From the NCBI GenBank assembly GCA_028868695.1, contig JAGWTZ010000020.1:1-47303 (forward strand): a stretch of 47,303 nt of DNA, in the 5' to 3' direction. Source of the DNA: Alphaproteobacteria bacterium (lineage in GTDB: Bacteria > Pseudomonadota > Alphaproteobacteria > Rhizobiales > Aestuariivirgaceae). The position numbers and the translations under genes were made by a program. Shown piece by piece: positions 1 through 47,303 of this stretch. The stretch's first letter is position 1. Each line of letters opens with the position of its first letter. The notes under the pieces were generated by a model. The model worked only from the letters and a program-made list of their open reading frames with translations, made no database searches and was not told the DNA's origin.

Positions 1-626
1 GGCTTGAGGCCGAGCGCCGCCACCACCGCGGCAATCAGCGCTGCGCCAAGCAAGTAAACCCAGTTCTGGTAGAACACCATCACCGATACTTGCGAAGCGG
101 CGCCGAACTTGCGGGCCAGCAATTGTCCGGTGGCATAGGCGCAGGCCGAGACGAGCGAAAGCAACGCGGCGGGGTTGAACAGTGCCGTGCCTGGTTGGAG
201 GATAATCATCACCCCCGCCAGGCCGATCGCCACGGCAGCCCAGCTTTTCCAGCCGACATGCTCATGCAACATGGGGCCGGCCAGAACTGTCACCACAAGC
301 GGCACCATGAAATAGAGCGCCACGGCCTCGGCCAATGGCAGGGCCGGAAAGGCCATGAAATAGCTGGTATAAGAAATGAGGAGAAACACGCCGCGCAACA
401 CGAGAAGTGGCCACTGCCTATCTTTCAGTGCCGAGAGACCACCCTCCCACCAAGCCATGCCAAGGAGAAGAGGCATGGAGATACAGGCGCGGAAGACAAT
501 GGCCAAAGTCACGGCATTGGCGCCGCTGATCGCCTTGATCGCTGAATCCTGAAGTGAGAAGACAAATGACCCCGCGCAAAGACAGGCAATGCCAATCAGG
601 TTGTTGCGGGTGCTGGTAGTCACCAT
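1..626 (-). CDS. EamA/DMT-family permease (C-terminus beyond window)
   Basis: The reverse strand from the ATG at 626 stays open to the window edge, giving 208 residues without a stop. The product is almost entirely hydrophobic helices of about 20 residues with short basic loops, beginning MVTTSTRNNLIGIACLCAGS. An early 'SLQDSAIK' followed by paired helices is typical of the first EamA repeat of drug/metabolite transporters, inner-membrane permeases that usually have ten helices and about 300 residues, so roughly the last third is missing. It lies 118 bases downstream of the agmatinase gene on the same strand and could be the distal gene of the polyamine operon, perhaps exporting a product, but that is inference. 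There is no strong ribosome binding site before the chosen ATG, so the start is uncertain. Confidence 0.85.
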   Translation of the reverse strand, partial: MVTTSTRNNLIGIACLCAGSFVFSLQDSAIKAISGANAVTLAIVFRACISMPLLLGMAWWEGGLSALKDRQWPLLVLRGVFLLISYTSYFMAFPALPLAEAVALYFMVPLVVTVLAGPMLHEHVGWKSWAAVAIGLAGVMIILQPGTALFNPAALLSLVSACAYATGQLLARKFGAASQVSVMVFYQNWVYLLGAALIAAVVAALGLK

Positions 627-712
627 GAGTATGGGATTCGCCGTGTGAAAGGCCAATTCATAACCCAGCTCGCTGGCCAGCGCGATGGTGCATTGATTGG
701 CACAGGGGTGAG

Positions 713-734
713 GCTGGTTCACCTGCAAACCAGC
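713..734 (-). terminator. Weak stem-loop after the agmatinase gene
   Basis: GCTGGTT at 713-719 pairs with AACCAGC at 728-734 across an 8-base loop, about ten bases beyond the agmatinase stop. There is no T-run on the minus strand after it, so it is at best a weak or Rho-assisted end signal, or an RNA-stabilising hairpin between the operon and the EamA gene. Confidence 0.3.
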
Positions 735-744
735 TTCGAACTTC

Positions 745-1740
745 CTATTCCGGCATTACGGTGCCACGGGCGCCCTTCTGCCAAGCACGCAGGCAGAGAT
801 ATTCCACCACCAGGGCCGAAGCGGCGAGAGATGTGATTTCGGCGTGGTCATATGGCGGTGATACTTCCACCACATCCATGCCCACGAAATTCACCGGAGT
901 GAGGGCGCGGATCACTGATGCGGCCTGGTGATAGCTGAGGCCGCCGGGAATGGGCGTGCCTGTGCCGGGGGCTACCGATGGATCGAGGCAGTCAATGTCA
1001 AAGGTCAGATAGGCTTTGCGCTTGCCGACCTTGTCAATGATGATCTTGGCCAGTTCCTTCGGTGACTTGTCGTGGCACTCATCAGCATAGATGATGCGGA
1101 AGCCCATGGTGGTTTCACCCACAAAGGTGGTGCGGATGCCGATCTGCACCGAATGGTGCGGATCAATCAGCCCTTCCTTCACGGCGTGGCCAAACATCGT
1201 GCCATGGTCAATGCGCCCGCCGGAATCGATTTCCACATCGCGGTGGGCGTCGAAATGCACCAGCGCCAACGGGCCATGTTTCTTGGCATGGGCCTTGAGC
1301 AGCGGATAGGAGATATAGTGGTCTCCGCCCAGTGAAATCATTTCCGGGCCTTGCGAGATGATCGCCGTGGCGTGCTTTTCAAGCGCTGCCGGGAAATCAT
1401 CCTTGCGGCCCCAATCGAAGAAGCAGTCGCCATAGTCGGCCACCGCAAGCGTGTCGAAGGGATCAAAATTCCAGGGCCATACGGGCCCCCAGGCATTCTC
1501 TGCCGATGCGCGGCGGATGGCTTCAGGCCCCATCCGCGTGCCAGAGCGGTGCGACACGGCCTGATCAAACGGCACGCCGGTGATGGCAATGTCAACGCCC
1601 GTCAAATCACGCGTGTATTTGCGGCGCATGAAGGAGAGCGCACCGGCATAGGTGGCTTCAAAGCGGGTGCCTTTCAGGCTCTCGCGGCGAAAGGCTTCAT
1701 CCCCGGGGGTGTAGCCAAGCTTGTCTATTTCCAGAGCCAT
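745..1740 (-). CDS. speB: Agmatinase-type ureohydrolase
   Basis: A 331-residue member of the arginase/agmatinase family. These are binuclear manganese hydrolases that release urea from guanidino compounds; agmatinase makes putrescine. Expected ligands are present: His141 in GGDH, Asp164, His166 and Asp168 in HFDAHRD, and Asp248 and Asp250 in TFDID. The start codon shares a base with the stop of the upstream ATPase gene (TAATG at 1738-1742), so translation is probably coupled. Its place at the end of a polyamine ABC transporter operon that also carries a class III aminotransferase points to use of imported agmatine or a relative such as 4-guanidinobutyrate. The family call is firm; the exact substrate cannot be told from sequence alone. 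Confidence 0.9.
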   Translation of the reverse strand: MALEIDKLGYTPGDEAFRRESLKGTRFEATYAGALSFMRRKYTRDLTGVDIAITGVPFDQAVSHRSGTRMGPEAIRRASAENAWGPVWPWNFDPFDTLAVADYGDCFFDWGRKDDFPAALEKHATAIISQGPEMISLGGDHYISYPLLKAHAKKHGPLALVHFDAHRDVEIDSGGRIDHGTMFGHAVKEGLIDPHHSVQIGIRTTFVGETTMGFRIIYADECHDKSPKELAKIIIDKVGKRKAYLTFDIDCLDPSVAPGTGTPIPGGLSYHQAASVIRALTPVNFVGMDVVEVSPPYDHAEITSLAASALVVEYLCLRAWQKGARGTVMPE

Positions 1741-2825
1741 TATTCTGTCAGCACCAAAGCGTCTTCAGGATTAAAGCTTACCCACAGTTTCTGGCCGCGT
1801 TCAACGCCGGAGCCGCCAGTGCGGGAATCATTCTGCACGTTGATTTCCAAATCACTGCCGCCAGCATCGGCCACCACATGGCTTGTGTCACCATAATAGG
1901 CAACGTCGCGCACGGTGGCCTTGGTCTTGACCAGCCCCGCACCCTTGGGTTCGGAGGCTGAAAGTTTCAGCTTCTCGGGGCGGATGGCAATGGTCGCGGT
2001 GCTGCCGCAGGTCTTGTCGGTTTCGATGGCGAACTTGCCCGCGGCCTTGGTCTCGCATGTGACAGTCTTGCCTTTTTGGGAGAGGACCGAAGCGTCCAGC
2101 AAGTTCACCTTGCCAATGAAGTCTGCCACAAACTTGTTGCGCGGGTGTTCGTAAAGCTCGGAAGGCGTGGCGATCTGGGCCACGGCGCCCTTGTCCATCA
2201 CCGCGATGCGGCTTGCCATGGAGAGGGCTTCGTCCTGGTCATGGGTCACGATGATAAAAGTGATGCCCACAGTTTGCTGCAGACGGGTGAGCTCCATGCG
2301 CATGTCGTCGCGCAGCTTTGCGTCGAGAGCCGAGAGGGGTTCATCGAGCAGCAGAACCTTTGGGCGCTTCACAAGGGCGCGGGCAAGCGCCACACGCTGG
2401 CGCTGGCCGCCGGACATCTGGTCAGGCTTGCGTGCGGCAAGATGCGCGAGCTTCACCATCTCCAGCGCTTCGGCCACGCGCGTCTTGATTTCTGCGGCCG
2501 GCACGCCGGTTACCTTGAGGCCATAGCCGACATTCTGTTCCACGGTCATGTGCGGGAAAACGGCATAGGACTGAAACACCATGTTGGTGGGGCGCAGGTT
2601 GGGCGGTGTGAAAGCCATGTCCTGCCCGCCAATGATGATCTGCCCTTCGGTGGGCGTCTCAAGGCCAGAGATCATGCGCAGCAGCGTGGTCTTGCCGCAG
2701 CCTGAAGGGCCGAGCAGTGCGAAGAATTCGTTCTGGGCGATGTCAATGGACACATTGTCCACTGCAGTGACACCGCCAGCGAAACGCTTCGAAACATTGC
2801 GGATCGAGATGATGGGTTCAGACAT
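1740..2825 (-). CDS. potA: Polyamine ABC transporter ATPase (PotA-like)
   Basis: A 361-residue ATP-binding subunit. Walker A is GPSGCGKTT at 39-47, the Q-loop is near residue 85, the signature is MSGGQ at 137-141 and Walker B with its catalytic glutamate is VLLLDE at 157-162. About 120 further C-terminal residues fit the TOBE-like regulatory domain of spermidine/putrescine and related importers, as does the total length. It starts nine bases after the potC stop and its own stop overlaps the agmatinase start. It would energise the PotB/PotC permease at the cytoplasmic face. Substrate assignment rests on the gene neighbours. Confidence 0.93.
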   Translation of the reverse strand: MSEPIISIRNVSKRFAGGVTAVDNVSIDIAQNEFFALLGPSGCGKTTLLRMISGLETPTEGQIIIGGQDMAFTPPNLRPTNMVFQSYAVFPHMTVEQNVGYGLKVTGVPAAEIKTRVAEALEMVKLAHLAARKPDQMSGGQRQRVALARALVKRPKVLLLDEPLSALDAKLRDDMRMELTRLQQTVGITFIIVTHDQDEALSMASRIAVMDKGAVAQIATPSELYEHPRNKFVADFIGKVNLLDASVLSQKGKTVTCETKAAGKFAIETDKTCGSTATIAIRPEKLKLSASEPKGAGLVKTKATVRDVAYYGDTSHVVADAGGSDLEINVQNDSRTGGSGVERGQKLWVSFNPEDALVLTE

Positions 2826-2834
2826 GATGGTTCC

Positions 2835-3677
2835 TCAATGGCCCGACTTCGCAGGGGCCTGCAGTTTCATGGCGATCAGCGTCGCCGACAGGGTGACAAG
2901 AATGAGAACGGTGGAAGCCGCATTGATCTGCATGTCCACGCCACGCTTCACCATGCCGTAGATTTTTACGGGGAAGGTGACGGAGCCAGGGCCGGACGAG
3001 AACAGCGTGATAACGAAATCATCCAGCGACAGGGTGAAAGCCAGGAGGCCACCCGCCACGAGGGCCGGCATCATGAAGGGGATCAACACATTGATGAAGG
3101 TTTGAAACTCGGTGGCGCCCAAGTCCTTCGAGGCTTCTTCCAATTGGCGGTTGAAGCCCACGAGGCGCGAGCGCACGACCACCGCCACGAACGGGAACGA
3201 GAAGGCGATATGAGCAAAGATGATGTTGATCAGGTTGAATGGCCATACCCAATCACGCACAGCGGCCATCAACCCCGAATAGTTGAAGAACATGGAGAGC
3301 GCGATGCCCATGCAGATTTCCGGCACCACAATGGGCAAAGCCACAAAGCCTTCATAAGCGGTCTTGAACGGGAACCTGAAACGCCACAGCGTCAACGCCG
3401 TCATGCCGCCCAGAATGGTGGAGAACACCGTCGAAATCAGCGCGATGGTGATGGAATTGCTGAGCGCATAGAAAATCTGCTCGTTGTTCCAGGCCTTCAC
3501 GTAATTCATGAAAGTGAAGCCGTGCCAAACGCCGCTTTTGTCGACGTTGAAGGAAAACACGATCAGCGAGGCAATCGGCGCATAGAGAAACAGCAACACC
3601 AGCGCAAACAGCGCAATGATCCATGGGCGGCGGGCATAGTCCAGCGGGCCCTGCCCCGGTTTGAGTTGGGCACTCAT
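2835..3677 (-). CDS. potC: Polyamine ABC transporter permease (PotC-like)
   Basis: A 280-residue inner-membrane permease counted from the ATG at 3677. I chose this start, not a longer in-frame one at 3779, because it forms an ATGA overlap with the potB stop and because the extra residues only repeat potB coding sequence in another frame. It has a basic, proline-rich N-terminus, about six hydrophobic helices, and the EAA-loop that contacts the ATPase at roughly 181-205 (EASKDLGATEF...). This is the second of two permeases of a PotABCD-type importer. Confidence 0.92.
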   Translation of the reverse strand: MSAQLKPGQGPLDYARRPWIIALFALVLLFLYAPIASLIVFSFNVDKSGVWHGFTFMNYVKAWNNEQIFYALSNSITIALISTVFSTILGGMTALTLWRFRFPFKTAYEGFVALPIVVPEICMGIALSMFFNYSGLMAAVRDWVWPFNLINIIFAHIAFSFPFVAVVVRSRLVGFNRQLEEASKDLGATEFQTFINVLIPFMMPALVAGGLLAFTLSLDDFVITLFSSGPGSVTFPVKIYGMVKRGVDMQINAASTVLILVTLSATLIAMKLQAPAKSGH

Positions 3678-4546
3678 GCATCGACCCCCGTGGAACGCTT
3701 GGCGAGGAAGGCACGGACCATCAAGGCAATGAAAGTCACATACATCAGGATGAAGGACAGGGCAGCCCCCAGCGGCCAATTGTTGGATTCAAGAAACTGG
3801 TTCTGGATGGCGTTGCCGATGTTCCAATTGTTCGGCCCGCCCAAAATGTCCGATGTCAGGAACGTGCCAAGACAGGGGATGTAGACGAGGATGATGCCTG
3901 TGATCACGCCAGGCAGGGTGAGCGGCCAGGTCACCAGCCAGAATGTCTTGGCCTGGGTGGCGCCGAGATCTAGGCTGGCCTCAAGGAAACTGCGATCCAG
4001 CTTCTCGATGGTGGAATAGAGCGGAAGCACCATGAAGGGCAGATAGACGTAAACAAGGCCCATGATGACCGCATAGGTATTGTTGAGCATCTCATAGGGC
4101 CCCAGCCCCACGAGGCCGAAGGCCTGGTTTACCACGCCCGTGGTGCGGAAGATGGAATACATCGCGTATGTGCGGATCAGCAGGTTGATCCAGAACGGAA
4201 GGATCAACAGCAGGAGCAGCAATGGCCGCCAGCGCGGCGCCGCAAAACACACCGCCATGGCCAGCGGGTAGGCCAGAGCCAAACAAAGCGCGGTGGCAAT
4301 GGCACTCGTCCAGATCGCGCGCCAGAGGAGCACGAGATAATTGTGCCCGGCGGATTCAACATAGTTCTGGAAGGTGTTCATGTAGTCATAGGCGGTGGTG
4401 GAGATTTCACCGTCAATGACCGCCTTTGATGAAAAGCTGAGGACAAAAAGAAAGGCCATCGGAATGGCAAAGAAGAGCAGCATCCAAAGGCTGCCGGGCG
4501 TGGCCAGCGTCAAGAATACGCGTTTGAAATCTTTCCAATCATCCAA
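3674..4546 (-). CDS. potB: Polyamine ABC transporter permease (PotB-like)
   Basis: A 290-residue permease with six predicted transmembrane helices, the first at about 18-38, and an EAA-loop at about 189-213 (EASLDLGATQAKTF...). It is the heterodimer partner of the following PotC-like protein, to which it is joined by an ATGA stop/start overlap. It is separated from the upstream binding-protein gene by 120 bases holding a strong hairpin, which probably lowers permease expression relative to the binding protein. Confidence 0.92.
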   Translation of the reverse strand: MDDWKDFKRVFLTLATPGSLWMLLFFAIPMAFLFVLSFSSKAVIDGEISTTAYDYMNTFQNYVESAGHNYLVLLWRAIWTSAIATALCLALAYPLAMAVCFAAPRWRPLLLLLLILPFWINLLIRTYAMYSIFRTTGVVNQAFGLVGLGPYEMLNNTYAVIMGLVYVYLPFMVLPLYSTIEKLDRSFLEASLDLGATQAKTFWLVTWPLTLPGVITGIILVYIPCLGTFLTSDILGGPNNWNIGNAIQNQFLESNNWPLGAALSFILMYVTFIALMVRAFLAKRSTGVDA

Positions 4547-4619
4547 GATTTGTCGCTTCCCTCGTTGCGGTCTTTTTGCCGCGTTACAAATACTTTAGCC
4601 AATGGGGCAGATAAGGCAA

Positions 4620-4640
4620 GGGCGGCGAAATACGCCGCCC
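4620..4640 (-). promoter_or_regulatory. Intercistronic stem-loop between potD-like and potB-like genes
   Basis: GGGCGGCG at 4620-4627 pairs perfectly with CGCCGCCC at 4633-4640 around an AAATA loop. It lies 26 bases after the binding-protein stop on the transcribed minus strand and no T-run follows. In ABC importer operons such a hairpin often protects the upstream binding-protein mRNA or partly terminates transcription, giving excess binding protein. That role is inferred from position. Confidence 0.6.
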
Positions 4641-4666
4641 CGCCAAGGTTTTTGCGCAGGCGCCGG

Positions 4667-5743
4667 TCAGGCGGCCTGGATGGCCGTCCAGAGGTCTTCG
4701 CGGGCCGCCGTGGCTTCCTCGCCGAGATAGATGGACTGTTCCACTTTCTTCATCTGCTCAGCCGACGGGAAGATGATCGGGTTGGTCTTGTAGTCGTCAC
4801 TCATCGTCGCCTTGGCGGCAGCGTTGGGCGTGGGATAGTGGATGGCGTCCATCAGCGTGGCGTTCACCTTGGCGTCGCAAATCCAGTTGATGTACTTGTA
4901 GGCGTTGGCGAGGTGTGGTGCGCCCTTGGCGATGGCCATGGTGTCCTGCCACATGTTGCCGCCCTCTTTCGGGAGGATGTAGTCCATGTCATTGGTTGGG
5001 TCGTTGCGCATCTGGCCCAGCACGTCACCGGAATATTCGCCGCAGATGTCCACGTCACCCGAAGCCAGCAGGCTGTCGCCATTGTCCTTGGCGAAAAGCT
5101 TGATGTGCTTCTTGGCGGCGATCAGCAGATCCTTGGCCTTGCCCAGCTCGGTCTTGTTGGTGGAATTCCAGCTATAGCCCAAATATTGCAGGGCGCTGCC
5201 CAAGGCATATTCCTGGTCGGCTTGGATGGAGATGCGGCCATCATAGTCCGGCGAGTCGAGCAGGAACTTCCAGGAATCCGGCTTGCCGTTCTTGGCCTTG
5301 GACTTGCGGTAACCAATGCCGTAAGTGCCCCACACGAAGGCCAGCGAGTGCTTGCGGCCTGGGTCCCATTCCGGATTCATGAAGGCGGGATCGTAGTTCT
5401 TCACGTTGGGAATCTTGGCATGATCAAGCTGAATGATCATGTTGGCCTTGGCAAAGCGCTGCACCCAATTGGCCGAGGGGATGACAACGTCATAGCCGGG
5501 GTTGCCAGCCTTCAGCTTGGCGAAGAGTTCGTCGTTTGAGCCGTAAAGGTCGATCTTCACGTCAACGCCCGTGTCCGTCTTGAACGCGCCAAGCGTGTCT
5601 TCGCCGAAATAGCTATCCCAGCTGTAGAGATTCAACTTGGCTTCGTCTGCCGCCATGGTCTTGTAGGGCATGAAGGTCAGGCCCATGGCAACGCCAAGGC
5701 CACCCTGAAGCACGTTGCGGCGGTTCAGTCTGCGTAGTGTCAT
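4667..5743 (-). CDS. potD: Polyamine ABC transporter substrate-binding protein (PotD/PotF-like), probable Tat export
   Basis: A 358-residue periplasmic binding protein of the spermidine/putrescine family; LNLYSWDSYFGEDTLGAF after the signal matches the usual N-terminal strand. The signal peptide reads LNRRNVLQGG then a hydrophobic stretch and an AMA-type cleavage region near residues 28-32. The twin arginine at 8-9 in R-R-N-V-L-Q form suggests export by the Tat pathway. It would capture the polyamine and deliver it to PotBC. It lies 79 bases after the aminotransferase gene. Whether it prefers putrescine, spermidine or another cation cannot be decided here. Confidence 0.92.
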   Translation of the reverse strand: MTLRRLNRRNVLQGGLGVAMGLTFMPYKTMAADEAKLNLYSWDSYFGEDTLGAFKTDTGVDVKIDLYGSNDELFAKLKAGNPGYDVVIPSANWVQRFAKANMIIQLDHAKIPNVKNYDPAFMNPEWDPGRKHSLAFVWGTYGIGYRKSKAKNGKPDSWKFLLDSPDYDGRISIQADQEYALGSALQYLGYSWNSTNKTELGKAKDLLIAAKKHIKLFAKDNGDSLLASGDVDICGEYSGDVLGQMRNDPTNDMDYILPKEGGNMWQDTMAIAKGAPHLANAYKYINWICDAKVNATLMDAIHYPTPNAAAKATMSDDYKTNPIIFPSAEQMKKVEQSIYLGEEATAAREDLWTAIQAA

Positions 5744-5822
5744 TTTCTATTGCTCCCGGTTGAGGTATGACTATTCTGTAATAAGTCTGCAAAGGCTCTC
5801 AATTACAAATCTGTCATGCGGC

Positions 5823-7208
5823 CTATTGCACTTCGGATTTCACATCCGCGTAGGTCTTGTCCAAGGCGGTTCGGGCCAAGGCCACCAATTCATCAATCTG
5901 CTGCCTGGTGATGCAGAAGGGCGGGGCCAGAACCATGGTGTCCCAACAGGCGCGCATGATCAGGCCAGTGTTGAAACAATGGTCGCGGCAGATGGTGCCT
6001 ACCCGGCCGGAATCATGGAAGCGCCCACGCTTGGCCTTGTTGTTGGTGAGTTCAATGGCCCCGATCAACCCCACTGATCGCGTCTCGCCAACGATTGGAT
6101 GGTCCGCGAGGGATGCCAGCGCCTTGTTGAAATAAGGGCCCAGTTCGGCCACACGCTCCACCAGCTTTTCCTGCTGGATGATTTCGATGTTCTTGAGCGC
6201 CACGGCGGAAGCAACGGGGTGACCATCGTAAGTCATGCCATGGTAGAACTCGCCGCCCTTTTCAAAGAAGGGCTTGATCAACTCTTCGGAGAACGCGATG
6301 GCGCCGATCGGCAAATAGCCTGAGGAGAGGCCCTTGGCCATGTTCACGATATCGGGCTGGTAGCCATAGGTCTCAAAGCCGAACCAGTTGCCGGTGCGGC
6401 CAAAGCCGCAGATCACCTCATCCGAAATCAGGATCACGCCATATTTCTTGCAGATTCGCTGGATTTCCGGCCAGTAGGTGGACGGCGGCATGAGAACGCC
6501 AGCCGCGCCCTGGATGGGTTCACCGATAAAGGCGGCCACATTGTCTGGCCCCAGTTCGAGGATCTTCTTTTCCAGCTCGGCCGCGGCTTCAAGGCCAAAT
6601 TCCTCCGGCGTCTTGTCGCCGCCGAAATCATACCAATAAGGCTGCTGGATATGGTGGAAGCCCGGAAGCTGCGTGCCGCCCTGCTCGTGCATGCCGATCA
6701 TGCCACCCAGGTTGGCCGCCACCCAGGTGGAGCCGTGATAGCCGCGCCTGCGGCCGATGATCTGCTGGCGGTAAGGCTTGCCCATCACCTTCCAATAATG
6801 GCGCACGAAGCGCACGATGGTGTCGTTGCCTTCCGAGCCGGAGTTGGTGAAGAAAATGTGCTGGAAGCGCTTGGGCAAGACCGACGAGATCTTTTCCGCC
6901 AGTTCAGTGGCAGGCACCGTCGTGGTTTTGAAAAAGGTGTTGTAATAGGGCAGATCAAGCATCTGCTGGTAAGCCACCTCGGCCAGTTCCTTGCGGCCAT
7001 AGCCCACATTCACGCACCAAAGCCCAGACATGCCGTCGAGGATCTTGTTGCCCTTGGCGTCCCAGATATAAACGCCCTCACCATGGGTGATGACGCGCGG
7101 GCCGCCTGCGGCATGGAATGTCTTGTGATCCGTAAATGGATGGAAATGGTGGGCGATGTCCGCCTTCACGATGGCGTCGAGATTGAGATTCTTCTGCTGG
7201 ATGTTCAT
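5823..7208 (-). CDS. Class III aminotransferase, probably polyamine (putrescine) transaminase
   Basis: A 461-residue fold type I PLP enzyme. PLP-phosphate contacts are in TNSGSEGND at 121-129, the ring aspartate is Asp263 in ISDEV and the Schiff-base lysine is Lys292 in NMAKGLSSGY. Length and sequence fit the omega-transaminase group that includes putrescine-pyruvate aminotransferase (SpuC) and beta-alanine/pyruvate enzymes. It heads the minus-strand polyamine transporter operon, which favours a diamine substrate: putrescine to 4-aminobutyraldehyde. The 206 bases upstream probably hold the operon promoter, but I could not pick a convincing -35/-10 pair. The family is certain; the substrate is inferred from context. 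Confidence 0.88.
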   Translation of the reverse strand: MNIQQKNLNLDAIVKADIAHHFHPFTDHKTFHAAGGPRVITHGEGVYIWDAKGNKILDGMSGLWCVNVGYGRKELAEVAYQQMLDLPYYNTFFKTTTVPATELAEKISSVLPKRFQHIFFTNSGSEGNDTIVRFVRHYWKVMGKPYRQQIIGRRRGYHGSTWVAANLGGMIGMHEQGGTQLPGFHHIQQPYWYDFGGDKTPEEFGLEAAAELEKKILELGPDNVAAFIGEPIQGAAGVLMPPSTYWPEIQRICKKYGVILISDEVICGFGRTGNWFGFETYGYQPDIVNMAKGLSSGYLPIGAIAFSEELIKPFFEKGGEFYHGMTYDGHPVASAVALKNIEIIQQEKLVERVAELGPYFNKALASLADHPIVGETRSVGLIGAIELTNNKAKRGRFHDSGRVGTICRDHCFNTGLIMRACWDTMVLAPPFCITRQQIDELVALARTALDKTYADVKSEVQ

Positions 7209-7414
7209 GATGCAAATTCCGGATGTGGCGAAGCAGCCGCTTGGCGCGGCGGTGACGATCGGAAAATCACAATCTCAGGGCTTGAATCCGATACGTGCGC
7301 AGGCAACGAGCACTTCGTCCCGCAACGACCTTCTCTTTGTGAGCTTGCCGTGGCACATCAGGAAACTATGGCATGCGGGCGACGGGAAAGCAACCCGGAG
7401 GCGGAAACTCGGGT

Positions 7415-9967
7415 TCAGACCTGAAAATCCTGCCACTCCTGCTCATCCAGTGCGCCGGGTGCTGGGCGGTGCTGCTGCAGCAGGCCGATGACCACGGCAA
7501 CCAGCCCAAGCCCAACGGCTGGGGGCAAAAGCGCCTCGCTCACCGCATCCACATTCAACAGCATGAAGGGGAGGACAATTGCCAGTGCCATGGCTGGCAA
7601 CAGGAACAGCTGGACGGCGGAGAGCGCTGTACTTCCCCGGTTGGCCGGAGTGTGAAACAGAGATGCCATCAGGCTGCTCAACACCGCCAGAACCGCCAGC
7701 AGCCATGGCAAGTTCCATTCACTTTGCCACAGGCGCTCTGCCGCCATGAGCACAATCAAGCTGGCGGCCATCATCAAACCGGCGCCCGTCAAGGGCGGTG
7801 CGTCGCCAAAGGCGAGCATCAACAAGACAGCGGCGATTGCGAGCCCAACGCCCAGCACCATCAGAATGCGGTTAAGCCGCGCGGCATCGGCCATTTGCTG
7901 AGACACCGCGGGGTGCAAAACGTTGAAACCCGCCATTTCCAACGCCACCGCCAGCGCACCATTGGACACATTGGTTGCGGGAATGACCTCAATGCGCAGC
8001 GCTGTTGCCGGTGAACCAAAAAGCGTGGTGAGTTCCGATGGCAGTGCATCCAGAGACGGTACATCTAGATTGGCCAGCACGTCCGCCCTGTCAGCCAGCC
8101 GGTTGAAGCCGCCGAACAGGCGGTTCTCCAACTGGCGCACCTGGTTGTCATCACTGGTGGCCGCCAGAAGCGCGAGACTGCGGCGGAATTCATCGGCGGC
8201 CTGTTTCAGGCGCGGTTTGGCAGCCGCGGCTTCGGAGATATCCTTCAGGCTTTGCTGCAGGGTGTCGAGTTCATCACGCAAATCCGCAACATCCTGGCTG
8301 AGCACGGGCGTGATGCGCGGGAACTGGCTTTTCAGGGCCTGAAGTGCGGCGCGCTTTTCTTCGCCTGCCTCAGGAAGGAACATGGCCAGCCAACGCACGC
8401 CCAAAGCTGCAGGGATGGATTTCAGGCGGTTGATTGCCGCTTCGGCATCAGCCTTGGAGTGCGCAATAAGCGTGACTGGCGCATTGGCGCGGCTCATCAC
8501 CTGCGCGGGCGGCACAATGAAAATGACCGCCAGGCTTGCCGCCACCAACAGCGCGCCAAGCCCGCGCGCCAGCCATTGCCATTGGCCGGTTTCAAACAAG
8601 GCGCGGTGGGCCGGAACCAGCCATTCACTGGCCCGCCACTTCGAAGCTTCGGGAAAATAGCGCAGCAAGGCGGGACCAAGCGTGAAAATGCATAGCAGGG
8701 CGAGGCCGACCAATGCCAGGGCAGCAAGGCCCGCGGCCATCGTCGGCGCGGTGCCCAGGACCAAAAGCCCAACCCAGGGGCTGGCCATGAGGCCGGCGAG
8801 CCACAGCAGTTCCCGGCCATGAAACTGCGCCGCCAGCATGACGACGGCCTCGCCCGCCGGCTGGCCACCTGCCTGATTGACCACCGCCAAGACAAAATAT
8901 CCCGATAGCGCGCCAGCAACCATCACCAGCCCCAGCCCCAGCGGCCAGAAAGACAGCCAGCTGACACCAGCCGCACCAGCAATGCCTGCCGCCACTGCAC
9001 AAGCCATCACCAAAGGTGGCGCCATCATCACCAGCGCCATGCGCGCACGGCCCAAAGCCAGCGCCAGCAGCAAGCCGGAAAACACCAAGGCTATCAGCAA
9101 TGCGGCAAAAAACCTCGGCCATTCCATGGGCAATGGCGGCGCTTTTTCGGCAGGGTCATCTGCCTTGGCGAGATCAGCCACGGTTTGCGACGAGCTGCTG
9201 AGAACGTTGAGCAGCCGCAAGGTGAGCGCGCTGGCCGCTGCTGCCTGGCCTGGTCTTGGCAAGGCCAAAACAGTGACCACGGGGGCGGTATTGTCAGCGT
9301 CGAGATCCGCCACCTTGGCCCAATCGACCGGCTTGTCTTCGCCATGCATCAACGCTTGCACCGAAGCAGCGGATTCAGAGAACAGGTCATCGACGCCCTG
9401 CGGGTCCCTGCCCTGCTGGATGGCGTTGGAAACCTCGTTGACAAGTGTGGCCATGCTGTTGGCATTGGGCGCCTCGGCGACCGCAGCAAAAAGCGGCTTT
9501 AACGAAAGTGCATAGGCAACGCGGCCCTTGATCTCGCCCAGCGGATGATAGAGCAGACCGTGGGCATCGTAGTAGTCCCCGGTGCCGGGCGCGAACACCA
9601 ACTCGTAGATTTCGCTGTGCTGGCGCAAGGTTTGCACCAGATCGGCGCGTTGCTCGTCGAGCAGGCCCGGATCAGCATTCGAAAGCGTGATGGTTTGGAG
9701 GTTGTCGAGGCGGGAGAAGTTGGTGATGCCGCCTTCGGCCTGTGCCTGCTCGAAGGGAATGGGCCAGAGCTCCAGCATGGGCGCCTTCGCGAAATGGATG
9801 GCCAAGCCCAGCGCCATTGCCGCCAGCGCCGACCAGCCGATCACCACCAAGAGTGCATTACGCCAGGCGAGGCGCGCCAGACGCGCCAGCACCGTTGGCT
9901 TCAATCTTGGCGGCGGGGGCGGCTGGAAGTTGCGCGCCCGCAATTCATCAAAAAGGGATTGCGCCAT
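7415..9967 (-). CDS. RND/MMPL-superfamily membrane protein, possible lipid (HpnN-like) transporter
   Basis: An 850-residue protein with the duplicated RND plan. There is one helix at about 37-58, a soluble domain at about 60-285, a block of helices at about 286-490, a second soluble domain at about 495-695 containing a heptad-like stretch near 560-615, and a last block of helices at about 698-832. This fits MMPL/RND exporters, of which HpnN moves hopanoids to the outer membrane. There are no hopanoid synthesis genes in the window. Instead it follows pssA by seven bases in an operon with psd, so a role in phospholipid or other lipid movement is a reasonable guess. The sequence is alanine- and leucine-rich and diverged, so the subfamily is not certain. 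Confidence 0.8.
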   Translation of the reverse strand: MAQSLFDELRARNFQPPPPPRLKPTVLARLARLAWRNALLVVIGWSALAAMALGLAIHFAKAPMLELWPIPFEQAQAEGGITNFSRLDNLQTITLSNADPGLLDEQRADLVQTLRQHSEIYELVFAPGTGDYYDAHGLLYHPLGEIKGRVAYALSLKPLFAAVAEAPNANSMATLVNEVSNAIQQGRDPQGVDDLFSESAASVQALMHGEDKPVDWAKVADLDADNTAPVVTVLALPRPGQAAAASALTLRLLNVLSSSSQTVADLAKADDPAEKAPPLPMEWPRFFAALLIALVFSGLLLALALGRARMALVMMAPPLVMACAVAAGIAGAAGVSWLSFWPLGLGLVMVAGALSGYFVLAVVNQAGGQPAGEAVVMLAAQFHGRELLWLAGLMASPWVGLLVLGTAPTMAAGLAALALVGLALLCIFTLGPALLRYFPEASKWRASEWLVPAHRALFETGQWQWLARGLGALLVAASLAVIFIVPPAQVMSRANAPVTLIAHSKADAEAAINRLKSIPAALGVRWLAMFLPEAGEEKRAALQALKSQFPRITPVLSQDVADLRDELDTLQQSLKDISEAAAAKPRLKQAADEFRRSLALLAATSDDNQVRQLENRLFGGFNRLADRADVLANLDVPSLDALPSELTTLFGSPATALRIEVIPATNVSNGALAVALEMAGFNVLHPAVSQQMADAARLNRILMVLGVGLAIAAVLLMLAFGDAPPLTGAGLMMAASLIVLMAAERLWQSEWNLPWLLAVLAVLSSLMASLFHTPANRGSTALSAVQLFLLPAMALAIVLPFMLLNVDAVSEALLPPAVGLGLVAVVIGLLQQHRPAPGALDEQEWQDFQV

Positions 9968-9974
9968 TCACCCT

Positions 9975-10793
9975 TCAGCCTTGTTCAGCCTTTTTCCTAC
10001 GCCGGTAAGCCAACACACTGAAAGGAACAAGCAAGAGATAAATTGCCGAAAAGGCGGTGAGCACTTCCCAAGGGTAGGAGAACAAGAACACCACAAAGCC
10101 GGCCATCAGCGCCAACAGCGGCAACGCATATTCACGCGGCACGCGGGTGATGGTTTTTCCCGAGAAGGTGGGAATGCGGCTCACCATCAAAACCGCAACG
10201 AGGATTTCATAGACCGAAACAGTTTTGGCAAAGGGGTGGCCTTCATCAATCACGCCAATGAAACCGAGGTAGAGGGGTGCCAGCGACAGCAGCGCCCCTG
10301 CCGGGGCTGGCATGCCGGTGAAATAGGCGCTCATCCAGGCTGGCTTGTTGGGGTCATCCAAAGCCACATTGAAACGCGCAAGGCGCAAGGTGCAGGCGAT
10401 CGCCAGCATCAGGCTCACGGCCCAGCCGAATGTGTGCAGGCTGTTCAGCGACCAGAGATAGACGAGCAAGGCTGGCGCCACACCGAAATTCACCGAGTCA
10501 GCCAGTGAATCCAATTCCGCGCCGAAGCGCGAGGTGCCTTTCAGATAACGCGCCAAGCGGCCATCAATGGCGTCCAGCACAATGGCAAACATAATGCCGC
10601 CAACAGCGAATTCAAAATGCCCCTCGACAGCGTAGCGGATGGCGGTGACGCCGCTGCACAAGGCCACAAGGGTGAGCAGATTGGGCAACAGATAGCGGAT
10701 GGGAATGGGCCTGAAGGCGCGGGCCTGCTGTGCATGGCCGGGATGCGGTTCAGGCTTGGCTTCAGTTGCGCCGCTGGCTTTGGGTGGCTTCAT
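9975..10793 (-). CDS. pssA: CDP-diacylglycerol--serine O-phosphatidyltransferase
   Basis: Phosphatidylserine synthase, an inner-membrane enzyme that joins serine to CDP-diacylglycerol; its product goes to Psd to give phosphatidylethanolamine. The CDP-alcohol phosphatidyltransferase motif D-G-x2-A-R-x8-G-x3-D-x3-D is intact in DGRLARYLKGTSRFGAELD and the next residues, followed by several helices. I start it at the ATG at 10793 (MKPPKASG...), one base after the psd stop. A longer in-frame start at 10916 only extends into psd. The protein is 272 residues, within the range of the membrane-embedded (type II) enzymes common in alphaproteobacteria. Confidence 0.95.
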   Translation of the reverse strand: MKPPKASGATEAKPEPHPGHAQQARAFRPIPIRYLLPNLLTLVALCSGVTAIRYAVEGHFEFAVGGIMFAIVLDAIDGRLARYLKGTSRFGAELDSLADSVNFGVAPALLVYLWSLNSLHTFGWAVSLMLAIACTLRLARFNVALDDPNKPAWMSAYFTGMPAPAGALLSLAPLYLGFIGVIDEGHPFAKTVSVYEILVAVLMVSRIPTFSGKTITRVPREYALPLLALMAGFVVFLFSYPWEVLTAFSAIYLLLVPFSVLAYRRRKKAEQG

Positions 10794-10794
10794 G

Positions 10795-11499
10795 TCATTC
10801 CATCCGCGAGGCACGCGCCCCGCCCATGACGGCAAGATCCGCCAGCACCGTTTCGCCCGCCACGCTGCGCTGGCCAAGGCAAACCAGGGGAGCGACATCG
10901 CGCGGCAAGTAGACATCCACCCGGCTGCCGAAGCGGATCAAGCCAAAGCGTTGCCCGGCCATGAGCTGATCACCCTCGCCCACAAACTTCACGATGCGGC
11001 GGGCAATCAGGCCTGCAATCTGCACCACGCCAATGCGCTGGCCAGACGCAGTTTCAAGGGTGAGGGCCTGGCGCTCGTTGTCTTCGCTTGCCTTGTCCAA
11101 CTCAGCGTTGATGAAGAGGCCGGGCACATATGTCAGCCGCGTGAGGCGGGCCTTGATGGGCGCGCGGTTGATGTGCACATCAAACACATTCATGAAAATG
11201 GAAATGCGCGTCATGGCTTCACGCGGCAGATCCAATTCGGTGGGCGGGATCACCTGCTCGATTGCGCTGATGCGGCCATCAGCCGGAGCGATCAACAGGG
11301 TTTCGCCCAGCGGCGTCACGCGCTGAGGGTCGCGGAAGAAATAGGCGCACCACAGGCACAGCACCACGCCCAGCCAACCCAGCGCCGGCCAGGCAAGCCA
11401 GAAAAGCAGCAGGGTGACGGCGGCGAAAATGGCCACAAAACGCCATCCCTCCTTGTGGACAGGCGCCAGGCCGGAAGAGATGCTTTGAACGAGCGACAT
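10795..11499 (-). CDS. psd: Phosphatidylserine decarboxylase proenzyme
   Basis: A 234-residue Psd of the short class. Two hydrophobic stretches near the N-terminus are followed by the catalytic fold with [12 protein letters not shown], a family hallmark. The self-cleavage site is the Gly-Ser in [11 protein letters not shown]; the serine becomes the pyruvoyl group of the alpha chain. It makes phosphatidylethanolamine at the inner membrane. Transcribed just before pssA with one base between, so synthase and decarboxylase are probably made together, followed by the RND protein. Confidence 0.95.
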
Positions 11500-11544
11500 A
11501 TAGACTCCGATTTGCGCTCGTTATGGTCCATTCCGGTGAAAAGC

Positions 11545-11581
11545 AAAAGGGCCTGCCATCTCCCCCGAGAATGGCAGGCCC
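11545..11581 (-). terminator. Rho-independent terminator of the YbjQ-family gene
   Basis: An 11-base-pair stem, GGGCCTGCCAT at 11549-11559 with ATGGCAGGCCC at 11571-11581, is followed on the minus strand by TTTT (11548-11545) and soon after by another TTTT. It lies between the YbjQ-family stop and the psd start, so it should end transcription of the former and give psd-pssA-RND its own promoter. Confidence 0.85.
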
Positions 11582-11673
11582 AAAAGGCTGAATTCAGTGC
11601 CGCGGCTCTTGCTGGCTGCTTGCACGCTTGGCCGGAAGGAAGCCCAGGGCCCCCTTCCCGGCCGGGTTCGATG

Positions 11674-12102
11674 TCAATGCATCAGGCTGGACACAAGGCG
11701 GATGGCCGGCTTGTCAAAGACCGGGATGGCGCTGAAGGCGTCATCGTCATTCGCCGCATTGCCGAAGGCGGGCATGGCCTGGGGCAGGCTTGCGGTTTTC
11801 ACCGCCGTGCCGGTGGCTACAGCCTGGAACAGGCCATCGCTCAATTCCATGATTTCAAGCTTCAGGGAGATGATGGCGTCTGCACCCAGAACCTTGGCCT
11901 GGGTCAAGATCTTGGCTTCTGCGCCTTCCTTGGCCTGCTGCAGGCCTTCGGCCATCTCTTCCATGGTGGTGTAGGACAGGCCGCGCAGGCCGCCGTGGTT
12001 GAACTTCATGATGCGGCGTGACCAAAGCACCGATGCGCGCACCACGCCGAGCGTCTCTTCCACCATACGCCCGGCAACTGTCTCCGTTGTCGTGATCTTC
12101 AT
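11674..12102 (-). CDS. YbjQ/UPF0145-family protein (putative heavy-metal-binding domain)
   Basis: A 142-residue protein beginning MKITTTETVAGR, with the conserved GLRGLSYTTMEEMAEGLQQAK-type segment and the GADAII core of the YbjQ family. Members form pentameric rings; a metal-binding role is proposed from structure but not proven. The start at 12102 is preceded by GGGGA about nine bases upstream. A longer in-frame start at 12174 has no such site and adds atypical sequence. It is a single-gene unit with its own terminator. The C-terminal 40 residues after the core are acidic and not recognised. Confidence 0.8.
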   Translation of the reverse strand: MKITTTETVAGRMVEETLGVVRASVLWSRRIMKFNHGGLRGLSYTTMEEMAEGLQQAKEGAEAKILTQAKVLGADAIISLKLEIMELSDGLFQAVATGTAVKTASLPQAMPAFGNAANDDDAFSAIPVFDKPAIRLVSSLMH

Positions 12103-12318
12103 TTGACTAGTCCCCAATTTCTTTTTGATGGCGCCACCCATGCTGGCAGCTTGCTCACCGTTTGAATGCCGCATTCGCTGCGGTCGATGGGGTTACCTTG
12201 CGCTCCAGAAGTAAACAAAAATGAATCCGCACGGCATTTTCATCAAATTTGACGCGTATTTTCCGGGCATTTGGCCCGCAGCGTTAATGACGGCTTCGGT
12301 TTTGTGCTTACCGGAGTG

Positions 12319-12338
12319 TTGATTCAGGCTTGATTCAG
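12319..12338. repeat. Two 9-base direct repeats with 11-base period
   Basis: TTGATTCAG occurs at 12319-12327 and again at 12330-12338, one helical turn apart. Each contains a GANTC site of the type methylated by CcrM in alphaproteobacteria. It sits just beyond the Atm1-type stop in the 251-base gap upstream of the YbjQ-family gene; the rest of that gap shows no gene. A regulator site is possible, but chance or local duplication is equally so. Confidence 0.4.
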
Positions 12339-12353
12339 CACGCGGCGAAAGGA

Positions 12354-14192
12354 TCAGGCAACTTCCAGCGTTTCGGCCAGCTTGCGGCGGGCTTCATCGG
12401 CCTGCTGCTGGCGGTTCCACATGGTTGCATAGAGACCTTTCTTGCGCAGCAGGGCGGAATGCGTGCCACGCTCCACCACCTGGCCTTTTTCCAGCACAAG
12501 GATTTCATCGGCCTCAATCACCGTGGAAAGGCGGTGGGCGATGACCAGCGTTGTGCGGTTCTTCGATACATTGCGGAGCGCGGATTGGATTTCCTGCTCC
12601 GTCAAACTGTCCAGCGCCGAGGTCGCCTCATCGAGGATCAGGATGGGGGGAGACTTAAGGATGGTGCGGGCAATTGAAACGCGCTGCTTTTCACCACCTG
12701 AGAGCTTGAGGCCGCGTTCGCCCACCAGACTTTCGTAGGACTTGGGCAGGCTCATCACAAAATTGTGGATCTGCGCGAGCTTCGCCGCTTGCTCAACTTC
12801 CGCGTCAGTGGCGTCAGGCCTCCCATAACGGATGTTGTAACGCACCGTGTCATTGAACAGCACGGTATCCTGCGGCACCATGCCAATGGCGCGCCGCAGG
12901 CTCTCCTGCTGCACGCCGGCAATATCCTGCCCATCAATCAGAATGCGGCCGCCTGTCACGTCGTAGAAGCGGAACAGCAGGCGCGAGATTGTTGATTTGC
13001 CAGCGCCGGAAGGGCCAACGATGGCCACTGTCTTGCCCGCGGGCACATGCAGGGAAATGCCTTTGAGAATGGGCCGCGCTTGGTCATAGGCGAAGGAGAC
13101 GTTTTCAAAGACGATTTCACCCTTGCCTGCCACGAAAGCCGGTGCGCTGGGCTTGTCGGCAATTTCGCCATGTTCGCGCAGGATCGAGAACATGCCCTCG
13201 ACGTCGATGAGGCCCTGCTTGATCTCGCGGTAGGAGGACCCGATGAAGTTCAGCGGCATGTAGAGCTGGATCATCAGGCTGTTGATCAGCACCAGGCTGC
13301 CCACCGTGGCCTGGCCCCTGAGGATGGCGGCAATCGACATGGCCATGACGATGGTGAGGCCGATTGAATAGATGACGGCCTGGCCCGCGTTGAGCCCGGC
13401 CAAAGACACCCAGGTTTTAATGGCAGCGTTTTCGTAACGCGCCATGGCGCCGTCATAGCGCTCGGCCTCATGCTTTTCGTTGCCGAAATATTTGACGGTT
13501 TCGAAATTGAGCAGACTGTCGATCGCCTTGGTACCGGCGTCATTGTCGGCCTCGTTCATGGCGCGGCGGATGCCGATGCGACGCTCTGTGGCCCAATAGG
13601 TGAACCAGATATAGGCCACGATGGTGACGGCGATGACCACCACATAGGTCCAGTCAAAGGACCAATTGATCATCACGCAGACCAGCATAATTTCCAGCGC
13701 GGTCGGGAAAGTGTTGAACAGCGCAAAGCGCAAAACTGAATCCACGCCATTGATGCCGCGCGAAATGATGCGACTGAGCGCGCCGGTTTTGCGCTCCAGG
13801 TGATATTTCAGCGAGAGATGGTGCAGGTGGATGAAAGTGGAGGTGGAAAGGGCACGCACCGTGCGCTGGCCGACCTTGGCGAAGATCGCGTCACGCATCT
13901 GCGCGAAGACCACCATGAAAATGCGGCCCAGGCCGTAGGCGAGCACCATGAAGAATGGAACGGAAAGAAGCGCAGCTTCCAGGCCATGGGTGGCTGAAAT
14001 GCCATCGGTTGCGGCCTTGAAGGCATAGGGCGCTGCGACCGTCACCACTTTGGAAAGCACCAAGAGCAGCATGGCAATGACCACGCGAGCCTTGAGGTCT
14101 GCCCTACCCTGCGGCCAGAGATAGGGCAGCAAATGCTGCATGGTTTTCCATTGGCTGGCTTCAGCCATCTGGCCGGTGGCGCGGTTTCGCAT
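12354..14192 (-). CDS. Atm1-type ABC exporter (permease-ATPase half transporter)
   Basis: A 612-residue half transporter. The N-terminal six-helix domain (about 35-320) carries AMNEADNDAGTKAIDSLL and NFETVKYFGNE at about 211-238, a signature of the Atm1/HMT family that exports glutathione-linked metal or sulfur compounds. The ATPase domain has Walker A GPSGAGKS at 393-400, signature LSGGEKQR at 497-504, Walker B ILILDEA at 517-523 and the switch His553. Homologues support cytosolic Fe-S or heavy-metal tolerance. Its start shares a base with the stop of the LysM gene (TAATG at 14190-14194), implying coupled translation. Confidence 0.9.
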   Translation of the reverse strand: MRNRATGQMAEASQWKTMQHLLPYLWPQGRADLKARVVIAMLLLVLSKVVTVAAPYAFKAATDGISATHGLEAALLSVPFFMVLAYGLGRIFMVVFAQMRDAIFAKVGQRTVRALSTSTFIHLHHLSLKYHLERKTGALSRIISRGINGVDSVLRFALFNTFPTALEIMLVCVMINWSFDWTYVVVIAVTIVAYIWFTYWATERRIGIRRAMNEADNDAGTKAIDSLLNFETVKYFGNEKHEAERYDGAMARYENAAIKTWVSLAGLNAGQAVIYSIGLTIVMAMSIAAILRGQATVGSLVLINSLMIQLYMPLNFIGSSYREIKQGLIDVEGMFSILREHGEIADKPSAPAFVAGKGEIVFENVSFAYDQARPILKGISLHVPAGKTVAIVGPSGAGKSTISRLLFRFYDVTGGRILIDGQDIAGVQQESLRRAIGMVPQDTVLFNDTVRYNIRYGRPDATDAEVEQAAKLAQIHNFVMSLPKSYESLVGERGLKLSGGEKQRVSIARTILKSPPILILDEATSALDSLTEQEIQSALRNVSKNRTTLVIAHRLSTVIEADEILVLEKGQVVERGTHSALLRKKGLYATMWNRQQQADEARRKLAETLEVA

Positions 14193-15268
14193 TATTGACC
14201 TGTCTTGCTGGGAGCTGTGAGGATTTGGCCGGGATAGATCAGGCCGGGGTTGCGGATCTGGCCCTTGTTGGCTTCGAAGATGATGGTGTAGTTCCGGCCA
14301 GCGCCATAAATGTCACGCGACAGGCGCCAGAGATTGTTGCCGGGCTGAACGGTAATGGTGTGGGGCTGTGGCGCAACAGGGCTGGCGGCTGCGTTTCCAT
14401 CGGCTGGGGCGGCGGGCTGCTGGGTTTCAGCAAGCTTGGCGGGCTCTTCGCGCTTGAATGGCAGGGCCACGCGGGAGAGCACGCTGCCATCTTGCGTCAC
14501 CTCATCGGCGCGCAATTCATGCGTGCCGGGGGCAATGCCGTGTTCATCCTTGTAGGCCCAATTGCCTGAGGCATCCGCCCTGGCATCGCCTGCCAAGGCA
14601 TTGTCGACATAGAGCCGCACGTCATTGCCGGCATGGGCGCGGCCTGCAAATTGAATGGCGCCAGCACCGTCATAATCCACAGCATCGATGCTCACTGAAT
14701 CCGGCGCGGCCTTGGGGGCCTGCACCACTTTCGGCGCCTCGCCCGGGGCGAGAACGGCAACCGTGGTTTCAGCGGGCGCCTTTGGCTTGATGGAAACGGC
14801 CACGGTTTGGCTGGAGGGCGTTGCCTTGTCACCTGATGTGGCGAGCAGCGACAAGGCCCCTTCACCTTCCGGCAATGGCTTTTCCGGAGTGATGACAAAC
14901 TCGCCGGCATCGTTGGCTTTGGCGGTGGCGATGGTGGTGCCGTTCAGCTGCAGGGCAACATCGGCGCCCGGCGCGGCACGCCCGGCGATCACGGCATTGC
15001 CATCCGGGCTGATGCGGGCCGTGTCAAAGCTGGGCACCACCTCGGGCGGCGAAGCCGGCTGGGGCGCGGCCTGGGCAGCGGCAACTGGCTGTGCTTCGGC
15101 TGGCTTGGCCTCCGGTGCGGCAGGTGCAAGCTGCGCCGGCGCCTCAACCTTCTGGGGCAAAGGCGGCGTGGCCGGGCGCAACAGGGCAAAATAGCCGGTG
15201 GCTGCGGCGGCTGCGACAACCAGCCCGGAGAAGACCACCAAGGGCGTTTTGTTCATGAAATGATTCAA
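14192..15268 (-). CDS. LysM peptidoglycan-binding protein with N-terminal membrane anchor
   Basis: A 358-residue envelope protein. A short basic head and one helix at about 8-30 are followed by an Ala/Pro-rich linker (about 33-80), two similar beta-rich segments (about 84-160 and 190-270) in which GRAAPGADVALQLNG and GRAHAGNDVRLYVDN look like repeated Ig-like modules, a second linker, and a LysM domain at about 303-352 (HTITVQPGNNLWRLSRDIYG...). It is probably anchored in the inner membrane and binds the cell wall. Such LysM proteins recur in Hyphomicrobiales with unknown precise role. It is transcribed into the Atm1-type gene with overlapping stop and start, and is divergent from the LOG gene. 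Confidence 0.85.
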   Translation of the reverse strand: MNHFMNKTPLVVFSGLVVAAAAATGYFALLRPATPPLPQKVEAPAQLAPAAPEAKPAEAQPVAAAQAAPQPASPPEVVPSFDTARISPDGNAVIAGRAAPGADVALQLNGTTIATAKANDAGEFVITPEKPLPEGEGALSLLATSGDKATPSSQTVAVSIKPKAPAETTVAVLAPGEAPKVVQAPKAAPDSVSIDAVDYDGAGAIQFAGRAHAGNDVRLYVDNALAGDARADASGNWAYKDEHGIAPGTHELRADEVTQDGSVLSRVALPFKREEPAKLAETQQPAAPADGNAAASPVAPQPHTITVQPGNNLWRLSRDIYGAGRNYTIIFEANKGQIRNPGLIYPGQILTAPSKTGQ

Positions 15269-15344
15269 CTGGTAAGTTAGCGTTTCGGCTCACATATAGG
15301 CGTGAGTCGGCCCCACAGTAAGGCCCCTGATTGGAAAAGCGGAT

Positions 15345-15953
15345 ATGTCTTCAAAGCCCCCCCGGCACAGGTTGTGCGTCTATTGCGGCTCAAGCCCAGG
15401 CAAAAGCCCGGCCTATCTGGCGGCGGCCGGAGCCTTGGGCGAGGCGATGGCGGCGGCCGGAATCGGGCTGGTTTACGGAGGCGGCTCCATCGGGCTGATG
15501 GGCGAGGTGGCCCGCGCGGTTCTCAAATCCGGCGGGCATGTGACTGGCATCATCCCGCAATTCCTGGTGGCGAAGGAACGGATGCTGGATGGTGTGAGCG
15601 AGCTGATCGTCACCCGTTCCATGCATGAGCGCAAACACCTGATGTTTGAACATTCCACGGGCTTCGTCGCCCTGCCCGGCGGCATTGGCACGCTGGAGGA
15701 ATTGGCGGAGATCACCACCTGGGCGCAGTTGAACCAGCATGCAAAGCCGATCATCGTGTGTGATGTGGCGGGCTATTGGGGGCACTTGCTGGGGCTGCTG
15801 CAACACATGCGTGCAGAAGGCTTCATCCGCGCCGAAGCCGATGTTTTCCTCGACATTGCAAAATCTGTTGGTGAGGTGATCCCGCTTTATGAGCAACGCC
15901 TTGCCACGGCGCGGCCCAAGATCCCGCTGGCGGCAATCAAGGATCAGTTATGA
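15345..15953 (+). CDS. LOG-family protein (TIGR00730; nucleoside 5'-monophosphate phosphoribohydrolase type)
   Basis: A 202-residue Rossmann protein. The N-terminal CVYCGSSPG and the signature PGGIGTLEE at 111-119 identify the LOG/TIGR00730 family. Plant and some bacterial members release cytokinin bases from riboside monophosphates, and others act on AMP. The Arg-Lys pair at 96-97 lies in the usual active-site region. It is divergent from the LysM gene across a 76-base gap and convergent with rarD, whose last six bases overlap its end. The family is clear; the physiological substrate is unknown. Confidence 0.9.
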   Translation: MSSKPPRHRLCVYCGSSPGKSPAYLAAAGALGEAMAAAGIGLVYGGGSIGLMGEVARAVLKSGGHVTGIIPQFLVAKERMLDGVSELIVTRSMHERKHLMFEHSTGFVALPGGIGTLEELAEITTWAQLNQHAKPIIVCDVAGYWGHLLGLLQHMRAEGFIRAEADVFLDIAKSVGEVIPLYEQRLATARPKIPLAAIKDQL

Positions 15954-16850
15954 GGCGTTGCGCAATTCGGCGCGCAGTGACGACCACGAATAGATCGCCA
16001 GCGCGCACCAGATGATCGCGAAGCCGGCCAGCTTCCAGGGATTGAGCGTTTCGCCAAACCAGAACACGGCGGTGAGGAACACCATGGATGGCGAAAGATA
16101 TTGCATCAGGCCAGCCGTGGAATAGCGTATCAACTTGATTGACGCGGAATAGAACAGCAGCGCGCCCGCCGTGTAGAGGCCGCAGCCCATCAGCATCAGC
16201 GTGCTGAATGAATCCTGCCCGAAATGCAATTCGCCGCGCGTTGAGAGCCAATAGTCAACAGCCAGCAGCGGGATGAGTGTCAGAACCACTTCCACCAGGA
16301 AACCATCGATCGGCCCCACTGGCATGATCTTCCGCAGGTAGCCATAGAGGCAAAAAGTGGCGGCCAGCGACAGGCCGATAAATGGAAAAACGCCTGTGCC
16401 CAAAGTCACCACCAGCACGGCCACAACGGCAAGGCCAATCGCAACCATTTGCGGCCGGGTAAAGCGCTCTCCGAGAAAAATGAAACCGACAGCCACGTTC
16501 AAGAGCGGATTGATGAAATAACCCAGGCTGGCATCCAGCGTGTGGCCGTTGGTTATGCACCAGATGTATAGCGTCCAATTAAAGACCACCAGCAGGCTGG
16601 TGAAAAACAACAGGGCCAGAAGGCGCGGGCTTTTCAGGATGCTCCAGACGCGCGGCAGCAAGCCCGTGTAAAGGACAACGCCGAGACCGATGGGCACGCT
16701 CCACACCGCGCGGTGGACGGCAATCTCCAGCGGGTTGATGTAGCGGATGAAGCCAAAATAGGCCGCCATTGTGCCCCAGAAGAGGTGGGCCGTTATGGCA
16801 TAGATCACGCCCTTGTGCTGGCTGCTGAGATTTTCGGTGATTGCCGTCAT
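15948..16850 (-). CDS. rarD: RarD-like EamA transporter
   Basis: A 300-residue inner-membrane protein with about ten helices in two EamA halves. The opening HKGVIYAITAHLFWG and the central NWTLYIWCITNGHTLDASLGYFINPL region (split here across about residues 115-140) are typical of the RarD subgroup. Its transport substrate is not established. It lies 64 bases downstream of cimA and probably belongs to the cysS-peptide-cimA unit. Its end overlaps the LOG gene tail to tail. Confidence 0.88.
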   Translation of the reverse strand: MTAITENLSSQHKGVIYAITAHLFWGTMAAYFGFIRYINPLEIAVHRAVWSVPIGLGVVLYTGLLPRVWSILKSPRLLALLFFTSLLVVFNWTLYIWCITNGHTLDASLGYFINPLLNVAVGFIFLGERFTRPQMVAIGLAVVAVLVVTLGTGVFPFIGLSLAATFCLYGYLRKIMPVGPIDGFLVEVVLTLIPLLAVDYWLSTRGELHFGQDSFSTLMLMGCGLYTAGALLFYSASIKLIRYSTAGLMQYLSPSMVFLTAVFWFGETLNPWKLAGFAIIWCALAIYSWSSLRAELRNAS

Positions 16851-16914
16851 TTGGCCCGCTTAAGCCAAGCCCAAGCGCCGCACAATCGCGCGCACGCGCA
16901 TGGCTGCCCTGTTT

Positions 16915-18480
16915 TCAGGCAGCAACGCCTTCGCGCAGCAGCTTGAAATAGATCGAATCCAGCAGCGCCTGGAATGAGGCTTCAACGATGTTGGGAGAAA
17001 CACCCACCGTGTACCAACGGTTGCCCTTGCCATCGCGGCTTTCCACCAGAACCCGGGTGGTGGCCCCCGTGCCGCCGTTGAGGATACGGACCTTGAAGTC
17101 CACCAGTTCCATGTCGGCGATGTGCTTCTGGTATTTGCCAAGGTCCTTGCGCAGCGCCACGTCCAGCGCGTTCACCGGGCCATTGCCCTCGCCAGCGTTA
17201 ATGTAGGTTTCGCCATCCACCTGAACCTTGACGACAGCTTCCGAATGCATCTCGCCCTTGAACTGCTCAACTGAGGTGCGGAAGGAGATCACGTCGAAAT
17301 AATGGGGCACGGAGCCAAGCACACGGCGCGCCAAGAGTTCAAATGATGCATCGGCGCCGTCATAGGCATAGCCTATCGCCTCGCGCTCTTTCACCTCGCG
17401 CAGAAGCTGATCAAGCTTGGTGTCATCCTTCTTCACAACCAAGCCGATGCGTTCCAGCTCGGCCAGCAGGTTGGATTTTCCGGCCTGGTCAGACACCAGA
17501 ATGCGCCTGCGGTTGCCCACGCTTTCCGGCTTCACGTGCTCATAGGTTTCCGGCTCCTTGGCCAGCGCCGAGGCATGGATGCCCGCCTTTGTGGCGAAGG
17601 CCGACTTGCCCACATAGGGCGCTTGCGCGAAAGGCGCGCGGTTCAGCAGTTCATCGAAGGCGCGCGACACATTGGTGAGTTCACTCAAGTTCGCGCCGAT
17701 TTCGAAGCGCGTGGCATAGTGCGGCTTGAGGCCCAATGTGCCGATCAGCGAGATCAAATTGGCGTTGCCGCAACGCTCGCCAATGCCGTTCAGCGTGCCC
17801 TGGATCTGGCACACGCCCGCTTCCACCGCAGCTAGCGAATTGGCCACGGCCTGTTCCGTGTCGTTATGGGCATGGATGCCAAGATGCGAGCCGGGGATCA
17901 TTTTCGTCAGTTCACGGACGATTTCGGCCACTTCCCCCGGCAAGGTGCCGCCATTAGTGTCGCAGAGCACAATCCAGCGCGCGCCAGCATCAAGGGCTGC
18001 CTTGGCGCAAGCGGTGGCATAGGCAGCATTGGCCTTGAAGCCGTCGAAGAAATGCTCACAATCCACCAGCACTTCCTTGCCCGCGGCCTTGGCGGACTTC
18101 ACGCTGTCGGTGATGGTTTCAAGGTTTTCCTCATTGGTGCAGCCCAGGGCCACGCGCACATGATAGTCCCAGCTCTTGGCCACAAAGCAGATAGCCTTGG
18201 ATTTCGCCTGAAGCAACGCCTGCAAGCCGGGGTCATTCGCGGCCGAACGCCCTGCCCGCTTGGTCATGCCAAAGGCGGTGAAGGTGGCCTTGGATACGCG
18301 TTCTTCGCCGAACAGCGCGGTGTCCGTCGGGTTGCCGCCGGGATAGCCGCCCTCGATGTAATCCACACCCAGCTTGTCGAGCAGCGCCATCACCGCCAGC
18401 TTGTCTTCCAGCGAGAAGGTCACACCCGGTGTCTGCTGGCCATCGCGCAGCGTGGTATCAAACAAGGCGATGCGGCGCAT
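16915..18480 (-). CDS. cimA: Citramalate synthase
   Basis: A 521-residue member of the alpha-isopropylmalate/homocitrate synthase family of the CimA type (TIGR00977). The TIM-barrel start carries DTTLRDGQQTPG at about 8-19 with the metal-binding Asp8, and HAHND near residue 206 supplies metal-binding histidines. The C-terminal LeuA-dimerisation-like regulatory domain includes AGEGNGPVNALDVALRKDL. It condenses pyruvate and acetyl-CoA to (R)-citramalate in the threonine-independent isoleucine route. Its start forms an ATGA overlap with the stop of the 42-residue peptide, so its translation is probably coupled to the peptide and cysS. Confidence 0.92.
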   Translation of the reverse strand: MRRIALFDTTLRDGQQTPGVTFSLEDKLAVMALLDKLGVDYIEGGYPGGNPTDTALFGEERVSKATFTAFGMTKRAGRSAANDPGLQALLQAKSKAICFVAKSWDYHVRVALGCTNEENLETITDSVKSAKAAGKEVLVDCEHFFDGFKANAAYATACAKAALDAGARWIVLCDTNGGTLPGEVAEIVRELTKMIPGSHLGIHAHNDTEQAVANSLAAVEAGVCQIQGTLNGIGERCGNANLISLIGTLGLKPHYATRFEIGANLSELTNVSRAFDELLNRAPFAQAPYVGKSAFATKAGIHASALAKEPETYEHVKPESVGNRRRILVSDQAGKSNLLAELERIGLVVKKDDTKLDQLLREVKEREAIGYAYDGADASFELLARRVLGSVPHYFDVISFRTSVEQFKGEMHSEAVVKVQVDGETYINAGEGNGPVNALDVALRKDLGKYQKHIADMELVDFKVRILNGGTGATTRVLVESRDGKGNRWYTVGVSPNIVEASFQALLDSIYFKLLREGVAA

Positions 18481-18608
18481 CAGACGAGACCTTTCAAGTG
18501 GAGAGCCGTGTAGATGACCAGCCCGAGGATGACGAACTTCAGCGCGATGAAAACCAGCCAGCGCTTGGGGAATGGAAATGCGGAGTTGGAGGGCTTTGGC
18601 GCGCTCAT
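18480..18608 (-). CDS. 42-residue single-pass membrane peptide between cysS and cimA
   Basis: A complete small reading frame, ATG at 18608 to TGA at 18480. The peptide starts [18 protein letters not shown] and continues with an uninterrupted hydrophobic helix ([20 protein letters not shown], residues about 19-38) ending in KGLV. The frame has an ATGA overlap with the cysS stop at 18605-18608 and another with the cimA start at 18477-18482. Two exact 4-base couplings with both neighbours are strong evidence that it is translated. I recognise no family. The Pro/Ser-rich basic head and single helix suggest a small inner-membrane protein, topology N-in. Confidence 0.75.
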
Positions 18609-20029
18609 CGCTTCACCTCCCACTCAGTTTTCAGTTCGCCCGAGGCGGGGTCTTTCACGTCCTTGATCGACACGCCCATAGCTGCCAGCTGATCGCGGAT
18701 TTCATCAGACTTCTTCCAGTCCTTCGCCTTGCGGGCCGCCAAACGTTCGCTGAGTTTTGCCTCAACAAGATCATCGTTGGCCAATGAAAAATCCAAATCT
18801 CTCTGTGCAAGAATTGCTTCATTTTGTGATGTCGCATCTGCGAGCCCGGTGAGGTTTAGGAATTTCGCTAACTCAGCAATAGCCCAATTTTTGCCATCGA
18901 GCGCATCGTTGTAAATTGAATCAGCAAGCGTGAACGCCAGAGGCGTATTCAAATCATCCAGCAATGCATTTTCTATCCTGTTGAATGAATCACCACCACC
19001 AACTGCACCTAACGCAATTTCGCGATACTTGCTCAGCTTGGCTTCAGCTTCGCGCAATCTGGGCACCGTAAAATCAATTGGTTGTCGATAATGGCTCATG
19101 AGCATTGCCGTCCGTAAGACATCTCCACTCCACGGACGTCCACCAAATGCATCGGTCCCCATCAACTCGTGAATTGAATAAAAATTCCCAAGGCTCTTGC
19201 TCATCTTCTGGCCTTCCACCTGAAGGAAGCCGTTGTGCATCCAGTAGTTGGCCATGACGCTTGTACCGTGGGCACAGCGGGATTGGGCGATTTCGTTTTC
19301 GTGGTGGGGGAAGATCAAATCCAGCCCGCCGCCATGGATGTCGAACACCTCGCCCAAATGGGCCTTGCTCATCACGCTGCATTCAATGTGCCAGCCGGGG
19401 CGGCCGCGGCCCCAGGGAGATTCCCAGCCCGGTTCCTCGGGCGAAGACTGCTTCCACAGCACAAAGTCGCCCGGGTTTTTCTTGTGCGCGTCCACGGCAA
19501 CACGTGCGCCCGCCATCTGGTCTTCCAGCTTGCGGCCCGAGAGCGCGCCATAGTCCTTCATCGAGGACACATCAAACAGCACCTCGCCGCCCGCCTCATA
19601 GGCATGGCCACGCCCCACCAGCGTGCGGATCATTTCCACCATGCCTTTGATGTGCTCGGTGGCACGGGGCTGCACTGTGGGCGGAAGGCAGCCCAGCGCC
19701 GTCACATCCTTCTGATACTGATCATAGGTTTTTTCGGTGACATGGCGGATGGCCTCGTTCAGCGGCATGCCGGGGTAATCCCGCAAGGCGCGGGCGTTGA
19801 TCTTGTCATCCACATCGGTGATGTTGCGCACATAGGTGACATGATCCGCGCCATAGGTGTGGCGGAGCAGCCTGTAGAGCACGTCAAACACAATCGCGGG
19901 CCGCGCATTGCCGATGTGGGCAAAGTCATAGACCGTGGGGCCGCAGACATACATGCGCACATTGGAAGGATCGATGGGAACGAACACTTCCTTCTGGCGG
20001 GTCAGCGTGTTGTAGAGGCGCAAAGTCAT
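18605..20029 (-). CDS. cysS: Cysteine--tRNA ligase
   Basis: A 474-residue class I aminoacyl-tRNA synthetase that charges tRNA-Cys. Zinc ligand Cys29 lies in [10 protein letters not shown], the HIGH-type motif is HIGN at 38-41, a second zinc cysteine is Cys217 in WHIECS, PHHENE follows at 241-246 and KMSKS is at 275-279. The start is supported by AAGGAAG a few bases upstream. Oddly, bases about 18,780-19,200, which encode the part just after KMSKS (residues about 280-415), are near 46% GC by hand count, while the flanks exceed 60%. The reading frame and motifs stay intact, so this looks like a recombined segment, not decay. Confidence 0.96.
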
Positions 20030-20287
20030 GCTTCTTCCTTAGGCTGCTGCCCGGGAAGCGCTTGGTAGTTGAATTTGAGTAAGCGGCGCCCAGCCAGCGA
20101 TTATGTCGCTAGTTGCAAATAATAATGCTGCAAATGGCAGCGGTTGGGCGTTTGGTCAACATTGCCGCCAAAGATGAAGCATTGGCCATGCGCCGTCAAG
20201 GCCGGGGTTTGGCCATGGTTCACGAGGCCTGAAGGCTGCGGCAATCGGCGCCGGGATGGGCGGGCTCGGAGCTGGTAAACATGCAGC

Positions 20288-20707
20288 ATGGATGCTTCTA
20301 CCATGGTTTCGCCGCCATTCGAGGCGATTGCCAGCGACCGCGAGATTGGCGCGCTGGTGCATGATTTTTATGGCCGGGCACGGGCCGACGCAACACTGGG
20401 CCCCATTTTCGAAAAACATGTCAAGGATTGGGACCGGCACTTCCTGCTTCTGGCCGATTTCTGGTCTTCAGTGCTTAACACTTCGGGCCGCTACAAGGGC
20501 CAGCCCATGATTGCGCACATGCGCCTGCCTGAGCTTGAGGAACACCATTTTGCCCATTGGCTAAGTATGTTCGAGACCTCGGCCGAAGCCACCCTAAACC
20601 CCAAGGCCGCGGCTGTGGCCAAGTTCAAGGCGGCGCGGATTGCCCAGAGCATGCGCCTTGGCCTGCGCCAGCTTCTGGGCAAATCAATTCTCGAGCCGCT
20701 GGACTAG
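20288..20707 (+). CDS. Group III truncated haemoglobin
   Basis: A 139-residue globin of the trHb3 group. It has Tyr28 at the B10 position (HDFYGRA), WDRHFLLLADFWSSVL around residues 48-63, the proximal His77 in AHMRL and HFAHW at about 87-91 containing the tryptophan common in the group. Proposed roles of this group include nitric-oxide handling and microaerobic metabolism; none is proven generally. Its end overlaps the GST gene by four bases, tail to tail. The 258-base gap before it shows no gene and no clear Fnr- or NnrR-like palindrome. The start at 20288 lacks a close ribosome binding site; Met6 is an alternative. Confidence 0.88.
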   Translation: MDASTMVSPPFEAIASDREIGALVHDFYGRARADATLGPIFEKHVKDWDRHFLLLADFWSSVLNTSGRYKGQPMIAHMRLPELEEHHFAHWLSMFETSAEATLNPKAAAVAKFKAARIAQSMRLGLRQLLGKSILEPLD

Positions 20708-21387
20708 CGCGGCCCCTGGCCGAACAGCACCTTGCGTTCATCGTCCGTCATCGGCTTGGAATAGGATTGCGGCGCCTGGGCATAGGCCCGCACCACTGCC
20801 GGGCGCGCCTTGATGGCATCAAACCAGCGCTTCAGATGAGGGAAATCCTCAAGTTTCTGCTTGTGGTTTTCATGCGGCACAATCCACGGATAACTGGCCA
20901 TGTCGGCAATGGAATAGGCGCCAGCCACAAATTCACGATCCGCCAGCCGCTTGTTCAAAACGCCGTACAGGCGCGCGGTTTCCTTGGTGTAACGTTCCAT
21001 GGCATAAGGGATTTTCTCTGGCGCATAGACATTGAAATGCCCGTTCTGCCCCGCCATCGGGCCAAGGCCGCCCATCTGCCAAAACAGCCACTGCATCACT
21101 TCGGTTCGCCCGCGCAGATCTTTCGGCAGGAACAGGCCCGTCTTTTCAGCAAGATATTGCAGGATGGCGCCGGATTCAAAAACGCTGATGGGCTTGCCGC
21201 CATCGGAGGGTGCGTTGTCTACAATGGCGGGAATGCGATTGTTGGGGGCAATGGCCAGGAATTCCGGCTTGAATTGGTCGCCCTTGCCGATATCCACGCG
21301 GTGGATGGTGTAAGGCAGGCCGGCTTCTTCGAGGAAAATCGCAATCTTGTGGCCGTTGGGCGTGGGCCAATAGTGCAGGTCAATCAT
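20704..21387 (-). CDS. Glutathione S-transferase (YfcG/YghU-like Nu class)
   Basis: A 227-residue GST. The thioredoxin-like N-terminal domain opens MIDLHYWPTPNGHKIAIFLE with the Thr-Pro-Asn near residue 11 that replaces the usual Tyr/Ser in the Nu class. NNRIPAIVDN carries the cis-proline, and FESGAILQYLAEK is the gamma-glutamyl contact; the helical C-terminal domain follows. Nu-class enzymes act as disulfide-bond reductases with two bound glutathiones. An inverted repeat 13 bases upstream suggests dedicated regulation. Confidence 0.9.
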   Translation of the reverse strand: MIDLHYWPTPNGHKIAIFLEEAGLPYTIHRVDIGKGDQFKPEFLAIAPNNRIPAIVDNAPSDGGKPISVFESGAILQYLAEKTGLFLPKDLRGRTEVMQWLFWQMGGLGPMAGQNGHFNVYAPEKIPYAMERYTKETARLYGVLNKRLADREFVAGAYSIADMASYPWIVPHENHKQKLEDFPHLKRWFDAIKARPAVVRAYAQAPQSYSKPMTDDERKVLFGQGPR

Positions 21388-21400
21388 GTCTTGGTCTTTC

Positions 21401-21419
21401 TGTAATTCACTCGATTACA
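21401..21419 (-). promoter_or_regulatory. Palindromic operator candidate before the GST gene
   Basis: TGTAAT at 21401-21406 and ATTACA at 21414-21419 form a perfect 6-base inverted repeat with a 7-base centre. It starts 13 bases upstream of the GST ATG, with an AT-rich TATATG element just beyond. The size and symmetry suit a dimeric repressor (MarR, HxlR, ArsR or TetR type), but no regulator gene adjoins other than the Lrp-type one. Confidence 0.5.
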
Positions 21420-21468
21420 CATATAGATGCTGGGCCAAATAGTTCAAGCGGCCCGGTCGACCACATGA

Positions 21469-21885
21469 TCAAGCTGGCCCCAAAATGATGAATGTTTCAC
21501 TTTTTGCCACACCATCAAGGGAGCGAACCGATGTCATCAAATTGTTGAGCTCCCCCATTGTGGTAACTTCAATTTCGGCAATCATGTCCCAAGTGCCATT
21601 CGTGTTGTAGACCGCTGCGATACCGGGGATGCGTTTTATAGCCGCGATGGCACTCTTTACTCGAGAATGGGCCAGTTCAATCAGCATAACCGCGCGCAGT
21701 TGATCATCGCGAACTTCATCGCGCAGACGAACGGTGAAGCCCTTTATGTCGCCGTTCCCGACCAACCTGTCGAGTCGCTTTTGCGCGGTGGCGCGCGCCA
21801 CGCCGAGAATTTGCGCGAGCTGAGGCACAGATGCCCTGCCATTGATGCGGAGCTCGGCAATGAGGCGCTGATCCAAATCATCCAT
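21469..21885 (-). CDS. Lrp/AsnC-family transcriptional regulator
   Basis: A 138-residue regulator. The N-terminal winged helix-turn-helix (about 1-50) contains GRASVPQLAQILGVARATAQKRLDRL, and the C-terminal RAM/AsnC ligand domain (about 65-135) includes GTWDMIAEIE. Members sense amino acids and often control a divergent gene. This one is divergent from the class V aminotransferase gene across 188 AT-rich bases, so that gene is the likely target. The recognition-helix region has TAQKR, where many Lrp proteins have TV..R, which is ordinary variation. Confidence 0.9.
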   Translation of the reverse strand: MDDLDQRLIAELRINGRASVPQLAQILGVARATAQKRLDRLVGNGDIKGFTVRLRDEVRDDQLRAVMLIELAHSRVKSAIAAIKRIPGIAAVYNTNGTWDMIAEIEVTTMGELNNLMTSVRSLDGVAKSETFIILGPA

Positions 21886-22073
21886 TCTAATTTACCTTTT
21901 CGCCACTAGGTTTAACTATTTCGGCATTATATCGTTCTTTTAAGCAGTTTGCATCCTTTTTTGAAAAGACGTCGCGGCGCATGAAACGGCGGTGACTAGC
22001 CTGTAGCTCTCCCCCAAATAAAGGCTGTTCGCATTGGTTCGACAACGCATTTTGCAATTCGGAGTGACCACCC
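21886..22073. promoter_or_regulatory. Divergent promoter region, Lrp regulator / class V aminotransferase
   Basis: These 188 bases are much more AT-rich than the rest of the window, with several T-runs around 21,940-21,965, and lie between two divergently transcribed genes. Lrp-family proteins favour such curved AT-rich DNA. GGAG about nine bases before the ATG at 22074 is the aminotransferase ribosome binding site. I cannot mark individual regulator sites. Confidence 0.5.
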
Positions 22074-23333
22074 ATGAACTATGACGTCAACCTCGTGCGC
22101 GAGAACTTCCCCGGCTTGAAGAGAATGAAGGGGGGCCAAGCTGTTGCTTTTCTCGACAATCCCGCAGGCACACAGATCGCCAAGTCCGTGGTTGACCGCA
22201 TGACCGATACGATGGTTCACAAGAATGCCAATCTCGGCGGCTTTTTTGGCACCTCGCTTGAAGCCAGGTCAGCGGTAGATGCCGCTCACCGCGCCGCAGA
22301 AATTTTTGTCAATGCTCGCCATGAAGGTGAAGTGTTTTTTGGCCAGAGCATGACGAACCTGACCTTTGCAATGTCGCGCAGTATTGGCACCACGCTGAAG
22401 GAAGGCGACGAAATCGTGTTGACGCGGATGGACCACGACGCGAATGTGGCGCCATGGTTGATGATCGCGGAGGATCGCGGGCTAAAGGTGCGCTGGTTGG
22501 ACTTTTCGCCCGATACGTTTGAGTTCAACCTCAGTGATCTGAACCAGCTTCTCAATGAACGCACTAAAGTGGTTGCCGTGAACTATGCAAGTAACGTCAC
22601 CGGAACCATCAACAATGTCGCGGAAATTGCCCGGTTGGCTCATAAAGTGGGCGCGCTTGTTTATGTGGATGCTGTGCAATTTGCGCCACACGGGCTCATT
22701 GATGTTCAGGCTCTCGACTGCGATTTTCTTGTGTGCTCCGCCTACAAGTTCTTCGGGCCACACTACGCGCTGATCTGGGGCCGCAAGGAGCATCTCAAAA
22801 CTCTCCGCGCATACAAGGTCAGGGCTGCCTCGGAGGATCTCCCCTGGCGCTTCACAAATGGAACGACCAACCGCGAAGAAGTGACGGGCGTTCACGCGGC
22901 GATTGACTATATCGCGGGCCTTGGCAAAGTTTTTGGCGGGGGGCCCTCAAACGCCAATCTGCGAGCCCGGCTCGCGGCCGGGTTCGAAGTTATGAAAGTG
23001 CATGACAATATGTTGGCCGGACGCCTGATTGAAGGCTTGAAACACTCCAATCGGGTCCGCATCCATGGCATCACTGACCACAAGAAATTCGACAATAGGG
23101 TTTCAACAGTGACTTTCAGCGTCGATGGGAAGCATCCTGACGAGGTAGCCAAATTCATGGCTGATCGTGGCCTTCAGGTTTGGAGCGGACACAACTATGG
23201 ACTGGAGCCCAACCAACGATTGGGCATTCTTGAATCGGGCGGCGGCGTTCGTGTGGGACCCGTCCACTACAACACAGTCGAAGAAATCGACCGCGTTGTT
23301 GATTCAGTTGATCAATTTCTGCGGGCGAACTAA
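22074..23333 (+). CDS. Class V aminotransferase, cysteine desulfurase-like (TIGR01976 type)
   Basis: A 419-residue fold type I PLP enzyme. Asp199 in YVDAVQ and the Schiff-base Lys225 in CSAYKFFGPH are present, with His121 in MDHDANVAPW expected to stack on PLP. Length and motifs fit the cysteine desulfurase-like group distinct from IscS/SufS. There is no obvious cysteine-bearing catalytic loop, so desulfurase activity should not be assumed; an amino acid lyase or transaminase is also possible. No Fe-S assembly genes are near. Control by the divergent Lrp-type gene suggests an amino acid substrate. GC is somewhat lower than in neighbours. Confidence 0.85.
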   Translation: MNYDVNLVRENFPGLKRMKGGQAVAFLDNPAGTQIAKSVVDRMTDTMVHKNANLGGFFGTSLEARSAVDAAHRAAEIFVNARHEGEVFFGQSMTNLTFAMSRSIGTTLKEGDEIVLTRMDHDANVAPWLMIAEDRGLKVRWLDFSPDTFEFNLSDLNQLLNERTKVVAVNYASNVTGTINNVAEIARLAHKVGALVYVDAVQFAPHGLIDVQALDCDFLVCSAYKFFGPHYALIWGRKEHLKTLRAYKVRAASEDLPWRFTNGTTNREEVTGVHAAIDYIAGLGKVFGGGPSNANLRARLAAGFEVMKVHDNMLAGRLIEGLKHSNRVRIHGITDHKKFDNRVSTVTFSVDGKHPDEVAKFMADRGLQVWSGHNYGLEPNQRLGILESGGGVRVGPVHYNTVEEIDRVVDSVDQFLRAN

Positions 23334-23385
23334 ACTGCACCTGCAAGCGGTCTTTCCACGCAGAATCGCTTGAGGTCCGCCTTGC

Positions 23386-24786
23386 TCACTCAGCCGCTTC
23401 GACGCTTTCATCGTCGTCAAACTTGCGGGGGCGCAGGGCCTGCTCCTTCTTCAGCTCTTCGGCAACGAGGAAGGCCAGTTCCAGCGCCTGGGCGGCGTTG
23501 AGCCGCGGGTCGCAGAAGGTGTGGTAGCGGTCGTTCAGGTCCTCATCACGCAGCGCGCGCAGGCCGCCCGTGCATTCTGTGACATCCTTGCCGGTCATTT
23601 CAACATGGATGCCGCCAGCATGGGTGCCCTCGGCCTGATGGATGGCCATGAATCCGCGCACTTCCTTGAGAATCGCATCGAAGGGACGCGTCTTGTAGCC
23701 GCTGGTGGACTTGATGGTGTTGCCATGCATCGGGTCGCAGGACCAGACAACCACGCGGCCCTCGCGCTTCACGGCGCGGATGAGATCAGGCAGATGCTTT
23801 TCCACCTTGTCGGCGCCGAAGCGGGCGATCAGCGTCAGGCGGCCTGGCTCGTTGTCCGGGTTGAGCAAGTCGATGAGCTTGATAAGCTCGTCGGGCTTGA
23901 GCGAGGGGCCGCATTTCAGGCCGATGGGGTTTTTCACACCGCGCGCGAATTCAACATGGGCATGATCCGGCTGGCGCGTGCGATCACCAATCCAAAGCAT
24001 GTGGCCAGAGGTGGCATACCAATCACCGCTGGTCGAATCCACGCGAGTCAGCGCCTGCTCATAGCCGAGCAGCAGCGCCTCGTGGCTGGTGAAGAAGTCA
24101 GTGGAGCGCAGCTGCGGCGCGGTTTCAGCGGTGATGCCGCAGGCGCGCATGAAGCCCATGGCTTCGGTGATGCGGCCGGCGAGTTCGCTGTATTGATCCG
24201 AGGCCGGAGAGTCCTTCAGATAGCCCAGCGTCCACTGATGCACATGCTCGAGGTTGGCATAGCCGCCCTGTGCGAAGGCGCGCAGCAGGTTCAGCGTGGC
24301 GGCAGACTGGCGGTAGGCCATGATCTGGCGCTCCGGGTCTGGCACACGGCCTTCCATGGTGGCGGCAGCGTCATTCACGATGTCGCCGCGGTAGATCGGA
24401 TATTCCACGCCGCCGATCGTTTCGGTGGGTGAGGAGCGCGGCTTGGCAAACTGGCCAGCAATGCGCCCGACCTTCACCACCGGCTGGCCGCCAGCGAAAG
24501 TGAGAACCACTGCCATCTGCAGGAAGACGCGGAAGAAATCGCGAATGTTATCGGCCGAATGTTCAGCGAAGCTTTCGGCGCAGTCGCCGCCCTGCAGCAG
24601 GAAACCCTTGCCTTCCGATACCTTGGCAAGGCGCTTTTTCAGCTTGCGGGCCTCACCGGCAAAAACCAGCGGAGGAAAACCGCCAAGGCGGGCTTCCACG
24701 GCACTCAGCTTGGCCGCGTCAGGATATTCCGGCATCTGCATAACGGGGAAATTCCGCCATGAGTCCGGGGTCCACTTCGCTGTCAT
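23386..24786 (-). CDS. aroG: Class II 3-deoxy-7-phosphoheptulonate synthase
   Basis: A 466-residue plant/mycobacterial-type DAHP synthase, the first step of the shikimate pathway, joining phosphoenolpyruvate and erythrose 4-phosphate. It starts [12 protein letters not shown] and carries [19 protein letters not shown] with the metal-binding Cys69, [14 protein letters not shown] and HWTLGY-type segments, and DPMHGNT later. I use the ATG at 24786, which has GGAG upstream. A longer frame from 24861 adds an unrelated leader. The gene symbol in this class varies between aroG and aroH. It is a lone minus-strand gene between two plus-strand genes. Confidence 0.95.
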
Positions 24787-24996
24787 AATCACGCACTCCA
24801 GTTCCAAAGAGGCCCATATAGGCCCGGCGCCCTGATAAAGCCAGCATAGGCCAAAAAGCAAGGTTTCATTAAAGAAGCGCTGCTAGGCTTCCTACGCTGG
24901 GTTGTGGCCATTTCGGGACAGGGCCTCAGGCTCCCAGCAGCCACGGAAACCGTCTGGCCAGGCCGGATGCTTCCACCAACGCCGCCGGAGTTTTGC

Positions 24997-25290
24997 ATGC
25001 ACGACTTCATCAACAGCCTGGATCTGCCCGACGTCCAGACCTTCCTGCTGAACGGGCATCCGCCCATCATTGTCCAGCTCATGGCGGTGAATACGGTGGT
25101 CATGGTGCTGTTCATCCTGCGCGGGCGGCGCGCCAATAACGCCCATCGCCGCCACCTGACCTACGTCACACAATGGATTTTCGTTCTCATGAACCTTGTG
25201 GTGGTGTGTGAAGAGCAGTGGCTGCCCTATGCCGACCACAGCCGCCAAGTGGTGAGCGACCGCTACTCCACCATGTTCCACTACAATTGA
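24997..25290 (+). CDS. Hypothetical two-helix membrane protein
   Basis: A 97-residue protein starting MHDFINSLDLPDVQTF, with GGAG six bases before the ATG. A longer in-frame start at 24904 has no such site. Two hydrophobic stretches, PIIVQLMAVNTVVMVLFIL (about 24-42) and WIFVLMNLVVVC (about 61-72), are separated by the basic loop RGRRANNAHRRH, implying a hairpin in the inner membrane with a cytoplasmic basic loop. I do not recognise the family. It is convergent with the DUF2093 gene seven bases away. Two minus-strand frames overlap it but lack a ribosome binding site and sensible composition. Confidence 0.65.
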   Translation: MHDFINSLDLPDVQTFLLNGHPPIIVQLMAVNTVVMVLFILRGRRANNAHRRHLTYVTQWIFVLMNLVVVCEEQWLPYADHSRQVVSDRYSTMFHYN

Positions 25291-25297
25291 GGCAAAC

Positions 25298-25516
25298 TCA
25301 ACGCCTGTTACGCTTCTCCGCGATCAGGGATTCCGCCGCCGATTTGTAGGCTTCCTGGCGGTCCACACTCCAATATTTGAGATTGTCGATGCGGATGGGA
25401 TCGCCGGTCACGGCGCAGCGCACGAATTCACCTTCTTTCAGCACCTGGAAATCGGAATCAAGATACCGCAGCTTCGCTTCGCGCTGGGGCGGAATGGGAT
25501 GTTCGTGAAAGTTCAT
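25298..25516 (-). CDS. DUF2093 domain protein
   Basis: A 72-residue protein starting MNFHEHPIPPQREAKLRYLD, with FQVLKEGEFVRCAVTGDPI, a pattern of the alphaproteobacterial DUF2093 family. It has one Cys in a CAVTGDPI turn and a basic tail. Function is unknown. It lies 29 bases downstream of xseA on the same strand, a common arrangement in Hyphomicrobiales, so it is probably co-transcribed. Confidence 0.85.
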   Translation of the reverse strand: MNFHEHPIPPQREAKLRYLDSDFQVLKEGEFVRCAVTGDPIRIDNLKYWSVDRQEAYKSAAESLIAEKRNRR

Positions 25517-25545
25517 GCCATTCCTATAAGCTTCAACTGAGGCAA

Positions 25546-26946
25546 TTAAAAGAGCGTGCCTTGCTTTGAAGCGGGCTTGGCCAAAACCTCAAGGCTTCCA
25601 TCCGCCATCTCAACCTGGAGGCGTGTTTCGGGGCTTACGCCAGTGACACCGCGCAAAGGCTCTCCCTTGGCGGTTCGCAACACGGCAAAGCCACGCGCCA
25701 ATACGGATTTGTACCCCAGCGCCGCCAGGAGCTTGGCCTCACTGGCCAGCCTGTCCCGCGATTTGGCCATGGCTTGAGCCAAACCACGCTGGCCACGTGC
25801 TTGAACTTCCCCAAGGCGGCGGCGGCTTTCTGCCACACGCTGCTGCAAGGGCTGCAGGCTGACACGGCCCGATTGGCGCGCAAGCGCCACGGCATGGGTT
25901 TGCAAATTGGCCTTGAGCGCGCGGGGCAATTTGGCCCCTGCTCCGTCCAAGCGCTGGCGGGCCAGCGCCAGAATGTCGTCGGGCTTTGGCAGGGCGCGTG
26001 AAGCTGCCTGCAGGCGCAAGCGCACTTCCGAAAAAACCCTTGAAAGACCGCGTTTCTGGCGGGCGGCAAGGCTGGCCACCTCGGCCAGCAGATCAGCCCG
26101 CACAGGCACCGCACGCTCTGCTGCTGCCGTGGGCGTCGGCGCGCGCAAGTCAGCCGCATGGTCAATCAAAGTGGTATCAGTTTCATGGCCGATAGCCGAG
26201 ATCAGCGGAATTTTGCTCGCCGCGGCAGCGCGTACCACGATTTCCTCGTTGAAGGGCCAGAGGTCTTCGAGTGAGCCACCGCCACGCGCCACGATCAACA
26301 AAGCCGGTTTCTGGTCCATGGCGTTGAAACCAGCGATGGCGGCGGCAACCTCGGCGGCGGCCGTTTCACCTTGAACACGGACCGGCCAGACCTGGACATG
26401 GCGGGGGAAACGGTCATTCAGCCGGTGCAGGATATCACGGATCACGGCGCCAGTAGGAGAAGTGATGATGCCAATACTGGCTGGCAGATAAGGCAGCGGC
26501 TTCTTGCGCTCTGCATCGAAAAGGCCCTCGGCAGCAAGCTTCTTGCGCCGTTCTTCGAGCAGGGCCATCAGCGCCCCAACGCCGGCCGGTTCTACATTTT
26601 CAATGACGATTTGATAGTTGGACTTGCCGGGATAAGACGTGATCTTGCCAGTGGCGATCACCTCAAGGCCTTCCTGCAGCTTGCTGCGCAGGCGGCCAAA
26701 AGCTCCGCGCCAGATCACCGCATCAAGCTTGGCGCCTTCGTCCTTCAGCGCGAAATAGGCATGGCCCGAGGAATGCGGGCCGCGATAGCCCGAAATCTCG
26801 CCGCGCACCCGCACATGGCCAAAGCGGTCTTCCAGCGTGCGCTTCAGGGCGTGCGAAAGCTCGCTGACCGTCTGCTCGCCCAGATTGGGCTTGGTCGGCT
26901 CGAAGATTTCCCCGGTTTCAGGGTCAAACTCTGGCGGGCTGGACAA
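25546..26946 (-). CDS. xseA: Exodeoxyribonuclease VII large subunit
   Basis: A 466-residue XseA. The N-terminal OB-fold (about 25-120) includes [20 protein letters not shown]; the catalytic region has [16 protein letters not shown] at about 161-176, [11 protein letters not shown] at about 220-230 and GHETD at 253-257. A long helical, Arg/Ala-rich coiled-coil region follows and a short C-terminal tail ends TLF. With XseB it degrades single-stranded DNA. The small subunit is not in the window. Its start is close to the divergent purD start. Confidence 0.95.
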
Positions 26947-26999
26947 GTTGGAAGATTCCCTTGAAGTTCGAAGCCTTATTGCCAGATAGAGGGCACATC

Positions 27000-28274
27000 A
27001 TGCAAAGCGATTCACTGACTGTATTGCTGATCGGCTCCGGCGGGCGCGAACATGCGCTGGCCTATGCCCTCACAAAATCCCCGCTCCTCAAGAAACTCTA
27101 TGCCGCGCCAGGCAATCCAGGCATCGGCAAACTGGCTGAGTTGGTGCCGCTGAAGGTCACCGACCATGCGGCGGTGATTGCTTTCTGCAAGGCAAATGGT
27201 GTGGGTTTCGTGGTCGTCGGGCCAGAAGCGCCATTGGTGGCCGGGCTGGTGGATGATTTGGCTGCGGCAGGCGTTGCATCTTTCGGCCCGTCGAGATTCG
27301 CCGCTCAGCTAGAGGGCTCGAAGGGCTTCACCAAAGACATCTGTGCGGCCCATGACATTCCCACGGCTGCCTATCAACGCTTCACCGCTGAGGCTCCAGC
27401 ACTGGCCTTTATCGAAAAGATGGGCGCGCCAATTGTGGTCAAGGCCGATGGCTTGGCTGCGGGCAAGGGTGTCACCGTTGCGATGACGCTGGCCGAAGCC
27501 GAACAGGCCGTGCGCGAGATTTTCTCCGGCCGTTTCGGCGCAGGCGAATGCGTGATCGAGGAGTTCCTGGAAGGCGAGGAAGCGAGCTTCTTCGTGCTTT
27601 CCGATGGCAAGGATGTTTTGCCGCTCACCACGGCGCAGGACCACAAGCGGGTAGGAGACGGTGACACCGGTCCCAACACGGGCGGCATGGGTGCCTATTC
27701 GCCTGCGCCTTGCATGACGGAAGCCCTGTGCGCGGAGGCGCTGGAAAAGATCGTCAAGCCCACTGTCAAGGCGATGGCCACGATGGGCCACCCCTACAAG
27801 GGTGTGCTTTACGCCGGATTGATCCTGACAAAGCAGGGGCCGAAGCTCATCGAATACAATGCGCGGTTTGGCGACCCGGAAACCCAAGTGCTGATGCTGC
27901 GGCTGCAGAGCGACTTGCTTGAGCTGCTGATGGCGACGGCCAATGGCACTCTTAAAGGGAAGACTGCCCAGTGGCGGAAAGATCCTGCGCTTACCGTTGT
28001 GCTGGCCGCCAAGGGCTATCCGGGAGAGGTAGAAAAAGGGAATCCGATCAATGGGCTGGACCAGACCTTTGAGAAGGGTGTTGAAGTATTCCATGCCGGG
28101 ACGGCACTGGACGGCGAATTCATTGTTTCCAACGGCGGGCGGGTTCTCAATGTCACTGCGCTTGGGGCATCAGTGAAAGATGCGCAGGCCAAGGCTTACC
28201 GTGCAGTGGATCAGATTGGCTGGCAAGGCGGCTTCTGCCGCCGTGACATTGGCTGGCGGGCGTCCGGCAAATGA
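27000..28274 (+). CDS. purD: Phosphoribosylamine--glycine ligase
   Basis: A 424-residue GAR synthetase, the second step of purine synthesis. It has [16 protein letters not shown] at about 10-24, an ATP-grasp core, and [15 protein letters not shown] near residues 282-296. I place the start at the ATG at 27000, with AGAGGG about seven bases upstream. A TTG-started extension from 26961 is less likely. The C-terminal residues after [21 protein letters not shown] are the normal end. Its stop forms an ATGA overlap with the patatin-like gene. Confidence 0.96.
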
Positions 28275-29092
28275 AGATTGGCCTGGCCCTCGGCGGTGGC
28301 GGTGCGCGCGGGCTGGCGCATATTCCGTTGCTGGAGGCCTTCGACGAACTGGGGTTGAAGCCCTCGATGATTGCCGGGTGCAGCATGGGCGCTCTCGTCG
28401 GTGCTGCTTATGCGGGCGGCAAGAGCGGGCGCGAACTGCGCGAACACGCCATCCGCCTCCTCTCCAACAGGGTGGATCTGGCGCGGCATGTGTTCGGCGC
28501 AAAACAGGCAAGGCTTGGCGACATTTTTTCGCTGAAGGGGCTGTTGACGCTGCACCTTGATGGGCAAAAGCTGGCGGATCTCGCGCTTCCCGGCGAGATG
28601 CCGCAAAGGCTTGAAGACTGCGCCATTCCGCTCAAGATCATCACCACTGATTTTGAGCAAATGGAGGAAGTGGTGCTTTCCCAGGGCCTGTTGCTGGAGG
28701 CCGTGGGCGCGTCCATCGCCATTCCCGGATTGATCGAAGCGCCGCGCCTCAATGGCCATATTCATGTGGACGGCGGGGTAAAGAACCCTGTGCCGTTCAA
28801 TCATGTTTCTGGCGATGTGGTGGTGGCCATTGACGTTACAGGCCGGCCGAAGCTGCGGGTGAAGCAAACCCCCTCCAATATCGAGCTGGCTGTGGGTTCA
28901 TTGCTCATCATGTTTCATGAGTTGGCGGATTTGCGCCGGGCGCAGAACCCGCCGGATATCTACATTTCACCCAATATCGACGGCTTTGCCTCGGCCGACT
29001 TTTTCAAGGTGAAAGAGATCTTCGCCGCTGCCGAGCCGTCCAAGGACAAGCTCAAGCGTGCGCTTGAAATGCGAATCAAAGCAATCACTTAA
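28271..29092 (+). CDS. Patatin-like phospholipase (RssA-like)
   Basis: A 273-residue serine hydrolase of the patatin family. The oxyanion motif GGGGARG is at 8-14, the nucleophile Ser38 lies in GCSMG and the catalytic Asp167 is in HVDGGVKN, so the Ser-Asp dyad is complete. There is no signal peptide, which suggests a cytosolic or membrane-associated acyl hydrolase. Coupled to purD by an ATGA overlap, although no shared biology is obvious. Convergent with tadA, with four bases of overlap at the ends. Confidence 0.9.
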
Positions 29093-29544
29093 CGGCGGTT
29101 CTTGAAAAACGAGGTGAGCAGCTCTTTGGCCTTTCCTTCGCCGATGCCGCCATAGACTTCCGGGCGGTGATGACAGGTTGGCTGGCTGAAGAAGCGCGGG
29201 CCGTGTTCGACCGCCCCCATCTTTTCGTCTGCGGCGGCGAAGTAGACGCGGCGGATGCGCGCAAAAGAAATGGCGGCGGCGCACATGGCACAGGGTTCGA
29301 GTGTCACGTAGAGATCGCACTCGATCAGCCGCTCGCTGCCCATGGCCTTGGCGGCGGCGCGGATGGCGAGGAGCTCGGCGTGGGCGGTGGGGTCCCTGTC
29401 CTGCAGCGTACGGTTTCCGGCACTGGCCATGACCTCACCCTTGGCATTCACTACCACAGCCCCAACGGGCACCTCTCCGCGCGCGGCGGCGGCCGCAGCT
29501 TCCGCAAAGGCCCGCTGCATTGGCTCTGGCAGTTTCTGCTTCAT
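29089..29544 (-). CDS. tadA: tRNA adenosine(34) deaminase
   Basis: A 151-residue cytidine-deaminase-fold enzyme that makes inosine at the wobble position of tRNA-Arg. Zinc ligands are His55 and the catalytic Glu57 in TAHAE, and Cys85 and Cys88 in LEPCAMC. RIRRVYFAAADEKMGAVEHG matches the tRNA-binding region. I start at Met 29544 (MKQKLPEPM); a longer start at 29586 would crowd the divergent rsmD gene and a shorter one at 29520 is possible. Confidence 0.93.
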   Translation of the reverse strand: MKQKLPEPMQRAFAEAAAAAARGEVPVGAVVVNAKGEVMASAGNRTLQDRDPTAHAELLAIRAAAKAMGSERLIECDLYVTLEPCAMCAAAISFARIRRVYFAAADEKMGAVEHGPRFFSQPTCHHRPEVYGGIGEGKAKELLTSFFKNRR

Positions 29545-29588
29545 CGTGGCAGATGGGCCGAAGCAGCAACCAAGGTCAAGAGCCATTC

Positions 29589-30146
29589 ATGCGCATTGTC
29601 GGTGGAAAATTCAAAGGGCGCGAAATCAAGGGCCCGGCCAGCGGTGCCACAAGGCCGACCAGTGACAGGGTGCGCGAAAGCATCTTCAACATTCTGGCCC
29701 ATGGCGTGGAAGGATTCACGCTGGAGGAAGCGCGGGTGATGGACCTGTTTGCCGGCACCGGAGCACTTGGCATGGAGGCCCTCTCCCGCGGTGCCCGGTT
29801 CTGCTGCTTTGTCGAGGAAGACGCCGGCGCGCGCGGGGTGATACGTGCCAATGCTGATCTTTGCGGGGCCATTGGCCAAACGCGCATCTGGCGGCGCGAT
29901 GCCACTTCCCTCGGCCCTTGCGCGCCCCAGACTCCGTATGACCTGATTTTCGCCGACCCTCCTTACGGCAAGGGATTGGGTGAAAAGGCGCTGGCTTCGG
30001 TGCTTGAGGGCGGATGGCTCGCTCCCGGCGGCGTTGTGGTGCTTGAAGAAGCGGTGCGCAGCCCAGTGGCTGATGTGCCGGGGCTTTCATTGCTCGATGC
30101 GCGCGAATATGGCGACACACAGGTGCGTTTTTACCGCTTTTCCTGA
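29589..30146 (+). CDS. rsmD: 16S rRNA (guanine(966)-N2)-methyltransferase
   Basis: A 185-residue SAM-dependent methyltransferase. It starts MRIVGGKFKGREIKGP, has SDRVRESIFNIL, the SAM loop DLFAGTGALGMEALSRGA at about 52-69 and the catalytic DPPY at 123-126. A longer plus-strand frame starts at 29520, but the first 23 residues are not part of the family and overlap tadA. Its end overlaps the TfoX C-terminal gene by 16 bases. Confidence 0.94.
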   Translation: MRIVGGKFKGREIKGPASGATRPTSDRVRESIFNILAHGVEGFTLEEARVMDLFAGTGALGMEALSRGARFCCFVEEDAGARGVIRANADLCGAIGQTRIWRRDATSLGPCAPQTPYDLIFADPPYGKGLGEKALASVLEGGWLAPGGVVVLEEAVRSPVADVPGLSLLDAREYGDTQVRFYRFS

Positions 30147-30382
30147 GCGCGCTCTTCCAATTCCATCAACAGGGCAGTGCGTGAGTGTTTGGCCACCTCC
30201 TGCCAGTGCTGGCCGGAAATCACGGCATCGAGGCCCCAAAGCAAGTTCAGCGAAGGTGCTGCGCCCGTTGCTTTCACTGCCAGAAAGGCCCGAACGGCAC
30301 CGAGCTTCACCAACTGATCACGTGTCGTGATGCCGGCCCTGGCCAGCATGGCGTTGGATTTCGGCCCAATGCCCTCAATCAT
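30131..30382 (-). CDS. Stand-alone TfoX C-terminal domain protein
   Basis: An 83-residue protein. IEGIGPKSNAMLARAGITTRDQL at the N-terminus is a helix-hairpin-helix-like 'GIGPK' element. With LGAVRAFLAVK and the closing helices it fits the TfoX C-terminal domain (PF04994) without the N-terminal domain of the competence regulator. Function is unknown; DNA binding is possible. Its start overlaps the mutL stop as ATGA, so it is probably made with MutL. Confidence 0.8.
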   Translation of the reverse strand: MIEGIGPKSNAMLARAGITTRDQLVKLGAVRAFLAVKATGAAPSLNLLWGLDAVISGQHWQEVAKHSRTALLMELEERAQEKR

Positions 30383-32148
30383 GTGCGGCCGAAAAGCCGT
30401 TCAATGTCTTTCATCTCGAGCGCAATGAACGTCGGGCGCCCGTGATTGCACTGGCCTGCATTGGGCGTGATTTCCATTTCACGCAGCAGCGCGTTCATCT
30501 CATCGATGCGCAGTGGCCGCCCGGCGCGCACCGAGTAGTGGCAGGCCATGGTGGCCAGCATGTGGTTGATGCGCTCGGCCACCGTATTTGCCTGTTTCAT
30601 GTCGGCAGCGTCATCAACTATGGCCTGCAACAGGGCTGGCATGTTGGCTTTTGCAAGCGCTGCCGGCACCTCGCGCACAAGCATGGCGCCGGGGCCAAAA
30701 GCCTCAGCTTTCAGGCCAGCGGCCGCAAGGTCCGCGCTGAGGCTATCGAGCGTGGCCACTGAAGCGGGATCGAGATCAACCACCTGAGGCACCAGCAAGG
30801 GCTGCACGGCAATGCCGCCACTGCTGCGCTCCCGCTTCAACCGCTCATAGACGATGCGCTCATGTGCGGCGTGCTGGTCCACGAGGATCAGGCCGGTTGC
30901 GGTTTGGGCCACAATGTAAGAATCATGAATTTGGGCGCGGGCCATGCCGAGGGGGTAAGACGGCAAAGGCGCTTGTGCGGCAGGTTCAAGCCCCTGCCCC
31001 TCGGCCAAGCCACCGGGCGGCAATTGCATGGCAAAGGCGGTTTGTAGCGCCAACGCTGAGGGCCTGGGCGTGGTGCTGTTGAAAGGCGCGTTTGACGGAA
31101 CTGCCCCCTGCCCGCCCGCGAAAGCGGAGAGGGTGGAGAAACTCTTCGACGTGTCGGGCTTCACGGCTGCCGCGGCCAAAGCGCGCTTGATCGCAGAAAC
31201 CACGAGCCCGCGCACAAAGCCCGGGTCGCGGAAGCGCACTTCTGTCTTGGCCGGGTGCACATTCACGTCCACACGGCTCGGCGCGCAATCAATGAACAAG
31301 ACCACCGAGGCATAGCGCCCGGGCGGCAGCACATCGGCATAGGCGCCCTTGATGGCGCCGCTTACCAGCTTGTCCCTCACCGGGCGGCCATTGACGAAGG
31401 CAAACTGCATTGAGGCGCTGCCCCGCGCAAAAGTGGGCAGGCTGGCAAAACCTTCAACACGGATATCATCGCCCGCGTGGGCCACAGGCAAGGCATTGGC
31501 CATGAATTCCGTACCCATGATGCGGGCCACGCGGGGCTTTGCGGCTTCAGCTTCCGGCACATCCAGCCAGATGCGGTCTTCGGTTGCGAAGGTGAAGCCA
31601 ATGGAAGGATGGGCCAGCGCCAATCTCCGCATCACATCAAGGGCTTCTGCCACTTCGCTGCGATCTGACTTCAAGAATTTGAGGCGCGCCGGCGTTGCGT
31701 AGAAAAGGTCCCGCACCTCGACTTCCGTGCCTTGTTCCAACCGGGCTGGTGCAGGCCCGGAGATGGCGCCAGCCACCACCGAAAGACCATGCGCCTCATC
31801 ACTGCCGCCGGCATGCGAAGTGAGCGACAGGCGCGAAACGCTGGCGATGGAAGGAAGGGCCTCACCGCGGAACCCGAGGGTTTCAATGCGGATCAATTCA
31901 TCATCGGCAAGTTTGGAGGTGGCGTGGCGCTCCAGCGCCAGCATCATTTCCTCGGGCGCCATGCCAAAGCCATTGTCAGTGACGCGGATCAATGCCTTGC
32001 CGCCGCCGCGGAACACCACGTCAATGCGGGTTGCGCCGGCGTCGATGGCATTCTCTACCAGTTCCTTTACCGCGCTGGCAGGCCGCTCCAGCACTTCGCC
32101 GGCGGCGATGCGGTTGATGGTGCTTTCTGGCAGTTTGCGGATTCGCAT
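30379..32148 (-). CDS. mutL: DNA mismatch repair protein MutL
   Basis: A 589-residue MutL. The GHKL ATPase has IAAGEVLERPASAVKELVENAIDAG (from about 14), DNGFGM at 58-63 and TLGFRGEALPSI at about 90-101. A proline-rich linker spans about 330-400. The C-terminal domain carries the metal-binding endonuclease motif DQHA(x)2E(x)4E at 424-435, ACHYSVR at 535-541 and QCNHGRPT at 566-573. It should therefore nick DNA itself, consistent with bacteria lacking MutH. Operon partner of the TfoX C-terminal gene. Confidence 0.96.
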   Translation of the reverse strand: MRIRKLPESTINRIAAGEVLERPASAVKELVENAIDAGATRIDVVFRGGGKALIRVTDNGFGMAPEEMMLALERHATSKLADDELIRIETLGFRGEALPSIASVSRLSLTSHAGGSDEAHGLSVVAGAISGPAPARLEQGTEVEVRDLFYATPARLKFLKSDRSEVAEALDVMRRLALAHPSIGFTFATEDRIWLDVPEAEAAKPRVARIMGTEFMANALPVAHAGDDIRVEGFASLPTFARGSASMQFAFVNGRPVRDKLVSGAIKGAYADVLPPGRYASVVLFIDCAPSRVDVNVHPAKTEVRFRDPGFVRGLVVSAIKRALAAAAVKPDTSKSFSTLSAFAGGQGAVPSNAPFNSTTPRPSALALQTAFAMQLPPGGLAEGQGLEPAAQAPLPSYPLGMARAQIHDSYIVAQTATGLILVDQHAAHERIVYERLKRERSSGGIAVQPLLVPQVVDLDPASVATLDSLSADLAAAGLKAEAFGPGAMLVREVPAALAKANMPALLQAIVDDAADMKQANTVAERINHMLATMACHYSVRAGRPLRIDEMNALLREMEITPNAGQCNHGRPTFIALEMKDIERLFGRT

Positions 32149-32181
32149 GGGCGCAAAGATAGCCGCGCGAAAGGCGAAAGC

Positions 32182-32673
32182 CTATTGGTCCCTGAAGATG
32201 GCGCCGATGTTGCCGATGGTGCCATAGCTCGGGTTCTGCAGGCGGCGCTTCTTGATCATGGCAGCGCTCAGTTCTTTCTGCAGTTCAACCGGGGTTTTCG
32301 GCGTGCCGTCCGGCTTCAGCTTGGAAATGCCGTATTGGTCGAAAATGTCGCCCGTGCCAGGGGCGGCCGGGGCAGCGGCGTTGCCGTAGAGATTGCCAGT
32401 AGCTGGTGCCGTCGCGGTGGCGACAGCGGCGTTCTTGACAGGTTTGGCCGTGGCGGGCGGTGTGGCGCTGGCCACCGGGCCGTTGGGCTGATAGGCATCA
32501 GTTGTGGCGCCCGGGGTTGCCAGCTGCAAATCAGGCGGCATGACCAAGGGATTGCCCACCGGCACGCCAGAGGCCGAGGGCACATTGCTCTTGGGATCCA
32601 GCAAGCCAGCAGCCGCCGAACAGCCCGCCAAGGTGGCCGCAATGGCCAAAATGAAAGAATTTCTTAACAGCAT
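32182..32673 (-). CDS. Lipoprotein, possible BamF/DUF3035-like
   Basis: A 163-residue lipoprotein counted from the second of two adjacent ATGs (32673; AAGG five bases upstream). The other ATG at 32676 would add one Met. The signal ends in the lipobox LAGC, with Cys18 as the lipidation site, and no charged +2 residue, which favours the outer membrane. GVPVGNPLVMPPDLQL after a disordered start resembles the 'PLVxPPDxxL' segment of DUF3035, the family named BamF in alphaproteobacterial outer-membrane assembly. The middle is Ala/Pro/Thr-rich and low in complexity; the tail has KTPVELQKELSAAMIKKRRLQNP in a helix. It directly follows lspA, whose product would process it. Confidence 0.7.
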   Translation of the reverse strand: MLLRNSFILAIAATLAGCSAAAGLLDPKSNVPSASGVPVGNPLVMPPDLQLATPGATTDAYQPNGPVASATPPATAKPVKNAAVATATAPATGNLYGNAAAPAAPGTGDIFDQYGISKLKPDGTPKTPVELQKELSAAMIKKRRLQNPSYGTIGNIGAIFRDQ

Positions 32674-32764
32674 CATATCCTTGCCTACAGAGCGGCCATG
32701 CCTCACAAACTGGGCAATTCCATGGCCGCGGCGCCTGCACATGGCGCAATCCCCACCTCGCCAA

Positions 32765-33301
32765 TCACTGCCGTGACTGGGCCCCCTGCCGCTCAAAAAG
32801 CGACTCATAGAGCAACAGCGCCACACCCGCAACAATCGCCACATCAGCAGGGTTAAACACGAAGTTCAGCAGGGCAAAGTCCAACCCATTGAAATGGAAA
32901 TAGAAAAAATCTGCCACCGCGCCATGCACGGCCCTGTCCAGCGCGTTGGAAAGTGCCCCACCGATGATCATCCCCAGGGCCACGGCATTGAGTGGGCTGC
33001 GGCTGCGGGCGAGCCAAAGCCACAGCAGGGCGGAAATCAGCAGGCTGATGGTGATCAAAAGCGCCTGCATGTGCGTGGTGAGCAGGCCGTAGGACACGCC
33101 GTGGTTCCAGGCCATGGCGACATCAAAAAACGGCGTCACGGCGATGCGCTGGCGCGACGGCATGTCCACAATATTGAGCAGCCAATATTTGACGCTCTGG
33201 TCCGCCCCGAAGCTCAAGGCCGCGATGGCGAGGCCAAGTGTGCTCAAAGGGCCCCAGAGCCGCGCCAGGCTCACACCGTTTTCCCGGAAAGCTTTTGCCA
33301 T
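32765..33301 (-). CDS. lspA: Lipoprotein signal peptidase II
   Basis: A 178-residue inner-membrane aspartyl protease with four helices that cleaves prolipoproteins. NHGVSYGLL near 66-73 and [20 protein letters not shown] at 114-133 followed by [11 protein letters not shown] are family hallmarks; catalytic aspartates are probably Asp131 and Asp153. The start lies inside the end of ileS (31-base overlap), so translation may be coupled; a GTG at 33277 is an alternative. The order ileS-lspA-lipoprotein is common in alphaproteobacteria. Confidence 0.93.
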
Positions 33302-36138
33302 TCGCGCACTGCTTCTGCATCACGCGGGGTGATGTCGGGGAAATCCTTGTCGCTGCCGATGTCCTTGCTGATCTTCCATGAGCGGGCGCATTTTGCGCCT
33401 TCGGCCTTGTGGGAAACCACGGCCACATCGTCCAGCGTGAAAGCGCCTGCGGGGCCTTCCGCGTTCTTCAGCGTGATTGCCGAGGTGATGCAGACTTCGG
33501 CAAAATCCACCGAAGAGGCGGCCGCAAAGGCGGCGGCATCCTTGATGAAAACGGCTGGGGCCGCTTCCAGTGAGGAACCAATCACTTTGTTGGCACGTTC
33601 AATTTCGAGCGCACCCGTGACGGCGGCGCGCACCTTGCGGATGGTGGCCCACTTCCCATCAAGTTCCGCATTGGTCCACTCGGCCGGGGCCTGGGCAAAC
33701 TGCATGAGGTGAACAGACGAGCCTGCGCCATCATAACGGCTGAGCCACACTTCCTCCATGGTGAACACCAGGATCGGCGCCCACCAGGTGGCGAGGCAGT
33801 GGAACAGCTCATGCATCACCGTGCGGGTGGAGCAGCGCTTCACCGACGAGAGCGGATCGCAATAAAGCGCGTCCTTGCGGATGTCGAAATAGAAGGACGA
33901 CAGCTCGACATTCATGAAATTCATCAGCGTGGCGGAAACGCGCTTGTAGTCATAGACCTTGTAGGCCGCAGCCACTTCAGCGCCCACCTCGGCCAGCTTG
34001 TGGAGGATATAACGCTCCAGTTCCGGCATCTTGCTGGGGTGGATTTTCTCACGGTCGCTGAATCCATCCAGCGCGCCGAGCATATAGCGGAAGGTGTTGC
34101 GCAGTTTGCGATAGGCTTCTGACGTAGATTTCAAGATCTCAGGGCCGATGCGCTGGTCATCACTGTAATCGCAGGTGGCAACCCACAGGCGCAGAATGTC
34201 GGCCCCTGATTGCTTGATCACATCCTGCGGCACCACAGTGTTGCCCAAGGATTTGGACATCTTGCGCCCATCCTCGGCCATGGTGAAGCCATGGGTGATG
34301 AGCTGGTTGTAAGGCGCACGCCCCCTCGTGCCGCAGCTTTCGAGCAGCGAGGAATGGAACCAGCCGCGGTGCTGATCTGAACCTTCGAGATAGACATCCG
34401 CTGGCCACTTCAGCTCGGGCCGCTCTTCCAGCACAAAGGCATGGGTGGAGCCGCTATCGAACCACACGTCGAGAATGTCATTCACCTGCTCGAAATCATC
34501 GGCCTCGTAATCATTGCCGAGCATGCGCTGGGCGGCACCTTCCTCATACCATGCGTCCGCGCCATGTTCACAAAATGAATCATAGATGCGCTGGTTCACC
34601 TTGTTATCGTTGAGGATTTCGTCCGTCTTCCTGTTCACGAAAACGGCGATGGGAACGCCCCACGCGCGCTGGCGCGAGATCACCCAATCAGGCCTGGCCT
34701 CGATCATGCCGCGCAGGCGGTTCTTGCCGGCGGGCGGGAAGAATTCAGTTTGCTCGATGGCGGCCAGCGCCTTTTCGCGCAGCTTGCCCGTGTCCATTGA
34801 GATGAACCACTGCGGCGTGTTGCGGAAGATGATGGGCTTCTTCGAGCGCCATGAATGTGGATATGAAATCGTCTTGCGATTGTGGGCGAGCAGCCGGCCC
34901 GCTTCCTTCAGCGCGGCGATGACGCGCTTGTTGGCATCACCCCAGCGGCCGTGATGGTCGATCACCTGCCCGCCTTCAAAGCCCGGCGCTTCCTTGGTGT
35001 AGAAGCCGCCTGCATCCACTGGCGTTGGCACGGTGGTGTCGATGCCGCGATCGCGCAGCAGCTTCTGGCTGGCGATCCAGATGTTGTAGTCATCCGCGCC
35101 GTGCGATGGCGCGGTGTGCACAAAGCCGGTGCCCGCATCATCGGTGACGTGATCGCCATCGAGCAGCGGAACCGGGAATGTGTAGCCTAGTGCAGAAAGC
35201 GGATGATCGCACACCACGCCTTCGAGCTTTGCATCAGCGATCCGCTTGTACGCGCTGACACGGCCGCTCTTGAACAGGTCTTCGGCCAGCTTGTCCGCCA
35301 CGATGACCTTTTCGCCTTTCACCGTCCAATTGCCTTCAGGGGCATCTGTGACTTCATACACGCCATAGGTGATGCGCGATGAATAGCTGATGGCGCGGTT
35401 GCCGGGGATGGTCCAGGGCGTGGTCGTCCAGATCACGACCTTTGCTTCTTGGCCCTTCACCGGGAACTTCACAAATATCGTATCAACTTCGATGTCGGCA
35501 TATTCCACTTCGGCTTCGGCCAGAGCGGTTTTTTCAACCACGCTCCACATCACCGGTTTGGAGCCGCGGTAGAGCTGGCCGTCTGCGGCGAACTTCAGCA
35601 GCTCGCGCGCGATGATGGCTTCGGCCTTGAAGTTCATGGTGAGGTAGGGATTGTCCCAATCGCCTTCCACGCCCAGGCGCTTGAATTCCTCACGCTGCAC
35701 ATTCACCCAATGGGTGGCGTAGTCGCGGCATTCCTTGCGCAGCTCGTTGATGGGCACGTCATCCTTGTTCTTGCCCTTGGCGCGGTATTGCTCTTCGATT
35801 TTCCATTCGATGGGCAAGCCGTGGCAATCCCAGCCGGGAACGTAGTTCGAATCCTTGCCGCTCATCTGGGCCGATCGCACCACGAGATCCTTGAGGATCT
35901 TGTTCAGCGCATGACCGATATGGATGTTGCCGTTGGCGTAAGGCGGGCCGTCATGCAAGACGAACTTCTCGCGGCCCTTGGCTTCTTCGCGCAGGCGCTT
36001 GAACAGGTCCATCTCGGCCCAGCGCTTGAGAATTTGCGGTTCCTTCTCCGGCAGGCCAGCCTTCATCGGAAAGGCGGTTTTCGGCAGGAAGACGGTTTCG
36101 CGGTAACGATCGGTTTTCTTTGGGGCTTCGGCGTTCAT
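33271..36138 (-). CDS. ileS: Isoleucine--tRNA ligase
   Basis: A 955-residue class I synthetase. HIGH is at 73-76 ([10 protein letters not shown]) and KMSKS at 626-630 ([10 protein letters not shown]), with a normal editing domain between. The C-terminal end has [15 protein letters not shown] where many IleS proteins have a zinc-binding Cys knuckle; only one of the expected cysteines remains, a change seen in other alphaproteobacteria. I start at the ATG at 36138 ([12 protein letters not shown]); a frame extending to 36405 runs through the MerF-like gene and is not real. There is no sign of a T-box leader in the 44 bases upstream. Confidence 0.96.
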
Positions 36139-36182
36139 GGTGCGGCCTCTTATCAGAGCCGCGCCAAGCGGGCAAACACTTG

Positions 36183-36425
36183 CTATTTCACCTCGCAAGC
36201 CGGGCCGGACAGCCTCCGCCGCCGGAAAATCAGCCAGGCCGCACCCGCCATCACCAGGAGGCCGGCAAGGACCAACACTTCCGCCATCAACCCCGGCTCT
36301 CCCGCCAGAATGGCGCTGGCCGCCACGCCGCCGCCACCCAGGAAGGCCAGAGTCAAGGGCGCGGCACAGCACAAGAGGCACAGGGCGGCGATGCCGCTTG
36401 TCCATTTCGCCGCAATCTCGAACAT
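36183..36425 (-). CDS. Small MerF-like membrane metal transporter candidate
   Basis: An 80-residue protein with two helices, about 11-34 and 47-67, then RRRR and a short tail. The first helix holds Cys16, Cys19 and Cys20 followed by Ala-Ala-Pro (CLLCCAAPL), which recalls the vicinal cysteine pair plus proline in the first helix of MerF/MerT mercuric ion transporters. MerF has a second Cys pair near its C-terminus; here there is a single Cys77. GGGAG eight bases upstream supports the start. It is divergent from a MerR-family gene, with a MerR-style promoter between, so import or handling of a thiophilic metal such as mercury is a fair guess. A different metal or a non-transport role remains possible. 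Confidence 0.6.
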
Positions 36426-36456
36426 GTGATTTCTCCCGTTTTCTTCAATCCGCTAG

Positions 36457-36487
36457 GTCGTAACACTTCAAGCAACTTGAAGAGCAA
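36457..36487 (-). promoter_or_regulatory. MerR-type promoter/operator before the MerF-like gene
   Basis: On the minus strand TTGCTC (36487-36482) and TACGAC (36462-36457) are 19 bases apart, the long spacing used by MerR-family activators. The spacer is filled by a perfect palindrome, CTTCAAG-CAA-CTTGAAG on the plus strand at 36466-36482. It aligns well with the known copA promoter operator of CueR (CTTCCCCTTGCTGGAAG type). Firing would be toward the MerF-like gene; the MerR gene is read outward from the same 72-base gap. Confidence 0.75.
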
Positions 36488-36497
36488 GGGTTCTCTG

Positions 36498-36896
36498 ATG
36501 ATTTCCATCGCCGAAGCGGCGGCCCGCACGGGTCTGGCGGCCAGCGCCATCCGCTATTACGAGCAGCAGCGCTTGCTCTCGGTTCCGCCGTTACGCAAGG
36601 CCGGGCGCAGGCTGTTTGACGCTGCCGCAGTTTCGGAGCTGGCGCTGCTTGCCGATTTGCGGAGGGCGGGCATGACACTGGCCGACATCCGGGCTTTTCA
36701 AACCCTGCGCGCCAAGGCGGGGCCCTGTTCTGAGCTTTCCGCGCTTGCCACACAGCGGGCAAAGCAATTGCGTGCTGAAATCCTCGCGTTGCGCAAGGCC
36801 GAAGAACGTTTGCTAGGCTTCGCCAAAAGCTGTTCCGCCGCCTGCGGCGACGGCCCCTCATCCCAGTGCGGGCAGTTGTTGCAAATGAGCGGCTAG
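36498..36896 (+). CDS. MerR-family metal-responsive regulator
   Basis: A 132-residue regulator starting MISIAEAAARTGLAASAIRYYEQ, the classical MerR winged helix, with a long coiled-coil helix at about 78-110. Cysteines placed for metal binding are Cys77 (the position of the divalent-metal cysteine in ZntR and MerR), Cys112, Cys116 and Cys124. The last two are seven residues apart, as in CueR. Cys77 favours a divalent-metal sensor (Hg, Zn, Cd or Pb) over a Cu(I) sensor, which usually has Ser there. AAGGG lies seven bases before the ATG. It is divergent from the MerF-like gene, its likely target. Confidence 0.85.
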   Translation: MISIAEAAARTGLAASAIRYYEQQRLLSVPPLRKAGRRLFDAAAVSELALLADLRRAGMTLADIRAFQTLRAKAGPCSELSALATQRAKQLRAEILALRKAEERLLGFAKSCSAACGDGPSSQCGQLLQMSG

Positions 36897-36905
36897 GCCC
36901 AGGCC

Positions 36906-37676
36906 TCAGCTTTCCTTGTCGAAACCGTCATGGGCGGCTTCGGCCAGCGGCACCATTTCACTGGCTGGCTGTTCCCCAGCGAGCGCGTAAACCATCTCCG
37001 GTTCCACCCAATAGCAGGTGATGAGCTGGCCGCGGTGTTCGATCTTCATCGGCTCGCTGCCATGCCCGTCATTGCTGGCGATATAGATGGCCAGGCGCTG
37101 CTTGTTGGCATCCTCGTAAAACAGCAGGGCGGCGGGTTTGGCGCCTTCGGCCAGCAGGCGGCCGCCCAGCAGGCTATAGCCCTTGGCCGAAAGGTCCGGC
37201 ACGGTGAACTTCACGCCGATGCGCTTGGAAAGCCAGGCCTGCAGATGGTCCTTCTCTGCTGCGCTCACTTCCACCGGGTGCTTCACTTCAGCACCATAAA
37301 CGGCATAGGCATCCAGCGCGTGCTGCGGCAGGCTCCCGGCCATGGCCTGGCCGCCCGCCAGAATGTGGCCAAACCATCCGGCGCCACCGCCCAACACCAA
37401 GGCCGTGAGACTGGCGGCCAGTGCAAGCCGCGGCCAAGCCGAAGCAACCGGCGGCGCCTGCCTGGCGGCCCGCAACAAGGCGGGCGGAATGGGCTCTTCC
37501 AGCACCGGGTCAAACGCCTTGTGCAGCGCGTCTTTCTGGCGGCGGATATCCGCCACCAGGTTGCGCGCTTCCTCGCTGCGGGCAAGCAAGGCCTCGACAG
37601 CGCGGGCCTCCTCGGAGCCAAGCTGGCCATCGGCATAGGCCTGAAGGGCCCAATTCTCCATCATCTCCATCGCCAT
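36906..37676 (-). CDS. Anti-sigma factor, zinc ligands absent
   Basis: A 256-residue membrane protein starting MAMEMMENWALQAYADGQL. The opening 'L-x-AY-x-DGQL...EEARAVEALL' follows the ZAS-type anti-sigma helix pattern, but where most have H-x3-C-x2-C this one has LLARSEEA with no His or Cys. One helix at about 84-108 (LALAASLTALVLGGG) puts the first 80 residues in the cytoplasm and about 150 residues in the periplasm. The start shares bases with the sigma-factor stop (TGATG), as expected for a sigma/anti-sigma pair. I read it as a zinc-free regulator of the adjacent ECF sigma. Confidence 0.85.
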   Translation of the reverse strand: MAMEMMENWALQAYADGQLGSEEARAVEALLARSEEARNLVADIRRQKDALHKAFDPVLEEPIPPALLRAARQAPPVASAWPRLALAASLTALVLGGGAGWFGHILAGGQAMAGSLPQHALDAYAVYGAEVKHPVEVSAAEKDHLQAWLSKRIGVKFTVPDLSAKGYSLLGGRLLAEGAKPAALLFYEDANKQRLAIYIASNDGHGSEPMKIEHRGQLITCYWVEPEMVYALAGEQPASEMVPLAEAAHDGFDKES

Positions 37677-38194
37677 CACTTCACCACGCGCAGCACGGAA
37701 ACACCGCGCTGCTCCAAAATTCCGCGCAAGGTTTCGCGCGCGCGGGAAAGCCGCGACATCACCGTGCCCAAGGGCACGCCAGTGATTTCCGCCGCCTCCT
37801 TGTAACTCACTTCTTCCAGCGCCACCAAGACCAGCACTTCGCGCTGCTGCAGGGGCAAGAGGTCCAATGCCCCCGCAATGGTGGCAAGGCTCAGATTCTG
37901 CTCCTGCTCCGGTTGCACCGCGCCTTCGAAATCGGCCATTTCGTCCAGGGGCTTCTGCACGCCACCCGCCGAGGCCTTGCGCCACTGGCTGACATGGATG
38001 TTGCGCAGGATCGCATAGAGCCAGGCCCTGAGCGGGCGCGAGGCATCATAGAGGTGATGCTTGTTCAAGGCCCGCTCCACGCAATCCTGCACCAAGTCAT
38101 CGGCCACGGCCGCATCCCCGCACAAGGCTCGGGCAAAACGGCGGAGATGGGGCAACTCCGCCAGCAGGGCTTTTTGAAAAGCGGGTGTGGACAT
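37676..38194 (-). CDS. ECF-type RNA polymerase sigma factor
   Basis: A 172-residue sigma70 of the extracytoplasmic function class. Region 2 (about 15-80) has DLVQDCVERAL and PLRAWLYAILRNI; region 4 (about 110-160) has LLPLQQREVLVLVALEEVSYKEAAEI and the recognition helix LGTVMSRLSRARETL. It is paired with the downstream anti-sigma gene. A candidate own-type promoter lies just upstream. Regulon unknown; it may respond to oxidative or envelope stress since gor lies next door, but that is only position. Confidence 0.92.
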   Translation of the reverse strand: MSTPAFQKALLAELPHLRRFARALCGDAAVADDLVQDCVERALNKHHLYDASRPLRAWLYAILRNIHVSQWRKASAGGVQKPLDEMADFEGAVQPEQEQNLSLATIAGALDLLPLQQREVLVLVALEEVSYKEAAEITGVPLGTVMSRLSRARETLRGILEQRGVSVLRVVK

Positions 38195-38202
38195 GACAGG
38201 GA

Positions 38203-38230
38203 GGATACGCCACCCGGGGCGGATTATTCC
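38203..38230 (-). promoter_or_regulatory. Candidate ECF-type promoter of the sigma gene
   Basis: On the minus strand GGAATAA (38230-38224) and CGTATCC (38209-38203) are 14 bases apart, resembling the GGAAT.../CGT... form of several ECF-dependent promoters. It would let the sigma factor drive its own gene. The -10 lies only about eight bases before the ATG at 38194 and no ribosome binding site is visible, so the transcript may have a very short leader or none. Confidence 0.4.
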
Positions 38231-38248
38231 AGCGGCAGGCTTGTATCG

Positions 38249-39610
38249 TTAACCCTTCCACTTGTCCCGCAGCGTCACCAGCTCTTCCGACGCGGTGGGG
38301 TGGACGGCCAGGGTGGCATCGAACTGGGCCTTGGTGGCGCCACACGTGATGGCGATGCCCAGAAGCTGGGCCATCTCGCCGGCGTCCGGCCCGGCGATGT
38401 GGCAGCCCAGAACCTTGTCTGTCCCGCCATCGACGATCAGCTTCATCAGCATGCGCTCATCCCGGCCAGACAGCGTGTGCTTCATGGGGCGGAAGGAGGT
38501 CTTGTAGATGTCGACCTTCTGGTGGCGCTCGCGGGCCTGGGCCTCGGTGAGGCCCACGGTGCCCAGTTCCGGCTGCGAAAACACCGCGGTTGGCACCAGG
38601 CTGTGATCCACCGCGCGGGGGGCCTTGCCAAACACCGTGTCGGCAAAGGCGTGGCCCTCGCGGATGGCAACAGGCGTGAGGTTCACCCGGTTGGTGACGT
38701 CGCCCACCGCGTAGATGTTTTCTTGCGACGATTTCGAATAGGCATCAACCTGCACTGCGCCGTGGGGCGTGAGGTGCACGCCTGCGGCTTCCAGCCCGAG
38801 GCCATGGGTGTTCGGCACGCGCCCGGTCGCGAACATCACCTGCCCTGCCCCGATGCGCGAACCATCTTCCAAAGTGACCCGCACACCATCGCCTGAGCGC
38901 TCGATCATCGCCACGTCTGACTTGGTGCGGATTTCGATGCCCTTCTTCACCATCTCGGCGGCGAGATGGTTGCGCAAGTCATCATCAAAGCCACGCAAGA
39001 TCTGCTCTCCGCGGTAAACCAGGATTGTCTCAACGCCAAGGCCATTGAAGATGCCGGCAAACTCGACGGCAATGTAACCGCCACCAACGATGACAATGCG
39101 GCGCGGCAGGCTTTCCAGTTCAAAGGCCTCATTCGAGGTGATGGCCAATTCGTGGCCGGGCAAATGACGCGGAACAAAGGGCGTGGCGCCCGTGGCGACG
39201 AGAATGTAGTTCGCGGTGACCTTGCGGCCCGAGGCCAATTCAACGGTGTGCGCATCCAGCAAGGTGGCGCGCTCCAGGATCAACTCGGCGCCGGAGGCCT
39301 CAAGGTTGCGGATATAGGCCTTGTTAAGGCGGTCAATTTCCTTGTTCTTGTTTTCAAGCAGGGTCCACCAATCAAAAGAGACCTTCTGCGTGGTCCAGCC
39401 AAAGCCCACGGCATCCTCAAACTCCTCGGCGAACTTCGAGGCATAGACAAACAGCTTCTTGGGCACGCAGCCGCGGATGACGCAGGTGCCGCCCACGCGG
39501 TATTCCTCGGCCACGGCCACCCTGGCGCCATGCTTGGCGGCAATGCGCCCGGCACGCACGCCACCGGAGCCGGCACCGATCACGAAAAGATCATAGTCAT
39601 ACTGGGTCAT
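38249..39610 (-). CDS. gor: Glutathione-disulfide reductase
   Basis: A 453-residue FAD/NADPH disulfide reductase. The FAD site is VIGAGSGGVRAGRIAA at about 10-25, the redox-active pair is Cys43 and Cys48 in GGTCVIRGCVPKK, the NADPH fold is IVIVGGGYIAVEFAGI, and the C-terminal catalytic HPTASEE includes His437 and Glu442. It keeps glutathione reduced, which serves the GST in this window. It starts four bases after the DUF2059 stop. Confidence 0.94.
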   Translation of the reverse strand: MTQYDYDLFVIGAGSGGVRAGRIAAKHGARVAVAEEYRVGGTCVIRGCVPKKLFVYASKFAEEFEDAVGFGWTTQKVSFDWWTLLENKNKEIDRLNKAYIRNLEASGAELILERATLLDAHTVELASGRKVTANYILVATGATPFVPRHLPGHELAITSNEAFELESLPRRIVIVGGGYIAVEFAGIFNGLGVETILVYRGEQILRGFDDDLRNHLAAEMVKKGIEIRTKSDVAMIERSGDGVRVTLEDGSRIGAGQVMFATGRVPNTHGLGLEAAGVHLTPHGAVQVDAYSKSSQENIYAVGDVTNRVNLTPVAIREGHAFADTVFGKAPRAVDHSLVPTAVFSQPELGTVGLTEAQARERHQKVDIYKTSFRPMKHTLSGRDERMLMKLIVDGGTDKVLGCHIAGPDAGEMAQLLGIAITCGATKAQFDATLAVHPTASEELVTLRDKWKG

Positions 39611-39614
39611 GCGG

Positions 39615-40127
39615 TTACAACTTCTCGACTGTCAGGCGGTATTTGGCGGTGAGGTCTTTCCAGTGCTGGCGGAACTTGCCGCTCATCGCGGCGTAGAACA
39701 CCTTGGCGGACTCGCGCTCAATGTCCGGCGCCTTCTTCACAAGCTTCTGGCCAAGCCCTGAACTATAGAACGCGATGATGTCCTTCAGTTCCTGGGTGGT
39801 GAAGGCATCGGCATAGACCTTGATTTCGGCCGGGCGGATGGCGATTTCATCCTGGGCGACGGCATCTGCCAATTGCCTGATCAAATCTTCCTGGGTGGTC
39901 GCATCCAGCGGCTTGAGCGAAGCCTTGTTTTCCTCAAAGGCGGCCTTGGCGTAGCGCTCGGCGCGGCTCTTGGTGCGCTCGACCACATTGGTCATGTCGA
40001 ATATTTTTTGTGCGAGCAGGATCTTCTCGGTTTGATCGTCCGCCGCACGGGCAGCCGAGGTGGCGGCCAAAAGCGAGGCCACCAGCAAGCTGGCGATCAA
40101 TCCCGTGCGAGCGGCGGCCAAAGCCAT
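39615..40127 (-). CDS. DUF2059 secreted protein
   Basis: A 170-residue protein. A signal peptide of about 28 residues (ASLLVASLLAATSAARA) precedes a mostly helical mature part with MTNVVERTKSRAERYAK and the typical DUF2059 segment FTTQELKDIIAFYSSGLGQKLV. Probably periplasmic; function unknown. I use the ATG at 40127, which has GGAGG six bases upstream, not the ATG at 40139. The order rpiA-DUF2059-gor is familiar from Hyphomicrobiales. Confidence 0.88.
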   Translation of the reverse strand: MALAAARTGLIASLLVASLLAATSAARAADDQTEKILLAQKIFDMTNVVERTKSRAERYAKAAFEENKASLKPLDATTQEDLIRQLADAVAQDEIAIRPAEIKVYADAFTTQELKDIIAFYSSGLGQKLVKKAPDIERESAKVFYAAMSGKFRQHWKDLTAKYRLTVEKL

Positions 40128-40155
40128 CAAATCCTCCATGCCGGAAACCGGCGCA

Positions 40156-40175
40156 TGGCGGCAAGCTTGCCGCCA
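40156..40175. repeat. 20-base perfect palindrome between rpiA and DUF2059
   Basis: TGGCGGCAAGCTTGCCGCCA is its own reverse complement. In the minus-strand transcript it forms a hairpin between the rpiA stop and the DUF2059 ribosome binding site, followed by a small CCGG-AAA-CCGG hairpin (40141-40151). There is no T-run, so partial termination or mRNA protection is more likely than full termination. Confidence 0.55.
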
Positions 40176-40213
40176 CCCGCCCTGTTTTGGCAAGCAGCAC
40201 ACGCAGATTTGAA

Positions 40214-40918
40214 CTATTTGCGCGTGAGCTCTTCCACGCCCTTGTCGGTGCCGAGCATGACGATGCCGCAGATGCCGATGAACAGGCCCACTTCGATGAC
40301 GCCCGGCATGTTGTTGAGAATGCCTTCCAGGCGCTCTGCGTCGGTGATCTTGCCCAAGGCCAGATCGATGATCGCGTTGCCGCTTTCAGTGACGAAGGGC
40401 TTGCCTTCGGCATTGGCCCGCAGGCGCATCTTGGCTTCGGTGTAGCCCAGGTGCTGCAGCGCGCGCTCGATCTTCCAGGCAGTGGGGTTCACGCCGAACT
40501 TGGACACTTCCACCGGCAGGGGGAACTTGCCCAGTGTTTCCACGCGCTTTGAATCATCGCAAATGCAGATGACAAAGCGCGACGACGAGGCGACGATCTT
40601 CTCACGGTGCAAAGCCCCGCCGCCGCCCTTGATCATGCGGAACTGCGGATCAATCTCGTCGGCGCCATCCACCGTGAAATCGAGAAACGGCACATCTTCG
40701 ATGTTCTTGAGGTTGAGGCCGTGCTTCTGCGCCAGCGCATAGCTTGCCGCCGAGGTGGGCACGAAAACCGTGTTGAGCTTTTCGCGCTTCACCTTTTCGG
40801 CCGCCGCCGTGATGAAGAAATTGGCAGTGGAGCCGGTGCCGAGGCCGATCTTCACATCATTCTCGACAACCTTCAGCGCGAATTCGGCCGCGGCCTTTTT
40901 TTGTGTTTCAGCGCTCAT
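40214..40918 (-). CDS. rpiA: Ribose-5-phosphate isomerase A
   Basis: A 234-residue RpiA interconverting ribose 5-phosphate and ribulose 5-phosphate in the pentose phosphate pathway. GLGTGST at 25-31 binds phosphate, DGADEID at 84-90 and KGGGGALHREKIVA at 97-110 form the active site, with the catalytic Glu106. Its start overlaps the gabD stop as ATGA, so it is read after gabD. Confidence 0.95.
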   Translation of the reverse strand: MSAETQKKAAAEFALKVVENDVKIGLGTGSTANFFITAAAEKVKREKLNTVFVPTSAASYALAQKHGLNLKNIEDVPFLDFTVDGADEIDPQFRMIKGGGGALHREKIVASSSRFVICICDDSKRVETLGKFPLPVEVSKFGVNPTAWKIERALQHLGYTEAKMRLRANAEGKPFVTESGNAIIDLALGKITDAERLEGILNNMPGVIEVGLFIGICGIVMLGTDKGVEELTRK

Positions 40919-42390
40919 TGACCCAAGCCACCCATCAACATGTATTTGATCTCCAGATATTCTTCCATGCCATGGCGAGAGCCTTCACGGCCAATGCCAC
41001 TTTCCTTCACGCCGCCGAAGGGAACTTCGGCAGTCGAGATGATGCCTTCATTGATGCCCACCATGCCATAGTCAAGCCCTTCGCCGACGCGCCAGACGCG
41101 GCCAATGTCGCGGGTGTAGAAATAACAGGCGAGGCCGAATTCAGTGGCATTGGCCATGGCGATCGCCTCTTCCTCGGTCTTGAACTTGAAGAGCGGCGCA
41201 ACCGGGCCAAAAGTTTCCTCGCGGGCCACGGCCATGTCCGGCGTCACCCCGGTGATGATGGTGGGCTCAAAGAAGTTGCCGCCCAAGTGCTTGCCGCCAA
41301 AGGCCACCTTGCCGCCCTTGGCCTTGGCATCGGCGATGTGTTCCTCCACCTTCTTGACAGCGGCGGCGTTGATCAGGGGGCCGGTTGTGACACCTTCGCC
41401 CACGCCATTGCCGACCTTCAGCTTGGCCACGGCGGCCGCGAGCTTCTCGGCGAACTTGTCATAAACCCCTTCCTGCACCAGCAGGCGGTTGGCGCAGACG
41501 CAAGTTTGGCCATTGTTGCGGTATTTGGAGGCCATGGCGCCAGCCACGGCGGCATCGAGATCAGCGTCATCAAAAACGATGAAAGGCGCATTGCCGCCAA
41601 GCTCAAGGCCCAGGCGTTTCACGGTGGGGGCGCATTGCGCCATCAGCATGCGGCCAATTTCAGTGGAGCCTGTGAAAGTCAGCGCCTTGACGGTGGGGTT
41701 GGAGGTCATCTCGCCGCCGATTTCGCTAGCCTTGCCAGTGATCACCGAGAAAACACCAGCGGGTATGCCGGCACGTTCGGCCAGTTCGGCCAGTGCTAGG
41801 GCAGAGAGCGGGGTTTCCGCCGCCGGCTTGCACACAAAGGTGCAGCCAGCTGCCAAAGCCGGGCCGGCCTTTCGGGTGATCATGGCGTTGGGGAAATTCC
41901 AGGGCGTGACGGCTGCCACCACGCCAATGGGCTGCTTGATCACCACGGCGCGGGAATTGGGCCACGGCACCGGGATGGTTTCGCCATATACTCGCTTGGC
42001 CTCTTCGGCGAAGAATTCGATGAAGCTGGCGCCATAGGCCACTTCGCCACGGCTTTCGGCGAGGGGCTTGCCCTGCTCGGCCGTCATGATCTGGGCGAGG
42101 TCTTCCTGGTTTTCCATCATCAGGTTGAACCACTTGCGCAGGATGCCGGAACGCTCCTTGGCGGTCTTCTTTGCCCAGGGCTTCAGCGCCTTTTCAGCCG
42201 CAGCAATTGCGGCAGCGGTTTCGGCCTTGCCCAGCTTGGGCACAGAGCCCACCACGCGGCCATCCACAGGGTTGGTCACATCAATGCTGGCGGCCCCGCC
42301 CACCCATTTGCCGTCAATGTAGCATTGGTCCCTGAGGAGGGATTTGTCCTTCAAGAGGTCCTTCAGGGCTTGGGTCTTCAGCACATCCAT
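40915..42390 (-). CDS. gabD: NAD(P)-dependent succinate-semialdehyde dehydrogenase
   Basis: A 491-residue aldehyde dehydrogenase of the GabD type. TPWNFPNAMITRK at about 162-174 is typical of SSADH, Glu263 in LELGGNAP is the general base and Cys297 in GQTCVCANR the nucleophile; the second Cys at 299 is also a GabD trait. It oxidises succinate semialdehyde to succinate, the last step of GABA and putrescine breakdown, which links it to the polyamine operon at the left. I start at 42390; a frame extending to 42693 runs over the divergent gph gene. Confidence 0.93.
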   Translation of the reverse strand: MDVLKTQALKDLLKDKSLLRDQCYIDGKWVGGAASIDVTNPVDGRVVGSVPKLGKAETAAAIAAAEKALKPWAKKTAKERSGILRKWFNLMMENQEDLAQIMTAEQGKPLAESRGEVAYGASFIEFFAEEAKRVYGETIPVPWPNSRAVVIKQPIGVVAAVTPWNFPNAMITRKAGPALAAGCTFVCKPAAETPLSALALAELAERAGIPAGVFSVITGKASEIGGEMTSNPTVKALTFTGSTEIGRMLMAQCAPTVKRLGLELGGNAPFIVFDDADLDAAVAGAMASKYRNNGQTCVCANRLLVQEGVYDKFAEKLAAAVAKLKVGNGVGEGVTTGPLINAAAVKKVEEHIADAKAKGGKVAFGGKHLGGNFFEPTIITGVTPDMAVAREETFGPVAPLFKFKTEEEAIAMANATEFGLACYFYTRDIGRVWRVGEGLDYGMVGINEGIISTAEVPFGGVKESGIGREGSRHGMEEYLEIKYMLMGGLGQ

Positions 42391-42481
42391 TGGCGGCTCC
42401 GTGGGGTTTTGGCTTGGCTTTGGGCGCGGCTTAGCATAGGGGCTGGGGCAGCACAAACACGCCAGCCATGTGAGAAACTCA

Positions 42482-43156
42482 ATGCCAGTTGAAGCCCTGA
42501 TTTTTGACCTTGATGGCACGTTGGTCGATACCGCGCCCGATTTGATGCTGGCCACCAACCACGCCTTGGCGCTGGCCGGGCGCGAAGCCATTTCCCATGC
42601 GCAATTGCGAGCATTTGTGGGGCATGGCGCGCTGGCCTTGATCCGGCGCGGGCTGGAGGCCACTGGCGGCGGCGTGGAAGAGGCAGAGTTCAAACGCCTG
42701 CACCGGGCCTTCCTTTCGCACTATGGCGATAACATCGCGGTGGGCAGCGTGGTGTTCCCCGGCTTGCTGCCGCTGCTGGACAAGGCGCGGGCCAGCGGCA
42801 TGAAGCTGGGCGTGTGCACCAACAAGCTGGAGGGGCTTTCGCACAAGCTTCTCGCCGAGATCGGCCTGGCGGGCTATTTCGAGGCCGTGGTGGGCGGCGA
42901 CACGTTGCCGGTGATGAAGCCGGACCCCGCACCCTATCACGAGGTGGCGCGCAGGCTGGGCGTGGCGGCGGAGAATACCCTGATGTTCGGAGACAGCGAG
43001 ACCGACATCAAGACTGCAAAGGCTGCCGCCGTTCCGGTGATTGCGGTGAGCTTCGGCTACACGCCCGAGCATGTCAGCGCCTATGGGCCAACTCATGTGA
43101 TCGACCACTATGATGAGGCATGGCCGATTGTAGCGGAGATTGCGGGCCTGGCATGA
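42482..43156 (+). CDS. gph: Phosphoglycolate phosphatase (HAD family)
   Basis: A 224-residue HAD hydrolase. The nucleophile motif is DLDGTLVD (Asp9 and Asp11), motif II is VCTNK near 111-115, the lysine lies in MKPDP near 146, and GDSETD at 170-175 supplies the metal aspartates. It recycles 2-phosphoglycolate. The ATG at 42482 is preferred to a GTG four codons upstream. Divergent from gabD and coupled by ATGA to the following gene. Confidence 0.9.
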   Translation: MPVEALIFDLDGTLVDTAPDLMLATNHALALAGREAISHAQLRAFVGHGALALIRRGLEATGGGVEEAEFKRLHRAFLSHYGDNIAVGSVVFPGLLPLLDKARASGMKLGVCTNKLEGLSHKLLAEIGLAGYFEAVVGGDTLPVMKPDPAPYHEVARRLGVAAENTLMFGDSETDIKTAKAAAVPVIAVSFGYTPEHVSAYGPTHVIDHYDEAWPIVAEIAGLA

Positions 43157-44193
43157 AAGCTGCGGCGGCGGTGACATCAGTCGATGGGCTGGTGGAAAAG
43201 GATTTGGTTGATGGCGCCGCGGCAGAGTCCTTGCGCCCGGTGGAAGAAGCCTTTGCTGTCCGGCTCACGCCGGAGGTGTTGCAACAGATCAAGGCGCTAG
43301 AACTCGGCGATCCGGTGTTTGCACAATATGTGCCGCAGCTTCGGGAGCTTGACCATTGGGCTGATGAATTGGATGACCCGATCGGCGATGATGCCCATGA
43401 AAAGGTCAAAGGGCTGGTGCACCGGTATCCTGACCGGGTGTTGCTGAAGCCGACGCTGACTTGCGCGGTGTATTGCCGCTTCTGCTTCCGGCGCGAAAAG
43501 GTGGGCGGCGGCGCGCCGGGCCTGACCGAGGCGGAGATGGGAGCGGCACTGGACTACATTGCCGCTCATTCCGAAATCCGCGAAGTGATCCTGACTGGCG
43601 GCGACCCGCTGGTGCTCTCGCCACGGCGGCTGGAAGCGATCGTGGCAAGGCTGGCGGCCATTGCGCATGTGAAGCTGCTGCGCTTCCACACCCGGGTGCC
43701 GCTGGTGGAGCCGCAGCGCATCTCGCCTGCGCTGCTCAAGGTTCTGCGCCTGCATCCGGCAACGCGGGTTGTCATCCATGTCAACCACGAAGCGGAAATT
43801 TCGCCGGCCGTGGCTGAGGCCTTGGCTGCGATGGTGGACAGTGGCGTGCCCGTGCTCTCGCAAAGCGTGTTGCTGAAAGGCGTGAATGATGATGCCGCGA
43901 CGCTGGCGGCGCTGTTTCAGCGCCTCGCGGCCTTGCGCGTCAGCCCCTATTACTTGCACCATTTGGACAAGGCACGGGGCACGGCGCATTTCCGCATTTC
44001 CCTGAAAAAGGGGCGCGAATTGATGGCGGCGCTGCGCGGACGCATTTCAGGCTTTGCGCTGCCTGCCTATGTGATCGACATTCCCGGTGGCTTCGGCAAG
44101 GTGCCGGTGAATGCCGATCATGTTCTTGAGATCAGCCCCGGCCGATACGAAATCGCCGACCCATGGGGCCGGCGACACCGGTATTCAGAATAG
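43153..44193 (+). CDS. Lysine 2,3-aminomutase family radical SAM protein (EpmB-like)
   Basis: A 346-residue radical SAM, PLP-dependent protein. The Fe-S cluster motif is C104-x3-C108-x2-C111 (CAVYCRFCFRRE), TGGDPL follows, the PLP lysine is probably Lys316 in PGGFGK with Asp309 before it, and YYLHHLDKARGTAHFR matches the EpmB form of the substrate loop. EpmB makes (R)-beta-lysine for elongation factor P modification; no efp or epmA is in this window. The alternative is a free lysine 2,3-aminomutase, but the short length favours EpmB. Translation coupled to gph by ATGA. Confidence 0.85.
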   Translation: MKAAAAVTSVDGLVEKDLVDGAAAESLRPVEEAFAVRLTPEVLQQIKALELGDPVFAQYVPQLRELDHWADELDDPIGDDAHEKVKGLVHRYPDRVLLKPTLTCAVYCRFCFRREKVGGGAPGLTEAEMGAALDYIAAHSEIREVILTGGDPLVLSPRRLEAIVARLAAIAHVKLLRFHTRVPLVEPQRISPALLKVLRLHPATRVVIHVNHEAEISPAVAEALAAMVDSGVPVLSQSVLLKGVNDDAATLAALFQRLAALRVSPYYLHHLDKARGTAHFRISLKKGRELMAALRGRISGFALPAYVIDIPGGFGKVPVNADHVLEISPGRYEIADPWGRRHRYSE

Positions 44194-44245
44194 AAAGCTG
44201 CCGAAAAATGGAAAAGGAGACTGAGTTGGCTCGTCCGCAAACGGA

Positions 44246-44860
44246 TCAGAAGTGCAGTGCCAAACCCACAGTCACGGCGAGAGGGTCAAGCCGCTCCTGA
44301 TACGGTCCCAATTTAATGTGGTGAACCGTTGTAGTGAAAAATTCTTTCTTCACATCAGCAAAAAGGCCAACGCTGTCGGAAATCTTGTATTCCACGCCGG
44401 CCTGCAGCACTGGCGCGAAACCGCTGTCAACACTTGAAACACCGGGCACGGTATTGCTGAAATAGACATTGTAAGCCAAACCGCCGCCAACATAGAGATC
44501 AATGGGGCTGTCATTGACAACGTGGAACTGGCCATCCAAGGCAAAAGCCCCCAAAGTCACCGTGCCTGCCTTTGACCCGGCCACCAGGATATCATGGGTC
44601 GGCGGAAGGCCTGCAGACAATGAAAGGCTGAATCGATCATTCAAAAATCGCCCAGCCTCGGCCGATCCGGTGAAAGTGTTGCCCACGGTCACGGGAAATC
44701 CAACGAACGGCAGAGTGCCAGCCGAATCTGGCGCGACATACGTGCCGCCCACCTTTATGAACCAATCCTTCTGCATCATCACCGGGCCATCATCAGCGGC
44801 GATGGCCTGCGTTGCAATGCATGCAGTGGAAACGGCCAGAGCGGCCAAAAGCTTTTTCAT
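44246..44860 (-). CDS. OmpW-family outer-membrane protein
   Basis: A 204-residue protein. MKKLLAALAVSTACIATQAIAA is a normal Sec signal, cut after AIA. The mature part alternates hydrophobic residues and ends in aromatic LHF, as expected of an eight-strand beta barrel; DLYVGGGLAYNVYF and KKEFF match OmpW. Such barrels let small hydrophobic molecules in. The start at 44860 has GGGGG upstream; a TTG five codons earlier is less likely. It lies 161 bases after dnaB and probably has its own promoter. Confidence 0.87.
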   Translation of the reverse strand: MKKLLAALAVSTACIATQAIAADDGPVMMQKDWFIKVGGTYVAPDSAGTLPFVGFPVTVGNTFTGSAEAGRFLNDRFSLSLSAGLPPTHDILVAGSKAGTVTLGAFALDGQFHVVNDSPIDLYVGGGLAYNVYFSNTVPGVSSVDSGFAPVLQAGVEYKISDSVGLFADVKKEFFTTTVHHIKLGPYQERLDPLAVTVGLALHF

Positions 44861-45021
44861 GTTTGCTACCCCCAAGGTTGCCGACCGCCGCGTTGCTTCA
44901 CGGCTGTTAATGTGAAGGTTTGGTAACGGATTCCACCAGCGCTGGCAAGCCTTCGGGGCACAACTTGCCCGCCACAGGCCGGAACTGTTGCAGAAAAGCC
45001 GCGGTTTTGGGGGGTGCCGGC

Positions 45022-46509
45022 CTAGTTGAAGCGCTCCGGCAGGTGGTCTTCCCGGGCCAAATTCGAGAACTTGGTGAGCTTGCCCTCGAATTGCAGTTCC
45101 ACCGTTCCGGTGGGGCCGTGGCGCTGCTTGCCGATGATCACTTCGGCCTTGCCATGGGCGCGGTCCATCTTTTCCTGCCAGGCCTGGAACTCGGGCGTGC
45201 CTTCGGCGGGCATCAGGCGCTCGAGGTAATATTCCTCGCGGAACACGAACAGCACCACGTCGGCGTCCTGCTCGATTGAGCCGGATTCGCGCAAGTCGGC
45301 GAGCTGGGGGCGCTTGTCCTCGCGGTTTTCAACCTGGCGCGACAGCTGCGACAGCGCGATCACGGGAACGTTGAGTTCCTTGGCCAGCGCCTTTAGGCCC
45401 ACGGTGATTTCGGTAACTTCCTGCACGCGCCCTTCTGCCGCCTTGCGCGAGGAGCCGGCGAGAAGCTGCAAATAGTCCACCACGATCAGCCCGAGGCCGC
45501 GCTGGCGCTTCAGGCGCCTTGCACGCGAGGCAAGCTGGGCGATGGTGAGGCCGCCGGTTGAATCAATATAGAGCGGCAGGCCTTGCAGCTCGCGGCTGAC
45601 ATCCACCAGGCGCTGGAACTCATCCTCATCGATCTTGCCGCGGCGGATGAGTTCGGAGGACACGCCCGTCTGCTCGGCGATGATGCGGGTGGCCAGCTGT
45701 TCGGAACTCATTTCCAGCGAGAAGAACGCCACCACGCCGCCATCCAGCACCTTGTTGGAGCCATCGGCCTGGTATTCGGCCTTGTAATGCTTGGCCACGT
45801 GATAGGCGATGTTGGTGGCCAGCGCGGTCTTGCCCATGGCCGGGCGGCCGGCGAGGATGATCAGGTCTGAGCGCTGCAGGCCGCCCATCTTCTCATCAAG
45901 GTCGGTGAGGCCGCAGGAAATGCCCGAGAGGCCGCCGCGCAGCATGAAGGCATTGTTGGCCATGTCGATAGCGTCGGTCAGCGCGCGGCCGAAGGGCTGG
46001 AAGCCCTTGCCGTATTTGTCCACCTCGGCGAGGCCGTAGAGCGCCTGTTCGGTTTTCTCGATCAGGTCGCGCGCCGTGGTCTCGATGCCCGGCTCAAAGG
46101 CATCGTTCACAATGTCGGTGCCGATCGAGATGAGCTTGCGGCGCTGGGCCAGCTCATAGATCATGCGGCCATATTCCTCGGCATTGATGATGGTGGTGGC
46201 CGAGGCGGCAAGGCGGGCGAGATAGGCCGGGCCGCCGATTTCCTTCAGGCTCTGGTCATTCTCGAAATGGGTCTTGAGGGTGACGGCGCTGGCCAGCTTG
46301 CCCATGCGGATCAGGGTGGTGGCGGCCTCGTAGATGCGGGCATGCACGGCTTCGGAGAAATGCTCCGGCCCGAGGAACTGGGTGACACGGTCTGCCGCCT
46401 CGTTGTTGGCGAGAATGGCGCCGAGCAGCGCCTGCTCCGCCTCAAGGTTTTGCGGCGGCAGGCGGGAGGATTCGTCAGTTTCAACGGCGCGGAGCGGAAC
46501 GGTGTTCAT
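45022..46509 (-). CDS. dnaB: Replicative DNA helicase DnaB
   Basis: A 495-residue helicase. The N-terminal domain (about 17-125) has PQNLEAEQALLGAIL, then a linker, and the RecA-like domain has Walker A GRPAMGKT at 221-228, FSLEMSSEQL, Walker B VVDYLQLLAG and SQLSRQVENREDKRP. It is the hexameric helicase that unwinds DNA at the fork. In many Hyphomicrobiales it follows rpsF-rpsR-rplI, which are not found upstream here. An exact DnaA-box sequence lies 60 bases before the ATG. Confidence 0.96.
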   Translation of the reverse strand: MNTVPLRAVETDESSRLPPQNLEAEQALLGAILANNEAADRVTQFLGPEHFSEAVHARIYEAATTLIRMGKLASAVTLKTHFENDQSLKEIGGPAYLARLAASATTIINAEEYGRMIYELAQRRKLISIGTDIVNDAFEPGIETTARDLIEKTEQALYGLAEVDKYGKGFQPFGRALTDAIDMANNAFMLRGGLSGISCGLTDLDEKMGGLQRSDLIILAGRPAMGKTALATNIAYHVAKHYKAEYQADGSNKVLDGGVVAFFSLEMSSEQLATRIIAEQTGVSSELIRRGKIDEDEFQRLVDVSRELQGLPLYIDSTGGLTIAQLASRARRLKRQRGLGLIVVDYLQLLAGSSRKAAEGRVQEVTEITVGLKALAKELNVPVIALSQLSRQVENREDKRPQLADLRESGSIEQDADVVLFVFREEYYLERLMPAEGTPEFQAWQEKMDRAHGKAEVIIGKQRHGPTGTVELQFEGKLTKFSNLAREDHLPERFN

Positions 46510-46568
46510 GGTGAGCGCAGCATAGCAGCTTTGCCGGGCGATGCGGAATGGCGATCAGGTTGTGCGCG

Positions 46569-46577
46569 TTATCCACA
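46569..46577 (+). promoter_or_regulatory. Exact DnaA-box sequence upstream of dnaB
   Basis: TTATCCACA, the consensus DnaA 9-mer, lies 60 bases upstream of the dnaB start. A single box might tie dnaB expression to DnaA level. A 9-mer is expected by chance about once in every two or three windows of this size, so the call is tentative. Confidence 0.4.
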
Positions 46578-46603
46578 AGGGGGAGTGGGAGTGGAAGGCG
46601 GGT

Positions 46604-46637
46604 GAATGGCGAATGGCGAATGGCGAATGGCGAATGG
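46604..46637. repeat. 7-base tandem repeat (GAATGGC, almost 5 copies)
   Basis: GAATGGC is repeated exactly at 46604, 46611, 46618 and 46625, with a partial fifth copy (GAATGG) at 46632. It lies about 95 bases upstream of dnaB, outside any gene. Copy number could change by slippage. Confidence 0.9.
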
Positions 46638-46781
46638 TTGGGAGAACAATGGCTTAGGTCAATACTTTGTGTCCAGCTCCTCCAACTTTCGGTGTGGTAG
46701 TGGCATGCTAGTGTCCCTCGTCATTCCAGCCATGTGCTCCAACTCGCCAGCCATCACCTGGCCACACCCTCTTCAGCCGTC

Positions 46782-46853
46782 ATTCCGGCCAAGGACCGGG
46801 CAAAGCCCGGCCGCGATTGCACGGCAATCGTAGCGAAGTCTGCGAGCCGGAAT
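46782..46853. repeat. REP-like inverted element with two internal hairpins
   Basis: ATTCCGGC at 46782-46789 is complementary to GCCGGAAT at 46846-46853. Between them are two perfect hairpins: CCGGGC-AAA-GCCCGG (46796-46810) and CGATTGC-ACG-GCAATCG (46814-46830). The whole could fold as a three-way junction. A partial copy of the left arm (CGTCATTCCAGCC) lies at about 46,720-46,732. This is typical of dispersed intergenic palindromic repeats of alphaproteobacteria. Confidence 0.65.
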
Positions 46854-46892
46854 CCCGGTTGGGCTGGGTGCGGAGTGTGCGGCCTAGCTGGG

Positions 46893-46910
46893 CCCCTGCC
46901 TTCGCAGGGG
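46893..46910. repeat. Perfect 7-base-pair hairpin CCCCTGC-CTTC-GCAGGGG
   Basis: A perfect stem with a 4-base loop, followed by TGACGGAGTGAGGGAGTGACG. This 'CCCCTGC...GCAGGGGTGACG' form looks like a common dispersed hairpin repeat rather than a terminator, since no T-run follows on either strand. Confidence 0.55.
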
Positions 46911-47112
46911 TGACGGAGTGAGGGAGTGACGAGACACAGCTTCGCCCTAGGTGGCTTCGTGGCGTTCGAAACCGAAAGGGTAGAAGGGAGACGCGTGGGA
47001 TAATCCGACGCGGGTGCCACTGTGCTTTAAGTGGCGGGAAATGCGTTGGGTTGCCCCACGCGCCGGCAGGAATTGAGCATCAGGTGAACTGTCAGTCCGC
47101 CCCTTGGGTCTG

Positions 47113-47235
47113 GGGTGGTGAAGCCCCTTTTGGGGCTTTGCCACCCGAGGTGATCCATCTCACTTCCCGCTTGGGGGAAGCCTGATGGGGGACACCAGAG
47201 GCCTTGCCATAGCAGCCCGGGTCTTAGTGCCCGAG
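47113..47235. other. Cluster of nested stem-loops, possible structured RNA
   Basis: Three stems lie in 123 bases. A 15-pair stem-loop at 47113-47146 has a TTTT loop and two G-T wobble pairs. A hairpin at 47155-47188 has CCATC/GATGG and CTTCCC/GGGAAG separated by a symmetric 3x3 internal loop. A third hairpin at 47216-47235 pairs fully only as minus-strand RNA. I do not recognise a known RNA; it does not match tmRNA, RNase P or SRP RNA motifs as I know them. Confidence 0.35.
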
Positions 47236-47303
47236 GAAGTTCAACCTGGCTCCCGGTGGCGGTGCGCTACGTCTGCGCTGCCAGCAGGCCTGCCGCCTTT
47301 CCC

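Follow-up and report, generated by a model that had tools for sequence, protein, structure and literature searches.

Among the described proteins closest to the one considered here are AcrZ, KdpF, and MgrB, small single-pass proteins that regulate transporters and kinases, and CydX, a small single-pass subunit of a respiratory oxidase that we compare below on the same features as the oxidase subunit CcoM. Short reading frames of another sort, the leader peptides, are found in branched-chain amino acid operons. We analyzed a short frame that lies between cysS and cimA in a 47,303-nucleotide stretch of DNA, the whole of which we call the window. A first-pass annotation had described this frame as an uncatalogued membrane peptide locked between its two neighbors, with a double coupling to them that was hard to explain by chance. 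Judged by how its codons change among relatives, the frame is a real gene under protein-level selection. Its product, as read from the sequence, is a member of an unnamed family of small single-pass membrane proteins; the family is new, and the kind of protein is known.

The frame is complete from ATG to TGA, spans 42 codons, and lies on the minus strand, which the first-pass annotation had not specified; the plus strand reads otherwise. That annotation had also reported exact ATGA overlaps on both sides. The overlap with the cysS stop codon is present as described, whereas the junction with cimA reads TGATG and has a single base in common. Because the final cysS codons carry a Shine-Dalgarno-like sequence, GGAGGTGA, and the start codon of the small gene overlaps the cysS stop, the small gene would be translated in the window genome by coupled re-initiation from cysS, and cimA would then follow through TGATG. 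The positions of these features are collected in Table 1.

Table 1. Positions of the small gene, its neighbors, and their junctions in the window.
Feature	Positions	Strand	Basis
Small gene, predicted membrane protein	18480..18608	-	42 codons plus TGA; conserved frame, selection, conserved place
cysS, upstream neighbor of the small gene	18605..20029	-	TIGR00435, 451.3 bits, cut-off 340 (NCBIfam)
cimA, downstream neighbor of the small gene	16915..18480	-	TIGR00977, 604.3 bits, cut-off 450 (NCBIfam)
ATGA overlap of the small-gene start codon and the cysS stop	18605..18608	-	sequence
TGATG junction of the small-gene stop and the cimA start, single common base (A at 18480)	18478..18482	-	sequence
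Shine-Dalgarno-like GGAGGTGA within the final cysS codons	18613..18620	-	sequence; similar purine-rich core in cysS tails of the genus
Codons 15-39 of the small gene, predicted single helix	18492..18566	-	AlphaFold2; membrane-spanning by hydropathy

Across 30 junctions fetched from the genus, the cysS tail contains a Shine-Dalgarno-like purine-rich core in 23 and, by our own count, ends in ATGA in 22, whatever gene comes next. With this core and the frequent ATGA, the cysS ends of the genus form a ready-made site for a coupled gene. Tight coupling to cysS is not general, because in 5 of the 13 genus carriers that have the small gene in place it starts some 40-140 bases past cysS. On the plus strand of the window, divergent from cysS, we also observed a 139-residue frame (20288-20707) reminiscent of group III truncated hemoglobins; a Pfam search with it gave no match at 1e-5.

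Frame length alone is uninformative here, since 82 frames of at least 30 amino acids overlap positions 15500-22000. The pattern of codon change is more specific. Across 419 close pairs, the frame of the small gene has a pN/pS of 0.47, and the two remaining sense frames have 1.13 and 1.37; the antisense frames give 1.17, 0.65, and 1.60. Internal stops are absent from the small-gene frame of 44 sequences, compared with 10 to 92 in each of the other five frames. Synonymous change exceeds nonsynonymous change (pS > pN) in 915 of 946 pairs and does not in 31; one very close pair (L084/L085) has a dN/dS of 1.24. For the window copy, pS > pN holds against all 43 relatives. The rows for this test were chosen by protein similarity, which favors conserved ones, a bias that the frame controls answer partly. 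The checks proposed by the first-pass annotation thus point the same way: codon change among relatives is mostly synonymous, no stops lie inside the strong matches of carrier relatives, and relatives are recovered by tblastn, with the gene found at E below 1e-4 in 16 of 61 genomes (the window genome, itself one of the 16, and 60 relatives).

A wider search with a profile of 44 sequences (A2), at an order-wide threshold of E<=0.001, located the small gene in 60 of 397 genomes of the order, spread over 27 of 141 genera and ten family labels. By the record titles, this order is Hyphomicrobiales. A scan of a named genome collection gave 36 loci, including Aestuariivirga, Rhodoblastus, Anderseniella, and Tepidamorphaceae; Aestuariivirga litoralis KCTC 52945 and Rhodoblastus acidophilus are among the species with a relative. 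In 54 of the 60 carrier genomes the small gene is flanked by cysS and cimA, all three being on one strand, and in two it lies elsewhere (G005 and G740); of the remaining four, two reach contig ends (G060, G214), and in the other two the fetched DNA includes cysS and shows no cimA (G236, G266). In many carriers about 500 bases separate the small gene from cimA, and at the two loci checked this gap holds a GNAT acetyltransferase (L083) or a GFA-family enzyme (L066); other carriers have a gap of similar size on the cysS side. A weaker second copy stands in tandem in two genomes (L167 and L180; E about 2e-4). Within the same cysS-cimA gap, the second, weaker relative lies in tandem at 4623-4778 of L066 and at 3254-3346 of L180.

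Members of the family have 37-53 residues and a conserved core, PFP..W..Y...K...G. P12, W17, and K24 are present in all 44 aligned rows, and some far relatives outside profile A2 keep the lysine and not the tryptophan. The window copy is divergent: a head tryptophan that 35 of 38 aligned rows possess is missing from it, and its residue 20 is F (F20), a position occupied by Y in 43 of 44 rows. The single transmembrane helix and the basic, proline-rich head that had been proposed are both recognizable, the former as one hydrophobic stretch with a best 19-residue Kyte-Doolittle mean of 2.53 (2.01 to 2.95 across the 44 rows) and the latter as four prolines, two lysines, and one arginine ahead of that stretch. 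AlphaFold2 likewise predicts one helix, residues 15-39, and little else, as in a single-pass membrane protein (mean pLDDT 81.6, pTM 0.43; block means 97 for residues 21-30 and 94 for residues 31-40). No significant bias of the conserved positions toward one side of the helix was found (p 0.28), and the charge beside it varies from -2 to +3 on the N side and from 0 to +2 on the C side.

The description of the peptide as uncatalogued agrees with our family searches. The window protein matched no family in Pfam, NCBIfam, or PHROGs, and a comparison with PDB sequences turned up nothing convincing. For the 44 relatives only scattered weak matches were seen, with best E values of 0.0021 in Pfam (one of 44), 0.011 in NCBIfam (one of 44, with LH1 alpha at E 0.012 in three of 44) and 0.015 in PHROGs (one of 44). 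A phage origin was rejected, as the small protein has no match in viral contigs and no convincing match in PHROGs. In the portion of the literature covered, on small rhizobial proteins, Aestuariivirga genomes, and cysS/cimA, we found nothing on the small gene.

Within the genus the gene comes and goes. It is carried by 15 of 37 genomes, a count that leaves out five weak matches (E 0.007 to 0.07; G008, G019, G022, G027, and G031). Since 22 of the 37 have no convincing match, the protein is dispensable. The window genome has a second, weak match (G000:C76, E 0.008), which was rejected, the stretch being read as part of another gene. A cimA match is found in 36 of the 37 genomes, and in all 30 junctions fetched cysS lies upstream of cimA, with the small gene between them in 13 and absent in 17. 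Four of these 17 join cysS directly to cimA by ATGA, five have a gap of 70-180 bases, and in eight the two genes stand several hundred bases apart, with a DUF559-like frame in the gap (all read by eye). G005 and G026, both among the 17, carry the small gene elsewhere, and the seven genomes from which no full junction was fetched have no convincing match to it. On a cimA tree of the 30 junctions, the in-place label changes four times, and all four changes are forced by well supported branches. The gene is therefore not locked between cysS and cimA as had been claimed, given the 17 junctions that lack it and the several relatives that carry it at another place. For the same reasons, the data lend no support to a functional link with either neighbor.

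The DUF559-type, endonuclease-like genes in these gaps (L115, at 284-796, and L112, L118, L121, L122, L134, L136, and L139) were so read by eye, together with a Pfam run on the L115 protein only. They occupy two distinct regions of the cimA tree, and their flanks resemble, by eye, short palindromic repeats. At another locus (L055) a DUF559-type gene lies between the small gene and cimA (4114-4629).

Copies away from both cysS and cimA were found at six loci (L043, L044, L045, L049, L052, and L057), whose genomes have no other match at E<=0.01; a seventh moved copy is in G740 (L164). At L043, L044, L049, and L164 the small gene faces a stress-protein gene, identified by Pfam as Usp in L043 and by eye in the others. 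All four of these copies have upstream a box of the form TTGACGCAG[GA]TCAA, placed 103-104 bases before the small-gene start in L044, L049, and L164 and 204 bases before it in L043. Another box lies directly before the stress gene in L043, L044, and L049, and L164 also has a second box. In first-order Markov simulations of each 300-base upstream stretch, the box arose in 24 to 46 of 20000. The same kind of box stands some 270-360 bases before the ccoN match at all eight genus loci fetched; such boxes are putative FNR/FixK sites. As the four boxed copies are close kin, they may stem from one event. No such box was found in the window or within 300 bases upstream of the small gene at L045, L052, and L057. 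The moved copies at L045 and L052 adjoin a frame with CxxCH c-type heme motifs (by eye; the L052 protein has no Pfam match at 1e-5), and the one at L057 has SCO1/SenC and PCuAC genes nearby; at these three loci the neighbors are on the strand opposite to the small gene. Two further genes lie close to the moved copy at L043, one for a Crp-type regulator and one of the cytochrome b/ferredoxin type.

Outside the order, a cimA search of 142 genomes of the class matched 81, and the best 30 of these 81 loci were fetched, comprising the window, one more locus of the order (L201), and 28 from outside it. In 19 of the 28, cysS lies upstream on the same strand, mostly within some tens of bases; the gap is roughly 100 bases in L209 and L210 and about 530 in L213. 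The small gene was not found at any of the 28 loci, and a small hydrophobic frame in the L210 gap does not look like a member of the family. A class-wide profile search gave no convincing match outside the order (best outside E 0.006). Weak matches at the class level (16 of 385 genomes at E<=0.05) were set aside as noise, except those in G000 and G071, which belong to the order. The adjacency of cysS and cimA outside the order, where the small gene is missing, makes that adjacency seem older than the small gene.

We consider it probable that the gene encodes an uncharacterized single-pass membrane accessory or regulatory protein of a family found here only in one order, and that it is coupled to cysS in this genome. 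The product would sit in the inner membrane and, as a small subunit, assist or regulate a larger membrane protein encoded outside the cysS-cimA operon. Its gene would have entered between the older cysS-cimA pair and afterwards been lost, moved, or duplicated in some lineages. A chance reading frame, which the abundance of short frames in this region would allow, is scarcely credible against the wide conservation, the frame-specific selection, and the conserved position. Nor does a small type I membrane toxin fit well: the product is short and hydrophobic, with one helix and basic residues, but the gene occupies a housekeeping operon over much of its range, no Rfam match lies near it, and viral contigs gave no match to the protein, making this reading very improbable. 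The ATGA and TGATG junctions, together with a product rich in I, L, and V and the role of cimA in making an isoleucine precursor, could instead indicate a coupling or leader ORF, in which translation rather than the product sets the ribosome flow from cysS to cimA, perhaps with branched-chain amino acid sensing through the many I, L, and V codons. We regard this as highly improbable. Four junctions without the small gene pass from cysS to cimA directly, many relatives have a long gap before cimA, some copies stand away from it, and specific residues, including K and W, are fixed. The position directly before the regulated gene, as in an attenuator, holds in the window and fails across relatives. 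No terminator or antiterminator was found between the small gene and cimA, where the overlap leaves no room for a terminator, and positions 15000-22000 have no Rfam match.

The absence of a fixed partner among the oxidase genes tested (ccoN, cydA, and ctaD, in the genus of 37) is the reason for preferring an accessory or regulatory membrane protein over one that assists low-oxygen or heme-copper respiration in the way of the small oxidase subunits, a reading that we rate as unlikely. It draws on the box shared by the four copies facing a universal-stress-protein gene and the eight ccoN loci, on the CxxCH, SCO1/SenC, and PCuAC neighbors of other moved copies, and on cydA, which is rarer in carriers (3/15 versus 13/22, p 0.04, kinship ignored; G000-G036). 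Against it, the boxed copies count as one event given their kinship, the three remaining copies lack the box and have their neighbors on the other strand, and among good genomes the cydA difference has p 0.06 (3/14 carriers versus 9/15 others), with kinship again ignored. The co-occurrence expected of a small respiratory oxidase subunit was not found. ccoN is present in 14 of 15 carriers versus 17 of 22 others (p 0.37), and a cbb3-specific subunit was rejected because this association is not fixed, carrier G005 having no ccoN match. An aa3-specific subunit was rejected as well, since ctaD has no match in 3 of 15 carriers (G012, G014, and G015); it has none in 2 of 22 others. A low-oxygen role is thus only suggested, and low-oxygen electron transport is the most interesting, though unproven, reading of function. 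We would put forward, as a doubtful conjecture, an order-wide, unrecognized microprotein that arose between cysS and cimA, tunes low-oxygen electron transport or stress survival, mostly rides on cysS translation or transcription, and in one lineage was re-wired to an FNR/FixK-type locus.

Overall, these results add a family of small membrane proteins, unnamed but well supported, that spans ten family labels within a single order, together with an outgroup that has cysS-cimA without the small gene and a set of losses, moves, and duplications to work with. The small gene looks like an addition to the translated tail of an essential gene that already had a ribosome-binding sequence and often ATGA, and with its seat on such a cysS end, how a microprotein arises and is maintained becomes testable.

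Like the leader peptides of branched-chain operons, the small gene is short, encodes many I, L, and V residues, and immediately precedes a gene for isoleucine synthesis; unlike them, its sequence is conserved across an order, and it often lies about 500 bases from cimA and sometimes away from it. From AcrZ, KdpF, and MgrB it differs in having no Pfam or NCBIfam match; it resembles them, in a distant comparison by kind, in its size, its single helix, and the lack of an enzyme of its own. CcoM and CydX differ from the small protein, which has no curated-family match, no adjoining oxidase gene in the window, and no fixed co-occurrence with ccoN, cydA, or ctaD. What CydX and CcoM (the latter named in PMC10433244) have in common with the small protein is a length of about 40 residues, one helix, and presumed action by binding to a larger membrane protein.
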